Assembly: GCA_003116975.1 (NCBI GenBank)
Contig: BGKB01000165.1
Location: 62,001 to 126,000 of the forward strand
Source: Aurantiochytrium sp. KH105
Lineage: Eukaryota; Sar; Bigyra; Thraustochytrida; Thraustochytriidae
Direction of reading: 5' to 3'
Length of the DNA stretch: 64,000 nucleotides
A program made the position numbers and the translations under genes. Shown here one piece after another: positions 1-64,000 of the stretch (positions are counted from its first letter, which is position 1; each line of letters begins with the position of its first letter). The notes under the pieces were generated by a model. That model saw only the letters and a program-made list of their open reading frames with translations. It was not told where the DNA came from and made no database searches.

Positions 1-290
1 AGAGCGGCGTCCGGGCTGTGGTGACTGCTTCGAGCGCATGCATACCTTGGCACTGTCACAGCCACCGGGAGCGGCGCCAGGGTCGCGGCGACTGCTTCGA
101 GCACATACCTTGGCACTGCCGCCGCCACAGGGAGCGGCGTCGGGGCTGCGGTGACTGCTTCGAGCACATACCTTGGCACTGTCACAGCCACCGGGAGCGG
201 CGCCAGGGTCGCGGCGACTGCTTCGAGCACATACCTTGGCACTGCCACCGCCACCGGGCTAGGACGCGGCAGCGGCGACAGCAGCAGGAG
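1..290. repeat. 63-bp minisatellite, about four units
   Basis: The anchor TTCGAGC recurs at about 29, 96, 159 and 222, so the last three units are exactly 63 bp apart and the first carries 4 extra bases. Each unit holds a TACCTTGGCACTG core. A period of 63 is a multiple of three. From about position 25 one forward frame reads as a 21-residue repeat rich in Thr, Ala, Ser and Gly, so this could be the tail of a coding repeat entering from the left edge. No start codon or domain supports that here, so I call it a minisatellite. Confidence 0.75.
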
Positions 291-296
291 CAGCAG

Positions 297-320
297 CTGC
301 TGCTGCTGCTGCTGCTGCTG
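297..320 (+). repeat. (CTG)n microsatellite
   Basis: About eight uninterrupted CTG triplets directly follow the 63-bp minisatellite. There is no convincing coding context. Confidence 0.8.
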
Positions 321-330
321 GCTGTGGCTT

Positions 331-2389
331 CGTGGCTGTTGTGGCTGAAGCTGTTTGTCAAGAACGCAGCCCTGCCACGGCATCATATGTATAGATGGAT
401 GGACGGGCGGATGGATGGACGGATCGGATGGGCAAGGTGCAGGAGCAGCAGCAGCTGCAGCAACCATGGCAAGTGGCTGGAGAGAGAGACGGCGGGGTGG
501 ACTCCCCGTGCAGCGTCGCGTAGAGTCGTGCAGCGTCGGGTACGCGCGCGGCGCGGTGATCGTGCGCGGGGGGAAGAAAGGGAGAGAGGGAGAATGCGGC
601 GAAGAGAGGTCAGGTGGGTAAATTAAGGGTCCCCACCGCGTCTGTGGGAAGGAAGTCTGCGGGCCGATGCTTGCTGCGTGGACGCGGCGTCGGCGTCCTC
701 ACTGACGTCGGAGGCCGCTGCGGGGCACGGAGGCCGGCGCTGCAGGAGAGCGCCGAGGAAGGGAGAGGAGGGAGCAGTCAGTGAGTGGGGCGAGCGACGG
801 CGACCGCGCGATAGGTCGATGGATCGATGTATCGCCATGGTCGATGAATCGATGGATCGATGGATCGATCGTTCATCCATCGACCGAACGCGCGAGCGAT
901 GAGCCGCCAGGCCAACCAACCTCCAACGGCCAGCAAGCGCGAGTGGCTGTGGCACCAAGATTCCGCCTCTGCGCATGCAGCGCACGGCCGGTTGCTTGCT
1001 TGTAGGGCCGGGGCGGAAGCCTGCCCTGGGGCCAGTCGCAGGCTCGGCGGCGGGAGGGTCACGTTCTGGCCTAGTTAGCGCGGTCTGGCCGCCTCGGCTC
1101 GGGCCTCGGCCAGTTTCGGACGCGCGGCAACGGCCGGCGGGGCGGGGCGAGGCGGGGCGAGGCGGGCCGAGGCGGGCCGAGGCGAGGCGTGCTGTGGCGC
1201 AGGTCTGGCTGGCTGGCTGGCTGGCTGGCTGGCACAGTCCGCAGAGGCCAGCAGGAGGGAGGCAGCTGGGGGAGCTGAGGGCCCCTTCGGCGGGCCGGAG
1301 CTAGCAAGCCAAGATTGCCTGCAGCCGCGTTTCCCGCCCAACGCGGCAACAGCACGCCTCGCTTGGCTTCGCGACACTCTCCGAAGGCTAGCAGGGCCGA
1401 CGTCTGTCTGTCTGTCTGTCTGTTCCTCTGTCTGTTTCTCTGTCTGTCTGGGTCTGCTGTCTGTCTGTCTGTCTGTCTGTCTGTAGGATTGGCTGTACTG
1501 CTTGCTTGCTCGTCTGGTCTCCCTTCCTCGTTGCGTTTGTTTGTGCGCTTGCTTGTCCCTGTCTGCATCCACGCAGCTGCTTCTCCTGCGCCGGCCACGC
1601 AGGCTGTGCTGGCTTCGCGCCAGCCTCACCGGGCGATCGATCGAACGACCGCCCAACCGATCGGAGGCGGCGACGCAACGTGCCTGCCTCGGCCGCCTAG
1701 CCTGCCTGTCGCCACAGCAGCTCAGCGGTGGAAGGCGCCGTGACTACACGGCCGGAGCAGAGAGGGAGGCAAGGGGGAGGGAGGGAAAGAGGGAGGGGGA
1801 AGGCGGGAGAGAGGGAAGCAGGCGCGACGCTGCGCTGCGCTGCGCTGCGCCGCGCCGCGCTAAGAGGGGCGCGCCAAGAGGGGCGCGGGTCCGCGTCGGC
1901 GTGGAATCAGGCGGGCTTCGGGGGGGGGCTCGGGGCAGGCGGGGGCGAAGGCGCAGAAGGCGGCAGAAGGCGCTCGAAAGACGGTCGAAATGCGGTCGAA
2001 AGTCGCTCGAAAGAGCAGTGGACTGTGGGAAAGGAAGTGGCTTACGGGTGCATTTCGCCGGAGCTAGCTTAGCTTTGCCAACAATTCCGCCTCGCAGATC
2101 GCTCTCGGAGCGTGCAGAACCCTACGAAATTATCCCTCACAGCAGCGAAGGTTCTGGCGCCCTCACATACTTTCGTCCACAGCTGAAAAATTAAAAGGCA
2201 CTTTACTCTCAAAAAATCTTGGAGCTTCACCGTCTAAAGTTAGCTGTGGGTTCCCTCGGAGGACTGACCTGACTTGGAAATCCTCCGCCTCCCCTCTAAT
2301 CTTTCCACAGGCCTTGCCCCGCAGCCTGCGGCGGCGGCTTCGCTGCGGGTGTATGAAATAGGTAGGCGAAGCCGCACACGAAACGCGCC
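331..2389. other. Gene-less GC-rich stretch dense in simple repeats
   Basis: No credible gene is seen. It holds ATGGATCG-type tetranucleotide runs (about 390-425 and 815-880), a GGGCGAGGCG decamer array (about 1140-1190), a (GGCT)n run (about 1205-1232), a (TCTG)n array (about 1402-1485) and purine-rich GGGAGA runs (about 1760-1830). Overlapping open frames on both strands reflect GC richness and repeats; none shows a recognisable domain. Confidence 0.6.
1402..1485. repeat. (TCTG)n interrupted microsatellite
   Basis: Runs of TCTG are broken by short TTCC and GGTC interruptions. The same motif recurs as a purer array near 28573, upstream of another gene. Confidence 0.8.
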
Positions 2390-3217
2390 GTGGGCTACAC
2401 TTGCCCTCTATACGCCGCTCCTGCTTCGCGCGGACGCGCACGGCAGAGGCGGCGACTGCGGGGCATGACGAGAGATGTTATTTGCAGGCGGCGGCGGCGA
2501 TCAAGAGGGCGCCGTGGCCCCTGGGGCATAGAGGGCGCTGCGGGAGAAGAAATTGCCAGATTGCGGGGAGTAGCGGCCAGAAGGAGAGGAGCGCGCAGAG
2601 AGGTCAGGAGAAGCGAGCGGCTAAGAGAGGGGGAGAAAAGCAAGCAAGAAAGAAAGAAAGAAAGAAAGAAAGTAAGAAAGATGAGGCAGCCAGCAAACAG
2701 GCAACTGCGACGGCCCCGACGCCAGCTCGCACGCTCTCGCCCGCCCGCCCGCACGCACGCACGCACGCACGCACGCCCGCGCCGCGCCGCGCCACGGCAG
2801 CGCAGCGCAGCGCAGCGCAGCGCAGCGCACGCACGTACGCCGCGGGCCAGGCCAGGCACGGCCCGGCCCCGCGCCGGCGGCGGCCGCCCGCGAGCCGCTG
2901 GCAGACGCCAGGTCGGTCGGCGTGTTTCCCCCACGCGATTTGGGTTCGCGACCGACGAGCGGGAGGACAGGCAGACGGCCGGCGCCGACCCCGCGCGGCC
3001 GCGCGCCCCCCCCCCCCCCCNNNNNNNNNNNNNNNNNNNNNNNNNGCGGAGGCGCGCCCGCGCCCGCGGAGAAGCAGCCAGCCTCTGCAGCAGCAGCGGC
3101 GGCCGCGGCGGCGTCAGGACCGGCGACGACAAGGTCACCGAGCCAGGCGAGCGTCGCTGCACCCGCCTCTCATCCGCGTGGAGGGCCTCGTCGACGACGA
3201 CGACGACGAGCGCCAGA
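2390..3217. other. 5' flank of the Ser-rich gene, with simple repeats
   Basis: This GC-rich region contains an (AAGA)n run (about 2646-2680), a (CGCA)n run (about 2752-2775), a (GCGCA)n-like run (about 2800-2828) and a poly-C run ending in the N gap. An open frame extends through it in the frame of the downstream gene, but its translation is Arg/Ala/Pro low complexity. I treat it as 5' flank or UTR. Confidence 0.5.
3021..3045. other. 25-base assembly gap (N run)
   Basis: Exactly 25 Ns follow a 14-base poly-C run. The true length is unknown, so any reading frame drawn across it is unreliable. Confidence 0.98.
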
Positions 3218-4864
3218 ATGACGCACGAGAAAACACGGCAGCGCAGCGGCAGCATGCAGCCGCAGACAGCCGCGAGCGCGAGCGCGAAAGCAAACGAGAG
3301 AAACCAGATCGGAAGCAGCAGCAATAGCAGCAGCGCCGTGGAGGAACCAAGCGCGAAACGCGTGAGGACGGCCCACGAAACAGCATTCTCTTCCGCGTCG
3401 TCTCGCCCAGATGAAAGGACAGCACCCCCCGCCACAGGAGGAGTAACACAGAATAATTCGCAAGCGAAGAGATCATCCGCCATCCAAACACACACGAGAC
3501 CGCGCGTGAATATGACCCGAAGAGCCTCACAACAATCGGCCGAGTCCACCGCACCCACCACCACCACCAACAACAACAACAACATTTCCATGAACAATGG
3601 GAGACCTCTTTCGCATTTTCTCGACTTTCGCAGGAACCATCAAAACCCACAAAACATTACGCCTCTGTCTGCACGAGCACTAGCGCTTCTCGAATCCGCC
3701 AGCAACGCTATCCCCGCTGTCGAGTGGACCAACAACAGCGAAAACGCCCGCCGAAGGTCACGACCCTTGTCAAACAGCGCAAAGGAGACCGAAGATTGTG
3801 TCGCGGCCGACGCAGAGCTCAACGCCTCGTCCGAGGCCTCCGACGACGCAAGTCGAGGGTCTGACAACGGTTCCGACGGCGATCGAGGGTCCTCAAAGTC
3901 CTCAGGCGCATCGTCTTCATCCTCCGCCAAGTCATCACCGAGCGCCTCGGCAGATCATTCCGCAGAGGCCCTTGCATCGACCGCGCAGTCTACGATGGCT
4001 CAGCGGACTGCAGGCGCCACCGCCAACACAAACAGCAACGAAACCTCAACCAGCAACAGCAGGTCCAACAAGAGCAGGTCCAGGGGCTCAACGGGCGGGG
4101 GCTTGTCGGGAGAGGGCTCGCAGAATGCAGAGGCTTTCTCCGGCTCCTCGAGCGCCGGTAGCACCGGCAGCAGCGGGGGTTCGCAAAAGAGTTCGGACCG
4201 CAAGACTGGCTCGAGCTCCAACGCATCCGCCTATGGCAAAACCACCAACACGACAAACAGTAACAGTGACGAAACAGAGGAGGAGTCCATCGCCGGCATG
4301 AACATTGAGTGCAATGATTCTGATCGACTTGCGCTGTGCGAGATCTGCAGACTTTGTGAGGTTGACTGGGCCGCCGATACCGACGCCCAGAGCTCCAGCA
4401 CGGGCTGGCCAGAAGCGTTTCGCGAGTTCAAGAAGATTCGCGAGGGCTCCACATTCTGCTTTTTCAAGTCCAGCGTATGGGAGGTGGTGCGCACCTCCCG
4501 CAGCTTCCGTCATGCTGTTGTGTCTTTGCAGCTTGGGGCTCTCGAGCTCGCCGCAGTTCCCATGGACCTCGAATGGACCGCCGAGCCTTTCAATGTTGCC
4601 ACGCAGCGCGACAGACGAGCCACGGTGGTCCTGGGCCGCGCGGCCTTTCGTCTGCTTGTCAAGACGGAGGATACCTTTAGACCTATTCCTCGTGTGCTCA
4701 CACTCGTCGAAATGTACTTTGGCGCACTCTCGCGAGCGCTCATTTCACCCTCCATGCCCTGGCCGCGCTTCAGGATAGCCACGGAAATGTCCATTTACGA
4801 AGAGGCCATTATGGCCAATTTGAACCTGGGCGGGGCTAGCGCGGAGCCCTCTGCAAAGGCTTGA
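3218..4864 (+). CDS. Ser/Asn/Thr-rich protein of unknown function
   Basis: This predicts 548 aa from the ATG at 3218. The frame stays open upstream to 2390 but crosses an assembly gap and simple repeats, so I chose the first Met after them. Residues 1-350 or so are low complexity, dominated by Ser, Ala, Asn and Thr, with polar runs such as NNNNN and SSSSS and many SR/RS pairs, as in an intrinsically disordered regulatory protein. The last 185 residues are of mixed composition and probably folded, beginning near CEICRLCEVDWA and containing several Trp and Phe. I recognise no family. The codon choice, with abundant G/C in third positions, supports coding. The disordered head suggests a nuclear or scaffold role, but this is only inference. 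Confidence 0.7.
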   Translation: MTHEKTRQRSGSMQPQTAASASAKANERNQIGSSSNSSSAVEEPSAKRVRTAHETAFSSASSRPDERTAPPATGGVTQNNSQAKRSSAIQTHTRPRVNMTRRASQQSAESTAPTTTTNNNNNISMNNGRPLSHFLDFRRNHQNPQNITPLSARALALLESASNAIPAVEWTNNSENARRRSRPLSNSAKETEDCVAADAELNASSEASDDASRGSDNGSDGDRGSSKSSGASSSSSAKSSPSASADHSAEALASTAQSTMAQRTAGATANTNSNETSTSNSRSNKSRSRGSTGGGLSGEGSQNAEAFSGSSSAGSTGSSGGSQKSSDRKTGSSSNASAYGKTTNTTNSNSDETEEESIAGMNIECNDSDRLALCEICRLCEVDWAADTDAQSSSTGWPEAFREFKKIREGSTFCFFKSSVWEVVRTSRSFRHAVVSLQLGALELAAVPMDLEWTAEPFNVATQRDRRATVVLGRAAFRLLVKTEDTFRPIPRVLTLVEMYFGALSRALISPSMPWPRFRIATEMSIYEEAIMANLNLGGASAEPSAKA

Positions 4865-6027
4865 AAGGAATATGGCGCCATGAAATGATCGTGCGGTTCT
4901 TTTTGGATCGAGCAAAGCACAACGAAAGGCAAGATAGGTCGAGTTGAGTCGATCCGATGCGGGCTCTTCCCGTGTCTTCTATTCCAGGCTTATTGGCGAG
5001 CTGGCCTGTCTCTCTGTTTGTTCTCTTCCCTTTTTTCGTTCACTTTTTCGCTCGCGCACACACGTTTCTCATGGTATAATGCGTAGGGCGTTCTTTGCTC
5101 CGGAGCTGGGGCTCCGCTCTGCTTCTACGCCTCTATCATTTACAGCATGTCTGCGTTGTGGGTGCGCTTTTGCTGCGAAAAGAGGACTAGGAGGGATCGC
5201 AAGAATCACCAATTTTAGATGACGCGCTTAAATTGATAGGTGCTCAATGACGATAAAGCTCGAATGTTTGTGATTTTGCTCAGGGTCTGTAGGCCGGTCC
5301 AGGTCCATGTTTTCACGTGTGTCGTCTTTACCACCGCGGCAGGGTCCTTGCCTTGCTTCTAGATTCTAAATTATGTAGGCTGTAATGTCCGTTGAATGCG
5401 ACGCAAAGCTGCTGTTTCTTGCCTTGTCCTTTATGCCTTTTTGCGTTTTCGCGAAACGGTGTCCCCCCGCTCGCATCTGCCTTTGCGATTCGCAGTGGCT
5501 CTTGAGTACTTGTGACGTTGCTCAGGGTCTAGGATCATGATTGTTTCTCGTCCGTGGTCTTTGGAGATAAAAAGCGGCAGCGTCCTTGCCTTGGCTTGTT
5601 AGAGTTTCGCAGCCTGGTCCAGAATTATGGGTTTTTCTCGTCCGTGGTTTTTCCAAAACTGCAAAAATAAACGCAACAGGGTTCTTGTCTTGGCTCTTGA
5701 TCTTATTCCGGATCGTCTGGGTTGAAACAAGTCAGTAGAAAGGTTTGTCATGATCTGCTTTGTAAAGCAGTGACAAAGCGACAAAAAGCTTCTGCAGAAA
5801 AAAGAAAAAGAAAAAAGAAAAAGAAAAAGAGGCCACTTTCAGGGCAATTAGGTTTTCTTTCTTCGTCGTGGCGTTTGTTTTGTAAAATCTGATTTCAATT
5901 ATAAGCATGGTAGCAAAGGTGGCTGTTGTAGAACGTGCAATCTCGATTCATCTTCCGAAAAGTCCAGGTTCTCATCAATGATAAAGAAGGAAAAATACAT
6001 GCGATTCAGATAGTGAAGGCGACAAGT
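4865..6027. other. Intergenic region between convergent genes, with diverged repeats
   Basis: The 3' flanks of the Ser-rich gene (+) and the HSF gene (-) meet here. Composition is more AT-rich than in the genes. It holds three diverged copies of a 100-200 bp repeat (about 5265-5720) and a purine tract of AAAAAG units (about 5797-5835). No RNA gene or coding frame is supported. Confidence 0.6.
5265..5720. repeat. Diverged tandem repeat, about three copies
   Basis: The phrase TTGCTCAGGGTCT occurs near 5276 and 5518. Each copy is followed by a CGTCCTTGCCTTGGCTT-like segment (near 5340, 5580 and 5685). TTTCTCGTCCGTGGT is shared by the second and third copies (near 5543 and 5635). The units differ by indels, so this is an old duplication. 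Confidence 0.6.
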
Positions 6028-8058
6028 CTAAGCAGCAGCGCGGGTGCGAGCATTGGATTCTGATGAAGGGTGAGTCACGCTTGGCTCGCAAGAACCATTG
6101 CCCATGGCACAGAGTTTGCGCTTGTACTCGCCAAACTTAAGCTGGGCTGTTGCCATAACTCGCCTCACGTCAGGCTGAAAGTACTGCGCAAAAGACCTCA
6201 TGAAAGGGCTCGCACCCACATCCGGCACCGGAGCGCGCTCGTCATCATTCACCGCGGCCTTGAGGATAAAGGAAAGGAACATGAGCCAGCTTTCGCCGTC
6301 GACCTCCTTTGAGACATTGCCAAAGTGGAAAGCAAGGAAGCGACGCTGCAAAAAGGGCTGAGACATCTTGCCAGCGTACGGCCCCCAGGCATCGTCCGCC
6401 GAGCTCTGCCAGTCCCCGGCAGAAATCTCCGTCAACACATTCACCAGGACCGTGCGCACATAGGGCGTCGCGTAGATAAGGGTGTCCTTGAGTGGGGATT
6501 CCGCAGGCAGGCTTGCGTGCACAAAGATTTCCAGTTCCGGATCGATGTCTCCGGTGAGCATACTCCGCTTGTTCAACAGAATCGCCTGTTGTACGAATTT
6601 CGACAAAAAGCCTGCAAAGACCTCGTTCGGGAGGACTGCGTCGCGAGTCTCGGATTTGCGGATGCGGATCTCGAGCTGGTGTTTTTGCGCAGCTTCGAAC
6701 ATTGCCACACAGTTCGGATTCTTGACCACGATCGGGCCACTTTCGCCTTCCTCTTGGGGGAAGGCCTTGCCGCCCACCTTGGCGCCCATCTTGGCAGCCG
6801 GCGGGTTCACGGGTGGCGTCGAGGCCCTCGAGGCGTCGCGGGAATCTTGCGAGTACATGTAGCTCGGTGTCGACGAAGAAAATGTCGTCGACGATGAGGA
6901 CGATGACGACGTCGAGGACATCAACGAGTCCTGTGAATCCTCGCGTGTGGTCCCCATGTGCGAAGGTTCAGCTTGCGAAAAGGGAGTCACAAAATCATCA
7001 AAACCTGTAAACAGATCGGAAAACTCGTCAAGCCCGGAGGCGTCAAAGATTGGGCCCACTTCGCGGACCTTTTTCACAGGATCGAAGAAGTCATCGTCAT
7101 CGTTATTGTCGTCATCGTAAGCATTGTCCATAACCGACCCACCATCGCCGTCGTCGAGGCCCGGGTTCGCGCCATCCTCGAACGGCAGATACTTGGGATC
7201 AAAGTCTCCCCCTTGAGACGACGACGAGTGCGACGATGAGGTACTGTGGAGTTCATCCCGCGCGCGCTTGTTGGACACGAAATCATTGCTGGTGGCTAAC
7301 CGCTTGCCACTCGAGGAGGAATCGCTCGGCATCGCAGGTGGTCTTGGAGCGTGACCCGATTCTGCTCGGGTGTCGCTATGTCGTGTATGCATCGTCGTGT
7401 GGCGAGAAGGTGCCATCTCCCTTTGCGATGCTGAGGCTTGAGGTCCAGAGTCTTGGCCGCCGTGGCTATCGGGTACCGGTTGCGAGGCTGCCGCCTGCTG
7501 CAAGAGAACTTCGAGCAGGGTGTGACTGTTTCCAGCAGAAGAGTCTGTGTTCTTTCGGCTGCTGCCGTGTGCGTTAGCGTGGCTCGCACCAGCACTGCCA
7601 CGGTTGCTCGCGCTCAAAAGAAGCGAGAGCTGATTTTTTATTTCTGTCATGTCGTCCTTGAGGCTGCTCATTTCTTGACGCAGGTCAAAGACCTCTTCGC
7701 GAAGGACGCGCACTTCGCTTTTGGATGCTGCGCCTTCGGCGTCCTTACGAGTCTTGCGTCGGATCTCGTAAATATTGGCGGGAAAGTCGCGCACGAACTT
7801 GGGGTGCTCAAAGGACCACGTGTCGCCAACGTGATCCGACTTCTTGAAGCCGTAAAAGTGGAGCTGCCGGATGAAGGTGCCCAAGTTGCCTTTGAAGAAT
7901 TTGCGCACGACATCACGCTCAAAGCGCGTGGACTTCACCACGAACTTGGAGCCATCCGTGCTCCACTCGGCGATGCTCGGATCGCACGTCTGCGAGATCT
8001 CTTGCAGCTTTTTCAAAAACGGGGGCAGCGAAATAGAGCCCATGGCTGCGAGCGTCAA
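6028..8058 (-). CDS. Heat-shock-factor-type transcription factor
   Basis: A 676-aa protein. Residues 7-105 form an HSF DNA-binding domain: LPPFLKKL at the start, a Trp/Gly core (AEWSTDGSKFVV), then the recognition helix FIRQLHFYGFKK, which matches the family FVRQLNxYGFxK. A heptad-rich segment (about 112-150, LREEVFDLRQEMSSLKDDM) is the expected oligomerisation coil. A Ser/acidic linker follows, including a run of Asp/Asn at about 300-330, and then a C-terminal region (about 430-655) of well-mixed composition that I do not recognise. In this family, trimers bind GAA-inverted repeats and drive stress genes in the nucleus. The first Met (8058) is used; Met6 (8043) is equally possible. The 5' side is a long repeat-rich region. 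Confidence 0.92.
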   Translation of the reverse strand: MTLAAMGSISLPPFLKKLQEISQTCDPSIAEWSTDGSKFVVKSTRFERDVVRKFFKGNLGTFIRQLHFYGFKKSDHVGDTWSFEHPKFVRDFPANIYEIRRKTRKDAEGAASKSEVRVLREEVFDLRQEMSSLKDDMTEIKNQLSLLLSASNRGSAGASHANAHGSSRKNTDSSAGNSHTLLEVLLQQAAASQPVPDSHGGQDSGPQASASQREMAPSRHTTMHTRHSDTRAESGHAPRPPAMPSDSSSSGKRLATSNDFVSNKRARDELHSTSSSHSSSSQGGDFDPKYLPFEDGANPGLDDGDGGSVMDNAYDDDNNDDDDFFDPVKKVREVGPIFDASGLDEFSDLFTGFDDFVTPFSQAEPSHMGTTREDSQDSLMSSTSSSSSSSTTFSSSTPSYMYSQDSRDASRASTPPVNPPAAKMGAKVGGKAFPQEEGESGPIVVKNPNCVAMFEAAQKHQLEIRIRKSETRDAVLPNEVFAGFLSKFVQQAILLNKRSMLTGDIDPELEIFVHASLPAESPLKDTLIYATPYVRTVLVNVLTEISAGDWQSSADDAWGPYAGKMSQPFLQRRFLAFHFGNVSKEVDGESWLMFLSFILKAAVNDDERAPVPDVGASPFMRSFAQYFQPDVRRVMATAQLKFGEYKRKLCAMGNGSCEPSVTHPSSESNARTRAAA

Positions 8059-10117
8059 AGACGTGTGGTCTCACGCCTACAAGAACGCGAAGGAGACAAA
8101 GAAAGGAGCGGGCGACGACGACACCGTGGTCAAGACGCGCGGCCAGGCAGAAATAAGCCAGAGCGCTTTCCCTCGAGGTGCTGAGTCGAGGACGCAGGCG
8201 CGTCCGCCGACCTTCGTCTCGTGCAGAGTAGCTTGCGCGGGCAAGCCAGAAGACCGGCCAGCCAACCAGCAAGCCAGCCAGCTAGCGCGCAAGCAAGTGG
8301 GCGAGCAAGCTGGACTCGAGGTGAGCGAGCTCGCAAGCAAGCAAGCGCGCCTCGCACCGGCGAGCCTTCCCGATCAGCGTTGTGCCGGCGAGCGTCGGCG
8401 GCTTGCTTCGTCCGCGCGCCTGGATGTTTCCGGAGTTCGCGCTCGCGCCCGCGCTCGCTCGCTCGCTCGCTCGCACGCCCGCCGGCAGTCGCGACGGCGA
8501 TCTGGCCTCGAGCGCGAGGTCGTAAAAATCAAATTCTGCGCGTCGCAGACAGGGCCCTGAATTTTGCGCCACGGTGTTGGGCGCGAGCGCAAGTGCACCT
8601 CCCGCACGCACAAGTGCGCAATGGCCTATAGTCCACTTGGGCCCGCACGGGCCACTCGGGCCACACAGATGGGAGGAGCGGCATGAACACAGAAGCTTCG
8701 ACACCTTTCATACGTAAAAGCAACTCCAGGAATAATGCAGGATATCATGAAGGAATGGAACGATCATGGTGCTTGGCAAATCTTATAGGAACGAGACTTT
8801 ATGTGAGGTAAACCACTGAGACGTTCTCGTAGCAGTGGTAAGTCGTAGTGTTTGCCGTGGAGATTGCCACTGAATGCAGTTATGTTGCGGATCAAAGGTG
8901 ATGGGAGGAGAATGATCGGCAGTGGAGAGGTCGACCACTGACAGCTTTCTTCCCCCCATGGAGTTCACCAAGGGGCGTAGAACTTGAGTCTAGAATCGCA
9001 GTGGGGACGCATATCGAGCGACGACGTCAGAGTGATGCACTGCTCCCCATTTTATTTCGCCGAAGCTCATACTACTATACTAATGTTAATTCCCCGGGGG
9101 CGCACGAAGAACCAGTTGATAACCCCGGCGCGCGGGTGGCCCCGCCACTGGTGAAGCGCCGAACAGCGAAGCGCGCGCTCACTTCGCGGGCTGAACCTGC
9201 CCTCTCAGCAGCCTGCAGAACCCGCTCTGCACCGGTGCGGAACAAGGACCTGCAGAACGCAAAATGGGAGTCGCTCCGGGTCTTGTGCTCACCCGAGCCA
9301 GGTAAGAGAAGACGCCACGAGTCGAGACTAGATTCGATCGCGACTTCTTGGGCCCACTACCGGTTTTGATGTTGGTTTTGGATTTGGTTTTGGATGTGTT
9401 TTCGGAGCCGCAGTTGGTCGTGGTCGGTGGCCATGGGTGGATGGCGGAGTGCGGACACCTAGTTCGCTTTCCCGGCAGCCTTCATCGGCGATCGACGCCG
9501 CGCCATTCGCTCGTTGATCGCATCTTGGCGCAAGATTCCAGTCGCCGCCGCCGCCAATGGCCTCGCTGAGACTTCGAGTCGTGTGCGCGGGCCAGACACT
9601 TGGCGCATCACGGGTTGGACGGATGAAGGGAGAATGCTTATTTAGTTTGGTCTGCAGCTGGTAAAAGTGGCTTGGCGGAGTGGGAAGCGAGCAGCCCTGG
9701 TCAAGGGTCCGGCCCACCAACTCCATGCGACCTTTGCGGCGTGTGTCTTGCTGCCATCCATTTGTTTCTCATCGGCAGAATTGTCTAGAGCTACAAGATG
9801 CGATACTCACGAGAAAAATGCGCCACCAAGCGAGCGAGCAGCACGTGAATACGTGCGTGCACGCAGGAAGTGAACACGGCGTTTGGCCTTCCCTTGGATG
9901 GGAAAAGAGAATCCTTGCCCGCGCAACGCACCATCACTTGAATCTTAGAAACCTCTCTTTATTGGAACTACACACGCGCACACACCATGCGCATCTTCGA
10001 ATCTTGTACAACCTGCTCAACAGGAAGGTAGCGAGGTTAGCGAGCGTATGGAGCACATCCAAACCCCAAACAGGGCACAAGAAAGTAAATAGCAAGGCAT
10101 AGCGTGACATAGATACA
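8059..10117. other. Long intergenic region between divergent genes
   Basis: This is the 5' flank of both the HSF (-) and the choice-of-anchor gene (+). The first 500 bases are GC-rich with AGCCAGCC/GCAAGCAAGC and GCTC runs. A cluster of CCACTG/CAGTGG motifs with a hairpin lies at about 8812-8940. Around 9365-9400 is a TTTGGTTTTGGAT repeat. Two open frames (about 9001-9369 + and 9328-9726 -) lack any family resemblance, and I do not call them. Confidence 0.5.
8812..8839. other. Hairpin in a CCACTG/CAGTGG motif cluster
   Basis: ACCACTG (8812-8818) pairs with CAGTGGT (8833-8839). Inside, ACG/CGT form a second 3-bp stem around a TTCT loop, separated by AG/AG. Further CCACTG/CAGTGG copies lie at 8920-8925 and 8935-8940, around a GGTCGACC palindrome, and a GCCACTG occurs near 8867. 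It sits about 750 bases upstream of the HSF start. Function is unknown. Confidence 0.45.
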
Positions 10118-12016
10118 ATGATGAACCTTTTCGCCTCCCTCGTCTGCGTACTGGCGCTCGCCACGTCGTCTTCTCTGGCCGCGCCCACAATCACCGTGCC
10201 CGCTGCCGCAACCCAGTACGCGCAGTCCGAGGCCACGGGTGAACGCGTTTTCCTCCGCAAGCTAGTCCATCTCGACCTCCGCGAGGTCTTTGGCTCTGCC
10301 GCGGACACGGAGGGACTTGCCGAGTATTTTTACCTGGACAAGGATGAACTCAACCTCTGGGCCGTCAACACAGATCTCGAACAGGTTGACATTTACCATT
10401 TGGATCGCAATGCATCTGGGGACTTCAACCTCGAGCTCACAAGCTCTCTGATAGTCGATGGCACCCCCAACTCTGTCGTCTACAACTCGCGCGACAAGGT
10501 CTTCGCCGTGGCCGTGGCTGCCCCAGTGCAGACAGACCTCGGTTTCCTGATGATTGTCGACGCTGTGACCATGAGCGTCATTTCGAATGTGACCACGGGC
10601 AACGCGCTTCCAGACCATGTTAGCTTTGGTCCCGGCGAGGCATGCCTCTACAGTGCCAACGAGGGCGAGCCCGATAATGGTGTGAACCCGTATGGCGGCG
10701 TGACGCAGGTCTGCGCGACCGACTTCAAGAGCTCTTCCACATACGAAATTTCCCATAGCGACCTCGCCGATCTCTCCATTACCGAGATCCCCGAAGGTGC
10801 TCACGATCCGAACTTGCCTGGCGCCAGCATCGACGACTTTATCAGCTACATTGAGCCTGAGTTCATCACCTACAGCGAGGCCGACAATGAGGGCAACTAC
10901 GAGATCTATGTGAGCTGCCAAGAAGTCAATCTTCTTTTGGTGTACGAGGGCAACAGCGACACGACGCCGGACATCTCATCCGAGCCGGTGCGCATTATGC
11001 CTCTTGGTTTCAAGGACCACAGTCTGGAAAACAATGCGATCGATCTCGTTGAGGATGACATTGTCGACATTCGCACATTCAAGGGCGTCAAGGGCATCTA
11101 TCAGCCCGACACCATCAAGGCCGTGACGCAGAACGACAAAACTTTCGTGGTTACAGCCAATGAAGGTGACGTCACCGGCATCGAGGAGGATCTTGATCTC
11201 CGACTCACGACCGACACCGAGGGCAATTATATCCTTAAGGCAAATGACGATGACACGACCTTTATCACCATTGCGGACAACATTCTCGATTCTGCCGATG
11301 AGACCATTCTCTCAGATCTCAAGGAGCTTCCGTCCGGCCCCGTCAACGTTGACGGTGAGCTCGAGGGCCTCTACCTTTACGGCGCTCGCAGCTTTAGCGT
11401 TGTCGATGGTGAGACTGGCGAGATGGTCTTTGATTCCGGCGATCAATTTGCCAAAATGATGGTAAAGTACGCGCGGGCCTTTTTCAACGCCAACGATGCA
11501 CAGCTCAACGAAGAGAAGCGGTCCAAGGACAAGGGTTCCGAGGTCGAAGCTCTCGCCGTAGCGCACCTCGATGGTCTTGATCTGCTCTTTGTCGGCCTCG
11601 AGCGTCCCGGTCTCATTGCGGTCATGGACATTTCGAACATTTCGAGCCCGATCTTCCACTCGTTCAACGCCGTGACCCAGGACTGCGAGGTTGGCACTCA
11701 GGCCGATCTTGCCGATCCGGAAGCCATGTACTTTCTTGCTGCCTCGGAGAACGAATTCGCCAAGGATCTTCTCATTGCCTCGGGAGCTGTCAGCTCCTCG
11801 CTCACGGTCTTTGAGGTGGTCGTCACGACCGGTCTCATGAACGAGACGCTCATGGATGTCTGTGTGCGCGCCGAGAGCGGCGAGCCGGCCTATCAGACTT
11901 TTGCGGAGGCCACCGCCACTGAGGCTCCGACCTCCAGCACTCCCAGCTCAGCCTTTAGTGTTGCTGCCCCTCTCGTCATGACCGCCGTCGTGACATCCGT
12001 GATTGCGCTTTTCTAA
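10118..12016 (+). CDS. Secreted or anchored choice-of-anchor-I (alkaline-phosphatase-like propeller) protein
   Basis: A 632-aa protein with an N-terminal signal peptide (hydrophobic 4-21, cleavage near SLAAP). The body resembles the choice-of-anchor I / mesenchyme-specific cell-surface-glycoprotein family: repeated propeller-like blades with motifs such as LYSANEGEPD, FVVTANEGD (followed by the expected acidic stretch) and GLYLYGARSFSV. The last 60 residues are Thr/Ser/Pro-rich and end in a hydrophobic stretch (AAPLVMTAVVTSVIALF) with no basic tail, which fits a GPI-anchor signal. It is probably a calcium-rich surface protein; no catalytic activity can be claimed. ATG10118 is immediately followed by ATG10121; either could start. 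It converges with the kelch gene, only 196 bp between stop codons. Confidence 0.85.
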   Translation: MMNLFASLVCVLALATSSSLAAPTITVPAAATQYAQSEATGERVFLRKLVHLDLREVFGSAADTEGLAEYFYLDKDELNLWAVNTDLEQVDIYHLDRNASGDFNLELTSSLIVDGTPNSVVYNSRDKVFAVAVAAPVQTDLGFLMIVDAVTMSVISNVTTGNALPDHVSFGPGEACLYSANEGEPDNGVNPYGGVTQVCATDFKSSSTYEISHSDLADLSITEIPEGAHDPNLPGASIDDFISYIEPEFITYSEADNEGNYEIYVSCQEVNLLLVYEGNSDTTPDISSEPVRIMPLGFKDHSLENNAIDLVEDDIVDIRTFKGVKGIYQPDTIKAVTQNDKTFVVTANEGDVTGIEEDLDLRLTTDTEGNYILKANDDDTTFITIADNILDSADETILSDLKELPSGPVNVDGELEGLYLYGARSFSVVDGETGEMVFDSGDQFAKMMVKYARAFFNANDAQLNEEKRSKDKGSEVEALAVAHLDGLDLLFVGLERPGLIAVMDISNISSPIFHSFNAVTQDCEVGTQADLADPEAMYFLAASENEFAKDLLIASGAVSSSLTVFEVVVTTGLMNETLMDVCVRAESGEPAYQTFAEATATEAPTSSTPSSAFSVAAPLVMTAVVTSVIALF

Positions 12017-12212
12017 TTCAGAATAGTAGCATTTCGTCGCTGACGCACTACAATTTTCTACAGTTCCACCAAATATAGAACGACCCTTGTTCAGGTAAGT
12101 TGCTGTCAAGGGATACGCTTGCGTGATTCGTTGTGGAAAAAAGACAAAGCCTACAAATCAGTCTCGTGTTATGGCTTTCCTTCAGTGAGTGTTGATAAAA
12201 ACAAAACATTCT

Positions 12213-14870
12213 TTACACGTTCTTCTTCTTCTTTTTCCGTTTTCGAGGACCATCGTCTGCAGAGGCAGGAATGCCAACTTGGTTCTTCTTCTTCTTTTTC
12301 TTTTTCTTGTCGTTCGCCCCCACAGTGTCGCCAGACTTCTTCTTCTTCTTTTTCTTGCCAGGACTTGTGCCGTCCTTGTCCTTTCCGCCGCCTTTCTTTT
12401 TACCCTTTTTGCCTTTCTTGCCTTTCTTCTTTTTGTTCTTTTCGTTTTGGTTGCGTTTCTGCATACCCTTGAACTTGCGACGCATGCGCTTGAGGGCATA
12501 ACGCTCGAGTGCGGCCTTCTTCTTGCGACGACGCATCTCTAGGTACACGGCCAGTCCGAGAAGTGCGAAAAAAAAGAGTATGCCCATAATCAGCCCCACG
12601 GGTACCTTGGGCACATAGGTCCACGTGTACTGGTTTCGGCCCTCTGCATATACAACATCGACGTTTCCCGCCGGGTCGATGGCGCGCACCGTCATGCGAT
12701 AGCGCCCTCCGCCAGGAAAGAGCTCGAGTAGATCAAACGTCGCACCCGTGCTCATGATCCAATCTTGAAGCATTTCCACCACGGACGAGTCATCGTCCGC
12801 CATCACCTCGACCTTGTACTCAAAGAGGCAGTCATTCTCGTCGCAAGAGAACTCGAATTCGGTGTCGGAGGTGCTATCCTCCGGCTTGGTTGACATCAAC
12901 GTCAGAGGGACCGTATCGTCGCGATACCAGGTATCACCGCGCTCCTCAAAGACGAGATCATTGGGACGGTTCACAATCTTGCCTCCTGCAACGTAGAGTT
13001 TTCCACCAAAGTTTACTGCGCCGATCTGGGTGCGATCAGGAAATCCCCAGCGGCAGGAAAGGCTGATGATGCCTGCGGCTGCGTTGCTTCTATACGTGCT
13101 CATCTCATCAAGATGCGCAATCTTTTCCTCGTCCAGTTCGGCCTGCTCGCACCCGTCGCTTCCATAAATATAATGTGCCTCTTCGGCATCCTCGTCCTCG
13201 GTCGTGGTGCTCGTATCGCTCGACGTCGTCCATGTGGAACGTAAATAGGGATGCGTCATGGGGGCCAAGATTTCGGCGCGATGTGTTGAGTTCCAATAAC
13301 CATCCCCGTAGTTTGGCTTCAGAGCGCACTTGTTCAAAATTGCAATTGCACGGTACTTGTAACGGCAAATGTAAAACACATCTCTATCACTACGCAAGGA
13401 TACCACGGTTTGCGGACCGACAGCAGCCAAATCTCGCAGCGTTGAAATGCCCGCATCCTCGAGCGCTGCTGCATCTGCAGCGGTCATGTCACCCTGGACG
13501 CGCCAAACGGGAGCATCGGCCCATACGTGAACTGTGCCTGCCACGTTGTTAGTGTCGTTGGAAACTCTAGCCCAACCACTGCCCAGGGTATACTTGTACA
13601 CTTCGTTTGCTGAGGCGATGAAAACAAAGTCTTCGTCGAAATCAGGACCGACGTCGCGTTGTTCCACCGTACGCGGCCACTGGAGGCCGGCCAAGTACTT
13701 TCCACCGAGCTCGTGGACTGCGAGCGAGCGATCCTGCGCGCTCGACGGCGTGGTAAGCGCATTGACTGCGTCTTGGCCCATTGTCACAAGCCAAAGGGCC
13801 CCATTGCGAGGAATGAGACCGTGGTCTGCATAGGCGTGCGAGATTCCCGTGAGCTGCTGCCACGAGAGGCCGTCATCGGTGTACCATATGTCGTTGGCGA
13901 CCGTAGCGTAGCCTCCTTCATTGCAAGGGAAATCTCCACAGTCTGTGGCGCGCACGTGGGTAATGCCTCCACTGAGGTAAAGGCGATTATTGAATACTGC
14001 AACCGCGTGTCTCTCGCGGGGGCGAAACATGGTGCACGAGCAGCGGCCGCCGTTCATGGAAAGAGCTGTAAGAGGCAGGCCGGTCAGCACGTCAACACAC
14101 TGCGACTCGCCGTAGCAATCGACATCACTGCGACACGTCGAGTGCTCAGCGCCGAGGCCTGGATTCGCCTGCACATCCTCGAATCGGCACCCGGGGTTCA
14201 CTAGCGTCCACGCAGCCCCATTGCTCGAGGCCCATACGTCATTGCGTAGCTGGACGGCGTGGTCTGCGCGCGAGCCCGTTTCGTCCGCCGCGAGACCGCC
14301 AATGACCCAAATGACATCGCTGTCGCCAGAGGATCGTTTCCAGTACGTTGTGGCGTGATTCCGCCGAGGTGACCAGCGACGGAGATCTCCGTCAAAAGGG
14401 TCCTCGGTACTTGTACACTCTGCAGCTCCTTGCCATGGCCTCGAGAAACACTCGAGCCACTCGTAGTATCCCGTTCCTGTAGGAGGTAATTTGTCTGGCC
14501 AAACCCGCCGCCAGCTGAGCTGCGAGGCCATTCTCACCTCTCTAGTGACGATTTTCTTGAATCTTGACCAGCTAGCGCCTGTTGTCCTCCAAACATCATT
14601 GTGCAGCTTGCCGCCACCGTCCTCCCATCCGCGATAGTCGTCACCGCCAAGCAAATAGATGCGCCCTGCGTCTTCATCTGCTACGAGACCGTGGCCCCAT
14701 CGTGCCGTCCACCCGTTGTAGTACGGGATGACGTTGTTTTGCGTGCGGTTTCCCGTACATTGCGCCCAGTTGATGGCTTTCGCGCCTGGTATCATGGCAA
14801 TCATCGCGATCAACGTTGCCAAGAGCGCCATCTTGGGTGGCCTCAAGGGCCGTGCTGCTCGCGAGGCCAT
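12213..14870 (-). CDS. Type I membrane kelch-like protein with poly-lysine cytoplasmic tail
   Basis: An 885-aa protein. The first 33 residues form a signal sequence (basic start, hydrophobic ALLATLIAMIAMIPGAKA). The lumenal part has kelch/beta-propeller signatures: GRIYLLGGDDYRG...NDVW, VIWVIGGLAAD...RNDVWASS, RLYLSGGI...NDIWYTDDG and KLYVAGG. It also has many Cys and a Cys-rich loop (about 225-285) resembling extracellular disulphide modules. One transmembrane helix lies at about 757-780 (GLIMGILFFFALLGLAVYL). The roughly 105-residue tail has about 40 lysines in runs of up to eight, encoded by AAG/AAA repeats (about 12213-12440). It is probably a surface receptor or adhesion protein. The neighbouring vWA gene on the same strand encodes a similar architecture with an acidic tail. 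Confidence 0.85.
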   Translation of the reverse strand: MASRAARPLRPPKMALLATLIAMIAMIPGAKAINWAQCTGNRTQNNVIPYYNGWTARWGHGLVADEDAGRIYLLGGDDYRGWEDGGGKLHNDVWRTTGASWSRFKKIVTREVRMASQLSWRRVWPDKLPPTGTGYYEWLECFSRPWQGAAECTSTEDPFDGDLRRWSPRRNHATTYWKRSSGDSDVIWVIGGLAADETGSRADHAVQLRNDVWASSNGAAWTLVNPGCRFEDVQANPGLGAEHSTCRSDVDCYGESQCVDVLTGLPLTALSMNGGRCSCTMFRPRERHAVAVFNNRLYLSGGITHVRATDCGDFPCNEGGYATVANDIWYTDDGLSWQQLTGISHAYADHGLIPRNGALWLVTMGQDAVNALTTPSSAQDRSLAVHELGGKYLAGLQWPRTVEQRDVGPDFDEDFVFIASANEVYKYTLGSGWARVSNDTNNVAGTVHVWADAPVWRVQGDMTAADAAALEDAGISTLRDLAAVGPQTVVSLRSDRDVFYICRYKYRAIAILNKCALKPNYGDGYWNSTHRAEILAPMTHPYLRSTWTTSSDTSTTTEDEDAEEAHYIYGSDGCEQAELDEEKIAHLDEMSTYRSNAAAGIISLSCRWGFPDRTQIGAVNFGGKLYVAGGKIVNRPNDLVFEERGDTWYRDDTVPLTLMSTKPEDSTSDTEFEFSCDENDCLFEYKVEVMADDDSSVVEMLQDWIMSTGATFDLLELFPGGGRYRMTVRAIDPAGNVDVVYAEGRNQYTWTYVPKVPVGLIMGILFFFALLGLAVYLEMRRRKKKAALERYALKRMRRKFKGMQKRNQNEKNKKKKGKKGKKGKKKGGGKDKDGTSPGKKKKKKKSGDTVGANDKKKKKKKKNQVGIPASADDGPRKRKKKKKNV

Positions 14871-15488
14871 GCTGAGATCGTCCGTCTATGGCAGATCTCC
14901 GCTCGCTGCCGCTGCTCGCGGCACGATGTAGAGCCAAGAGAGGCAAAAAGACACTGCGACGCCGCGCGCGTAAGGCGCGCGACGTCTTGCGATGAGCGTT
15001 CTGCTTGCATGTGTGCAGCGTCGATGCTCGCAATTTGCCACGCGCAAAAAAATTATCCGTTGACAAAGAAAAACTCGAATTTTGTTGATCGACAATGATC
15101 CAGAAGAAGGTTATTCAACCGAACCGATCGCCCACAGTCGGATAAGACTGCTTGAGCTGCATGCTATGAAGTTTCAGGCTCGCAAGACGACGAGCGCTCG
15201 GTGAGCTTCGCGCATCAAGACGTCAGAGGAAACGAAAGTCTCGAAAAGCAAAAAGATCATACCTTCCCCCCCCCCCTTTTTTTTTCTCTTCTTTTATTCA
15301 AAGCAGTACACAAGCAATAGATTTAGTCCCATGTAATCTACTCGTAGGGTAGGGTACGGTCGTGAGAAGCTACACGGGTACTCTTGATGTCAGTACTGCT
15401 ACAAATCTTCAGTGCCACGTCGCAGGGCGCGAATTGAAGAAGAGAAAATGGAGATTGCCATTGTTCATTTGAGATCACGGCATGAGCT
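14871..15488. other. Intergenic region between two same-strand surface-protein genes
   Basis: This is the kelch gene's 5' flank and the vWA gene's 3' flank. It contains a poly-C run directly followed by poly-T (about 15266-15290). No coding or RNA gene is supported. Confidence 0.5.
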
Positions 15489-16700
15489 TTAATGGCGCTC
15501 ACTGCGGCGGGAGTGTCGGTGTGATTTCTCATTCGAGTCATCATCATCGTCATCATCATCGTGGGTGCGGTAGTGATCACAGTCTTCTCCGCTATCGTCG
15601 GCATCATTGTCCTCCTCATATTCACCGTCATCGCGGTCGGCATCATCATCGAGACCAAGCTCTTCATCACTTTCCCTGTGAAAATCATATGCCGTGCTCA
15701 AATCCTTTGCCTCGGCATCTGGCGCAGAGTTATGAGGGTACGCGACCACGAGGTTGCCCGAAAGGTGGCGCCGTCTCCGACGAAGTACAACCAGGGCCGC
15801 CCCCAAGAGGGCAATGAAACAGACGCCAAAGACAGAGCCCGTCACAGCTGCAGTTTTAGAGTTTGAGGAGGAGGTGTCTACGGCTCTACTCGCAGTGGGC
15901 GTGGTTGCGGCGGTCCAGGAGTCGCTCGATGGTGCTGCGGTGCCTGCATTGTCGCCAATTACCCCTGAAATTTCGTCGACAGAGCCGAGGAGGTCTGCAA
16001 AGTCGTCCGTCTCGTAAATTTGCGTTCCTTCGCCAAAGACTGCGATTGCTGTATCCTCGTCCCAGCCAACGGCGCCTACGGAGACAACAATGACGGGAAT
16101 GTCAGCGTCTGCAATTTCCGCAGCCACGTCCTGCGTGGCATTCAAATCAGCGGGATCGAGGACGCCGTCGGTGAGCAACACCAAGACGCGGTTGGGTCTG
16201 GTATCTGGCTGCGCGAGAGCGAGCTCGAGAGCAGTATCTAGACTCAAGGAGGGGCACGTTCCTCCAGAAGGAGACAAGTTACTCGTCAAATAGTTTGTGG
16301 CGCCCAGCATGGAGAGGTCCGAGTAGTACATGTTGTTGTCTGTCAAGTTGAAAGAGATGGGTTCTTTCGTGGTTTGGTTGCACGAAAAGGTCCACGCAGA
16401 CATGCCGAGGCCCGTGCTGCCCGGCACGGTCACGCCATTGGTCTGGGTGGTGCTAGCCCACCCACCTAAAGCGTCCCTAAGCTGTACATTAATTTCACGA
16501 AAGGCCACGGCTTCGAGCGTCCAGCAGTCCCTGCCCTCGTCGTCTGCAGCCTCGCACAGAGGCGCTGCCGCCGCGATGGACCCGCTCTGGTCCAGCACGA
16601 AGAAGACATCGAGCTGCGTCGCCTCGTCGTCGTCCTGCGCGACGGCGTTCCTCGCGGCCAGGGCCAGGAGCCCCGCCGCGAGTCTGAGGAGGGCCCTCAT
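15489..16700 (-). CDS. Type I membrane protein with von Willebrand factor A domain and acidic tail
   Basis: Predicted 403 aa from the ATG at 16700; the frame is open another 28 codons upstream, but those are Arg/Ala-rich and come from a (CGCA)n repeat. Residues 1-22 look like a signal peptide (MRALLRLAAGLLALAARNAVAQ). The vWA fold starts at about 30, with an intact MIDAS DxSxS motif (D37, S39, S41 in LDQSGS), a conserved later Thr/Asp region (LVLLTDGVLDPADLN) and the PVIVVSVG strand. Such domains bind divalent metal and protein ligands. A Thr/Ser linker precedes one transmembrane helix (about 285-305), then RRRRRR and an 80-residue cytoplasmic tail rich in Asp and Glu, with a run of eight Asp. 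Confidence 0.85.
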   Translation of the reverse strand: MRALLRLAAGLLALAARNAVAQDDDEATQLDVFFVLDQSGSIAAAAPLCEAADDEGRDCWTLEAVAFREINVQLRDALGGWASTTQTNGVTVPGSTGLGMSAWTFSCNQTTKEPISFNLTDNNMYYSDLSMLGATNYLTSNLSPSGGTCPSLSLDTALELALAQPDTRPNRVLVLLTDGVLDPADLNATQDVAAEIADADIPVIVVSVGAVGWDEDTAIAVFGEGTQIYETDDFADLLGSVDEISGVIGDNAGTAAPSSDSWTAATTPTASRAVDTSSSNSKTAAVTGSVFGVCFIALLGAALVVLRRRRRHLSGNLVVAYPHNSAPDAEAKDLSTAYDFHRESDEELGLDDDADRDDGEYEEDNDADDSGEDCDHYRTHDDDDDDDDSNEKSHRHSRRSERH

Positions 16701-17405
16701 CGCCGCCGGGCCGGCGCCCGTCCGGGCGCCTCTGCGGCTCGCCCGCGCCGCACGCACGCACGCACGCCGCTCGCACGCACGCACGCACGCACGCAGGCAC
16801 GTCCGCGCGTCGCCCTTGGCGCTCTGGTCGCGGCTTCTGCAGGAGAACTAATCTAACTTTAGCCTCAAATTCGCCTCAGCCTGCCCGCTCGGGCTTGCTC
16901 CTTTCGCCAGCCGGAAAGAGAGGGAGGAAGAGGGAGGCGGAAGGGGAGGAAGCCGCGGCTCAAGTGGAAAAGGCAGCGCGTGCAGAGAGGCGCACCTCGA
17001 GCACGCACGCACTGACGCACGCACGCCGCCGTGCACAGCGCAGCACGCGCCGCGCACCCGGCCGGCACGCCGCCGGGCTGGGCCAGACCAGGCCCGAGCC
17101 GCCCCCCCCCCGCGGACGGAGAGAGCGAGCGAGCGAGCGAGGAGGTGGGGGACGCGAGGGAGCGGAGGCGCGGGTGCGGCGAGGCGAGGCGAGGCGAGGC
17201 GCGGCGACGCTCCATCTTGCCTTGTAGCTTGCTTGCTGAAAACTTTATTACTACGTACGTATACTACAAGCAAAGAGTGGAGTTTCTCTTGCTCTGTTTT
17301 CTTTCTTTCTTGAAAGCCGTGACCGACGGACGCGGCAAGCGGCGGTCGCTTATAATGAAGGAAGCGGACATCTGAGACATCGCCAGAATGATGTGGCGAA
17401 TAGCT
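16701..17405. other. Promoter-side region of vWA gene and 5' flank of tRNA-Arg
   Basis: A (CGCA)n array (about 16750-16800) lies 50-100 bases upstream of the vWA start. Further on are GCGAGCGA and (GGCGA)n runs (about 17120-17200) and a short AT-rich patch (about 17235-17265). No gene is supported. Confidence 0.5.
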
Positions 17406-17477
17406 GTCCGCGTAGCTCAGTGGTAGAGTGCCCGTTTCCGACGCGGGTGGTCCGGGATTCGATCTCCCGCGTGGATT
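17406..17477 (+). tRNA. tRNA-Arg (anticodon CCG)
   Basis: A full cloverleaf can be drawn in 72 nt. The acceptor GTCCGCG pairs with CGTGGAT using two G-U pairs, the D stem is GCTC/GAGT, the anticodon stem CCCGT/GCGGG encloses loop TTCCGAC (anticodon CCG), the variable loop is TGGTC, and the T stem CGGGA/TCCCG encloses loop TTCGATC. There is no intron and no encoded CCA. T-runs just downstream (about 17481-17500) suit Pol III termination. It decodes CGG, fitting a GC-rich genome. Confidence 0.93.
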
Positions 17478-17510
17478 GATATTTTTTTTGACTTTTTTTT
17501 TTCTGCTTCT

Positions 17511-18677
17511 TTGGACAATCGCAAGCAGAGGCAAGACATGACGACGGAACGTAAGGAAGATGCGGTGTTGCGAGCGCTAGCAAAAGTCGTGGACTCCGCC
17601 GTTTGCAGTGCGAGCGCAAGAGACGGGTCCTCTATTTTTGTCTGGAGGCGAGGCAGACTATGGCCACCTGCGTCTTCGACATCTTCGACGTCTTCGCCGT
17701 TTTCGACATCTTCGGCTTCGACTCAGGCATCAGCCCCAGCCGCAGCCGGAGTACCAGTTCCTGCACCAGCGCCCACGCTGCTCGGAGCAGGGTTGGGTGG
17801 ATGGTGCTCGCTTGACGTTGCAGAGGCGCTACGCCTGGACCCTGACGCACTCGAGAGGAATCTTTCTCGTGTGGCAGACGAGTTTCCAGACATTTTGATC
17901 GGCAACGAAGTGGAAATCGAAGACAATCGCGTTCATGATGTCGAGATCTTCATGCCCCAAGGTCAGCGCACCAAGCTCGCCAACCCTTCTACATTCACGC
18001 TTGCAATATTCTGGGCTACATGGGACCCTTTGCAGCGGGTTCTCCTGCAGGAGATATCACGTTTGCTGGCATCATGCAAGACTTCAGAAGACTATGTCGT
18101 TCAATTCGTCGCGGTTGATGATTCCCTCGATGCCGTCGCGTCGGTTGTTGATCATATGCGCGAAGTCACATCGAACGATGATACGTGGTCACGCAAAAAA
18201 CATTCATGGGCAGGGCAGCCCGAGGATCTTTGCGCCCGTCATAGCGTGAGAGCACTTCGGATCACTGGTCTTGTCCCATGCCTCGTCGTGCTCGGCGCAG
18301 AGGCCCAAATTATGTGCACCCATCCGCTTGTTGTTTCCACAAAGGAAAAGAACCAAGCTAACGGAGACAATGAGAAGGACACATCGACGGTGACAGAGAC
18401 GCTTGGGAGTGCAGTCAATCAGGACAACGCTTTCGATCCGAATGTTGCCGCTGTGCGCTTAGGATTGGCCGCCATGAGCGCAACGGCAGAAAGCGAGCGT
18501 CATCTCCCGCGTTTTACGTCCACGAACGAGTTCTCAGTGTGGCTCACCGCGCGCGCGAACAGGCTCTGGGGACCCATTGACTTTGAGGAGCGTTGGGAGC
18601 GCAACGAACTGGTGAGTATATTACTCTTGCGGGAACCCGATCTTCATCCGATCGTAAGAACAGGAAACTCTGTGTAA
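17511..18677 (+). CDS. Thioredoxin-fold protein without the CxxC active site
   Basis: 388 aa if unspliced. After a Ser/Thr/Ala/Pro-rich linker (about 55-95), a thioredoxin-like core begins near 155: TFTLAIFWATWDPLQRVLL aligns with the strand and helix that normally carry WCxxC in nucleoredoxin-type proteins. Here the site is WATWDPLQ, so no disulphide redox activity is expected. The cis-Pro region may be TGLVPCLVVLGAEAQI. The Met at 17511 is only 33 bases after the tRNA; Met10 (17538) is an alternative. A consensus-like 5' splice site (CTG|GTGAGTAT at 18611/18612) lies near the 3' end, so the last 22 codons may be intronic; a possible acceptor (ACATACAG) is about 97 bases on. Role unknown. 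Confidence 0.65.
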   Translation: MDNRKQRQDMTTERKEDAVLRALAKVVDSAVCSASARDGSSIFVWRRGRLWPPASSTSSTSSPFSTSSASTQASAPAAAGVPVPAPAPTLLGAGLGGWCSLDVAEALRLDPDALERNLSRVADEFPDILIGNEVEIEDNRVHDVEIFMPQGQRTKLANPSTFTLAIFWATWDPLQRVLLQEISRLLASCKTSEDYVVQFVAVDDSLDAVASVVDHMREVTSNDDTWSRKKHSWAGQPEDLCARHSVRALRITGLVPCLVVLGAEAQIMCTHPLVVSTKEKNQANGDNEKDTSTVTETLGSAVNQDNAFDPNVAAVRLGLAAMSATAESERHLPRFTSTNEFSVWLTARANRLWGPIDFEERWERNELVSILLLREPDLHPIVRTGNSV

Positions 18678-18739
18678 CGCATCGTCGATCAGTAACATAA
18701 CATACAGATTTTGCGAGAAAAGTCAAAAACTTCGTTCCA

Positions 18740-18950
18740 ATCAAGCTCGGCCATTCATTCACACATCAATCAAGCTTTGATCATTTACATAAAAAAAAAT
18801 AACACGTCAAGCAGGTTCAATCAATCACGTTAAAACACAGATCAACCAAGCTTTGATCATTTACAAAAAAGAAAACCACATCAAGCAGGTTCGATCATTC
18901 ACAGTAAAATGCAGATCAATCAAGCTTAGACACTTGCAAAAAACTCGCAT
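18740..18950. repeat. About 77-bp tandem repeat, 2.5 copies
   Basis: CAAGCTTTGATCATTTAC occurs near 18769 and 18847, each followed by an A-rich run and a GTCAAGCAGGTTCAATCA-like segment or its TCGATCA variant. A partial third unit starts near 18923. The array is AT-rich and lies between convergent genes, so it probably falls in their 3' UTRs. Confidence 0.8.
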
Positions 18951-18953
18951 TTA

Positions 18954-19706
18954 TCAAGCTCGAGTGACGAGCGAAGTGAGACGCTTCAGCGCAGCTTCTG
19001 CATCTTTGGCCAGATCCATTTTGCCTGCCAAAATAAGAACCTCTGCAAACATGCGCATTTTTACAATGCAATGCTCTCCGCAGGCGCTCTCGATAACGCA
19101 AATGCGTCTAGCAAGGGCTTTGTCGGACATAGTGCGCACGCGCATCCACGTGTGCTCGTACGTTGCCGTTGGGTTCTTGTATGTGGATCCCTCCTTCAAG
19201 TGTAGCTCCTTGAGTCTTTCGAGCTTCCGGTCCATAGTGGCAAGCTTGGCGCGTTGGGCCGGGGTCTCACAATCATCCTCGTCATCGATGGTAGCTACGC
19301 GCCAGCGAGGGGGCATCTTGGCGCGCTTGCTTTCTGCTGCCGCCGCGAGTGCGGGCTGGTCTGCGAGGCGCCTTGACTTGCGAGTGCCTTCTCGTGGCGC
19401 TGCGCGGATGCGCTTCGTCGTAGCTTGTGGCTTCTTTTTCTCTGTGCTCTCTGCAGGTAGGGTTGCTGGGCCAAGGTCGAGCCCAATCGCTTCGAGTTCG
19501 GCCAGATTCCGACGAATATTTGCTTCGCGGGCGACCTGGTATGCGGATTTGAGTTCCTCTGGCGCCTCGTTGTCCTCTTCATCATCCTCGTTTTCGTCGA
19601 GGTTGTTGTCTTCTATTGCTTGCGATGGTACCTGAGACGTTTCCTGCGTCATGACAAGAGGCTCCTCTTCGGTGGAAGCCGCCTTGGTGTCCGTCATGAT
19701 CAACAA
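18954..19706 (-). CDS. Small acidic/basic nuclear-type protein, unknown
   Basis: A 250-aa protein. An acidic N-terminus (about 20-50, DENEDDEEDNEAPEE) precedes the motif YQVAREANIRRNLAELEAIG (about 56-75), then a Lys/Arg segment ending in RKSRRLADQP. This order (NIxRNxxxLxxLGL, then RxSxRL) resembles a short conserved motif seen in several nuclear proteins such as WDR76-like and other chromatin-associated factors. That similarity is from memory and weak. The C-terminal 90 residues are helical and end in SLVTRA. The start may be Met1 (19706) or Met5 (19694). It is divergent from the SOD gene, with about 505 bp between starts. Confidence 0.7.
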   Translation of the reverse strand: MLIMTDTKAASTEEEPLVMTQETSQVPSQAIEDNNLDENEDDEEDNEAPEELKSAYQVAREANIRRNLAELEAIGLDLGPATLPAESTEKKKPQATTKRIRAAPREGTRKSRRLADQPALAAAAESKRAKMPPRWRVATIDDEDDCETPAQRAKLATMDRKLERLKELHLKEGSTYKNPTATYEHTWMRVRTMSDKALARRICVIESACGEHCIVKMRMFAEVLILAGKMDLAKDAEAALKRLTSLVTRA

Positions 19707-20211
19707 TCTTCCTCGCCTTCGTCAGCTTGTTGTAGCTTGTTGTCTTCTGACGGTGGTTATGGTGAAGATGATTGTCCTTGCACACTCGTTCAAGATGCCA
19801 GGCAGCCAGCAAGGCAGCCAGCCTGCCGCGCGAGCCGTCTCGCTGGGCCGATGTTCGCTGCCGTGGCTCTCGGCGGTCTGCGCAGGCCTTTCTACTATTC
19901 TAGCGTCGCAGGTTTGCTGCCGTGGTTGTCGGCACGCACGGGTTCAGCTCGCCCGTGCTGGACTCGGAGGCCCCCAAAACCAAAGCAACCTTCAAAAGCG
20001 TTCAAAAGGGAAACCCCAAATCGGTGCGCGAGCGAAGATATACACCACCACCAAGGGAGGCTCGCACGAGAACGCGCCCCGGCATCTTCAATACTCGCGC
20101 GACACCAAGCGCGTGCTGACTAGCCACGCCCTCTCCGAGTCGGAGTTTAACCAGCCCAAGTGCCGCGCGAGCGAGTAATCTTTGTCGTAGGAGAAACGCG
20201 GCGAGAAGACC
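19707..20211. promoter_or_regulatory. Divergent promoter region (small nuclear-type protein / SOD)
   Basis: A 505-bp stretch between divergent start codons. It holds CAGCCAGC runs near 19800 but no recognised core motif. An open frame on the + strand (19651-20178) overlaps the gene to the left and has no family signal. Confidence 0.4.
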
Positions 20212-20958
20212 ATGAAGACGTTTGGCCGCTGGGTCTGCGCGAGCCTCGTGCTGGGCGTCTTGACAGGGACGGCGACGCCGCCGACCGTGGCAGCGCAGAA
20301 TTTGCCTTTGCCACCGCTGCCCTACGCATATGATGCTCTCGAGCCTTACATTGATGAGCAAACCATGCGAATTCATCATCTCAAGCACCACCAAGCGTAC
20401 ACGGACAATCTCAACAAGGCTCTCGCCACAATGCGTGGAGACCCGGAGCTCAAGCATCTGGCGAAGATGGGCATCGACAAGCTTTTGCAACACCTCGATG
20501 AGGTCCCTCCACGCCTCCGTGGTCAGGTGCGAAATCATGGAGGTGGCTATGTGAACCACGACCAATTCTGGCGCAACTTGAGCCCCAACGGTGCTGGTGA
20601 ACCAGGTCAGGGCTCAGCACTGCAGCACGCCATCGAAAAGTCGTTTGGATCTCTTGACGGCTTCAAGACCGTATTTAGCGAAGCTTGCCTCGGTGTTTTT
20701 GGCTCTGGATGGTGTTGGCTCTGCTTCAACACCGAAGCGCAGACGCTTTCTGTGGAAACGACCTCCAACCAAGACTCACCGACGTCTGCCGGCCTGGAAG
20801 TGATTATTGCCCTAGATGTTTGGGAGCATGCCTACTATCTCAAGCACCAGAATCGTCGCAAGGACTACTTGGAGGCCATCTTTGCTGTGCTCGACTGGCA
20901 GGAGGCTGACGCACGTCTGCGCAAGGTTTTGCACGATGCGACGAAAGAGGACCTCTAA
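20212..20958 (+). CDS. Secretory manganese superoxide dismutase
   Basis: A 248-aa member of the iron/manganese superoxide dismutase family, converting superoxide to oxygen and hydrogen peroxide. Metal ligands are visible: H55 (MRIHHLKHH), H116 (VNHDQFW), D202 and H206 (LDVWEHAYYL). Manganese rather than iron is suggested by GGGYVNH before the second ligand and by Q187 in SNQDSP, the Mn-type second-sphere glutamine. Residues 1-29 form a signal peptide (hydrophobic WVCASLVLGVLTGTA, then PPTVAAQ) rather than an Arg-rich amphipathic mitochondrial presequence, so an extracytoplasmic or ER destination is inferred. Its length without the leader is about 219 aa, normal for the family. Confidence 0.95.
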   Translation: MKTFGRWVCASLVLGVLTGTATPPTVAAQNLPLPPLPYAYDALEPYIDEQTMRIHHLKHHQAYTDNLNKALATMRGDPELKHLAKMGIDKLLQHLDEVPPRLRGQVRNHGGGYVNHDQFWRNLSPNGAGEPGQGSALQHAIEKSFGSLDGFKTVFSEACLGVFGSGWCWLCFNTEAQTLSVETTSNQDSPTSAGLEVIIALDVWEHAYYLKHQNRRKDYLEAIFAVLDWQEADARLRKVLHDATKEDL

Positions 20959-21566
20959 AAACAAAACAAAACGAAAATAAGACAGACAACAAAAGCACAC
21001 ATCCACGTAAGGACCGGCTGTTTTTGCGCACGAACTACCTCGTCCGCCTTCAAGTCTCCTTTCGTTTTGGGTGGGCTCCTTGCCCCACACACATTTCAAC
21101 TCCCATCAAAGAGGATGACAGTCAGTCAAAAGCACGAGCGGCCTCATTTGTATTGAAACAAAAGAACAAGTAGACCTACCAACTTCAAAGACCGATCAAC
21201 TCCTCTTTCTTTGCTGGTCAGCCCGCCAGCCAGTCAGTCAGCCAGCAAGCAAGCAAGCAAGCCATTCTGATGCTCTTTTTTTATATCCGTTGAGCGCAAC
21301 CCAATTCAAAGTTTGTCTCGAATTGTATACTTCTACTTTCTCTAAACTGAATGATCCCTTGAGGCGGTGTGACGACACGTCAGACTTTGGACGGCTTTCG
21401 CACACTAAGACCCTTGTGAACGAGCGAGCGAGCGAACGAACGAGGGAGTGCGCACGCACACACACGCGATAGATGAGATAGAAAAGCTCCGCTCTTTGCA
21501 TCGCCGCGCGCGGAGGCAAACACAAAGACTCGGCCTCGCTCGCCAGCGACACGAGAGCGCTGTGCG
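20959..21566. other. Intergenic region, SOD 3' flank and CFAP57 5' flank
   Basis: It starts with an A-rich 3' UTR and includes a CAGTCAGCCAGC / (AAGC)n run (about 21228-21265) and a GCGAGCGAACGA run just before the CFAP57 start. No gene is seen. Confidence 0.5.
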
Positions 21567-24500
21567 ATGGAGTCGAATGAAGAGAAGCCGGCGGGAGAAG
21601 GCCTGCGCCCGGACGGCGCGAGCGACGATGCTGGCGCCAAAGGAAATGGAGCAAATAACACCACCGGCAACGTCGACGGCGAGAACGGCGGCAACACCGG
21701 CAGCACCAAGGGCACGGCGGGTGGGTCTGGAACCGGGAGCGCCAACCTTGTTCCACGACACGTCTTTGGTCTCAAGGCCGATGTCGCCGACAGCGTCTGG
21801 TTCTTGGAGGAGAACCTTATCATGTACCCTGCAGGCAACAACGTCATTGTCTATCACACGGACACGCGCGTCCAAAAGTTTATTCAGGGTACCGAGGGCT
21901 GTGCGGGTATTACAGCACTGAGCGTTTGCCCAAGCCGCAAATTTGTTGCCGTCGCAGAGCGCGGCCAACGGGCCAGCGTGAGCATCTATGATCTCGGAAC
22001 CCTGAAGAAACGTAAGCTTCTCACCACGTCGGAATGCAACTCGAGCGAGTACGTGAGCGTTTGCTTCTCGAGCAACAAGCAGCTCCTCACGCTCGGCGGT
22101 GGGCCAGATTGGAGTCTCGTACTCTGGCAGTGGGAAAAGGCCAAGGCCTTGTGCGCCGTCAAGGTCTCCAATGGCGCCGGGGCCCCGCTGACACGGTGCA
22201 GCTTTAACCCTGTCGACCCCTCGGTCGCTTGCGTGACAGGCGACGGCATCTTCAAGGCTTTTCGCATCGTTGAAAGCATCTTCAAGCCAATGCCAAATTT
22301 ACTCGGTCAAATGGAACCCAAACGCTTCACTGCACACCTCTGGCTCAACGATGATCGCGTTCTTCTCGGTACAGACGCGGGCGAATTCATTCTATTCGAG
22401 GCCGGCGAGTACCTTGCGACTCTCGAGTTCGCGCCACGTAACAACAAGGCCATTTCCTACATGGTGACCATTTCGGATGGGTTCATCGCAGGCTGCGAGG
22501 GTGGCGACCTTCGCGTCTATATCGCCACTGAAGATGATGCCGGGTACTACCATGAAACGAAGATGCTCAACATTTCGGAGGCAGGTAATCAGAGCGCTGG
22601 GAATCAGTTTGTGGCTTCAAAGTCGCCAAGCGCCTTCTCCGTCGCGCCCGTTCGTCGTGGCATGACCGCGGCCACCACGTTCCAAACGCAGAACACCCAG
22701 CTTCAGCAAATGCAACAGCTCCAGCAGGAGGACACCTTTGAAGAGACAATTATGTCCATTGCTGTGAGCCCCTCAGAGGAGTTTGCCGTCGTGGCCCTCA
22801 ATACGAACCAGCTAGCTCGCGTCCGCCTCACAAGCAGTGACCTTCTCAAGCAGGACGAAATGACCAGCCAGGTGCTCGTCGACCCGTTTCACCGTCAAGG
22901 ACTTGGCAATACAGCGCGCATCACCGGTCTCGACGTCTGCGTGCGCAAGCCTCTGATTGTGACCTGCGGCCTAGACCGCTCTGTGCGCATCTGGGACTAT
23001 CTTGATAATCGCAACGAGCTCACCAAGTTCTTTAACGAGGAGGCGCACTCTGTGAGCTTTCATCCTTCGGGACTGCACATTCTCGTTGGATTCTCGGATA
23101 AGCTGCGTCTCATGAACCTTCTCATGGACGACCTGCGCCTTGCCAAGGAGCTCCCCATCAAGGCTTGTCGCGAGTGTCAATTTGCCAACGGTGGGCACAT
23201 GTTCGCGGCAGTGAACGGAAACACGATTCAGGTGTTCAACACGTACACGTGCGAATGCATTCGGACCATGCGTGGCCACAATGGCAAGGTTCGGTCGCTC
23301 TTTTGGTCCCACAACGACGCGCAGCTCGTCTCTGCAGGCATGGACGGCGCCGTCTATCAGTGGGATCTCAAGGAAAACAAGCGCGATGGCGAATATGTAA
23401 AGAAGGGCTGCAATTACACGTCTGCGATCTGCAACAAGGCCGGAGATGCCGTCTTTGCTGTGGGCAACGACGCCATGCTGCGCGAAGTCGAATTTCCGGT
23501 GTCCGTCGTCACGAAGGAGATCGAGTCGCGCAGCACCCTGAGCCAGCTTGCCATGAGTACCTCCCAGCGCATGCTTTTTGGCGCCTCGGCGGACTCTGGG
23601 CGGCCTGGGTCCATTCGCTCCTTTAAGTTCCCGCTAACAGGAGACTACGCCGAATTCTCGAGCCTTGCGGGACCCGTGACGCGCATGCGTTTATCCTGGG
23701 AGGATCAGTTTCTCTTTGTAGCGGGCGAAGATGGCACCTTGCAGATCTTTGAGGTCCGCGAGAAGGACGGCCGCGGCGGCGTTGCGGGCGTTGCGGGTGG
23801 GTCACCCGCCGGCGCTGCCTTCGACAGCGTCATGGCTCAGTCGCTTCAATATGCAGAGGAGATCCTTGTCACCAAGACGGATCTTGAGGAGAAGAACGCG
23901 CTCATGGCTGAACTGAAGAGCAAGGTGGACGAGCTCACGCTGCATAACGAGTACCAGCTGCGCCTGAAAGACATGAACTACAATGAAAAGATCAAAGAGG
24001 TCACGGAAAAGTTTACCCAGGAGCTCGAACAAGACAAGAACCGCTATGAGCTCCTGCGAGAGGAAAAGAACGATCTCGAAATGGAGTACGCTGACAAAAT
24101 TAAGCAAGTCCAAGACCAACATCAGCAAAAGCTGCAAGAGATCGAGTCCACGTATCAGACCAAAATCATGGCCGAGGTCGAGCGATATCAGTCGCTTTGC
24201 CGCGAGCGCGACCAGCAAAAGACGCAGTGGGACAAGCAGCAGCAAATGCTCGTGGAAAGTCACGAGCGATACATTAACGAGATCACGCTCGACTACGAGC
24301 AGCAGCTGCAAGACGATCACGAGCTCAAACTCCAAGTCGTCGGTGAGGTCGAGGACATTCAGCGCGAGTTCGATGAGACAATGCGGCAGCTCGAGGGCGA
24401 TATCGACAAGGAGATTGAGCTCCTCAAGGCAAAGTACGAAAGCAAGCTCGGCGCCGAACGCGAAGCGACTCTTCGTTTCAAAGGCGAGAACGGTATCATG

Positions 24501-25658
24501 AAGAAGAAGTTCTCCGCGCTTGGCAAGGACATTGAATTTCAAAAGGAAGATATCAAAACCATTCTCACAAAAGAGGAGGACCTTTTGGCGCAGATTCGCG
24601 CCCTGGAAAAGGACATCCAAAGTCTACGTGCCGAGATCCGCGACCGCGACGAGACCATTGGCGACAAGGAAAAGAAAATATACGACCTCAAGAAGAAGAA
24701 TCAAGAGCTCGAAAAGTTCAAGTTCGTTCTCGACTACAAGATCAAAGAACTCAAGCGCCAGATCGAGCCCCGTGAGAACGAGATCGCTGACATGAAGGAT
24801 CAGATCAAGGAGATGGACCACGAGCTCGAGCAATATCATAAGCGAAATGCCGAGCTCGACGTAATGATTGGCGACTTGCGCTCAAAACTTGACGCCATGC
24901 AAAAGGCGATCATGACGAACCGGCAGCGTCTCACGGACCAAAAGACACGCATGTTGCGCTTCAAGGGTGCTCTGCACGAGTGTGCTCGGTATGCGCAACA
25001 CCCAGAGCGCCTTCGGAGCCAGGTCGAGGCGATGTTTCAGGCCAGCATGAACGATGAGGTCAAGGCAGAAACCGTCGATGTCGACATCAAGCGCGAGTAT
25101 CTTCGCCAAAAGGATTTTCTCGAGAAAAGCGCTGACCTGCTCAAACGACGCCTTTCGACGGATGTCCAGCGCCACAAGGAGGAAAACATGTCCATCATGG
25201 AGCGCAACATGGGCCTCATCAAGGAAATTGGCGATCTTCGTGACCAAATCCGGCACACGCGAATGCAGAGCGCCGCAGAGGCCCCCGAAACGGCCATGGT
25301 GTTTTCTGGGGCAACCTTGCCTGGGGGACCGTCGGCTCCGGCGTCTTCGAAAAAGCGATCGCCGCCTGCAGCCGCGCGTCGCATCAGGCAGCGCGGTAAC
25401 GAGGCTTCAAGCCCTGATGGCCTGACTGCCGCGTCCTCGTTCAGCAACAATGCGTCACCCTCTGAGACAAAGGCATCCCCTGGCCCTGGCTCTGCGACTG
25501 CTTTTGATGATAGCATGACGCCGGAGGAAGCGCAGCTCCTTGAGGAGCAGCGTAGTGAGATTGGCCGCCTCAAGGCCTATTTGCTCCAGCTCAAGGAACA
25601 ACTTCAGGCACAACGTCCTGGTTCGGGGCGAGAGAAGCTAGCTCCAATTGATGCATAA
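21567..25658 (+). CDS. CFAP57: CFAP57/WDR65-like axonemal WD-repeat and coiled-coil protein
   Basis: A 1363-aa protein. A Gly/Asn-rich head (1-60) is followed by two WD40 propellers (about 65-730), with blades such as ITGLDVCVRKPLIVTCGLDR...VRIWDY and VRSLFWSHNDAQLVSAGMDG followed by YQWDL. A long coiled coil (about 760-1270) follows, full of KEIEELKxK-type heptads, and a Pro/Ser tail. This order and length match cilia- and flagella-associated protein 57, which is associated with inner-arm dynein in motile axonemes. It implies the organism makes flagellated cells, as thraustochytrid zoospores do. The start at 21567 is the first Met in frame. It converges with the next gene, 305 bp between stops. 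Confidence 0.93.
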   Translation: MESNEEKPAGEGLRPDGASDDAGAKGNGANNTTGNVDGENGGNTGSTKGTAGGSGTGSANLVPRHVFGLKADVADSVWFLEENLIMYPAGNNVIVYHTDTRVQKFIQGTEGCAGITALSVCPSRKFVAVAERGQRASVSIYDLGTLKKRKLLTTSECNSSEYVSVCFSSNKQLLTLGGGPDWSLVLWQWEKAKALCAVKVSNGAGAPLTRCSFNPVDPSVACVTGDGIFKAFRIVESIFKPMPNLLGQMEPKRFTAHLWLNDDRVLLGTDAGEFILFEAGEYLATLEFAPRNNKAISYMVTISDGFIAGCEGGDLRVYIATEDDAGYYHETKMLNISEAGNQSAGNQFVASKSPSAFSVAPVRRGMTAATTFQTQNTQLQQMQQLQQEDTFEETIMSIAVSPSEEFAVVALNTNQLARVRLTSSDLLKQDEMTSQVLVDPFHRQGLGNTARITGLDVCVRKPLIVTCGLDRSVRIWDYLDNRNELTKFFNEEAHSVSFHPSGLHILVGFSDKLRLMNLLMDDLRLAKELPIKACRECQFANGGHMFAAVNGNTIQVFNTYTCECIRTMRGHNGKVRSLFWSHNDAQLVSAGMDGAVYQWDLKENKRDGEYVKKGCNYTSAICNKAGDAVFAVGNDAMLREVEFPVSVVTKEIESRSTLSQLAMSTSQRMLFGASADSGRPGSIRSFKFPLTGDYAEFSSLAGPVTRMRLSWEDQFLFVAGEDGTLQIFEVREKDGRGGVAGVAGGSPAGAAFDSVMAQSLQYAEEILVTKTDLEEKNALMAELKSKVDELTLHNEYQLRLKDMNYNEKIKEVTEKFTQELEQDKNRYELLREEKNDLEMEYADKIKQVQDQHQQKLQEIESTYQTKIMAEVERYQSLCRERDQQKTQWDKQQQMLVESHERYINEITLDYEQQLQDDHELKLQVVGEVEDIQREFDETMRQLEGDIDKEIELLKAKYESKLGAEREATLRFKGENGIMKKKFSALGKDIEFQKEDIKTILTKEEDLLAQIRALEKDIQSLRAEIRDRDETIGDKEKKIYDLKKKNQELEKFKFVLDYKIKELKRQIEPRENEIADMKDQIKEMDHELEQYHKRNAELDVMIGDLRSKLDAMQKAIMTNRQRLTDQKTRMLRFKGALHECARYAQHPERLRSQVEAMFQASMNDEVKAETVDVDIKREYLRQKDFLEKSADLLKRRLSTDVQRHKEENMSIMERNMGLIKEIGDLRDQIRHTRMQSAAEAPETAMVFSGATLPGGPSAPASSKKRSPPAAARRIRQRGNEASSPDGLTAASSFSNNASPSETKASPGPGSATAFDDSMTPEEAQLLEEQRSEIGRLKAYLLQLKEQLQAQRPGSGREKLAPIDA

Positions 25659-25963
25659 GAGAGATATTTTTTTCGTTTCACAGCCTGTTTCTCGCAAGCT
25701 TATATGCGCGCAAGGAGCATTCGCATAATTGATACTTCGTTCGTTTTCATGATATCGGCTAGTGTTCGCAAGCAAATCTTGAGAATGAACAACGAGAAGA
25801 AGAAGATGTTCGCAAAATTGAGATCCTCTTTGTACGTTCGCAGAAGCTGGACAGCCACGTTCGCCATCTAACGGCATATGGCTCGACAGAGCGTGTGCAT
25901 CTTGCTTGGTCAGAGGTGAGCCGCCATGCTGGTCTCTCCCAACACAACGTCGCGCTGGAGTGG
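25659..25963. other. Convergent 3' region
   Basis: A 305-bp spacer between the CFAP57 stop and the stop of the helical unknown protein. It is slightly AT-rich; nothing else is recognised. Confidence 0.5.
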
Positions 25964-28297
25964 CTACATGTAAGGGTTGGAGTCGCTGTAAACCATTCGA
26001 TGTGCAAGGAGCGGGAGAGACTCCGAAGAGTCTGAGGAGACGCCCATGTAATACTGCTTGAGAAGGCCTGCATATTGACGAAGCGAGGCGTCCACATAGG
26101 CGCGGCGTGCTTCTGGAATGGAAGGATCCTTTTCGAGGCACATGCGAACATAGGAGTCGATCTTCGAGCAAGACATGATGTCGATGAGGAGCTCCTCATT
26201 GTCTGTAACGCTCGAATCATCAAAGGCGGCCATTCTTCGCTCGTGGGAAGACTGACCGCTGTAGACCGCAGGTGGAACCGCAGCGCTCTCGCCGTCACGA
26301 GATGGTTCGCCAAAGGCGAAGCGCTTTTGCGACAGGGCGCGCAGCGGACTACATGCCTCTTGAGATTCCCCATATGATTCGATCACGAGCGCGTCCGTGA
26401 AGCAAGGCAAGTTGCGACGATCCGCGCGCAAAACCTTGTACACGAGCGTAAGGTGGAAATAGGTGCGCACCTCACTGGACCAGTGAAGAAAGAGCGCAAA
26501 GAAACACGAACTCATCAAGTCATTGACGAACTTGACGCGTAGCTGGCCACGAAAAAGATGAAAGGTATTGTACAGAAGGCTCAGTACCTTGAGCAGGACT
26601 TGAAAGAGGTCCGACTCGAGCAATTTGCCAATGCCGAACCAATAGGTCGGATAGTCGAAAGATTCGGGAAGACGAGGGATATTCGCCAATGCAGCGGCTC
26701 GCGCGGCGGTCGGGGAGGCGTCTTTGACATTGTCGTCGAGGATGCGCTGCTTGGGTGGTGTATTACGGCTGTTCTGATTGTGGTTGGAGATGCCTTCGCG
26801 CGCCGAGCCAGCATATGCCACAGTGGAGAACCACAAGTTCAGATGCTCGACGCAGCTGTCGACACTCAGCAGCGAGTGAGCGTTCGTGCACATAAAGGTG
26901 AGCTTGATAAACGGGTTGATGAGGGCTTTGTTGCTCAAGAGCGCTAGCGCGGATCGTTTGACGCGCATATAGGCCGGGAGCGAAGTGACCCAGCCGTCGC
27001 CGTCGCCAACTCGGCGCTTGCAAATGCCATCCCACCACATGGACGAGCGCAAGAGCGGCCAAAAGCAGTCAAGAACCAAGTGGTAGGCCGGGACCACCTC
27101 CCAGGTGATCGGATGGGTGGCAACGCTTTCGACGTGAACCACATACATTTCCACAAAGGTGAGGAAAAAGGTTTCTTTGGTGGCCAGCCACGAGAGGCAC
27201 GCATTGTCTGTCGTGAGCACACGCGTGAGCGCTCGCGCCTCCTCTTCGGAGTTGAAGTAGTTCCACATGTACAAGTCGGGATTGCTCATAATGAAGACGC
27301 CTGTTGAGGTCTCCTCCGCGGCGGCGGCCGCGGCCGCCAAGGCCGCTCGCTTTTGCTTGCTTCGCATGATGGCATCCATTTGGGCAGCGGCCTCGGAATC
27401 AGCACCGGCAAGTGCCCCTTGGCGTTCTCCCTCACTGACGTCGTGGCAAAAGTTTTTCAAGAGTTCGTCTCCCTCGTCCTCCTCGTCTTTAGTGTTTTCC
27501 TCCTCCTCCTTTTCGCCGGCTTGAGCCTTGTCTTCGACTTGTGCCTGCTTTGCAGCCACGGCATCACTGTTGTCATTTCCGCCGTCCATGACCACCTTGC
27601 CGGTGTCCTCAATGCCAATCTCGTGTTTTGTGCTCGAGGCATCGGGGGAGAAGGGCTGCAAAAGACGAAGTTCGTCGGGGTACTTGCCTTCGCGCTGCAT
27701 CGCGGCCTTGCGCTCTAGTGCGTCCACGATGCTTCCGCCGACGAGAGGGAGACGAAAGAAGAATACCACGAGGGTCTGGGCGCTAAAGTGGATGATCTCT
27801 GCATACTTTCCCTTGTTGGTCATGGACTTCATCACCAGCATGTAGGTTTGCACAAGCAAAGTCTTGTACTTTTCCGCGAGCCGAAGATGGGCCTGGGAGC
27901 AGCGAGGGGCTGCGGAATTAGGCCCAAAGCCAAGGTTTTCGAGAGCAAACTCCTCGCGCTGCATGAGCTGCACGATGAGCGAATATCCAAGATCTTTGAC
28001 GGACGTCTTGCTCATAACCACCACGAATTCGAGCAGGTACTCCCAGAGCATGAGAAGATCCCGTTTGGCCTGAAGCATTTCGTTTTCGTCTGAGTTGACG
28101 AAGCGGGATTGGCGAATAAACGGGTCAAGTTTGCGAAGGATGGCGATGCGCTCGTGCACCGCCAAGCCCTGGCCGCTCCGGCCGGAGCCCCCTTGCCGGG
28201 CGCATACTTGCTGCACGAGCTTGGTGAATGATGGCTGCCATTTGTCGTACGAGGTCGAGTGGGTCAGCCGCTTGAAGACGTTCAAGAAGCTGTCCAT
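25964..28297 (-). CDS. Large helical protein of unknown function (armadillo-like)
   Basis: Predicted 777 aa from the ATG at 28297. A further 67 upstream codons are open but Arg/Pro/Ala-rich, so I start at MDSFLNVFKRLTHSTSYDKW. The protein is mostly alpha-helical with many Trp, Leu and Phe (VKRSALALLSNKALINPFIK, FFALFLHWSSEVRTYFHL). It is broken by an acidic/Ala insert (about 265-330) that includes EEEENTKDEEDEGDELL, and an Ala run follows. The C-terminus has DNEELLIDIMSCSKIDSYVR. The pattern resembles helical-repeat proteins such as the DUF1765/armadillo-like group, but I cannot confirm membership. No signal peptide or transmembrane helix is evident, so a cytosolic scaffold is the cautious guess. 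Confidence 0.8.
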   Translation of the reverse strand: MDSFLNVFKRLTHSTSYDKWQPSFTKLVQQVCARQGGSGRSGQGLAVHERIAILRKLDPFIRQSRFVNSDENEMLQAKRDLLMLWEYLLEFVVVMSKTSVKDLGYSLIVQLMQREEFALENLGFGPNSAAPRCSQAHLRLAEKYKTLLVQTYMLVMKSMTNKGKYAEIIHFSAQTLVVFFFRLPLVGGSIVDALERKAAMQREGKYPDELRLLQPFSPDASSTKHEIGIEDTGKVVMDGGNDNSDAVAAKQAQVEDKAQAGEKEEEENTKDEEDEGDELLKNFCHDVSEGERQGALAGADSEAAAQMDAIMRSKQKRAALAAAAAAAEETSTGVFIMSNPDLYMWNYFNSEEEARALTRVLTTDNACLSWLATKETFFLTFVEMYVVHVESVATHPITWEVVPAYHLVLDCFWPLLRSSMWWDGICKRRVGDGDGWVTSLPAYMRVKRSALALLSNKALINPFIKLTFMCTNAHSLLSVDSCVEHLNLWFSTVAYAGSAREGISNHNQNSRNTPPKQRILDDNVKDASPTAARAAALANIPRLPESFDYPTYWFGIGKLLESDLFQVLLKVLSLLYNTFHLFRGQLRVKFVNDLMSSCFFALFLHWSSEVRTYFHLTLVYKVLRADRRNLPCFTDALVIESYGESQEACSPLRALSQKRFAFGEPSRDGESAAVPPAVYSGQSSHERRMAAFDDSSVTDNEELLIDIMSCSKIDSYVRMCLEKDPSIPEARRAYVDASLRQYAGLLKQYYMGVSSDSSESLPLLAHRMVYSDSNPYM

Positions 28298-28571
28298 CGT
28301 GGTTTCGGCGCTGCTGCCGCCGAGGTCGTCGCGCGGCGGCTCGAGCTGTCTGGCGACAGCCCGGCAGGTCGGTCTCGCCTTCTCTGCGACTGTTGGCGTG
28401 CGGGACGAACGGGGCCCGGCCGGGTCTCGCACGCGATCCCGGTCTTCTTCGCGCTCAGCGAGCAGATAGACACAGGGCCAACGCTCACGCGTCCGCACGC
28501 GCGCACGAGCAATTGCACGACCACCGACCGCGCGCAGCGAGGCCCGGGGCTTCTCCGCGCGCGCTTCGCAG

Positions 28572-28572
<1 letters not shown>

Positions 28573-28626
<54 letters not shown>
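28573..28626. repeat. (GTCT)n microsatellite ending in (ATCT)n
   Basis: About eleven near-perfect GTCT units end in two ATCT units. It lies about 280 bases upstream of the chosen start of the helical-protein gene. Confidence 0.85.
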
Positions 28627-29030
28627 GGCGTCGGCTTCGCCGCTCGCTCGCTCGCTTGCTTGCTGCTCGCCTCCTGCCTGCCTGCCTGCCCGCCCGCCTG
28701 CGCGCGGGTCTCGCGCAGCGGCTACGCGCGCGGCGGCTGCGAGGCGCGGGCGCCGGCCTGCGGCCTGCGGTCTGCGTCGGCGCGGCGGGCGGCGCGCGCG
28801 CGATGGGCCGGGCGCGATCGATCGATCGATCGATCGAATGAATGAATTATGCGTTTAGCCTTTTCTCAGCTTGAACTTGAATTGCGCACAAAACCCGTCG
28901 TCACGCTCGTCTTGACGTTCGTTTTCCACGTGATTGTCGCCGTCGTGCTCGCGATCAACGTCGTTCACGAGGAGTGCACCGGGCAAATAATCCAATGAGC
29001 GAACGAGAAAACAAACGAGCAGATAAAGAA

Positions 29031-29275
29031 GGAAACAAGCATGTAGATTGAGCACCGTGGTCCATGTCTTCAGCGATTCAGCACTCATAGATCCATGCAG
29101 GCAGTGCGTCCGAATGAGCGCATCTCTACAACGAACAACGAGAGAAGAGGCGAAGGAAACAAGCATGTAGATTGAGCACCGTGGTCCATCTCTTCAGCGA
29201 TCCAGCGCTTTAGAGATCCATGCAGTACATCAGAATGAGCGCATCTCACAACGAACAACGAGAAAAAAGGCGAAA
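29031..29275. repeat. 124-bp tandem duplication, two copies
   Basis: Copy one is about 29031-29154 and copy two about 29155-29275. Both begin GGAAACAAGCATGTAGATTG and end with ACGAACAACGAGA, followed by AGGCGAA. They differ at a modest number of positions, suggesting a fairly recent duplication in the 3' flank of the dynactin gene. Confidence 0.85.
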
Positions 29276-29312
29276 CTGCTCGAGATGAACGTGATGTACT
29301 TTTTATGCAAGG

Positions 29313-30824
29313 TTACGAGGATGGTGAGGGCGGCGACGCAGAGAGCGAGGTAATGTGAATTCGAAACTCGACCGCAGATGCATCATCCTCCAAGGATGTT
29401 TCTGCGTCAACGTCAACGGCGAGATCCTGCTCGCGAACGCGCACCGTCTTTATAGATGGGCTCGCCGGGAGACGCAAAAGAACCTTGTTGAAGAACCGCG
29501 CAAGCACGAGGTCTTTGGGGTCTTTCTCGCGAGGTTGGGATGGTTTTGGTGGCTGAGCAGCGGTGATCAGATCCATTTCCTCGACGTCATCAAAGGCGTC
29601 GAGCAGAACCGGCGGGCTATGGTCAAAGCTCAACTCGACAGGGACATCGCGAGGATTCGTGACAACCATCGTCAAAACGTCCTCGTCTTGCAGCGGGCCA
29701 CCATCACTATGACTCTTGGCAATTACGGCAATACGCGGTAAGAAGTCGTACGCGAGACTCTTTTTCTTGAACCACTGGCCTACGTTGGTTCGAATTGAGC
29801 TGTCACCCTTGAGTGGATTGATCTGCCCTTTGACAAGGATATTGTCCTGGTTGGCATCCATGCACTTGCGGCACCGAATGGAACGTTTGATTCGGAGTCG
29901 TGAGCGTTTTGGTCTGCGTTGGCTACTCGTTTCATCGTCGCGGAGAACAATCGACTGCAGGAGGTCCGCGAGGTCGTCTGGCGTCTCGTTGTCCGGCGAG
30001 CCAAGAAGTGCCTCGTCCGATCGTAGACGCGCTGCACGATCAGCGTCTTCCCAGCGCCAGAGAGACTCGTTCGCCTCGTCGTCATCGTCATCGTCATCGG
30101 CACCATCATTATCATCCCCGTTGTTGCCCTCACGAAGGGAAGCAGCTTGGTTATATTTGGCGTGAGATCCTCCAGCAGATCGCGAAGAGAGGAGACTCGA
30201 TTTCTCCGGGCTCGGCACGGACGAGAGCCCGAGCTCCGTCTCGACCGTCGAGAAATGTTTGGTGAGTGCTGGAAAGAGACGCGTGCGCTCGGGGTCGTTC
30301 TCTTTTTCGCGCTGCAAGGCGAGCGCAATAAGTTCTTCTGGAGATGATGCGACCAGAGTAAGATCCACTGAGTCCCATTGGCAGTGACTGCAGGCAAGGA
30401 AGAAACGAGCAGCGGGCATCTCGGCACTTGTATCCTCGTGTGCGGTGTTGAGTGTCCTGGTGCTGAGTACGGCCTGGCATACGGGGCAGTCAAAGAAGCG
30501 CGGGCTACGGTTCATGTACGACATTGCCTCGGACGAGGTCATGTTATCGAGGCTGTGCGGGCAATAGTAGGCGTCGATCTCATCGACCACGTCTCGCGGA
30601 TGCCGCGTGAGGATCCGTTTGCACGTCTGGCAAAAGAGCAGGTCCGTGAGCTCGCGCGGCGGTCGTGGGGACGACGTCGACGGGGATCCAGGCCCTTCCA
30701 CAAGCTCGTTCTGCGCCGGCTCGTACTCGACCTTGGCGTCCGCGCGCGTCTCCGCCGCGCTCCGCAAGTCCGCAAACCATCTCCCGCCCGCATCTGCGTC
30801 GACGCGCATCCACGGCTCCGCCAT
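29313..30824 (-). CDS. DCTN4: Dynactin subunit 4 (p62)
   Basis: Predicted 503 aa from the ATG at 30824 (MAEPWMRVDADAG); 61 more upstream codons are open but Arg/Pro-rich. Near the N-terminus are the family's cysteine pairs: LLFCQTCKRIL, AYYCPHSLDN, FDCPVCQAVL and LACSHCQWDS, the Cys-rich domain of dynactin p62. A Ser/Asp linker (about 220-290, with a DDDDDDDE run) leads to the C-terminal beta-rich part, where ILVKGQINPLKGDSSIR and WFKKKSLAYDFLPRI are characteristic. Dynactin p62 sits at the pointed end of the dynactin filament, helping cytoplasmic dynein carry cargo. About 1 kb separates it from the divergent TPR gene. Confidence 0.92.
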   Translation of the reverse strand: MAEPWMRVDADAGGRWFADLRSAAETRADAKVEYEPAQNELVEGPGSPSTSSPRPPRELTDLLFCQTCKRILTRHPRDVVDEIDAYYCPHSLDNMTSSEAMSYMNRSPRFFDCPVCQAVLSTRTLNTAHEDTSAEMPAARFFLACSHCQWDSVDLTLVASSPEELIALALQREKENDPERTRLFPALTKHFSTVETELGLSSVPSPEKSSLLSSRSAGGSHAKYNQAASLREGNNGDDNDGADDDDDDDEANESLWRWEDADRAARLRSDEALLGSPDNETPDDLADLLQSIVLRDDETSSQRRPKRSRLRIKRSIRCRKCMDANQDNILVKGQINPLKGDSSIRTNVGQWFKKKSLAYDFLPRIAVIAKSHSDGGPLQDEDVLTMVVTNPRDVPVELSFDHSPPVLLDAFDDVEEMDLITAAQPPKPSQPREKDPKDLVLARFFNKVLLRLPASPSIKTVRVREQDLAVDVDAETSLEDDASAVEFRIHITSLSASPPSPSS

Positions 30825-31862
30825 CTTCGCGACGCCAGCTGGCTGGCGGGCTGACCGCCTGACCGGCTGAGCGCGCGGCCTGCCCGGCGTCTGCCCGGCG
30901 TCTGCGCGGCCGCCGCCCGCTCCCGCGCCCTTGCCGTCTCCGCGGGGCGCTTGGGCTCGCTCCCCGTCAGGCTTTTGCTGCGTTCGCCTTCGTTCAACCC
31001 CGGTCAACCCCAGTTCAAATCAAAACGTTTGTCACACGTTGTTACAGTTATGATTCCTGCCCCGCCCACCATGGCACGCCAGCGCGACTCGAGCGACGGG
31101 CATCGCGTGGGCCCGCAAAATCGGTGCAGAGGATGGCTAAGATCGATAGAGAGCTCGCACGGCTGCACAGCGAGAAGACTGACATTGAAACACATCTTGA
31201 AATCAGCCGAGATGAATTAGCAAGGGCAGAAGCAGAGCGTGCCCGTGTATGCGCAAAATCAAATTGGCCAGCTCACTGGAGCTAGCCTAATAATGCGAAA
31301 GGTGAAAGAATAGATTCACTCAGCAGCTGAAATAGATTTTTAAAATCAAAATTGAGAAGCGAAGCAAAGCCGATTTGTACAATGTGTCTGTCACGGTTCA
31401 GACTTGTGCAAGAGCGGTCTCGGCCCATGTGATGGCACAGGACAAAACTTTGAAAAAAGAATCGCGTTTTGAGAAGAAGAAAAACGCAAGATGATCATGA
31501 GGTCAAAGTTTTGTTTTTACAATGCCAGTGCAGCCGCGGCGGCGTTCTTCTTTCTTGGCGTTCTTGGCGTTCTGATTCTTGGTCTTCCCCTGTCCTTCTT
31601 TTTTCTTTGTTTCTTTCTTTGTTTCTTATTTTCAGGTCTCGCTCTCTCGCGACCCGTCCACCCACGCCGCCCTCCCGCCTCGCCTCGCCTGCCTCCGCCC
31701 CGGAGCCGGGCGCCTCGCCAGCGGCCCCGCGGGCTGCGGCTCGCCTTCGCCGCCGCCTTCGCCGCCGGCCCGGGAGGGCGCGAGGCGCTGGCGCGGCAGC
31801 GGGCGGAGGCGCGGCACGTGCACGTGCACGTGCGTCGCAGCGCAGCGAGGGCCCGCACACAC
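30825..31862. promoter_or_regulatory. Divergent 5' region (dynactin p62 / TPR protein)
   Basis: A GC-rich flank on each side encloses a more AT-rich centre (about 31200-31500). A pyrimidine tract at 31580-31640 ends in TTATTTTCAG|G, which looks like a 3' splice site, so the TPR gene may have a 5'-UTR intron. Within the AT-rich part is one short coiled-coil-like open frame, listed separately. Confidence 0.45.
31133..31285 (+). other. Short coiled-coil-like open frame (50 codons)
   Basis: From ATG 31133 to TAG 31285 the translation starts MAKIDRELARLHSEKTD and continues with a heptad-like helix pattern, ending VCAKSNWPAHWS. The composition is protein-like, not repeat-like. It could be a short peptide, an exon or a chance frame; no upstream coding was found in frame. 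Confidence 0.25.
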
Positions 31863-34800
31863 ATGGCGGAATGGAATGCGCGGCGGGCGGGCAGCGAAGG
31901 CGCGGGGCGGCGGCAGCGAAGGCGCGGCAGAGGCGAATCGCGCGGCGGCATGGACGCGGCGCCCGCGGCGTGCGCGGAGGGCGGCGGGCCGCGCGGGGCG
32001 GCGGCGCTGCGGCTGCGCGCGCGTGCGGCGGCGGCGAGGACGATGTCGGCGTCGACGTGGGCGCGGCGCAGCGGGGACGCGCTCCGACGCGCGCGCAGAT
32101 CCCTCGCGCGCGGGGCTTCCTCGCGCGCCGCCGCCGACGACCCCGCCGGCGACGCGGACCTGAGGTGCGTGCGCCTCGGCGCCATCGAAGAGTTCCTGCG
32201 GCGCCTGGAAGCCTGCGAGCTGGCGCGAAGCGTGGACATCATCGACGATGTTGACGACGACGAGAAAGAGGACGCGGAGAACCTGGCAATGAAAAAGGAC
32301 ATCGCCGACGCCCAAGCCCAAGCCCAAGCCCAAGCCGACGACGAAGACGAAACCAAGCGGGTTCATGAGCGCATCCTGCAGCGCAGCGAGTGGACGCTCA
32401 AACACGTTCTATTGCACGCTGTGCGGCCCGTCACTGGGCGAAACACGAGCTGGATCGACGCCGGCAAGGTCGCAGACGAGGACCTGAGTGTCCCCGGTGG
32501 CGGGGCCCTCGTGTTGTGCTCGCAGGATACCCCTCTTTCCGAGCTGGTGGCCTTGCTACAATCAAAAAGCGAAGAGAACGAGTTCTTTTGGATCCCTGCG
32601 TTCTGTGCACCCTATGAGGTGGCGGCCTCCGGGCCCGGAAGAGCCTGCCTCGCCAGGGCAGACGAATTTGCGGCGCGCATTATCGTCATCGACGATTGGG
32701 CGCGCCCTGCGCTTTGTAGAGACTTGGGCGTTATCTACGCTCTCAAAGAGAGCCTGCGAGCGAAGCTGGCTCTGGAGACTGTCTTTGCAGACAATGCAGA
32801 CCACCTCTTGGCGCGTCTCCTGTGCAATACTCATGCTCACAGAGCCTTGGACGTTTCTGGCGCTCAAGGCTGGGCTTTCGAGGAAGGGGGAGAAGTGTCG
32901 CTGCCTTACGTCGAGAGCGGCATGTCGCGGCGCGTCGCTCTTGTTCGCGCCGTTCTCGGCAGTCTCTGGTCCCTCCAGCTCGAGAACCTTGAGCACAGCG
33001 AGCCCGTGGAGGGCTTGACGGCCAAGGGCATGCAGGAGGTGTCGCACCTTCGTGAGAACCTCGGCGAGGCGTGGACGACCGAGACTAAGCCAGCGCTCAT
33101 GTGTATATTCCTGGAATGGCTTCTGACCGCTTTGGATCGAGTTTCGCAGCCTGCAGGGGCGCTGTACACGCTGGCGACCTCGGACGAGGAGATTGCCCGT
33201 GGACTTTTCGCGACTGGTGTCGTGGCGTCGGAGCTGGAACACTTTTCATTGGCTACAGACGTCTTGGAGCGCGCATTGTCGACAGTCGCTGCAAGTTGTA
33301 TTGATGGACGTTGGATCGCACTCGAGCTCGCGCGTGTGAACGCATTCGAGTATGAATTTGAGGAAGCGCGCAAAACGTGCCAAGACGAGATTGAGGCATA
33401 CGAGAAAGAGGGGGCGGCGGCAAGCACAGAGGAGCGTGCGCTCTTGGTGGATGTGTTTGAACTTGCCGCCGATATCAGCGACAGCGAGATGGATCTGGCA
33501 AGTGCACTCGACTTTGTCGCCAGAGCCCTTGCCGTCGCGCGCGATGTATACAAACCAGGCTCGGGCCGCGTCGCCTCGCTTCTTGGGCTCCAAGGCGCAA
33601 TTCTTTCGCACAAGGGCAAGAGGCGTGAAGCCCTGGCGCTACTTCAGTCAGCCGCACGTTTGTGCGAGCTTTCGTACGGCATAGCTGATCCAATGACGGC
33701 GCGGACGCAGTTGTGGCTTGGGCTCGCTTTGGGTATCATGGACCATTGGACCCAGTCCGTAGAGGTCTGCGAGGTGGCAGTTGTATACCAGGAGTGCTGC
33801 TATGGCAAGGCGTCGCTGGTCAAAGTATGTGACTCGCAGCAAGTGCTGGCCTGCGCGTTTTTTGACGCCAGCGAAAGAGGCAAGGCTCTCGTTCTAAGCG
33901 AAGCCGCGCAACAGCGCGTCGAGGTCATCCTCGATGGGAGTGATCATCCTGCTCGAGTATTTCACTTGTTGAGGCTGGGCGCGCTGCAATCAAGAGTCGG
34001 GCTATGGAAGCGCGCAGCGCAGGCGTGGGAGCAAGCCTTGTCCATTTTGGACCAAAAGCCGCATCACACGGAGCACTTTAAGGTGCACCGCGCGTACGTG
34101 CAGGGGAAGCTCGCGATCGCGCGATGCGAGACGGGCGCGGCGCCACGTCTCGACGAGCTTCTTGCGGGCGAGGAGAGCATGACGTTTCGTCTTGTCGACC
34201 CAATGGAGTGTGCCAAGCGGCAAGCGCAGCAACTCTGCTTACTTGCCGGTACGCATTTGCATAAAAGGGCGCTGACACGCTCGCTCGAGTTGCTCGACGA
34301 GGCGTTACTCATCTTGGATGCGTTCAAGACCGACGAAGAGACACAGACAGTCCGGGCAAGCATCTTGTCAAGTCAGGGGTATGTTTACTTGCGTTTGCGG
34401 TGCGCCGAGCTCGCCGTGGCCGCGTATAGTGAGTCACTCGAGGTGCTCGAAAACGTATTCGAGGAAGAAGCGCATCACCTCGTTGCGCAGGCGCACTTTG
34501 CGCTTTCGCGGTGCTACAGTGACCATTCGCGAATGAAAAATCTCGGAAAGGCTTTGAATCAGGGACAAAGGGGCTTCGAAATGGTGCAGGAACTTGCACG
34601 TGGGCAGCCGAACGTGTGGATGGCCCGCGCGAACTCGACAATGGCTGGCTTGTACGCGCGCAAGAAGAATCCAAACAAGGCCCTCGAATATCTTCGCGCT
34701 GGCATTGAGGTCCTGGAGGAGATTCCGGACTGGACTGAGCGTGAACTGGGCTTGGCGCTGACGCGGCGAGGCATTCTCGAACGATCGGTGATGCGAAGCC

Positions 34801-35267
34801 CTCGAAAGGCCTTGCAAACTTTTTCGTTGGCTCTTTCGTGTCTGGAGACGGCCGATGATGGCGCACAACGTCCGACGGATTTGAGCGAGGTTTTGTTGGC
34901 GCGCGGCAGGTGCCACCAAATGAGCTACCATCTCGACGACGCTTTGGCGGATTTCCGGCGTGCCGCAGACATCCGTGAGGCAGCACGCGGGAAGCGCGAT
35001 GGCAAATTAGCCGAGGCTTTCTGGCGGATCAGCGAAGTCTTAGAAGCCAAGGGCGAGTTTGCCGAGGCACTGGAATACTCGAAGCGCGCGGCGCGAATCG
35101 CCAAGAAGGACATTTCGCGCATTCGGCAGCTTGCCAATGCCGTAACGTTGGCAGAAGCAGAAGGGCAACGCGCCTTGATGGGAGAGAGCCTTGGCGGAGA
35201 CGAATCTGACGATAATGACGAAGGTAATGCGATCCTGATGTCGATCGTCGCTCGTCATCACGTTTGA
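31863..35267 (+). CDS. TPR protein with N-terminal divergent TIR-like domain
   Basis: Predicted 1134 aa from the ATG at 31863. The frame is open to 31491, but that part translates a pyrimidine tract with a splice-like CAG; ATGs at 31950 and 32043 are alternatives. After an Arg/Ala-rich head and an acidic AQAQAQ stretch, residues about 215-305 contain ALVLCSQDTPLSELV, FFWIPAFCAPYE and IIVIDDWARPALCRDLGVI. I read these as a diverged version of the FWxDxFCxxQ ... VxxPWxxPxxLxRxWCLxE domain often fused to kinesin-light-chain-type TPRs in stramenopiles. The rest (about 420-1110) is a tetratricopeptide superhelix (ALDFVARALAVARDVYKPG; AVAAYSESLEVLENVF; ALADFRRAADIREAARG). It is probably a cytosolic scaffold or sensor. 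Confidence 0.8.
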   Translation: MAEWNARRAGSEGAGRRQRRRGRGESRGGMDAAPAACAEGGGPRGAAALRLRARAAAARTMSASTWARRSGDALRRARRSLARGASSRAAADDPAGDADLRCVRLGAIEEFLRRLEACELARSVDIIDDVDDDEKEDAENLAMKKDIADAQAQAQAQADDEDETKRVHERILQRSEWTLKHVLLHAVRPVTGRNTSWIDAGKVADEDLSVPGGGALVLCSQDTPLSELVALLQSKSEENEFFWIPAFCAPYEVAASGPGRACLARADEFAARIIVIDDWARPALCRDLGVIYALKESLRAKLALETVFADNADHLLARLLCNTHAHRALDVSGAQGWAFEEGGEVSLPYVESGMSRRVALVRAVLGSLWSLQLENLEHSEPVEGLTAKGMQEVSHLRENLGEAWTTETKPALMCIFLEWLLTALDRVSQPAGALYTLATSDEEIARGLFATGVVASELEHFSLATDVLERALSTVAASCIDGRWIALELARVNAFEYEFEEARKTCQDEIEAYEKEGAAASTEERALLVDVFELAADISDSEMDLASALDFVARALAVARDVYKPGSGRVASLLGLQGAILSHKGKRREALALLQSAARLCELSYGIADPMTARTQLWLGLALGIMDHWTQSVEVCEVAVVYQECCYGKASLVKVCDSQQVLACAFFDASERGKALVLSEAAQQRVEVILDGSDHPARVFHLLRLGALQSRVGLWKRAAQAWEQALSILDQKPHHTEHFKVHRAYVQGKLAIARCETGAAPRLDELLAGEESMTFRLVDPMECAKRQAQQLCLLAGTHLHKRALTRSLELLDEALLILDAFKTDEETQTVRASILSSQGYVYLRLRCAELAVAAYSESLEVLENVFEEEAHHLVAQAHFALSRCYSDHSRMKNLGKALNQGQRGFEMVQELARGQPNVWMARANSTMAGLYARKKNPNKALEYLRAGIEVLEEIPDWTERELGLALTRRGILERSVMRSPRKALQTFSLALSCLETADDGAQRPTDLSEVLLARGRCHQMSYHLDDALADFRRAADIREAARGKRDGKLAEAFWRISEVLEAKGEFAEALEYSKRAARIAKKDISRIRQLANAVTLAEAEGQRALMGESLGGDESDDNDEGNAILMSIVARHHV

Positions 35268-35601
35268 GTTGGCGAGACGCGCCACAAATTAGTTGACTAT
35301 TAGATAATGACATGTTGGCTCATTCTCGTCCCATCTGCTTTCATTTCTGCGTCAAGCCTTACGTGCGTTGGGCTAGTCCTCGGCAGACGAGCCGCCCAAG
35401 GCTGTCTGCGTCAGACGATTATGGCGCCAGTGACCACGTGCACAAGGCTTGGACGTGTGAATGTAGTACTTGTAATGCCTCGGCCAAGGAAAGGCTGAAC
35501 AGGCAAGTGAATAAAAGGAATGAAAGACAGAATGAAGAAGATGTGACTTTTAGAGGGGAGGGGGAAGGGAGGGAGGAGGGGATTGTTTTGGGGTTCAAGT
35601 T
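35268..35601. other. Convergent 3' spacer
   Basis: 334 bp between the TPR and CLEC16A-like stop codons, with a G/A-rich run (GGGAGGGGGAAGGGAGG) near 35556-35580. No gene is seen. Confidence 0.5.
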
Positions 35602-38424
35602 TTACGACGATGATGTTGACACATTGGCGGATGGAGACGGGGACGGAGATGGAGACGGATTTGGAGACGAGGTTCTCGAAGCGTCAGAGACTCCATCGCC
35701 AGAAGACACGGAGCCGTCCACGGCGATGAGACGGTGCATGCGCTTGATTTTGGCAGCAATGGTTACCTGTGTAGCGCGCTCAAGTTGCTCCTGGGCCCAA
35801 AACGCCGTCGCATGATCGGAAAAGCGCAGCGCGAGGAACCATGTGGACCCCGTGGACTGTTTAGGGGCGCCAAACATGTTGGGAGCTTGCGCAGGGTTCG
35901 AAGCGCCCGTCTCGGTTTCATCGACCCAGGGGAAGAGCTCGGCGGCCTGGGCGAGCTGGTGATCCTTTTCCTGGGAGACTTGGTCTGACTTTGAAGCCGG
36001 GTGACCCGACTGCTGTTGTAGTGGTGCGGCCACTGCAGCAGAGGCGGGCGAATGCGCAGCGCGGAGAGGCGCAAGCTGACGATGTGCCCAGCCAATGGGC
36101 TGGTTTGTGGGCGAGCGCACCGCGAGGTACATGAGCAGAGGATCGTCAGCAGCCATGGCAAAACGCACGTGCTGAAGAGGGGCTACGGTGCGCACGATGC
36201 CCTTGGCAACATGGTGCTCGAGCGCCTTTTCCGGTTGCGCGAGCACGAGGGCGCCACCTGCGAGAACGAGAAAGGCCGGCTGAAGCGCAGCGAGTGCCCC
36301 CTTGGGATTGAGAATGCTGGCCTTGATGTAATCACACTTGCTGAGATCAATGGGGGCGTCCTCCTTGGTGGAAGTGCCCGATGAGCCAACGAGCGCGAGA
36401 AGAGAGTTTGGCTTGTTATGCAGTGTCACCCAGAGAAGACGCAGAATCATAAAGGAGCGGATAGCGGCTTGCGTGACTTCGAGACCGGAAAATGGCTGAC
36501 GTGCATCCAGAGGCATGCTCGGATGCGAAGGGAGAAGGGTTTCTGGGCGCGTCATGAGGCTTTCCACCTTGAGAGGGCCCTGGCAAAGCGAATTCCATTC
36601 ACGCTCAAAGAGGCCAATAAAACGAGCGGCCTCGTGAGTTTCGAACGACTGGAGCTGCGCGCGAAAGCGCACGAGTGACGCCATGTAGGCGCAATTCAAG
36701 AAGTCGAGGTCTCGCGCGTGGTCGAGCTTGGATTCGTACAAGAGGTCAATGGCGAGTTTGGCAACAACGCGCTGGCAAAGCGTGCTGACGGGAGGATCCT
36801 TGACGAGGACCTGTAGCAAGGTGCGGACGAGGGGACGTGGAAAGGGCGCGTCAGGTTGCGGGGCCAGACCCGTCTCGGCGAAGACGGTTGGGTCGAGATT
36901 TGGGTTGTGAATGAGCGCATAGAGGATGCTGGCAGCTGCCAAGCAGTGACGCTCGTTGTCGTGCTCCAAGAAGCGAAGAAGCGCGAGACCAACAGGATTT
37001 CCCTGATCCTGACTCCTGGGACCACTGGCGGAGGCTGTGGAGGAAGACCCCGCGCAAGGATCCGCGACGTTCTGTTGAGGGCCCGCAGAGCGGGTGACCG
37101 GGTTTGAGGAGCCAAGAATGCTACCGGCGCCGTCGGTTTCGTCGGAAAGATTCGCCTCGTCCTCTTCATTGGGGCCTTGGTCATGATCGATATCATCGTC
37201 AGATTTGGACCGTTCGTTTCGCGACGACTTTTCGTCTTCATGCTCGTGATCGTCGTCTTGCAAGAGGAGGGGGGCGGGGATGAACATGGCCTCCGTGATT
37301 CGAGTGACCATTTTCGGGTTTGAGAAGACGAAGAGAGCGTGGGCGAGAAGGAAGAGCGCTAGCAAGGAGCCAGACCCGCCCGTGGCACCCTGACCGAGGT
37401 TGACGTCTTGCTTGGAGAGTCCTGCCTGCTTGAAGTCGGCGTCGTCCATGTCGTCGAGCTCACTAAATGGAAAGGTGGCTGGAAGAAGGCTTGCCATGAG
37501 GAGTGGGAGAAAGAGGTAGGCCATGGCTGCGTTGACGACGGTGTCTTCCATACCGTCAATATTTAGGCTGAGGATATCTTCGAGGTAGAGCATGTGATCT
37601 TGTTGCTCGGTGAGCGCGACTTCGAGCTTGAGAGGCAAGCGCTTGTCCGGTTCGGGAAGGCCTGCGCGAACGAGCAGGAGATGCAAACGTCGGCAACGCT
37701 GGTGAATGTAGCGGACAACCTTTTCGATATAATGAACTGCAGGACCTTCGAGGAGGAAGCGCAGCATGATGGGATCGTCGACGCGAAAGACATTAAGGGT
37801 GATGGTGCGCACGGCTGTGCGGACCATGCCTTCGGGGTGGTCAAAGAACTTTGTGGCTTCTTCAAAAAGGGGAAAGGTGTGAAGGCGGTCGTTGAAGAAG
37901 AACTGGATGGTATTCTTGTTGAGACGAAGGGAGAGAGTCTTGAGGAAAGAGATGTAGTGGCCAAGAATTTCCTCGTTTGTGAAGTCGAACTTGTGCGATA
38001 TAAGTCGGTTGACGTGGTTGTTGCTGAGCGTATAGTACAGAGAGATTTCGCTGCGGATGTTTTGCACAAGAATGCTGACGCTCTGTATGATTTGCACTTT
38101 GAGAGTCGTGCTACAATTGGGCTGGTCAAGGAGGCCGAGGAAGAGGGGGAGCATGTTTTTTTCGCAAAAGTAATCGAAGAGCTGTTCGGTGTGCTGGTCC
38201 CCGTAGACGATGACCTCGGCAATGGCGCGAATGGTTTCGATGAGGACGGCCTGTCCGCTCTGGGTGGCCATGTTGCCACTGCTGAGGTCTTGATGTTTGT
38301 GGAGAGTGGCGTAGAGGTCCTGGAGCCGCTGGACAGTGAACTGCTCGTGGGGTGCTACGTTTTGGTGGTGCTGGCGTTGCTGGTCATTCTGCTGCTGCGC
38401 GCCGTGGCTCCGTGTGAACCACAT
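35602..38424 (-). CDS. CLEC16A: CLEC16A/Ema homologue with FPL domain
   Basis: A 940-aa protein. After a His/Gln-rich head (1-27), residues 28-215 are an FPL domain with near-diagnostic blocks: VIVYGDQHTEQLFDYFCEKN, LYYTLSNNHVNRLISHKFDF, HYISFLKTLSLRLN and FPLFEEATKFFDHPEGMVR. The family (CLEC16A, fly Ema, worm GOP-1) acts at endosomes and Golgi in vesicle maturation and mitophagy. An acidic linker (about 390-440, DDDHEHEDEKSS) and a helical C-terminal half follow, ending in a Ser-Pro repeat (PSPSPSPSPSA) encoded by a GACGGA-type repeat near 35630-35660. Its length is close to animal members. The start is the first Met; the region upstream is GC-rich. Confidence 0.92.
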   Translation of the reverse strand: MWFTRSHGAQQQNDQQRQHHQNVAPHEQFTVQRLQDLYATLHKHQDLSSGNMATQSGQAVLIETIRAIAEVIVYGDQHTEQLFDYFCEKNMLPLFLGLLDQPNCSTTLKVQIIQSVSILVQNIRSEISLYYTLSNNHVNRLISHKFDFTNEEILGHYISFLKTLSLRLNKNTIQFFFNDRLHTFPLFEEATKFFDHPEGMVRTAVRTITLNVFRVDDPIMLRFLLEGPAVHYIEKVVRYIHQRCRRLHLLLVRAGLPEPDKRLPLKLEVALTEQQDHMLYLEDILSLNIDGMEDTVVNAAMAYLFLPLLMASLLPATFPFSELDDMDDADFKQAGLSKQDVNLGQGATGGSGSLLALFLLAHALFVFSNPKMVTRITEAMFIPAPLLLQDDDHEHEDEKSSRNERSKSDDDIDHDQGPNEEDEANLSDETDGAGSILGSSNPVTRSAGPQQNVADPCAGSSSTASASGPRSQDQGNPVGLALLRFLEHDNERHCLAAASILYALIHNPNLDPTVFAETGLAPQPDAPFPRPLVRTLLQVLVKDPPVSTLCQRVVAKLAIDLLYESKLDHARDLDFLNCAYMASLVRFRAQLQSFETHEAARFIGLFEREWNSLCQGPLKVESLMTRPETLLPSHPSMPLDARQPFSGLEVTQAAIRSFMILRLLWVTLHNKPNSLLALVGSSGTSTKEDAPIDLSKCDYIKASILNPKGALAALQPAFLVLAGGALVLAQPEKALEHHVAKGIVRTVAPLQHVRFAMAADDPLLMYLAVRSPTNQPIGWAHRQLAPLRAAHSPASAAVAAPLQQQSGHPASKSDQVSQEKDHQLAQAAELFPWVDETETGASNPAQAPNMFGAPKQSTGSTWFLALRFSDHATAFWAQEQLERATQVTIAAKIKRMHRLIAVDGSVSSGDGVSDASRTSSPNPSPSPSPSPSANVSTSSS

Positions 38425-38689
38425 GGTGGCCGGGGCGTGCCCTCGGAGCTCGCTGTCTCGCGATTGCCCCTTTTCCTATCCTTGAGCTGCGTGCGTGCGA
38501 GCGACGCACGCAGAGCGCGGAGGCGAGGACGGAGGCGAAGGGCCCGGGCGCCGCCCTCGCGTGCCCTTGCGGCCGCCGTTTCGTTCGCGCCGCGCCGCGA
38601 GCTGCCCTGAGCCGAGCCACGCCGCGCTGCCGGCCGCCTTGTTGATTTGAATGTCGGAGGGCGCATTAACAATGTAACAAGCAGGAGGA
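38425..38689. other. 5' flank of the CLEC16A gene up to the transposon
   Basis: A GC-rich upstream region that turns AT-richer at about 38640, where the IS607 element's right end is likely near. No gene is seen. Confidence 0.4.
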
Positions 38690-38712
38690 GAGACCTGAGT
38701 CAGGAGAGACCT
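38686..38712. repeat. Direct repeat AGGAGAGACCT near the element's right side
   Basis: AGGAGAGACCT occurs at 38686-38696 and 38702-38712, 16 bases apart, at the edge of an AT-rich stretch downstream of tnpB. It might be part of the element's end or of the host flank. Confidence 0.4.
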
Positions 38713-38739
38713 CGTTACTACGCTACTATTAAAACCTAT

Positions 38740-38890
38740 AACTCAGCTGAAAACCTCGTTTTCCTCTTGGGAGACTGGGAGCATCCTTGGTATAGATTTC
38801 TGCAATGATGGGATCGTAAGAGGACTACGCTTGCCCATCACAGGCCGTAGAGGCAAAGGCTTGTCAAAAGACAGAGGCCGCATACCGACC
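38740..38890 (-). ncRNA. Candidate omega (guide) RNA region at the tnpB 3' end
   Basis: In TnpB and Fanzor systems the guide scaffold is encoded at the 3' end of the nuclease gene and runs towards the element's right end. Here CTACG (38825-38829) and CGTAG (38846-38850) form a stem, with GCC (38833-38835) and GGC (38843-38845) pairing inside, 14-40 bases past the tnpB stop. Position and structure fit; the boundaries and existence are inferred, not shown. Confidence 0.3.
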
Positions 38891-40147
38891 CATGTAGGTA
38901 GTCATGAATCGGATAAGAATATTGCGCGCACCATTAATATCGCGGTCGGCGACGTAGGAACAGTTCGCGTGTGGGCAGCGAAAGGTCTTGTCACGACCAA
39001 TGCCTGTATGGAGACGACCACATTGGCCGCATGTCTTGGTAGTGTAGGCCTCGCCCGTGATGAACACCTTGGTCCATGAGTTAAGTTCCGCGTGCTCGAG
39101 AAGGTGTTGCCTGAATGAGTAGTGACTCCACGTCAACAACTTTCGCGCCGTAGCGGATGTAATCTTCCGCGAGCCACGAAGGACCATTTGATTGGTGTCG
39201 AAGGTGGGGAGAATAACAACACGATAGTTGTTGCATAGCCAAGAGGCCAACTTCCTGTGCATCTCCTTGACGAGACGTCGAATGCGCACGAAAATCTTGC
39301 GCCATGCTCTATGGCGTCGACGACGTTGCTGCTTGTTGCTGGCGTTCTCAATCTTTGTTTGAAGACGATCCGCATGCCGACATAAGCGATAAATGCGCTG
39401 TATATCAGACTTGCCCCATTCCGTGACGAGACCATCCGCATCAAATGTCGTCATGAAGCACCTCACGCCCGGGTCCATGGCCACCGTCGAGTGAAAGCCG
39501 GTCTCAGGGGCCTGGTCATCGCCCTTGATCTCAACACTCATTGGGATGCACACATAGAAACAGCCGTGAAAGTCTCTGACAATACGAACCGTCGCTTCCA
39601 CCTCGGTCGGCAATATGCCCTCTGCCGCGCGTAAAGCTGGTCCAAATAGACCAGCATATTTCCCAGATTTGCGATTCCAGTCACGTGCACGCACTTCAAA
39701 GCTCTGCTGTCTGGCTTTCTTCGTCCTGAACTTGAACTTTGCTTTTTCGCTCACTTCCGTTTCGCCCTTCTTCTTCTTCGCGAAATGAGCTTGCCGTGCC
39801 TTATCCATGTCTCGCACGGCGGAGTCCCTCACCTCGTAGGGAACCTCTTGGAACCAATCATGCGCCTTCGCGTATTGGGATAGCTCGTGGCGCATCGTCG
39901 TCTTGCTCACTTCATGTTCGACATGCCTGAACTTCTCCACCAGTTTGTTGTAGGCGAATCTCATAGTTCCAAACCATCTGAGCAGCTTTTGTTCTTGCTC
40001 CTTTGTCGGATAAACGCGAATTTTGCGGGCCCTAATAGTCTTGGACTCGTCGATCTCGATCTCATCGTCGTCGAGAACAGACGCCTTCCGCTTGTTCTTG
40101 TTTGGTTCGTTCTCTCCCGACGGGACCTTGTCTTCCCGGGACATCAT
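38864..40147 (-). CDS. tnpB: TnpB/Fanzor-type RNA-guided DNA nuclease
   Basis: 427 aa from the tandem Met codons at 40147/40144; the frame stays open to 40786, mostly beneath tnpA. The N-terminal domain starts at RARKIRVYPTKEQEQKLLRW, typical of OrfB/TnpB. RuvC-I is D225 (VAMDPGVRCF). At RuvC-II the expected Glu position is P314 in VILPTFDTNQM, the Fanzor/viral IS607 pattern; E366 (FITGEAYTTK), about 50 residues on, is the candidate substitute. The zinc-ribbon cysteines are C373, C376, C391 and C396, and RuvC-III is D403 (DRDINGARNI). NKNKRKA (about 17-23) looks like a nuclear signal. By family knowledge it would cut DNA guided by an element-encoded RNA. A coiled-coil-like segment in the same frame lies upstream of the Met, so the true N-terminus is uncertain. 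Confidence 0.88.
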   Translation of the reverse strand: MMSREDKVPSGENEPNKNKRKASVLDDDEIEIDESKTIRARKIRVYPTKEQEQKLLRWFGTMRFAYNKLVEKFRHVEHEVSKTTMRHELSQYAKAHDWFQEVPYEVRDSAVRDMDKARQAHFAKKKKGETEVSEKAKFKFRTKKARQQSFEVRARDWNRKSGKYAGLFGPALRAAEGILPTEVEATVRIVRDFHGCFYVCIPMSVEIKGDDQAPETGFHSTVAMDPGVRCFMTTFDADGLVTEWGKSDIQRIYRLCRHADRLQTKIENASNKQQRRRRHRAWRKIFVRIRRLVKEMHRKLASWLCNNYRVVILPTFDTNQMVLRGSRKITSATARKLLTWSHYSFRQHLLEHAELNSWTKVFITGEAYTTKTCGQCGRLHTGIGRDKTFRCPHANCSYVADRDINGARNILIRFMTTYMGRYAASVF

Positions 40148-40247
40148 GGACCACTCATACTGCTGTCGATACGCGGCGATCGCCTGCAGCTCCCCTTGCG
40201 CCCGGGTTACCTTCTTCTCCAGCTTCTCTCGCGTAGCTTCTGCATCA

Positions 40248-40922
40248 TCAGAAGCGGCGAGTGCGTCCAGCTCTTCCAGCGTCTTCTTCACCTTCTCCTC
40301 TAGCTTCCTCTGCCTCTTCGCGGCGTCTCTTGCGATTCGCAGCTGCTCTACGTCCGTTATGACTTGCCACAAGGAGCGTCGTGATAGCGAGCAGGTCGTC
40401 GGCGTCGGCTGTGCACATGTCGCTGCACTGGCTGTGAACCACGACCCGAGCCCCAAATTTCGCAAAGATCTGCTCCAGGATGGGGTATCCAACACGCGCA
40501 AGCCTGTCCTTGTGCAAGACGACAACTTCCTTGAGACTTCGGTTGAAAGCGAGGTCCAAAAGGGCTTGCAGGCCTTTCCGACGGAAATTGGCGGCAGGTC
40601 CGGTATCCCAGATGACGCGGTGATCGGGGTATGCTCGACTGAGCTCAGCGACCTGTCGTTCGAGGTCGCCACGCTGCTTCGCGGAAGAGACCCGTGCGTA
40701 TATGACGCACTGTCCGTCTCCGGCGTCGGCACGCGGAAGCCCGACGAGCTCGAAGACATCAGAGACGCAATAGCATCGCTTTCCACCAGGGAGACGAATC
40801 AAGCGGATACGTTTGCTGTCGGCGCTTTTACGTAAAAAGTCTTGCGACACACCCAGACGTTCCACGAAGTATTTACCGGACCTGAAGACGGGTTCTGCCC
40901 GACCCCCACTCACGTCAGACAT
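40248..40922 (-). CDS. tnpA: IS607-type serine recombinase (transposase)
   Basis: A 224-aa protein. The N-terminus has a MerR-like helix-turn-helix (YFVERLGVSQDFLRKSADS, about 18-36). The catalytic domain starts at CVIYARVSSAKQRGDLERQV with nucleophile S79, followed by ANFRRKGLQALLDLA (about 109-123) and VVVLHKDRLARVGYPILE, all hallmark IS607 recombinase blocks. The end reads DDLLAITTLLVASHNGRRAA, as in the family, then a basic/acidic tail. IS607 recombinases excise and insert elements through a synaptic tetramer with little target preference. Length is typical (about 200-220 aa). The gene lies just upstream of tnpB, with about 100 bases between its stop and the tnpB Met. No break is visible. 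Confidence 0.92.
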   Translation of the reverse strand: MSDVSGGRAEPVFRSGKYFVERLGVSQDFLRKSADSKRIRLIRLPGGKRCYCVSDVFELVGLPRADAGDGQCVIYARVSSAKQRGDLERQVAELSRAYPDHRVIWDTGPAANFRRKGLQALLDLAFNRSLKEVVVLHKDRLARVGYPILEQIFAKFGARVVVHSQCSDMCTADADDLLAITTLLVASHNGRRAAANRKRRREEAEEARGEGEEDAGRAGRTRRF

Positions 40923-41098
40923 GCGTGGGTGAGGTCTCGTTTCGGTTTTGCTGCCCGACCTTTCGGGTTTGCTGGATCACCAAACAGCGTAGACGATCCG
41001 AGCTTCTGGAAGGAATACTCGAATCAATACAATCCGCGCTAATATTGTATATAGCTTTGTTCACCAATGATCGTTTGATTAGTATATTCGTTCCTACC

Positions 41099-41150
41099 CT
41101 AACGACCTAACGACCGTCGTTAGTGAATAGGTTTGCAAAGCTAACGTTAA
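41099..41150. repeat. CTAACGAC direct and inverted repeat cluster
   Basis: CTAACGAC occurs in tandem at 41099-41106 and 41107-41114. The inverted copy GTCGTTAG is at 41116-41123, CTAACG recurs at 41141-41146, and TTAACGTTAA-like palindromic sequence follows. It lies about 180-225 bases upstream of tnpA in AT-rich DNA. It may be a recombinase-binding site or part of the element's left end. Confidence 0.5.
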
Positions 41151-41886
41151 CAAAACTATTTTCTAACCTATCGGCATGGCAATGCCGACGACGGGGATAA
41201 AAACGATGCGAGAGCTAGAAGACACGACTCGGGAGGTGGGGTCGAACGGAATAGCAGCAGCGGCAGCACATGCCATGGATGATAAATTGTATCAGCTTTT
41301 TTTTATTTATTTAGTATAGTAGTCAGGTATCATCGAAGTACGAGGGGAGTACGTCGTCGTATTGTCAAAAGATTGTGCGTACGTACAGAGAGGCAAGGAA
41401 GGAAGGAAGGAAGGAACGAGGCAGCATGCCAAATGACGGTGTGGAACGAAGAGCATTTGCCGTCAGGGATTGTTGTCCAAATCCTCACCTTTGCGAAAAG
41501 GATGTTGTTCGTGGCGGCGACATGAGCGCGTTGCCACGAGGGGTTATATTATCCGGAGTGGGTGTTGAAGGCCACTATCATAGTCAAAACAGCGGGTTTA
41601 GCGGCGACCACCCGGAATGTCGGAAAAGACAAAGTCCTCTTGCTCGCTCCCACATTGTAGAGGGAAGCTTTATAAATTTGACAAGGAGAAGGAGGAAGAG
41701 GGGAAGCACTTGATAATGCGCATGAAGACAAAGTCAGTGAGTCTTCTCTCTCCTCTCCTCTCCTCTTGTCTCATCTCGTCATGCGTCAAAATGGACGTCC
41801 CCTTCAGTTGTCTTTGGTCTCTCACCTCCTGTTGAAGGCAATGCAGACATAAACACGCACACAGGGTTGATCAGGCGGAGAATACA
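41151..41886. other. Region between the transposon and the AP2 gene
   Basis: An AT-rich start is followed by (GGAA)n-like AAGGAAGG runs (about 41395-41415), then sequence belonging to the AP2 gene's 3' flank. An open frame at 41375-41713 shows no family signal and is not called. Confidence 0.5.
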
Positions 41887-42969
41887 TTACACGGCAACGG
41901 CAGTGAAGCCGCTCGGAGCTTCGTTGGGAAAGTTGAGGCAGGCACGCTTCTCGTGGTACTGGATGGCAGCTTTGTCATAAGCACGTGCAGCCGACAGCTC
42001 ATCCTTGAAGCGCCCGAGGTAAATGACCTTGGGTCCCACACGAATGCGCGACTGGAAACGACCGTCCTTGCTGCAGCGCGAGACGCCACGGTATTGGGAA
42101 GACTGCTCGCGACTGCGCTGGGATGCCTTTTTGGCGGCCTTGGAGGTCGGCGAGGGGGCCACGGACCTGGGCGAAGGGGTTGCCTTGCGCGTGGCCTTGT
42201 GCATGCGCTTCAACTTTTTGGTTTCGGGCGCGGTGAGGCTCGTTGAGGCCGGGCGCGAGAGGGACGCCGAGGCCTTACGGGACTTGGTCTTGGCAGGCAC
42301 CGTGGAGTTGCGGCGCGCCGAAGGGGCGGTGGCCGAGATGTTGGCGGAGGGAAGACCTTCGCTGAGATTGGCCGAGGGCAGTTGCGCAGCACGCGGAAGA
42401 AAGTTTGGCATCAACAGTTGCGAAGCGAAGAGCACGGAGCTCTTACGCCGACGCGAAGCGGGGCCCTGTGAGGCACCGCCGTTCGCGGTGTTGGACTCTG
42501 TTCCGAGGGCCAAATGTCCCCAATCCGTGTCGAGAGGGCCGGGAAAGTCTGCGTTCAACTCCAAGCCGGCAAGCCAGTTGTTGGCGGGGTCCTCATATCC
42601 CGTGACCTGGAGAGAGGCTGCGCTGGGGTTGAAGATTTGACCAAAGGACATGGGCGAGAAACCGGCAGCGGTGGGAGCAAAGTGATGCTGGTTGTTGAAG
42701 TTGATGTGGGTGGTGATTGCGTTCGTCGTGCTGATTGGGGCAAAACCTGCAGCAGCGTTAAAGAAGGCCTCCTGGGTCGGGGTGTGATGGGCCGGGTCCA
42801 CGTCGACGATGGGGTTGGCGTCTCCGAGTTCTTCGTTCGTGACATTCCAGAAGGCGGGGCCGTTGTCCACGCCGGCTTCGATAAAGCCCATGTCCATGCT
42901 TTCGGGCGTGGGCGGGTGTTCCGTGGCCATGGAGGCCTTGCTCGAGAACTCAAAGGTGTCCTTCGTCAT
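41887..42969 (-). CDS. AP2/ERF-domain DNA-binding protein
   Basis: Predicted 360 aa from the ATG at 42969 (MTKDTFEFSSKASM); 84 upstream codons are open but come from a (CGCA)n repeat and Arg-rich sequence. The N-terminal 200 residues are rich in Asn, Ala, Pro and Phe, with several FxP-type motifs, and look like an activation region. A Lys/Ser/Pro basic stretch (about 240-290) is a likely nuclear signal. The C-terminal 55 residues carry a single AP2 domain: QYRGVSRCSKDGRFQSRIRV, then KVIYLGRFKDELSAARAYDK and CLNFPNE. AP2 proteins of stramenopiles and apicomplexans bind DNA through this three-strand sheet. It is probably a transcription factor. Confidence 0.88.
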   Translation of the reverse strand: MTKDTFEFSSKASMATEHPPTPESMDMGFIEAGVDNGPAFWNVTNEELGDANPIVDVDPAHHTPTQEAFFNAAAGFAPISTTNAITTHINFNNQHHFAPTAAGFSPMSFGQIFNPSAASLQVTGYEDPANNWLAGLELNADFPGPLDTDWGHLALGTESNTANGGASQGPASRRRKSSVLFASQLLMPNFLPRAAQLPSANLSEGLPSANISATAPSARRNSTVPAKTKSRKASASLSRPASTSLTAPETKKLKRMHKATRKATPSPRSVAPSPTSKAAKKASQRSREQSSQYRGVSRCSKDGRFQSRIRVGPKVIYLGRFKDELSAARAYDKAAIQYHEKRACLNFPNEAPSGFTAVAV

Positions 42970-43713
42970 GGTGCTCGACGAGAAGGAATAGGCTTCTGCG
43001 TGGCTCTCCAGCAGATTATCCTTGTCGAGGCTTAAGCGCTCGGCGCTTTCACTCAAGCAAGCACGCACGCACGCACGCACGTCCGCACGCACGTACACGA
43101 ATAGACGTGAGCGGCTGAATGAAACTCGCTGCCTTGAAGGTCGGCCGCGGCGAGGTGTATACGAGGTCTGCCCGGCGCTGTCCGCACGTGCCGCCCTCTG
43201 CCCCCTGGCTCCCCTCTGCAAATCCTTCCCGCAGGCCTCTGCCCCTCGATCTTTCCAGTGGCGCCCGTCCCCGCTGCGGGTCCGAGCCGTCAGGACCCCA
43301 AGTCCCTACCCTCCACTTCCCTCTGCGCGATCCCCAGAGGCACGCATTTCTAGTGGCGCAAAGAGGACAGCCATCTGCACGCGCTCCGCCTTTATTCTGT
43401 CTCATCGGGACGGTCAACGCTCGTCCCTGCTGCCTCGTCGGCGTTGCGCGGCGGAGGAGGTGATTTTTCATATTTTCATTCCTCCCTCACTTTTCCTTGG
43501 ATTTTTTTCTTTTCTTTTCTTCAATTTCTTTTTCTTTTCTTTTCTTACTTTTCTTTCTTTTTTTTCTTTTTTTTCTGGCTCGGATCGGCGGCACGCGCGT
43601 GCAGCTGCAGGACGCAGTGCGCCGCTCTGCCCGGCCATGGCGGCCACGCACGCCCCGTCTGCGCCGTCGCTCGTGCCTGGCTTCACATCAGCCGCAAGCC
43701 ACATGCCACTGCC

Positions 43714-43750
43714 AAGCCAAGCCAAGCCAAGCCAAGCCAAGCCAAGCCCA
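43714..43750. repeat. (AAGCC)n pentamer array
   Basis: About seven near-perfect AAGCC units. Related pentamers recur at 44279-44300 (TTGCC/TTGTC), 45834-45863 (AAGGC) and 51975-52010 (GGCTT/TGCTT). Confidence 0.75.
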
Positions 43751-45833
43751 AGCCAGCCAAGTTGGTGTCCTCGTTCTCGCGCCCGTGTTCCACGCGCGCG
43801 CCTCCGCGGTCGTTCTTCCCTTGTCTCCGGGCGGAGGTGGAGGGAGGAAGAAGGGCGCTTGAGGAAGGCGCGAAGACAGGAAGGACGCCGGCCCACCAAC
43901 CAGGAAGGAGGATTGAGGAAGGAGGCAGGGCAGGAAGAAAGGAAGGAAGGAAAGAATGCGGCCGGACGCCGGCCAGCCAGAGCTCATCATCATCATCGGC
44001 CAGGGTCCTCATCATTAGGCGGAACAGCTTGGACGCTCGCTTGGTTGCTTGGTTGCTTGCTTGGTCGAAGAAAAGAAACTTAAAGAACGCGAGGCAGCCG
44101 AGCTTACGCATTTTCCTCTTTTACCAGAGCTCGCTCCCCACGGCGGAGGGTTGGTTGGTTGTCAATCTTTTTGGCTTCTGGAGCAGGAGGAGGAGGGACC
44201 GGCAACCGCGGCCCGTGCGGCGGCACTGAGCACGCATTCATTTCAATCGCCATGAATTTATTTCCATTGCTTGGTTCTTTGCCTTGCCTTGCCTTGTCTT
44301 GCATCGCTTGGCACGACAAGCTTCAAGTCGCTGGCGGTGGTCGATCGTTTTTTCGATTGGACGAGTGACCGACCGAGCCGGACGAAGGGGAAGCTCGCCC
44401 CTCTGGAGGCGATCTGACGAAGACTGGTCAACCTCAGGTGAAGGCGAGGAAGGCCGCGGGCATCGCGGGCGAAGAGGATCGATCGTGCAATGCGAGAGAC
44501 GGTGAAATGGACCTGCTCGAGAGGAAGTAGTGCATGGAGCAGCAGCCACCAGTGCAGCTAGCTGGCCGGCTGGCTGGGCTCGGCCGGGGTGGCGTGGCAT
44601 GCCGCGTCGAAGCGTCGCAGCCTGGTCGGAGGACGAAAGTGAATCAGCCTCGAGCTTGAGCTTTGAGACCGTCCGCGGCGCGCGGCGCGCAGCGTTCGGG
44701 CCGGTCTTGGTCGTGTCCTTTTTCTCCAAATTCTTCAGCCAGATTCTTCGACAAAAGCCTGGCGAAGAATCTGAGGATGGACCTGCACTTGGATTTGGAA
44801 AAGGTCGAAGAAGAAGAGCTCGATCTTCATGGCTTCTGGCTTCTTTCTTTCTGGCTGCACCATCCTGATCACATCAAATACCAACCAACCATGCCAACAG
44901 CAACTTGAAGCAAGTCTTGCAGCCAAACGCCTTGGAGGCCGTCGTTGTCGCCGCCTTCCCCGCCACGCCACGCTCCAACGCAGGGTAGGTATGGTCGTTC
45001 GTACCTGCGGCGGGAGCGCAAGGATGCGAAGCTAGCCTCTGCTGCTACGCGTCGAGAGTCCTCGGCACGCCACCGGTCTCATTTCTTCACCATCCCGGCC
45101 ACAAGAACGTACGTCAGGACAGTACCCAGCTGGCAGGCAGGCACCCAGCTGCCGCTGCAGCTGCAGCCAGGGTAGGCAGGCCGCGCCGCCGCTGCTGGCC
45201 TCTCTATCCCCGGCCTCGCCACGCCGCCCGGCCTCGCCACGCGCTGCGCCCGTGCTCTGCACGCGCTGGTCCTGGCTTGGCTCTCCTCCGCGTCCCTCTC
45301 TCTCTAAATCTTTCTCCCCTCTCTCTCTCTCTCTCTCTCTCTATCTACAGCTACCGGCAATGTGACCCGCGCGTGCCGCAGAGAGAGCGCCGCCGCGCCG
45401 GAGACCGTGACCCGAGGTGCTGCGCGGCCGCGGTAGACGGGCAGGCAGCCGGCAGGCAGGCAGACGGGGGCGCGCAGGCCCGCGGGAGCAGCTTGTGCGG
45501 GACCGGCGGCGCGGGCCGGCTGGCTGGCTTGGCGGCGGCTGGGGACGATGGAGTTGAGCAGCAGCGCGAGCATCTTTCCTTGCGCCGCAGCGGCCGCGAG
45601 CGAGCCCTCCCAGCCACAGCGGGCGGGAGGCGCACGCGAGCCTGCAGGCAGCCGAGCCTTGGGGGCTCGCGTTGGGCTGGGTTGCTCGCGCGCGTACGGT
45701 CGAGTGGCCGGGAGTGGAGTCGGGGATCGGAGCCGTCGCCTCCGCGTGAGTTAGCCTACTAGGCCGGGCTAGCTTCTTTCATAATCACAAAAAAATGGGA
45801 AACTCATCACTGTCAACCAGCTCGGGGTGCCCG

Positions 45834-45863
45834 CAAGGCAAGGCAAGGCAAGGCAAGGCAAGG
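45834..45863. repeat. (GCAAG)n pentamer array
   Basis: About six AAGGC/GCAAG units in the gene-poor region. They share a motif family with the other pentamer arrays of the window. Confidence 0.75.
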
Positions 45864-47286
45864 CTGCCTGCCACGCGGTCGGCCGGACGAACGGCCGTGC
45901 GCTACGAGAGCGATGCGACCGTCGAGGAGAGCAGCTCAGCCGAGCCGAGCCGAGCCAAACCGAGCCGGGGCGGCGCGGAACGAAAGCGGAGTGTGTCGAA
46001 GTGGCCTTGACTGTGACCATGGTTCTCGACACCTCGGGCCTCGCCTCAATGCAAGCCGACAGCCACCAGCCAAATATGAAATAAATCGATCAAAGTCACT
46101 CGCCAAATCAACAAATCCATGCGTCCGTTTCTCCATCCATGGCATGTATATTCGGGATTCGCCACGAAGCGGCCGTGGTTGTGGCGCCTGAGCTCCCACC
46201 TCCTCGCAGAGAATGCGAGAGAGAGAGGAGCAACAAGGCAGGCGGTGGCGGAGCGAGGCCAAAGGCGGGCTCCTCCCGCGTCGTTCATTCTTTTTCCTTC
46301 TTCCTTGCTTCTTCCTTCTTCCTTTTTTCTTTTTCTTTTTCCTTTTTCTTTTCTTTATCCTTATCTTTTCTTTCTTTTTATCATTCGTTCGTGCGTTCGT
46401 TCGTTCGTTCGTGTATTGACGGTCCGCGGCTTTTCCTGCCGCCCAAACTAGACGCGCGCTCGCTCACAGGCCGAAGCGGGCTGCCAGTAGCTCTCGACCT
46501 AGCTCGCTGGCCGGCTGGGACGTATCGCAGCAGAGGAGGCAGGCGGCTGGCGGCTGGCTGGCGCACTGTCAAAAGCGACGAGGCGGATAGAATTTGAGAA
46601 TTTGGAACGCAATGCAATACAATACCAGACGATTGGGAATCACCAGGTTCGAGAGCAACCAACTGGCTGTTGCCCGAGCCGATTTCTTTCTCCAACCTAC
46701 CAATCCACTAACCAACCAACCATGGAATTGGTGGACGATTCTTTGGAGTGATTTTTGCTTGTGCATTGCCATTTGTCCCCACAAGATAGATGTCCGGCTG
46801 GCTGGGTATTTCGAAAATTCAAGCGAGGCTAATGGGACAGTGATGCCTGCGCCTAACCAAGAGGCGAAGCGGAGGAAGCCCGCGGCCGCGCAGACACCGC
46901 ACGCGCTCCTTCCTGCCAAGCCGGAGACCAGATGCCAGATGCGGTGCAGATCGACGCCGATGGCGCAAGATTCCTCGTCCTTCGCGGTGCAGCACCGTGA
47001 CGGCCCCGCGCCGCGGAGTCAGGGCGCTGGCCAGCTGACCGGCCGACCGGCCTGCCTGCAGCTAGCTGGCTGGTTGCAAGCCAGCTCTTTCTCATGGCCT
47101 AACCACCGACCAGCACGGCCTCGGCCCGACGAGACACTTCATTCTGCGCTACACCGCGCGATGCACCGCGCTCAGCCCCACGATGCACAGCACTCGATTC
47201 TGCGATGCACCGCGCGTTGCGGCAGACAGGGACGCCAGCCCGCTAGCCCGCCAGCCAGGCGAGGCAACGGAGCCCCATCTGGCCCT

Positions 47287-47339
47287 TCAAGTTCAACAAC
47301 AAATTGCGGCCAAGCATCAAGTTCAACAACAAATTGCGG
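47287..47339. repeat. 23-bp direct repeat
   Basis: Two identical 23-base copies (start TCAAGTTCAACAACAAATTG) lie 30 bases apart at 47287-47309 and 47317-47339, with a 7-base spacer between them. Confidence 0.8.
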
Positions 47340-48344
47340 AGCAGTGACTGCGGCCGCAGCGCGTGCAGGAGCGCTGTGCACGCGCTGCCCTTTCTTTCTT
47401 TTTCTTTCTTTTCTTGTATGGTCACATCACTGGTAGTAAATCGTTAGTTAGGCATCACCGCAAAGATAAACTGTGGGGATTTGCGGTGCACGTGCTGGCA
47501 GACGGCCCCAATGGCCTCCGGCAACTATGCAGAAGAAGGAGGAGTCAAGGCTATTTGACGCCACGGTGATTCGATTGGCGGGTAGATTATTTTATAATGT
47601 GATTGTGATTCGATGAGCAATTCCATTCGATTCATATCAGTCCGGTTCGGTTCGCTGGTAGCAGGGCCAGCCTGGCCGAGCCTGAGCCTGAGCTGAGCCA
47701 TGGCCACTACAGCAGTGGCAGCAGCTGTAGAAGCAGCAGTAGAGTTTCCTTTTCAATTCTTCTCTCCTTTGATCCGTCGCTCCTCCCCTTGCCTGCAGCC
47801 AACCATTCAACCAACCAATCATCGACCGAAGGAAAGCTCAAGTCGCCACGCTGCTCCCTCCGGTCCGCCGCCCTGGCCAGCCGGCGGCGGCTGGCCGACG
47901 CGTCGGTCGTTTCTGCGTTCCTACGTGCGTTCGCTGCTGCAACCGTGCGGCGCGTGCGCGCGGTGCGGCAGCGAGGATCTTGTGATCGGCAGCGGTGGTG
48001 TGGAAGGCAGCTGCAGCACAGACAGCAGCAGCAGGGCAGAGGCCCCACCCACGTCTACACCGCCAATGATAGGGAAAAAGGGACGAGAACCGCGAGGCCA
48101 CACTTCTCTGGCAGCGCGTGCCGCACCGTCATCGCCTACGCGTCGCGCCCGGGATGGTTCGATGCGGCACGGATCTAGTGATCCTCTCTGCCGATCGCTG
48201 TCGGCACCGCCCGGGCAAGAGGTCGCGAGTCCGATACTCGCGGCCGCTTGTGGTCGCGAGGCGAGGCGAGGCAAGAATTTCGAAAAACTCCTCTGGACGA
48301 TAAGCCAAGAATAAATATAAAAGGGTCGCGCTGCGCAAAAAGCA

Positions 48345-48371
48345 CTGCTGCTGCTGCTGCTGCTGCTGCTG
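48345..48371. repeat. (CTG)9 microsatellite
   Basis: Nine uninterrupted CTG triplets, followed by GCTTGCTTGC. No coding context. Confidence 0.85.
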
Positions 48372-49347
48372 CTTGCTTGCTGTTGCGTCGGGCTGGCGCT
48401 CGGGCTGGCGCTCGGTCGGTCGCTCGGCTGGTCGGCAGCTAACCGCGGATTCGGGTGTCGGTCAAGCGTAGCGTTCCACTCGCCCCTCGCGCGGCCCATC
48501 TGGCGGGCAAGCGACGAGCCAACAGACCTGGCAGATCGATCGATGATCGATCGATCAATGGTCGCCAGACTCTGCATTTTACAGAAAGAAACAAGGCAAG
48601 AAAGAAGGAAAGAAAAAAAGAAAAGAAAAGATCTCCGCACTGCAGCCAGGAGCTCGCAGATGATGGTGTGGATGATGAGCTCTCGAGATCGGCAAGTCCG
48701 TTCGACCTGCATCAGGCTGGCTGGCTGACCGGCTGACCAGCTGGCTGGCCGACCGCGATGCCTAACCCACCCACCCACCCTCGCCAAGCACGACGAGGCG
48801 AGACGCGGCGCGGCGGCCCAGCCCGCCAGCCACACAAATTTCGGCCTCCTCCCGCCCCGCCGCCCCACCGTGACGCCGCCTCTGCTTCGCTCTGCAGTGC
48901 AGTGCGAGCCTGCCTCCAACTTGAAGCCCGCCCTCTGCAGTGCAGCTAGCAATAATTACGCTGCTGCCAGCCAGACGGTCTCGCGGTCCGTCTGCAACCG
49001 TCTTGCGGCGCGGGCGGAGCGGAGCGGCGAGTTGCTAGATCATGGCTTGCAGCGAAGGGCGGCTGGCTGGCAGGCTGGCAGGCAGGCTGGCTGGAAGGGA
49101 TCGCAATTGTCATCGCCATTGCCGTCGCGTTGCCGTCGCATTGATGTGAATTGATGGATCGATTCATCGATCGTCCGACTCCCGCAAGCCACCTCCTCCT
49201 CCTCCTCCTCCTCGTCGGCAGTGGCGCTGGCGGCGGTGCATTTGCGTTGCGCCGCCTAACTTGGGTAGCTCTTTCACCCACCACATTTTGACAGTGGGCG
49301 ATTGCGATGATGATGAGCGATGGCGATGGCGATTCTCGCGTAGCCTC

Positions 49348-49350
<3 letters not shown>

Positions 49351-49392
<42 letters not shown>
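49351..49392. repeat. (CTG)14 microsatellite
   Basis: Fourteen uninterrupted CTG triplets in the DHHC gene's distant 5' flank, followed by CTTCTGCTGCCGCTGCTG. Confidence 0.85.
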
Positions 49393-49395
<3 letters not shown>

Positions 49396-49787
49396 CTGCT
49401 GCCGCTGCTGATTTGCTGCAGCTTTTGCTGCGCTGACGGAGAAAGATGAATTGCCACCCTACATACTACATCACAGGCCACAATCGATTCAATTATGATG
49501 CTGTCTGTGCGTGCCGTGGCTGAAATACTGACTCCGTGGCCCCTTCTTCAAGTTGCAGGTGTCGCGATACCAGCGCGCACTGGACGGCCCGTCCCTGCGC
49601 CGCAAATAGGCCCTATTCGCGCCACCTAATAGACCGGTTCGTGCGGACTCCCCCTCCCCCGTGTGTGTGCAGGCGCGAGGCGAGGAGAACCTCCCGAGCG
49701 AGACGGCGGGAGGGAGACCCGTTGCCCCCCCCCGCGCGCGCGCTCCGGTGGCAGCAGCGCGCCAAACGGATAGCCCGCGCGGCGAAG

Positions 49788-50519
49788 ATGCCCGCGATGG
49801 TGCGCAAGAACGGCTTGCACCCGCCGTTCACGGTGCCGGTGCTCCTCGCGTGGGTCGGCCAGGCGACCAGTTTCTTCATCTGCGGCGCCGTCTTGTACCT
49901 CCTCAGCGAGACCTGGGCGACGGTGATTGCGGTCCTGCTCATGGTTTCTGTCACGGGCTTATGGTTCTACGTGCAAGGCGTCGACCCAGCCCAGCCAGGA
50001 GGCTTTCCCCTCCCTTGCTTTCGCACCTCTCAAGCCAAGGCACGCTACTGCGCCGTCTGCAAAAAGGTGGTCCCAGGCCTCGACCACCACTGCCCTTGGC
50101 TCGGTCATTGCGTCGGCACGCGCAACTATCTTCAGTTCTATCTCCTTAGTGTCATGGGCTGGGTCTGCGCTGCATGGCAGTGTGTCATAGGCCTTTACTT
50201 GGTCCTCGACGAGACCTCGCGCGAGCAGGGCATCGCACGTGCCCAAGGCTCCAAGACCACCTTTGCTGCTATCCTCGGGGTGCATTTCCTTTGCTCTGTC
50301 ATCATTCTCTCCTCGTACATTAGTCTTTGGGCCTTTCATACTTATTTGCTCTACATTGGCAAGGGAACATACATGTATATGATCGACCAGAGCAACGCGC
50401 GTCGCGGGCTTGGTCAGGCTACAAAGGCTGCCAAGCCCAGCGCAACTGCACCCGCGAACCAAGAGTCTACACAAGGTGCTAGCGCGGAACAAGAACACGT
50501 AGATAGCTCACCCGTTTAG
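49788..50519 (+). CDS. DHHC palmitoyltransferase with a compact cysteine domain
   Basis: Predicted 243 aa from the ATG at 49788 (49797 is possible; upstream codons are Arg/Pro-rich). Two hydrophobic helices (about 17-38 and 42-62), then the catalytic DHHC at 99-102 (GLDHHCPWLGHCVGTRNY), followed by two more helices (about 118-140 and 165-190), the usual four-pass layout. The enzyme S-acylates protein cysteines at membranes. Only C88 and C91 precede the DHHC, 7 residues away, so the HHCxxCxxCV segment of the standard roughly 50-residue domain is absent. Shortened domains of this kind are known in some protists and plants. Length is on the short side for the family. Confidence 0.88.
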   Translation: MPAMVRKNGLHPPFTVPVLLAWVGQATSFFICGAVLYLLSETWATVIAVLLMVSVTGLWFYVQGVDPAQPGGFPLPCFRTSQAKARYCAVCKKVVPGLDHHCPWLGHCVGTRNYLQFYLLSVMGWVCAAWQCVIGLYLVLDETSREQGIARAQGSKTTFAAILGVHFLCSVIILSSYISLWAFHTYLLYIGKGTYMYMIDQSNARRGLGQATKAAKPSATAPANQESTQGASAEQEHVDSSPV

Positions 50520-51175
50520 TCACGCTCACAACTCGTACTCTCGCTCAAGAATATGAAAGGTTGCAAAGCCCCTTCCATTGGCAGACCAAAATCATGCGCA
50601 TGCACACAAAGTAAACTCCATCGGGTTCCAACGCTTCTTCTTTTTTCACCCTCCTCTTCTTCATGCGAAAGCTCAGAGTTTGTCTCCAAGGCGATGCTCG
50701 CCATGCTCGCAGCTCGCATGCTCCCTCACACTTTGCGAAAAGGGACGTGCTCACACTCGCTAATCGTTCGCATCACAGAGCGAGTCCCGCGAAGCAAATT
50801 CCCGTTTCTTCTTGGCATTACTGTCCTTCAAATGTTTCTCGATGGACAGCACAGCGATGCCACCAAGGGCATCGTCTCCCCTCCCCCCCCCCCCCCCCCC
50901 CCAAAAAAAAGATAAGACAAAACGTACGCAGAGAATTCCTGTAGATTGTTTTGTGTAATTTATGAAAAGTGTTGCCGCCGCTTCATGCTTTCTTGGGTTT
51001 TGATCATACAAGTCTGACCCTACAAGACATTTGTGTGCATCTGAGATCGGCTTGAATAGGCTTCTTCGTTTGGTCAAACACCAAGAATCAAAAGGGCATT
51101 TTCCAACAAAACAAAAGATTAAGGCGTACCATCCTCCATCTCAGGTCAAAGGCTAATGATCAAATGGAGAGTGGC
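50520..51175. other. Convergent 3' region with a poly-C/poly-A junction
   Basis: About 656 bp between the DHHC and methyltransferase stops. A C-run of about 19 bases is directly followed by eight A (about 50884-50910). No gene is seen. Confidence 0.5.
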
Positions 51176-51967
51176 CTATGCAGAAGAAGAAGAAGAAGAA
51201 GAAGAAGAAGAATGCGCTGCAGCTTTGGTTTGCGTAATGAAAAAATATCCCATGCCGTGATCAATCTGCTGGATCGCCGGCGGCGAAAGGCCATCGTGCT
51301 CCAAATAACGCTTGCGAAAGTGAGGCTGCTGAAACGTGATTTGTACAAAAACACCACCTGGTACAAGCACACGCGTCACCGCGTCCATCATTGCAGCAGT
51401 GTCCTTGCGCGTTTCTTCATTGGGGTTCCACGGATCGCCTTCATCCGTGACAAGAGCGTCCATGGCAGCCTTGTCCACCACAAAGTCGAAACTTGCATCG
51501 GCAAATCCTGACAGAGACCGCATGTCCATCGTTTCCCACGTCAAGTCCGGGTATCGCGCGCGCATGCTCAAAATCACAGTCTCTGAAAAGTCGATGCTTG
51601 TTACCTGTCTCGCCACCTGCACGTCTCCATCATCCTCCGATCCCCCCTGCGCCAGAGAATCAGAGAACCCCGAATTTCCGCAGCCAACGACCAGAACTCT
51701 AATGGCATCATTTCCTTCCTTCTTGCCCGCCGCAAGCACGGGCTCCAGCAGGTGCGCCACCACGCCGTAGTCGGCCAACCACTCGTACGCCTCTTCCCGT
51801 GCGAAGCGGGCCTCCCAGTACTCGCGCGTCTTGTACACGCGGTTGTCCGCTGGTGGCTCGTGCTCCTTGTCCTCGTCCTCGTTCTTGCCCTTGCCCGGCT
51901 CCCCTGCGGTCTCCGCGTCCTGCTCCTGCTGCGTCTCGGCCGCGAGCGCGGCTTCCTCGCGCTCCAT
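51176..51967 (-). CDS. eEF1A lysine methyltransferase-like (EEF1AKMT4/METTL13-type)
   Basis: Predicted 263 aa from the ATG at 51967; upstream in-frame sequence is repeat-derived. An acidic, disordered head (1-45) precedes YKTREYWEARFAREEAYEWL, then the SAM-binding VLVVGCGNSGFSDSL and the acidic-loop VTSIDFSETVILSM. The family block FDFVVDKAAMDAL, followed by GDPWNP and VLVPGGVFVQITFQQPHFRK, gives a class I methyltransferase of the EEF1AKMT4/METTL13 N-domain type, where animal enzymes methylate eEF1A lysines. The C-terminus ends in a Ser run encoded by a (TCT)n repeat (51182-51212). The target here is inferred. It is divergent from GCN2, with 364 bp between starts. Confidence 0.87.
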   Translation of the reverse strand: MEREEAALAAETQQEQDAETAGEPGKGKNEDEDKEHEPPADNRVYKTREYWEARFAREEAYEWLADYGVVAHLLEPVLAAGKKEGNDAIRVLVVGCGNSGFSDSLAQGGSEDDGDVQVARQVTSIDFSETVILSMRARYPDLTWETMDMRSLSGFADASFDFVVDKAAMDALVTDEGDPWNPNEETRKDTAAMMDAVTRVLVPGGVFVQITFQQPHFRKRYLEHDGLSPPAIQQIDHGMGYFFITQTKAAAHSSSSSSSSSSA

Positions 51968-52331
51968 CCTGCCTGCTTGGCTTGGCTTGGCTTTGCTTGG
52001 CTTGGCTTTCCTTTTGTCTTGTCTTGTCTCGTTGTCTTCCCGTCTTGTCTTGTCTGGTTGGAAAAACAAGGCAGGCCCAAGCAAAGCAAGCAAGCACGCA
52101 AGGCCCACGTCGAAAGGAAGAAGAACAAGAGGTCCGTCTCGGGCGCGGCTCTGGCAGCGACGTGAGCTGCCCGGTCCCAGAGGCCGGCGACGGACCGCCC
52201 TGTCGAGGGTGAACATACGCAACACGTCGAGGCCGCACGAGACGAGACGAGACGAGACGAGACGAGACGAAACGCAGAGGTGGCACAGCAAGCGAAATCA
52301 GAGCAACGAAGAGCGCGCGTGACCCACGCTC
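51968..52331. promoter_or_regulatory. Bidirectional promoter region (methyltransferase / GCN2)
   Basis: 364 bp between divergent start codons. It contains GGCTT/TGCTT pentamers near 51975-52010 on the methyltransferase side and a (GACGA)n array near 52237-52270 on the GCN2 side. No classical core motif is recognised. Confidence 0.5.
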
Positions 52332-55300
52332 ATGCCCAAGCGAAGAGGGAAACCCAGCCGCAACGGAGGCATCACGGGCCAGGGCCATGGCCCCGCGAGC
52401 CCGGTAGCCGTCAAATCCGCGTCTGCGCGCAATCTCGTCAACAGCAATGGTACCCTCAAGACCGACGATCCATGCGGCCCTCGCGAGGTCAACGAGGCGG
52501 CCGAAGAAGAAATGCTCGTGCTCGAATCCATCTTTGGCGGCGAAATCGTGCGCGATGGCCACGTCTGGGGACAACCAAGAATCAAAATACTCGTGCAACC
52601 CCACCTCTCACAGCGAGGAGGCCCACAAGCTCACGAGAATGTGCTCAAGGCTGAGCTCGAGGTGGTTTACACCAAAGCCTATCCGCGCACGCCCCCCACA
52701 ATCAAGGTGCTCCAAGCACAAGGTATCAAACAGGAGAGCGCCAAGCTACTCGAGAAAGCCATTCGCCAAGAAGGACTCGCAAAGGCTGGCCCAGATGCCG
52801 AACCATTTTTGTATGATATTGTGCAGACCACGCAGGCCTTTCTTCTCGAACATCGCGTGCGCACGACCTCGTTTTACGAAGAGTTTCAGGCCAAAGAGGC
52901 CCGAGTCGCAGCACAGCAGCGCGTGCTCGAGGCGCAGCGAGTCGAACAGGAACGCCGCAAGGCTGCCAACCTCCATGCCCGCGTCGATCGCGCGCTTGAT
53001 GCCCCTGCGATCCCGTCTCCCCTCCTCGCCGCGGTGCAATCTGACCCGCTCACAGCCCGCCCTTCTTCGCAACGACAGGAGGACCTCGACGCGGAACCAA
53101 TGCTTCCACTCGCGCTACCTCCAGGCGCGGGGCCCTCCACAAATTCGCGCTACCTCAAGGACTTCGATGAGCTCCAGGTCCTTGGGGTTGGAGGCTTTGG
53201 CAAGGTCGTCAAGGCTCGCAACCGTCTTGACGGCCGTGTCTATGCCATTAAGAAGATCAAGTTCGAGGGCAGTGAAAACGACATGAAGCTTTTGCGCGAG
53301 GTTACTTCGCTCGCAAAAATGTCACACCAATACATTGTACGCTATTACCAAGCCTGGGTCGAAGAGACTGAAGATGATGATAGTGATAGTGACGGCGATG
53401 ACTATGACGATGGTTTTGGCACTGACTCGGTCACGACAGGCCAGCGGTCTTCGCGAGGCCCCATCTCGCATTTGCTCACGTCTTCGACGACCCCAAATTC
53501 GAAAAAACCTTTTCCCCCATCTTCTTCTTCCGACACTTCCTCTCACGCAGGGGGCTTTCTATTCTCGCCTGCCTCAGTCTCCAAGTCTGGGTCGAGCGCC
53601 GAAGCCAGCGACGAGTCTGACGTGGAGTCTGAAGCCTCATCCTCCTCGTCCTCGTCGTCATCTGCCTCATCTGCGGCCGAGTCAGAATCAGGATCTGAAG
53701 CGGGCCCATCCTCAGACTCGGACGCGGCTTCCGACTCGGCGTCCTCGAACGACTTTCCCTCTGTTGGCTATGACTTTGGCGACTGGTCCGATGAAGAAGG
53801 CCTAGGCGCGGACGAGACCCTCGATCAGGCTGCGAGTGGACTATCCTCGTCAGGATTCCGCTATGCAGGAGCGAGCAACTCATTGGCGCGGCTCTCTGCG
53901 CGCGGTGAAGAAGCTGACTTGCATGAGGCATCATCCGGAAAACATGGACCCAATGACGAAGAGCAGCCGCGCATTCGTCAGACTCTCTACATTCAAATGG
54001 AGTATTGCTCCGGGCAGACGCTGCGGCAGGTCATCGACGAAGGAAGACTGGCCGGCCAGCAAATTACCGTCTGGAAACTCTTTCGCCAGCTTTGCGAAGC
54101 GCTCGTGTATGTACACGAAACCTGCCACTTCATCCACCGAGATCTCAAGCCCGACAATGTCTTTCTCGACGAGCATGGCAATGTAAAGCTTGGTGATTTC
54201 GGCCTTGCCATCACATCTACCCCGGCTTCGGCCCACGCTGCCGCGGTCGCTGTGGCCGCAAGAGTAGCAGCCGCCGCTGCAGACGCCGCCACCGCTGCCG
54301 ACGCAACGACAGATGCGGACGCCAGGAACACTCCCACTGGCAAAAGCAAAGCATCAAAAGCAACAAAGGAGGCAAATGACAAAACCAGGACCAAAAAGAA
54401 GGGGAAAACCAAAAAGAAAGCAGCGGCGAAGACGACGACGCAGGATCAGGCCATCCAGAAAAAATCCGCCTCTGCCACTTCCCGCAAAGAATTTGGTTCC
54501 GCCATCCCAGACCTGACTGAAGACGGCAAGACTGGCGGCGTTGGGACAGCACTCTACCGCGCGCAAGAGGTGCTCTCGGGCCGGTACAGCGAAAAATGCG
54601 ACATGTGGAGCCTTGGGATCATTCTTTTCGAGATGCTTTTGCCGCCTTTCCCCACAAGTTTGGAGCGTATACGCACACTGATGGAACTTCGCGAACATGG
54701 TCGCGTAGAGTCGGTCTCGCTTCCGCGAAAAACGTTGCATCTGATCCAAGATCTCTTGGCGCACGACCCGGACAAGCGTCCGAGCGCGCAGACAGTGATT
54801 GGAAGGATACCGCACAAGCTGGAGACCGAGGAGCGGTACTTTGACGAAGTCCTACGTGTCGTACGGTCCTCGGACGCCTCGCCTCTGTACAGCCGCCTCA
54901 TGGACGCTCTTTTCACCCAGCGCACGCGCGATGAGGTCTTTTTCACCTATGACGCCGCCCTTTTGCAGGACCAGTCGGCTGTGGACCATTTGGCGCATGG
55001 CCGCGAGCTTGCAGCACAAATGGCTGCATTTGGCGAGATGCAGCAAGCCTTTGCGCGTTTCGGGGCGATTCCCTTTTCTGCCCCCTTGCTCACTCCGAAA
55101 CGAGCCGCGCCGCTTTCTGCTGCTGCGGCAACCGTGACGGGTAATCTATCCCAAGAACCGCAAGACCCTTCCACTACGCAGCTCATGGATGCACAGGGCA
55201 CAATCGTGGAGCTCCCGCGCAATCTTACGCGTCCCTTTGCACGATACCTCGCTTTGCGCGGCAACGTTCTCTACATGAAGCGTTACGAGGGCTCACGCGT

Positions 55301-56615
55301 GTACTCCACGGCCGAACGCAACAACAACAGACTCGGCGGCCAGCCTCGGTCCAAGTTTCAGGCGGCATTGGATGTCGTCGCACCACTGGCCGATCTGGAG
55401 ACAATTGATGGCTTTGCATCCGCGTGGCGCTCCGACTTTTTTCACGGCATGCTTGATGCCCTCGGCCAGGGCGCGAAATTGCCTGACGGCTGGCCGCCGG
55501 CGCCCGGCCTTGCCGTCGTGTATATTCAAGACTACAAACTTCAGCGTCGCGCGCTCCGCCGCGTTTGCGGCATCGACCTCGATGATCCCAAAGTCGACGC
55601 AGCGCATGTTCTCAGCACGCTCGACGCCGTGCACAGCGCGACCTCGTGGCCAGCCGCGCGCAAACGACTCGTGGCTTCTCGCCTCTTTTCCCAAAAACAA
55701 CTTGCCACGCTTCGTCCCTTTATCGTTGCGGAGGCTCCAAAGAAGACTCCCAAAAAGCAAAAGAAGGGCCACAACAAAGCCTCCCCGGACGATGAAGACA
55801 GTGTCGCATCAGAAGATGCTGACAAATCCGCAAACGAAGCGGCAGAGAAACAAAGGGAACTGCTCAAGCTTTTTGGTGACGAAAGCGAAACGCGGCACCT
55901 GCAGGAACTTCTCCAAGAACCGAGCTTTTGCTGCAAGTTTCGTCCGTGGTTGGCGCCCATTCCGGGCATGACTTCGGGTCTCTTTTTCGCTATTTTGCTT
56001 CGGGCGCCACAACCTCAAGGCGCCTCCGTGAACAAGCGCCGCGCACGGATCAATACCACAGACGATTCGGATGGCGCGCGTCATGCAAAGGCACCCTTGC
56101 GTCATCAATCGAGCAGTATTTGTGCGCAGTACGGCGGCGGCGAATTCTACGTGGCTGCAACTGGGGGGCGCTACGACGATTTGGTACGTAGCTACCAAAT
56201 GCAGGACTATCATTTGGAAAGCTCGCGATTTGGCCCAAGCAAGGCCTGCTTGGGTGTGCGTTACCACCTTGAACGCATCGCGCACCATCGTAGCACAAAT
56301 CTCCCCTCAATTGTGTCAGTCCTTGTTGCCGCTCCCTCCGACGACGAGCCCACCTCTGCGGGGGACTGTGCGCAACTCGCGCGTCTTCTTCGTGAGCAGG
56401 GTGTTGGTGCCGATTGGGTTCATCCATTTGTGCACTCACCAGCCACTAGCGATATCATTTTGCGGTATTGTAGGCAGCGTGGGATTCCTCTTGTGATCAA
56501 TAAACGCCGCGCCAGCTATCGTGTGCGGGGCGCGCGCTCTTTTCAGGACAAAGAGTTCATTCACTGGGAGCAAGTTGTCAATTACGTCGAGTCTGTACTT
56601 GCCGGTGACACCTGA
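52332..56615 (+). CDS. GCN2: GCN2-type eIF2-alpha kinase
   Basis: A 1427-aa protein. An RWD domain (about 55-180, NEAAEEEMLVLESIFGGE) is followed by the kinase from about 273: glycine loop GVGGFGKV, VAIK-like YAIKKIKF, a 200-residue Ser/Asp-rich insert (about 346-546), HRDLKPDNV (about 600), GDFGLA (about 620), then VGTALYRAQEV (about 735) and CDMWSLGIILFEM. The Pro of the APE motif is Gln. About 85 extra Ala/Thr- and Lys-rich residues sit in the activation segment. From about 850 is a HisRS-like region (FARYLALRGNVLYMKRYEGS; ATGGRYDDL) as in GCN2. The family senses uncharged tRNA and phosphorylates eIF2-alpha to curb translation. The start is the first Met. The Ser/Asp kinase insert is in the position known in other GCN2s. 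Confidence 0.95.
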   Translation: MPKRRGKPSRNGGITGQGHGPASPVAVKSASARNLVNSNGTLKTDDPCGPREVNEAAEEEMLVLESIFGGEIVRDGHVWGQPRIKILVQPHLSQRGGPQAHENVLKAELEVVYTKAYPRTPPTIKVLQAQGIKQESAKLLEKAIRQEGLAKAGPDAEPFLYDIVQTTQAFLLEHRVRTTSFYEEFQAKEARVAAQQRVLEAQRVEQERRKAANLHARVDRALDAPAIPSPLLAAVQSDPLTARPSSQRQEDLDAEPMLPLALPPGAGPSTNSRYLKDFDELQVLGVGGFGKVVKARNRLDGRVYAIKKIKFEGSENDMKLLREVTSLAKMSHQYIVRYYQAWVEETEDDDSDSDGDDYDDGFGTDSVTTGQRSSRGPISHLLTSSTTPNSKKPFPPSSSSDTSSHAGGFLFSPASVSKSGSSAEASDESDVESEASSSSSSSSSASSAAESESGSEAGPSSDSDAASDSASSNDFPSVGYDFGDWSDEEGLGADETLDQAASGLSSSGFRYAGASNSLARLSARGEEADLHEASSGKHGPNDEEQPRIRQTLYIQMEYCSGQTLRQVIDEGRLAGQQITVWKLFRQLCEALVYVHETCHFIHRDLKPDNVFLDEHGNVKLGDFGLAITSTPASAHAAAVAVAARVAAAAADAATAADATTDADARNTPTGKSKASKATKEANDKTRTKKKGKTKKKAAAKTTTQDQAIQKKSASATSRKEFGSAIPDLTEDGKTGGVGTALYRAQEVLSGRYSEKCDMWSLGIILFEMLLPPFPTSLERIRTLMELREHGRVESVSLPRKTLHLIQDLLAHDPDKRPSAQTVIGRIPHKLETEERYFDEVLRVVRSSDASPLYSRLMDALFTQRTRDEVFFTYDAALLQDQSAVDHLAHGRELAAQMAAFGEMQQAFARFGAIPFSAPLLTPKRAAPLSAAAATVTGNLSQEPQDPSTTQLMDAQGTIVELPRNLTRPFARYLALRGNVLYMKRYEGSRVYSTAERNNNRLGGQPRSKFQAALDVVAPLADLETIDGFASAWRSDFFHGMLDALGQGAKLPDGWPPAPGLAVVYIQDYKLQRRALRRVCGIDLDDPKVDAAHVLSTLDAVHSATSWPAARKRLVASRLFSQKQLATLRPFIVAEAPKKTPKKQKKGHNKASPDDEDSVASEDADKSANEAAEKQRELLKLFGDESETRHLQELLQEPSFCCKFRPWLAPIPGMTSGLFFAILLRAPQPQGASVNKRRARINTTDDSDGARHAKAPLRHQSSSICAQYGGGEFYVAATGGRYDDLVRSYQMQDYHLESSRFGPSKACLGVRYHLERIAHHRSTNLPSIVSVLVAAPSDDEPTSAGDCAQLARLLREQGVGADWVHPFVHSPATSDIILRYCRQRGIPLVINKRRASYRVRGARSFQDKEFIHWEQVVNYVESVLAGDT

Positions 56616-57110
56616 GCGCAAGTTTGCGTCCTCACCATCAAAATTCTACACGTTCTTCCCCCTTTCCCTCACCTAAAAACAGACGGCACTTGCAGCCAAA
56701 AAGAAACGACTTGCGTGCTCGCAGACGGGACGTCTAGACAAGCCTGAACATTGTACGTAATTTTCCATTCTTCGATCCGAACGATCTTGAGCTCAAACCT
56801 TTCGCACTTTGGTCGACACCTCCTCTTCCGAACGGCAAGAGCAAGTTGCGAAGCTACGGTTTTGAATAAAGTCGTTCTCGCGTTCTTTTCTTTGTAAAAG
56901 CATTGCCCTGCTCTGCTCTGCAATACCGCCACGTTACGTCTTCCCTTCATGTCAGAACCTTTGAGGGAATTCTTGTGTGATCGTGCAGCTTCGTTGGCAG
57001 CATCGCGGACAGCATCGCGGACAGCATCGTACTAGGCTGCTTCAACGCACAGGCAGCCAAAAAAAAAAAAAGAGAAAAAAAAAAGACGTTTCAGCCATAT
57101 TCACTCATAC
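56616..57110. other. GCN2 3' flank up to the tRNA
   Basis: A 13-base CAGCATCGCGGA unit repeats about 2.5 times near 56998-57028. A-rich runs near 57061-57085 are the T-run of the minus-strand tRNA's terminator. No gene is seen. Confidence 0.5.
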
Positions 57111-57183
57111 TAACCCTGGCGGGTATCGAACCCGCGATCTCCTGATTAGAAGTCAGGCGCCTTATCCACTTGGCCACAGGGTC
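57111..57183 (-). tRNA. tRNA-Arg (anticodon TCT)
   Basis: A 73-nt cloverleaf on the minus strand. The acceptor GACCCTG pairs with CAGGGTT (one G-U), the D stem is GCC/GGC, the anticodon stem CCTGA/TCAGG encloses loop CTTCTAA (anticodon TCT), the variable loop is AGATC, the T stem GCGGG/CCCGC encloses loop TTCGATA, and the discriminator is A. No intron or encoded CCA. Downstream T-runs (plus-strand A-runs at 57061-57085) fit Pol III termination. It decodes AGA. Confidence 0.93.
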
Positions 57184-58064
57184 TTCTGGCTAGTCTTCAC
57201 ACTGCGTGAGACGCTACACTTTCTTTTAACTAACGAGGCGACTGTTGACGGAGGCCCATGCGGCCCTTGCTTGCTCGCGGCACAGGCGAGCTCGATAGTG
57301 CAAAGCACGATGCAAAGGCGCACGGACGTTATACCATAAACGTGCATTACAAAAGCTGAGGACACAAAAGTGTCGTGTAATTCTTCTTGTGACTCCTTGC
57401 AACACAGCAAAAACTTGCAGATCGCGCCATTCCAAGCACGTATGCTGCCCAGCAGATGGCGGTACGAATCTGATGGTGCGAAACCATTGCAAAATAGTAA
57501 ATTCAACACCAAAATAGACTTTGCCTTATACCCTCAAGAATTCCGAGAGAAATGACAGTGAGAGACTTCGAGATTATAAGGAAAACAAAATCCGATTGGC
57601 TGGCAGATTTGCGATAAACGATCAAACTGTTTGATCTGAGGACGAATCTGGGGACGGAATATTCAAGCCTAGCCGGGCCGTGGCGCACTTCCTGTGTTGT
57701 CGTAATAGTTGCGGCTTCGCTGTTCCGAAAGTTGCTATCACGACCATACTTCTTCAAGCTGTCTCTGATACTTTGGCAGAGGCGCGCTCACAGCAAAGAT
57801 AGAAAAGGCGGAGACCAAGCAAACCCCTTGCGAGCTGCGACGGCCACGCGACGCGGAAGGACGCGAAGAGCTTGTGGAGGTACGAAGGCGCGTTTGCGTT
57901 GAGGTCGTGCGAAGCTGCGTCGCACGGGCTCTGCGAGAGCTACGAAACGTCAAGGGTTGGTTCATCCGAATTCGTTGGCGCGCCACAACTGCACCTGCCG
58001 CGCTTGACAACGAGCGTGAGCTGGTCGTCAAGAGCGAGAGCAAGGCAAACAAGAGCGAACAAAG
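57184..58064. other. Intergenic region upstream of the aldehyde dehydrogenase gene
   Basis: More AT-rich than its neighbours. Open frames near 57503-57757 and 57738-58772 (minus) are not supported: the second lies antisense over the ALDH gene and the first lacks any family signal. The last 200 bases are probably the ALDH 5' UTR. Confidence 0.45.
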
Positions 58065-59543
58065 ATGGCTGAGCAGCGTCAGTGCGACAACTTCATCGGT
58101 GGGGTCTTCGTGGCACCCGCTGGCGGCGAGTATATGGATGTAACGAGCCCGGCTGATGGCAGTGTCTGTGCCAAAGTGGCTGTGAGCGGCACCGCCGACG
58201 TGGACGCTGCTGTGACGGCGGCGAAGAAGGCTCTCCCGCAATGGAAGGGACTCACCATCAAGAGCCGCGCAGCGTGCATGTTCAAGCTGCACCACCTCGT
58301 GCAGGAGCACGCGCTTGAGCTCGCAACCCTGTGCACACTTGAAAATGGCAAGACGATTGCAGAATCGTTGGCCGAGGTGGCCAAGGGTAACGAAACAATT
58401 GAGTGGGCGTGTTCGCTGCCACAGCTTGCGCAAGGCAATATTTTGCAGGTCTCGCGTGGCGTCATGTGCCACGATGAGAACGAGCCGCTCGGTGTGGTGG
58501 GCTGCATCGTACCCTTCAACTTTCCCTTCATGGTACCGTGCTGGACGACGCCCATCGCTCTGACCATGGGCAATGCCGTGGTACTCAAAACCTCGGAAAA
58601 GGCGCCAATGGCAATGACGCGTTTCGCAGAGCTCGTTAAAGAGGCGGGTGTCCCGGATGGCGTCTTCTCGATCGTGCATGGCACCGTTGATGCTGTCAAC
58701 GCCGTCTGCGACCACGAGGACATTTGCGCCGTGAGCTTTGTGGGCTCCAGCCGCGTTGCGCGCATCGTACACCAGCGGTGTAGTGCGCTCGGGAAACGCG
58801 TCCTAGCGCTGGGCGGCGCGAAAAACCATTTGGTTGCCCTGCCAGACTGCGATGTGGCCATGACGGCCGCGGACATTGTGTCCTCCTTTTGCGGCTGCGC
58901 CGGTCAACGCTGCATGGCGGCATCCGTTCTTCTTACAGTCACGGCGCAGCCCGGTCTCCTTGACGAGGTTGTGGCCAAGGCCTCGGAGCTCACGGCCGGC
59001 CAGGGTGCCGGGAACCTGGGCCCTGTCATTGACGAGGCTTCCCAGAAGCGCATCCTTTCGTACATTGAGGAAGCCGAGGCGGGTGGCGCCAAAATTCTCC
59101 TTGATGGCCGTTCCTGGCAGTCTGCGCAGCCCAAGGGGACCTGGCTCGGACCTACGGTGATTCTGCACACGAAGAAGACGGACCGCGCTCTGCAGGACGA
59201 GATTTTTGGCCCCGTGCTTTCGGTGCTCGAGGTCCCAGATCGCGAGACGGCAATCGCCATTGAGAATGCCCACCCGGCTGGTAACGCCGCCTCTGTGTAC
59301 ACTAATTCGGGCGCTGCTGCTGACTGGTTTTCGCACCATTTTCGAGCCTCGCAAATCGGCGTCAACGTCGGCGTTGCTGTGCCTCGAGAGCCCTTTTCCT
59401 TTGGAGGCATGTACGGCACCATTTCCAAGTTTGGTGAACACGACATCACCGGGACTGGCGCGATGAACTTTTTTTCGCAAAAGCGCAAGATCACCACCAA
59501 GTGGTCCAAGTTTGACATGGGCGATGCTGCTCAGTTCAAGTGA
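58065..59543 (+). CDS. Methylmalonate-semialdehyde-type aldehyde dehydrogenase
   Basis: A 492-aa class of NAD-dependent aldehyde dehydrogenase. FIGGVFVAP at the start is followed by NAD-fold blocks GVVGCIVPFNFPFMVPCW and ENGKTIAESLAEVAKGNETI, and the cofactor loop FVGSSRVARIV. The nucleophile is C283 in AGQRCMAAS. These strings fit the methylmalonate-semialdehyde subfamily (MMSDH), which in valine and pyrimidine breakdown converts the semialdehyde to an acyl-CoA using CoA. A general ALDH glutamate motif (ELGGK) is replaced by LALGGAKNHLV, also MMSDH-like. No mitochondrial presequence is obvious: it begins MAEQRQCDN. Cytosolic location is therefore inferred. About 500 aa is the family length. 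No break is seen. Confidence 0.92.
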   Translation: MAEQRQCDNFIGGVFVAPAGGEYMDVTSPADGSVCAKVAVSGTADVDAAVTAAKKALPQWKGLTIKSRAACMFKLHHLVQEHALELATLCTLENGKTIAESLAEVAKGNETIEWACSLPQLAQGNILQVSRGVMCHDENEPLGVVGCIVPFNFPFMVPCWTTPIALTMGNAVVLKTSEKAPMAMTRFAELVKEAGVPDGVFSIVHGTVDAVNAVCDHEDICAVSFVGSSRVARIVHQRCSALGKRVLALGGAKNHLVALPDCDVAMTAADIVSSFCGCAGQRCMAASVLLTVTAQPGLLDEVVAKASELTAGQGAGNLGPVIDEASQKRILSYIEEAEAGGAKILLDGRSWQSAQPKGTWLGPTVILHTKKTDRALQDEIFGPVLSVLEVPDRETAIAIENAHPAGNAASVYTNSGAAADWFSHHFRASQIGVNVGVAVPREPFSFGGMYGTISKFGEHDITGTGAMNFFSQKRKITTKWSKFDMGDAAQFK

Positions 59544-59966
59544 TTGTCAGCGCTGTCTCATTCTCTTTACATCTTGCTGGACACCCCTTGAGGGGCCGAA
59601 GCAGCCGTCTCGCAGGCGAGGCTCCGTGTGGCGTCAACATTCCGTTTCTTCTTTCTCTCTACATCCTTTTTTACGTTATAAAATGATAGAGTTGCTATGG
59701 TAGTTAGAGAAGATCGTTTCGCTGAAGTCAGCGAGCCCTCTGTTGGGTCGGCGTCTCGCGATTGTTTTCAGGAGAACACAAACGTTCTTGTATTGTACAC
59801 ATAGGTTCATTGCCCAAACTTTCTATCCGGCACGAGGGTCGCGATGCCAGTGATGGTTTGGCCATTTCGGATAGTCACAGACGGGGCATTCTACGTGCTA
59901 ATTATCAGAGAAAAAAAAAATTGTCCTGCAAGGGCTCATGAGCACAACAAAGGGTCATCGTGGATC
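59544..59966. other. Convergent 3' spacer
   Basis: 423 bp between the ALDH and polyQ-protein stops, including an A-run near 59910-59918. An open frame at 59844-60368 (+) lies mostly antisense to the polyQ gene and is rejected. Confidence 0.5.
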
Positions 59967-60265
59967 TTACCCAAGTCCTCCCTCCCGCCTGTCGCGCATA
60001 GGGCGAGGGCGTTTTGCTCGATGATGCTGGTGAGCTTCTTCATGAACGAGTTGTTCGCTCTCCTGTCCCCGTTGCGTGACGGTATGGCGGCTCTGTGGTG
60101 GTGCAACAGCCCTCGCATCGCCTGCGTCTGCGAGACCGGATTCTTGAGAACGAGGCACTGTCGAGCCCGGATCAACATCGCCTCGCATGTCGATGTTGTT
60201 GCTCGATGCCCACGCTGCGCTGGCGGAGCTTACCCCAGGTTCGGACTGAACAGAGTCATAGGATC

Positions 60266-60362
<97 letters not shown>

Positions 60363-61207
60363 GCGTGAGGCACCACCTGCTGGTAGCTGCCGTTTTCGCG
60401 CCTTATAAGCATACTGGCGCTTCCACTTTTCTGCCATGAGTTCCTTGAGTTGCAATTCCTCATCTTCGATCTGCTTTGCAAAGAGATCAAACTCAGTACG
60501 GCTCTCCAAGGACCTGAACTTTTCAAATGCAAAGGTGAGCACAGTGTTGAGAAATCGGGCTTCTGGGCCAAAAGTGTCAACGCCCATGGCCTCGCGAAAT
60601 GCTCTGCTTTTGAGAATGTTCCGGTTCTTGACAGACAGCTTCAGCTTGGTGCGCCCCTGCACAAGCGGACTTGGTCGCGTCTCCACATCGTCGCCTCCGC
60701 TGCCGCCCACATCGCCGGGCGCGTGTTGGCCAATATCAGCCCCACTTGCGTCTGTCACCTTGTGTCCATTTCCCAGTGTTGCGTTCGCTCCCGTAGCTGT
60801 CTCCATTTGCACGGGGCCATCTGAGACTACAAGAGGCGGCCCGCCAGGGTCCTCGGCGTGATCCATCGACACTTGCTCCTCTGAGGTTTGCTGGGATCGT
60901 CGCGAAAGATGTCGGTCGACTTGACTATCGTCATGGCTTTCGTGATCGAGGTGGTGACTCGTCACCCCGCGATGTTCGTGAGGATCGAGAGGTTCTGTAT
61001 GCGACGGGTGAAGATGATCATGATCATGATCATGATCATGAGAGTGGTCAAGGTGGAGCTGGTGCTGGTGCTGGTGTTGGTGTTGATCATGCACGCTGTG
61101 ATGGCGGTGGTGATGATGGTGGTCTTCCTCTTGACCTTGCTCTTGCTCTTGTTGTTGTGGTGGTTGTCGTTGTGGTTCTTGCCGCTGTTGCTGCCGCCGC
61201 CGCCGCC

Positions 61208-61238
<31 letters not shown>

Positions 61239-61607
61239 CCCATGTTGTTGCCGCTGCTGATGATCGTGCTCCAATTGCTCCTGCGATTGGTCAGTGTGCG
61301 TGGTGATGAGCGAGGTTCCGAGCTCGACCGCCCGTGCGTGAGCCTCGTCATGGTCGGCGTGCATCTGATGCGAGGTAAGTTCTTCCTCCTCGTGCTGGAC
61401 ATTATCGTGAACCTCTTCGTCCTCATCTTGTGGGATGCCTGGGCTCTCTGGGGCTTGATCAGGATTTTCACCTTCGTGATCGTGCATGTCCTGTGCCCTC
61501 GTGTCATCTTCAGGCTTGTGACTGAGATCAAGGTCTTCGTGCGACGTCCCGCGCTCGAGGTCCCCACCGATGGACGTTGGGCTCGCGTACGCCACATCTG
61601 TCTGCAT
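59967..61607 (-). CDS. PolyQ- and His/Asp-rich protein of unknown function
   Basis: Predicted 546 aa from the ATG at 61607 (MQTDVAYASP); 72 upstream codons are open but Arg-rich. The N-terminal two-thirds is low complexity: Glu/Asp/His runs, a Gln-rich block, then HQHQHQHQ and DHDHDHDH. After a Gly/Asp stretch comes a mixed helical segment (KLKLSVKNRNILKSRAFREA ... LTFAFEKFRSLESRTEFD) that I do not recognise, followed by 31 Gln encoded by uninterrupted CAG (60267-60359 as CTG on the plus strand). The composition suggests a nuclear, possibly transcription-related role; the His/Asp repeats could bind metal. Function not known. Confidence 0.7.
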
Positions 61608-61979
61608 GTTGAACCCAGACGCGCAAGCCTTGGTGACCCGCCGTCTTGTCGCTCGTGCCCTCGCTTCGCGCCGCCCGACCCCGCGCCCGCCGCTGGCGTT
61701 TGATGGCCGTCCACTCTGCGTGCGTGTAATCTGAAGTTTGTCTGGTCGCAAGTCAAGTCGCACGGATTGTTTAATTTTTACAATCGTCGCAATCGTCTGG
61801 CAGTCTGAGATGCACACACACATAGGCCTGGGCCAAGAGGCCTATGCGCACCAAACGTTTTCTTTCGTGGTTCGCAAACAACACTTGTGAACCTGAGACT
61901 GATGAAAGGCGAAAATCTTTCTTTTCATGCCATAGGCCTACTTGTAGTGGCTCAGCATGAAGTTGTATACACGTACGTG
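61608..61979. promoter_or_regulatory. 5' region of the polyQ gene with a perfect hairpin
   Basis: CATAGGCCT (61821-61829) and AGGCCTATG (61838-61846) form a 9-bp perfect stem with an 8-base loop. A third CATAGGCCT is at 61931-61939. It lies 215-330 bases upstream of the polyQ start and beside the 3' end of the next gene. A regulatory or 3'-end role is possible. Confidence 0.45.
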
Positions 61980-64000
61980 TCAGTGGCCTCGTGGGGAGTC
62001 CTCAAGTTGAAGGGCTGCGAGCGAATATCTGAGAAACGCAAGCTGAATGACGCGCGCGGCCGCGTTTCGCTTAAAGTCGTCGTTGTCTGTGGGGTCAAAC
62101 TCCAAAACGTCGGTCGAAGGTAGTGTCGAACGAGATTTGTGCGACGCATTTCGTGTCTTCGCGTCGCCAATGTTGTTGTTCTTGTCGTCGTTCTTTTGTA
62201 AGCTGTGCTTGGCAGTTTGCTTGCGATCATGCATCAGTTCGTTTTCGAAATCGGCCTCGTCTTGCGCGTCGTCATCGTCATCGAACTCAAAATCTTCATC
62301 GTCATACGAGGACGCATCGTCCGCGGACGTAGTCGACGCCGGAGGGCTGTCTGACCTTTCGGAAGTCCAAGATGCCGTTGAGGAAGAAGTAAATTGGCGA
62401 TGAGCGTGAGCATAACGTTGTTGCCGAACGGGACTTGTACCTTCTTCAATGAGCCGCTCAAAAAGCGCACCACCAGAGCTGAGGCTTCGTGACGAGGAAA
62501 GCAGACTCTGCGAGGACCTCGACGAGGCCACGGACTCATTGGTGGCGGGATCAACGTCGTGATCTGTCTGAGGCGCTGCATGACGAGACTGGCCCAGTCT
62601 GCAAGACAATGGAGAAGGCTGCGCGATACGCTCCTGCTGAATCTTGGCGCCATGCTGGATATCCCTGTGATTCTGTCGCTCCCATTGCTGTTCTTTATGT
62701 CGTTGTTGCTCATTGTCAATTTCTTGTACGTGCTGCTGCTGTTGCTGCTGCTCCATCTTCCAAGCAAGCGCGCGTGCAAGAGGATCATTTCGACCTCGAA
62801 GCTGGTCAATGGGCGGAAGCGAAACGTCTTGCGCACTGCTAAGAATATTCAACACTTCATTTGCGTCACGTGCTTTCGCAGCGCGCTCGCGCGGATTGAT
62901 CTTGTGTGGGAGCTTCCTCGAAAGAGAGCGACGCGACGCAGATTTGGCCTTTGTATGGCGACGCGCCCCCGCGTGATTGCCATTCGGGCCAAGAGGAAGC
63001 ACTGACACCGACACGACAGCTCCGGCACCCGCGTGCTTGCGAGCGATGCGTCTACGCAAGGTCTCGGCCTTCTTGCGCATGTCTTCCTTGCGCTCTTCTT
63101 CTTCGCGTAAATGTTGTTCCTCGAGACGCTTCTGCTCCTCTTTTTCTTTGCGCTTTTGCTGAGCGACGCGCTTGAGGCGGGATTGACGCTGTCGCTCATG
63201 CTCGGCAGCAAGCTGGAGTCGGCGCTCTTGCTTTTCCTGCTGCTTGATTGCATCAAGCGCCTTGCGCTGACGTGCTTCGGCTTGCTCAGCGCGTGCGCGA
63301 CGCGCGGCTTGCTTGCGAATCTTTTCAAGTCGTGCTTGGTCACGCTGTTTGAAGGAAGCCATGCGCTTCTTCGCAGCAGCCCGGATCTCGCGCTGCTCGC
63401 GCTCGTTTTCTTCAATAAGAGCCTGCAGGCGCTTGCGTGTCTCCTTGCTAGCCTCGGCGAGACTCGCCTCCGAGGCTGCTGTGGGCGCGCTCTTCACCAA
63501 CGTCGGGGCTGTGGGTTCACAACCTTGTTGTCGTTGAAGGGACGCCCTGCGCGCGGGGACTACTTGGGCGCGATGGGCGACGCTGGTCTGTCGAGCGGCG
63601 TCAATAGTGGGCGCAGCGGACTCCATGGCTACGTCCTTTGTCTGTGTGGGAATGGCTGCGTCTTTTTCGGGTTGCAAGATTGAGGCAGCAACGCCAGCAG
63701 CTGCAGCAGCGGCAGATGCAGCAGCGGCGCGCTCCTCCTGCACGCGGGCCTCGAGAAGAGCCTCGCGTTCTTTTTCCTTTTTGCGCAAGGCTTTGCGCAG
63801 GGCCATCTGTCGCTCCTTTTCAATTCGAAGCATCGAAGCACGACGCTGCTGCGCGATGCGCTCTTGCTCGGCAGCCTTGAGTTTTTCTGCCCTTGCGCGA
63901 GCCTTGCGGCGTTCGCGGCGTTGCTCGGCGACAAGGCCCCCGAAGTCACTCTTTTTCCGTCGCCACGGAAGCAGAATGATGCCGTCCTGGTCCGCCTGCT
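61980..64000 (-). CDS. Long coiled-coil protein with IQ-like motif, 5' end outside the window
   Basis: The frame is open to the window edge; upstream of Met 63833 it reads RRKKSDFGGLVAEQRRERRK, so the gene continues beyond 64000. The first 330 residues shown are a charged coiled coil (KERQMALRKALRKKEKEREA; EEQKRLEEQHLREEEERKED). A Gln/His-rich and Ser-rich disordered part follows, with an acidic run (about 510-535, YDDEDFEFDDDDDAQDEAD counted from Met 63833). The C-terminus ends in NAAARVIQLAFLRYSLAAL, which resembles an IQ calmodulin-binding helix. It is probably a cytoskeletal or scaffold protein; the family is not identified. Confidence 0.7.
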   Translation of the reverse strand, partial: QADQDGIILLPWRRKKSDFGGLVAEQRRERRKARARAEKLKAAEQERIAQQRRASMLRIEKERQMALRKALRKKEKEREALLEARVQEERAAAASAAAAAAGVAASILQPEKDAAIPTQTKDVAMESAAPTIDAARQTSVAHRAQVVPARRASLQRQQGCEPTAPTLVKSAPTAASEASLAEASKETRKRLQALIEENEREQREIRAAAKKRMASFKQRDQARLEKIRKQAARRARAEQAEARQRKALDAIKQQEKQERRLQLAAEHERQRQSRLKRVAQQKRKEKEEQKRLEEQHLREEEERKEDMRKKAETLRRRIARKHAGAGAVVSVSVLPLGPNGNHAGARRHTKAKSASRRSLSRKLPHKINPRERAAKARDANEVLNILSSAQDVSLPPIDQLRGRNDPLARALAWKMEQQQQQQHVQEIDNEQQRHKEQQWERQNHRDIQHGAKIQQERIAQPSPLSCRLGQSRHAAPQTDHDVDPATNESVASSRSSQSLLSSSRSLSSGGALFERLIEEGTSPVRQQRYAHAHRQFTSSSTASWTSERSDSPPASTTSADDASSYDDEDFEFDDDDDAQDEADFENELMHDRKQTAKHSLQKNDDKNNNIGDAKTRNASHKSRSTLPSTDVLEFDPTDNDDFKRNAAARVIQLAFLRYSLAALQLEDSPRGH

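Follow-up and report, generated by a model that had tools for sequence, protein, structure and literature searches.

A young, probably autonomous IS607-family transposon with a Fanzor2 gene in the genome of Aurantiochytrium sp. KH105

The window analysed here, a 64,000-nucleotide stretch corresponding to positions 62001–126000 of contig C165 in a 76.03-Mb assembly of 367 contigs (hereafter designated “C” followed by their number), very probably contains a complete, young and apparently autonomous IS607-family transposon of a eukaryote, as judged from its sequence and that of its copies. Eukaryotic IS607 elements with Fanzor2 genes have been published since 2013 (PMC3627910), and such elements are described both for eukaryotes and for giant viruses (PMC3627910, PMC10711439). 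The kind is therefore already known, and the window element is a new, well-delimited example of it. A preliminary description of the window had proposed that a eukaryotic genome here carries an IS607 transposon with a Fanzor-type nuclease, and this is borne out by matches to family models, by the DPG motif and displaced glutamate (Ealt) of the nuclease, by a CG core at both ends, by un-inserted homologs, by eukaryotic neighbours, and by copies at several loci. The tandem gene pair that it reported as unbroken does consist of two intact frames on the minus strand. The span that it gave, 38690..41150, differs slightly from the exact ends, which lie at 38721–41173 from core to core. The features identified are collected in Table 1.

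Table 1. Features of the element and its surroundings, in window coordinates.
Feature	Position	Strand	Basis and remarks
Whole IS607-type element	38721–41173	minus	2453 bp with both CG cores counted; LE at 41173, RE at 38721; copies C165, C266 and C242 aligned with un-inserted homologs
Left-end CG core	41172–41173	minus	Flanking C plus core gives CCG, candidate TAM
Right-end CG core	38721–38722	minus	Alignment of family A copies
tnpA, IS607 serine recombinase, 224 aa	40248–40922, including stop	minus	NF033518, Resolvase match, motifs
tnpB / Fanzor2, 427 aa	38864–40147, including stop	minus	D225 (DPG), E366 (Ealt), D403, zinc ribbon C373/C376/C391/C396
Basic stretch NKNKRK, TnpB residues 16–21	40085–40102	minus	Nuclear-localisation-like by reading alone; family B equivalent is KKKSKMKRK
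Candidate reRNA/omegaRNA scaffold, 146 nt	38721–38866	minus	tnpB stop codon to right end
Covarying stem of candidate reRNA	38805–38841	minus	Arms 38835–38841 and 38805–38811
Host flank 3' of right end, would-be guide	38700–38720	minus	Inferred by analogy; flank different in each of four family A copies
CLEC16A/FPL homolog ORF	35602–38424		Flank
Flanking ORF	41887–43221		No Pfam match at 1e-5; AP2-like motif by own reading

The ends were defined by comparing four copies, referred to as family A: that of the window on C165, and those on C266, C242 and C27. In element orientation, the left end reads C-CG-A(T/G)AGGTTAG and the right end TAGTAG-CG in all four. The CG dinucleotide is found at both ends in these four copies and in the two copies of a second family, B (C201 and C200); the base preceding the left core is C in all four family A copies, and T in family B. 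The same dinucleotide is present in the target, as read from C297, the un-inserted homolog of the C27 locus. Only this homolog retains it; in C9 and C48, the target CG falls within the bases missing at the junction. No target-site duplication was seen in the comparisons C165/C9, C242/C48 and C27/C297, and C266 has no homolog to compare. There are no terminal inverted repeats at the element ends; a single internal inverted 8-mer, at most 50 nt from the ends, lies near but not at them, and for IS607 elements an imperfect inverted repeat near the ends has been described (PMC6188088). A CG at both ends and at C297, with no duplication, corresponds to the serine-recombinase signature described for IS607 itself, which combines a serine transposase, an identical 2-bp core and the lack of a duplication (PMC6188088). 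The core itself differs: it is GG in IS607 (PMC6188088), and CG in families A and B, while most copies of a separate set, family C, have GG.

The TnpA protein scores 118.6 bits against the NCBIfam IS607 transposase model NF033518 (cut-off 110), with residues 19–196 of 224 aligned to positions 3–186 of the 187 in the model. The Pfam Resolvase family PF00239 matches residues 73–209, while no separate Pfam match to the N-terminal part was obtained at 0.1. The predicted architecture is that of an IS607 serine recombinase, with an N-terminal DNA-binding part and a C-terminal catalytic domain. Residue S79 lies in the motif YARVSS (residues 75–80), with D139-R140 and R143 in KDRLARVG; from serine recombinases in general, I take S79 to be the nucleophile, and the others to have catalytic roles. 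Five sequences of solved structures were matched, including the IS607 TnpAs of ISC1926, ISC1904 and IS1535. The serine recombinase with S79 in ARVSS noted earlier is thus confirmed, in an intact 224-aa frame that exceeds the cut-off of the IS607 model.

At least three family A copies (C165, C266 and C242) are full-length and intact, with both frames open in each. The C266 and window copies are 99.4% identical, C242 and the window 98.7%, and C266 and C242 98.3%; the fourth copy, on C27, is split by inserts. The flanks of the four copies are mutually unrelated. Between the three intact copies, TnpB differs pairwise by 7 to 12 base changes in 427 codons, and TnpA by one or two residues across 224 codons; in C242, TnpA is 227 aa long. 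In the whole assembly, there are at least 25 matches to the TNB domain PF07282, and at least 19 to the window TnpA; since the genome search scores the best candidates only, every copy number is a lower bound. Copies that are near-identical, together with insertions that are present or absent between homologous contigs, point to recent movement. The suggestion that the element is autonomous and could still move is therefore well supported at the level of sequence, by an intact TnpA, three near-identical intact copies and this presence/absence variation. The further copies and empty sites for which the preliminary description had proposed a search were both found within the same assembly.

For the window copy, the un-inserted homolog is C9, with flanks 97% and 89% identical and 27 bp missing at the junction. 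For C242, it is C48, with flanks 95% and 97% identical and 4 bp missing. For C27, it is C297 (90% identical), which retains the CG core, with one change directly beside it (C-to-G) and one five bases off. The C266 copy has no homologous flank anywhere in the assembly. C9 and C48 are not exact matches to the predicted target, and I count this against the preferred reading of the element. The joined flanks of nine family B and C copies were searched as well, and four of these led to a locus continuous across the junction. With L036 and L034 the match was split, its parts lying in opposite orientations; L039 had one-sided matches only (including C35, itself filled), and L037 and L038 matched nothing but themselves in the assembly. 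L033 was left out for its simple-repeat flank. Three further flanks led to C76, which spans the junction, to C4, with 127 bp extra, and to C49, where the flanks are 2.03 kb apart and the site is probably filled. Among the nine empty homologs, bases are missing in C9, C48 and C67, a single additional base is present in C95, bases are altered in C8, no indel occurs at the junction in C297, C53 and C76, and C4 is longer by 127 bp.

The 146-nt region between the tnpB stop codon and the right end is a weakly supported candidate for a guide-RNA scaffold, from comparison of families A and B. Between these, the candidate stem shows two double (compensatory) changes and one single change, and all 28 of 28 cells pair. 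Its covariation score was reached by 17 of 500 shuffles, and shifting the stem by 1 to 3 columns lowers the score, while the number of pairs with double changes was reached by 353 of 500. This comparison comprises four distinct rows, essentially a single A-to-B divergence, and the stem had been selected on the very alignment used to test it. An eighth predicted pair (columns 65/87) was excluded from the stem; family B breaks it, as well as several of the remaining 38 predicted pairs. The fold energy of the candidate RNA is not better than that of shuffled sequences (z −0.84, 39 of 200 as good), and a search of positions 38600–41300 against Rfam, with E values up to 1 allowed, found nothing. 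The reRNA of ISXfa1 is ∼150 nt long and extends past the right end (PMC10711439), and because of this the adjoining host flank is proposed, by analogy, as the would-be guide. Since C precedes the core in all four family A copies, CCG is a candidate adjacent motif. The boundary at the right end reads GCG and not CCG, so that the junction of the element itself would be spared.

These features suggest how the element may propagate. TnpA would excise it as a circle, which would be re-inserted by TnpA-mediated exchange at a CG dinucleotide. TnpB would bind an RNA consisting of its own 3' untranslated region and roughly the first 20 nt of the host flank, and would cut DNA that has the same flank beside a CCG-like motif, i.e. 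a site without the element. Repair after the cut would then restore or copy the element.

The last steps bear on an alternative that I regard as unlikely, although several observations speak for it, namely Fanzor-driven homing: un-inserted homologs would be cleaved by the nuclease, and those empty alleles still present would be ones whose CCG or core had been destroyed by end-joining or by earlier mutation. TnpB-mediated cutting of empty alleles has been reported for plasmids, TnpB acting in bacteria as a gene drive against plasmids that lack the IS (PMC11870625). In agreement with this, the CCG is absent at the junction in all three family A empty homologs, by deletion in C9 and C48 and by substitution in C297, against a background in the same flanks of 11–17% of CCG triplets changed (9/73, 2/12 and 1/9; 13–21% for all triplets). 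Indels lie within three columns of the junction in four of eight pairs from families A and C, where 1.3 are expected (tail 0.019), the C109/C4 pair being left out of the nine for its 127 bp extra between the flanks. The sample is small and the test post hoc, and with a margin of one column the count is three of eight against 1.0 expected (tail 0.053). Junction deletions had at one stage been taken as strong evidence for cleavage scars; adding C297, C76 and the background count lowered this to a tail of 0.02–0.05. The family C empty homologs C53 and C76 retain their core, as does C95, with an extra G, while C4 has 127 bp more, not less. The 27 bp missing from C9 lie at the side of the core that faces the left end, at a distance from the would-be guide match. 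The fuller proposal is somewhat more doubtful still: that the IS607-Fanzor2 family spreads among homologous chromosomes through RNA-guided cutting of the empty allele, with the surviving empty alleles resistant to cutting through loss of the CCG, which would amount to a natural gene drive whose resistance alleles can be seen in a single assembly containing homologous contigs.

Damaged copies elsewhere in the genome raise the question of whether the window element is a relic without activity, or a gene pair that has been domesticated and no longer moves. In addition to the split copy on C27, damage is found in family B, where the TnpB is 68–69% identical to that of the window. In C201, the N-terminal part of tnpA is interrupted by a stop, while the tnpA of C200 is without an ATG before residue 198 of a 260-codon frame. 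An initial view of the family B tnpA as a pseudogene with a TGA in both copies was abandoned, as the N-terminal stop is confined to C201, C200 being open there but lacking an early ATG; the TGA following HQA, found in both, simply ends the frame sooner than in family A. Family C copies are 1.0–2.1 kb long where both ends were found, and 88–100% identical in element pieces above 1 kb; several have internal deletions or a tnpA with stop codons. The family C core is GG in most copies, while one or two have AG at their left end. A TA core, read from two copies, was discarded when more copies showed GG at most left and right ends. Against a relic or domesticated pair stand the three intact, near-identical family A copies at different loci with unrelated flanks, two of which have empty homologs (C9 and C48), and I consider it improbable; a young and probably autonomous transposon remains the preferred reading.

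The TnpB protein, counted from the Met it has in common with family B, is 427 aa long and thus compact for a nuclease. Its frame is open for 640 codons, of which the first 213 precede this Met and for the most part overlap tnpA. It scores 142.9 bits against the guided_TnpB model NF040570 (cut-off 100), covering model positions 2–389 of 389, and exceeds the cut-offs of the Pfam Cas12f1-like TNB and HTH_OrfB families, while falling under those of PF01385 (28.3 vs 30.5) and of the narrow “exception” models NF038281 and NF038280. D225, D403 and the four-cysteine ribbon, already pointed out from the letters of the window, are all present in the intact 427-aa frame. At the place of the canonical RuvC-II glutamate, the protein reads ILPTFDT, and many bacterial relatives have LPTFET or near variants. 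The displaced glutamate, or Ealt, is E366, six residues ahead of C373 of the zinc ribbon. Fanzors and the pro-Fanzors of cyanobacteria are recognised by the DPG motif combined with a glutamate placed six residues ahead of the ribbon (PMC10711439). Both are found here (D225-P-G in RuvC-I and E366/C373), and with its coding by an IS607 element of a eukaryote, as is the case for Fanzor2 of eukaryotes or their viruses, the protein can be classed as a Fanzor2.

Family membership and residues lead me to infer a working RNA-guided nuclease. Nuclease-dead TnpB repressors are known, and TnpB might in principle be an RNA-guided DNA-binding regulator, not a nuclease; with D225, E366 and D403 present, and invariant in all 26 alignment rows (window included), this is highly improbable. 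Between the TnpBs of families A and B, synonymous sites are saturated with a dN of 0.23–0.24, which indicates purifying selection across the A–B span. Two points count against the preferred reading of a functional, mobile element: within the three A copies, the differences in TnpB are too few to show selection, and tnpB is the downstream, second gene, whose route of translation in a eukaryote needs explaining.

I then placed the proteins among their relatives, comparison with known sets and a tree having been proposed at the outset; as described above, the IS607 and guided_TnpB models were matched above cut-off, and a tree was built with bacterial and viral relatives. Scanning a bacterial and archaeal genome collection with an alignment (A5) gave 243 relatives among 296 stretches. 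Among the best 80 of these 243, 66 bear cyanobacterial names and 14 others; the 66 are presumed to be cyanobacterial from their genus names. Inspection of 34 of the best 80 found a usable ORF in 28, with Ealt in 28/28 and DPG in 26/28 (one, L063, also has an IEDL string), and a tnpA-like motif shortly upstream in 12 of the 34 loci. The window TnpB is 29–34% identical to 20 bacterial alignment rows. In a viral collection, scans with single window proteins, with A5 and with family C found no relatives, while a 26-row alignment (A6) found 56 loci. A search of the genome for NCLDV capsid proteins gave no match, and neither did its control.

In the resulting 66-row tree, which holds no Fanzor1 row, families A and B form one branch (100/100) that is long, at 1.08 changes per column, and whose join with a viral contig is weak (87/67). 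Family C groups with mimivirus L79 (96/86), both being long branches, and the starred branches do not allow the rows of this genome to be a single group. Should this tree be right, the genome has probably acquired IS607-Fanzor elements at least twice, on separate occasions. The top match of the 640-aa tnpB frame among sequences of solved structures is the mimivirus TnpB-like protein L79 (PDB 9b0l, E 2.8e-23), yet the tree partner of L79 is family C.

Two groups of known elements are closest in kind. ACa-1, ACa-2 (ACa being Acanthamoeba castellanii; PMC3627910, Table 1) and other eukaryotic IS607-like Fanzor2 elements also combine an IS607 serine recombinase with Fanzor2 in a eukaryote, and have neither terminal inverted repeats nor target duplication (PMC3627910). 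Compared by description, not residue by residue, the genome studied here differs from these in its three intact, near-identical copies with un-inserted homologs, and in probably having two Fanzor lineages. The cyanobacterial pro-Fanzor IS607 elements (PMC10711439) have in common with the window element DPG and Ealt, an LPTFxT-type motif in place of the canonical RuvC-II glutamate and, in 12 of the 34 loci inspected, a tnpA-like motif directly upstream. They differ in that families A and B have a long branch of their own, a CG core and, by reading, a basic N-terminal stretch.

Saito et al. stated that establishing the role of Fanzors for their host transposons would need more sophisticated genetic manipulation of native hosts (PMC10432273). 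This genome offers a natural test case, with young intact copies that have their transposase, and un-inserted homologs at the same loci. It also has a diverged sister family (B), which allows RNA comparison, and another, virus-like Fanzor family (C), so that several families with clearly delimited ends occur side by side. Together, these make the role of the nuclease testable in this genome.

The genes around the element are of a eukaryotic type by Pfam, in line with the ordinary host genes first reported. Seven window ORFs were scanned, and five matched Pfam families that are either of a eukaryotic type or widespread among eukaryotes: CLEC16A/FPL, TPR, DUF1765, WD40, and an RWD-domain kinase. 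The nearest bacterial relatives, among the best 80 of 243, are mostly cyanobacterial, but bacterial contamination or mis-assembly has next to no probability given these neighbours, the related copies on many contigs, and C9, which matches both flanks (97% and 89%) and has no element, as the proposed check on the flanks called for. The window also contains 14 uninterrupted ORFs of at least 450 codons, and such long uninterrupted ORFs suggest that introns are few.

The Fanzor family of this genome that a tree, on long branches, places beside mimivirus L79, family C, is represented twice in contig C168, by copies (loci L037 and L038) spaced about 28 kb apart in ORF-dense surroundings. GC content per kb is 40–46% at L037, versus 46–70% in the window, and six of the eight ORFs scanned around the two copies gave no Pfam match at a threshold of 0.01. 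This region of C168 is possibly a foreign or viral insert through which family C entered the genome.

Several family C copies, among them those at L038, L042, L043 and L044, carry internal deletions, in which much of tnpA or tnpB is gone while the right end, corresponding to the candidate RNA, is retained. These copies recall the ghost loci of which Saito et al. (PMC10432273) speak. In the C179 copy (L042), the host flank adjoins the second of two tandem right ends. For the insertion in C109, a homolog was identified in C4 in which about 127 bp separates the two flanks, so either a target deletion accompanied the insertion, or the homolog gained sequence.

Coordinates of features at the C179 copy and the C109 homolog
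Feature	Locus	Contig	Position
Right end duplicated in tandem	L042	C179	3580-3624 (within locus)
Homolog of the C109 insertion	L197	C4	578430-579010

The fourth copy of family A, to which the window's element belongs, is found in C27 (L032) and is interrupted by inserts. A 783-bp piece within it shares 99.5% identity with sequence in C201 that is located about 3.1 kb away from that contig's copy of the diverged sister family B.

Across the whole assembly, 47 matches to 5S rRNA were scored, and at least 13 of them are no more than 5.5 kb from the end of a contig: 11 close to its start, and the matches in C165 and C201 close to its far end. This may reflect a subtelomeric arrangement.
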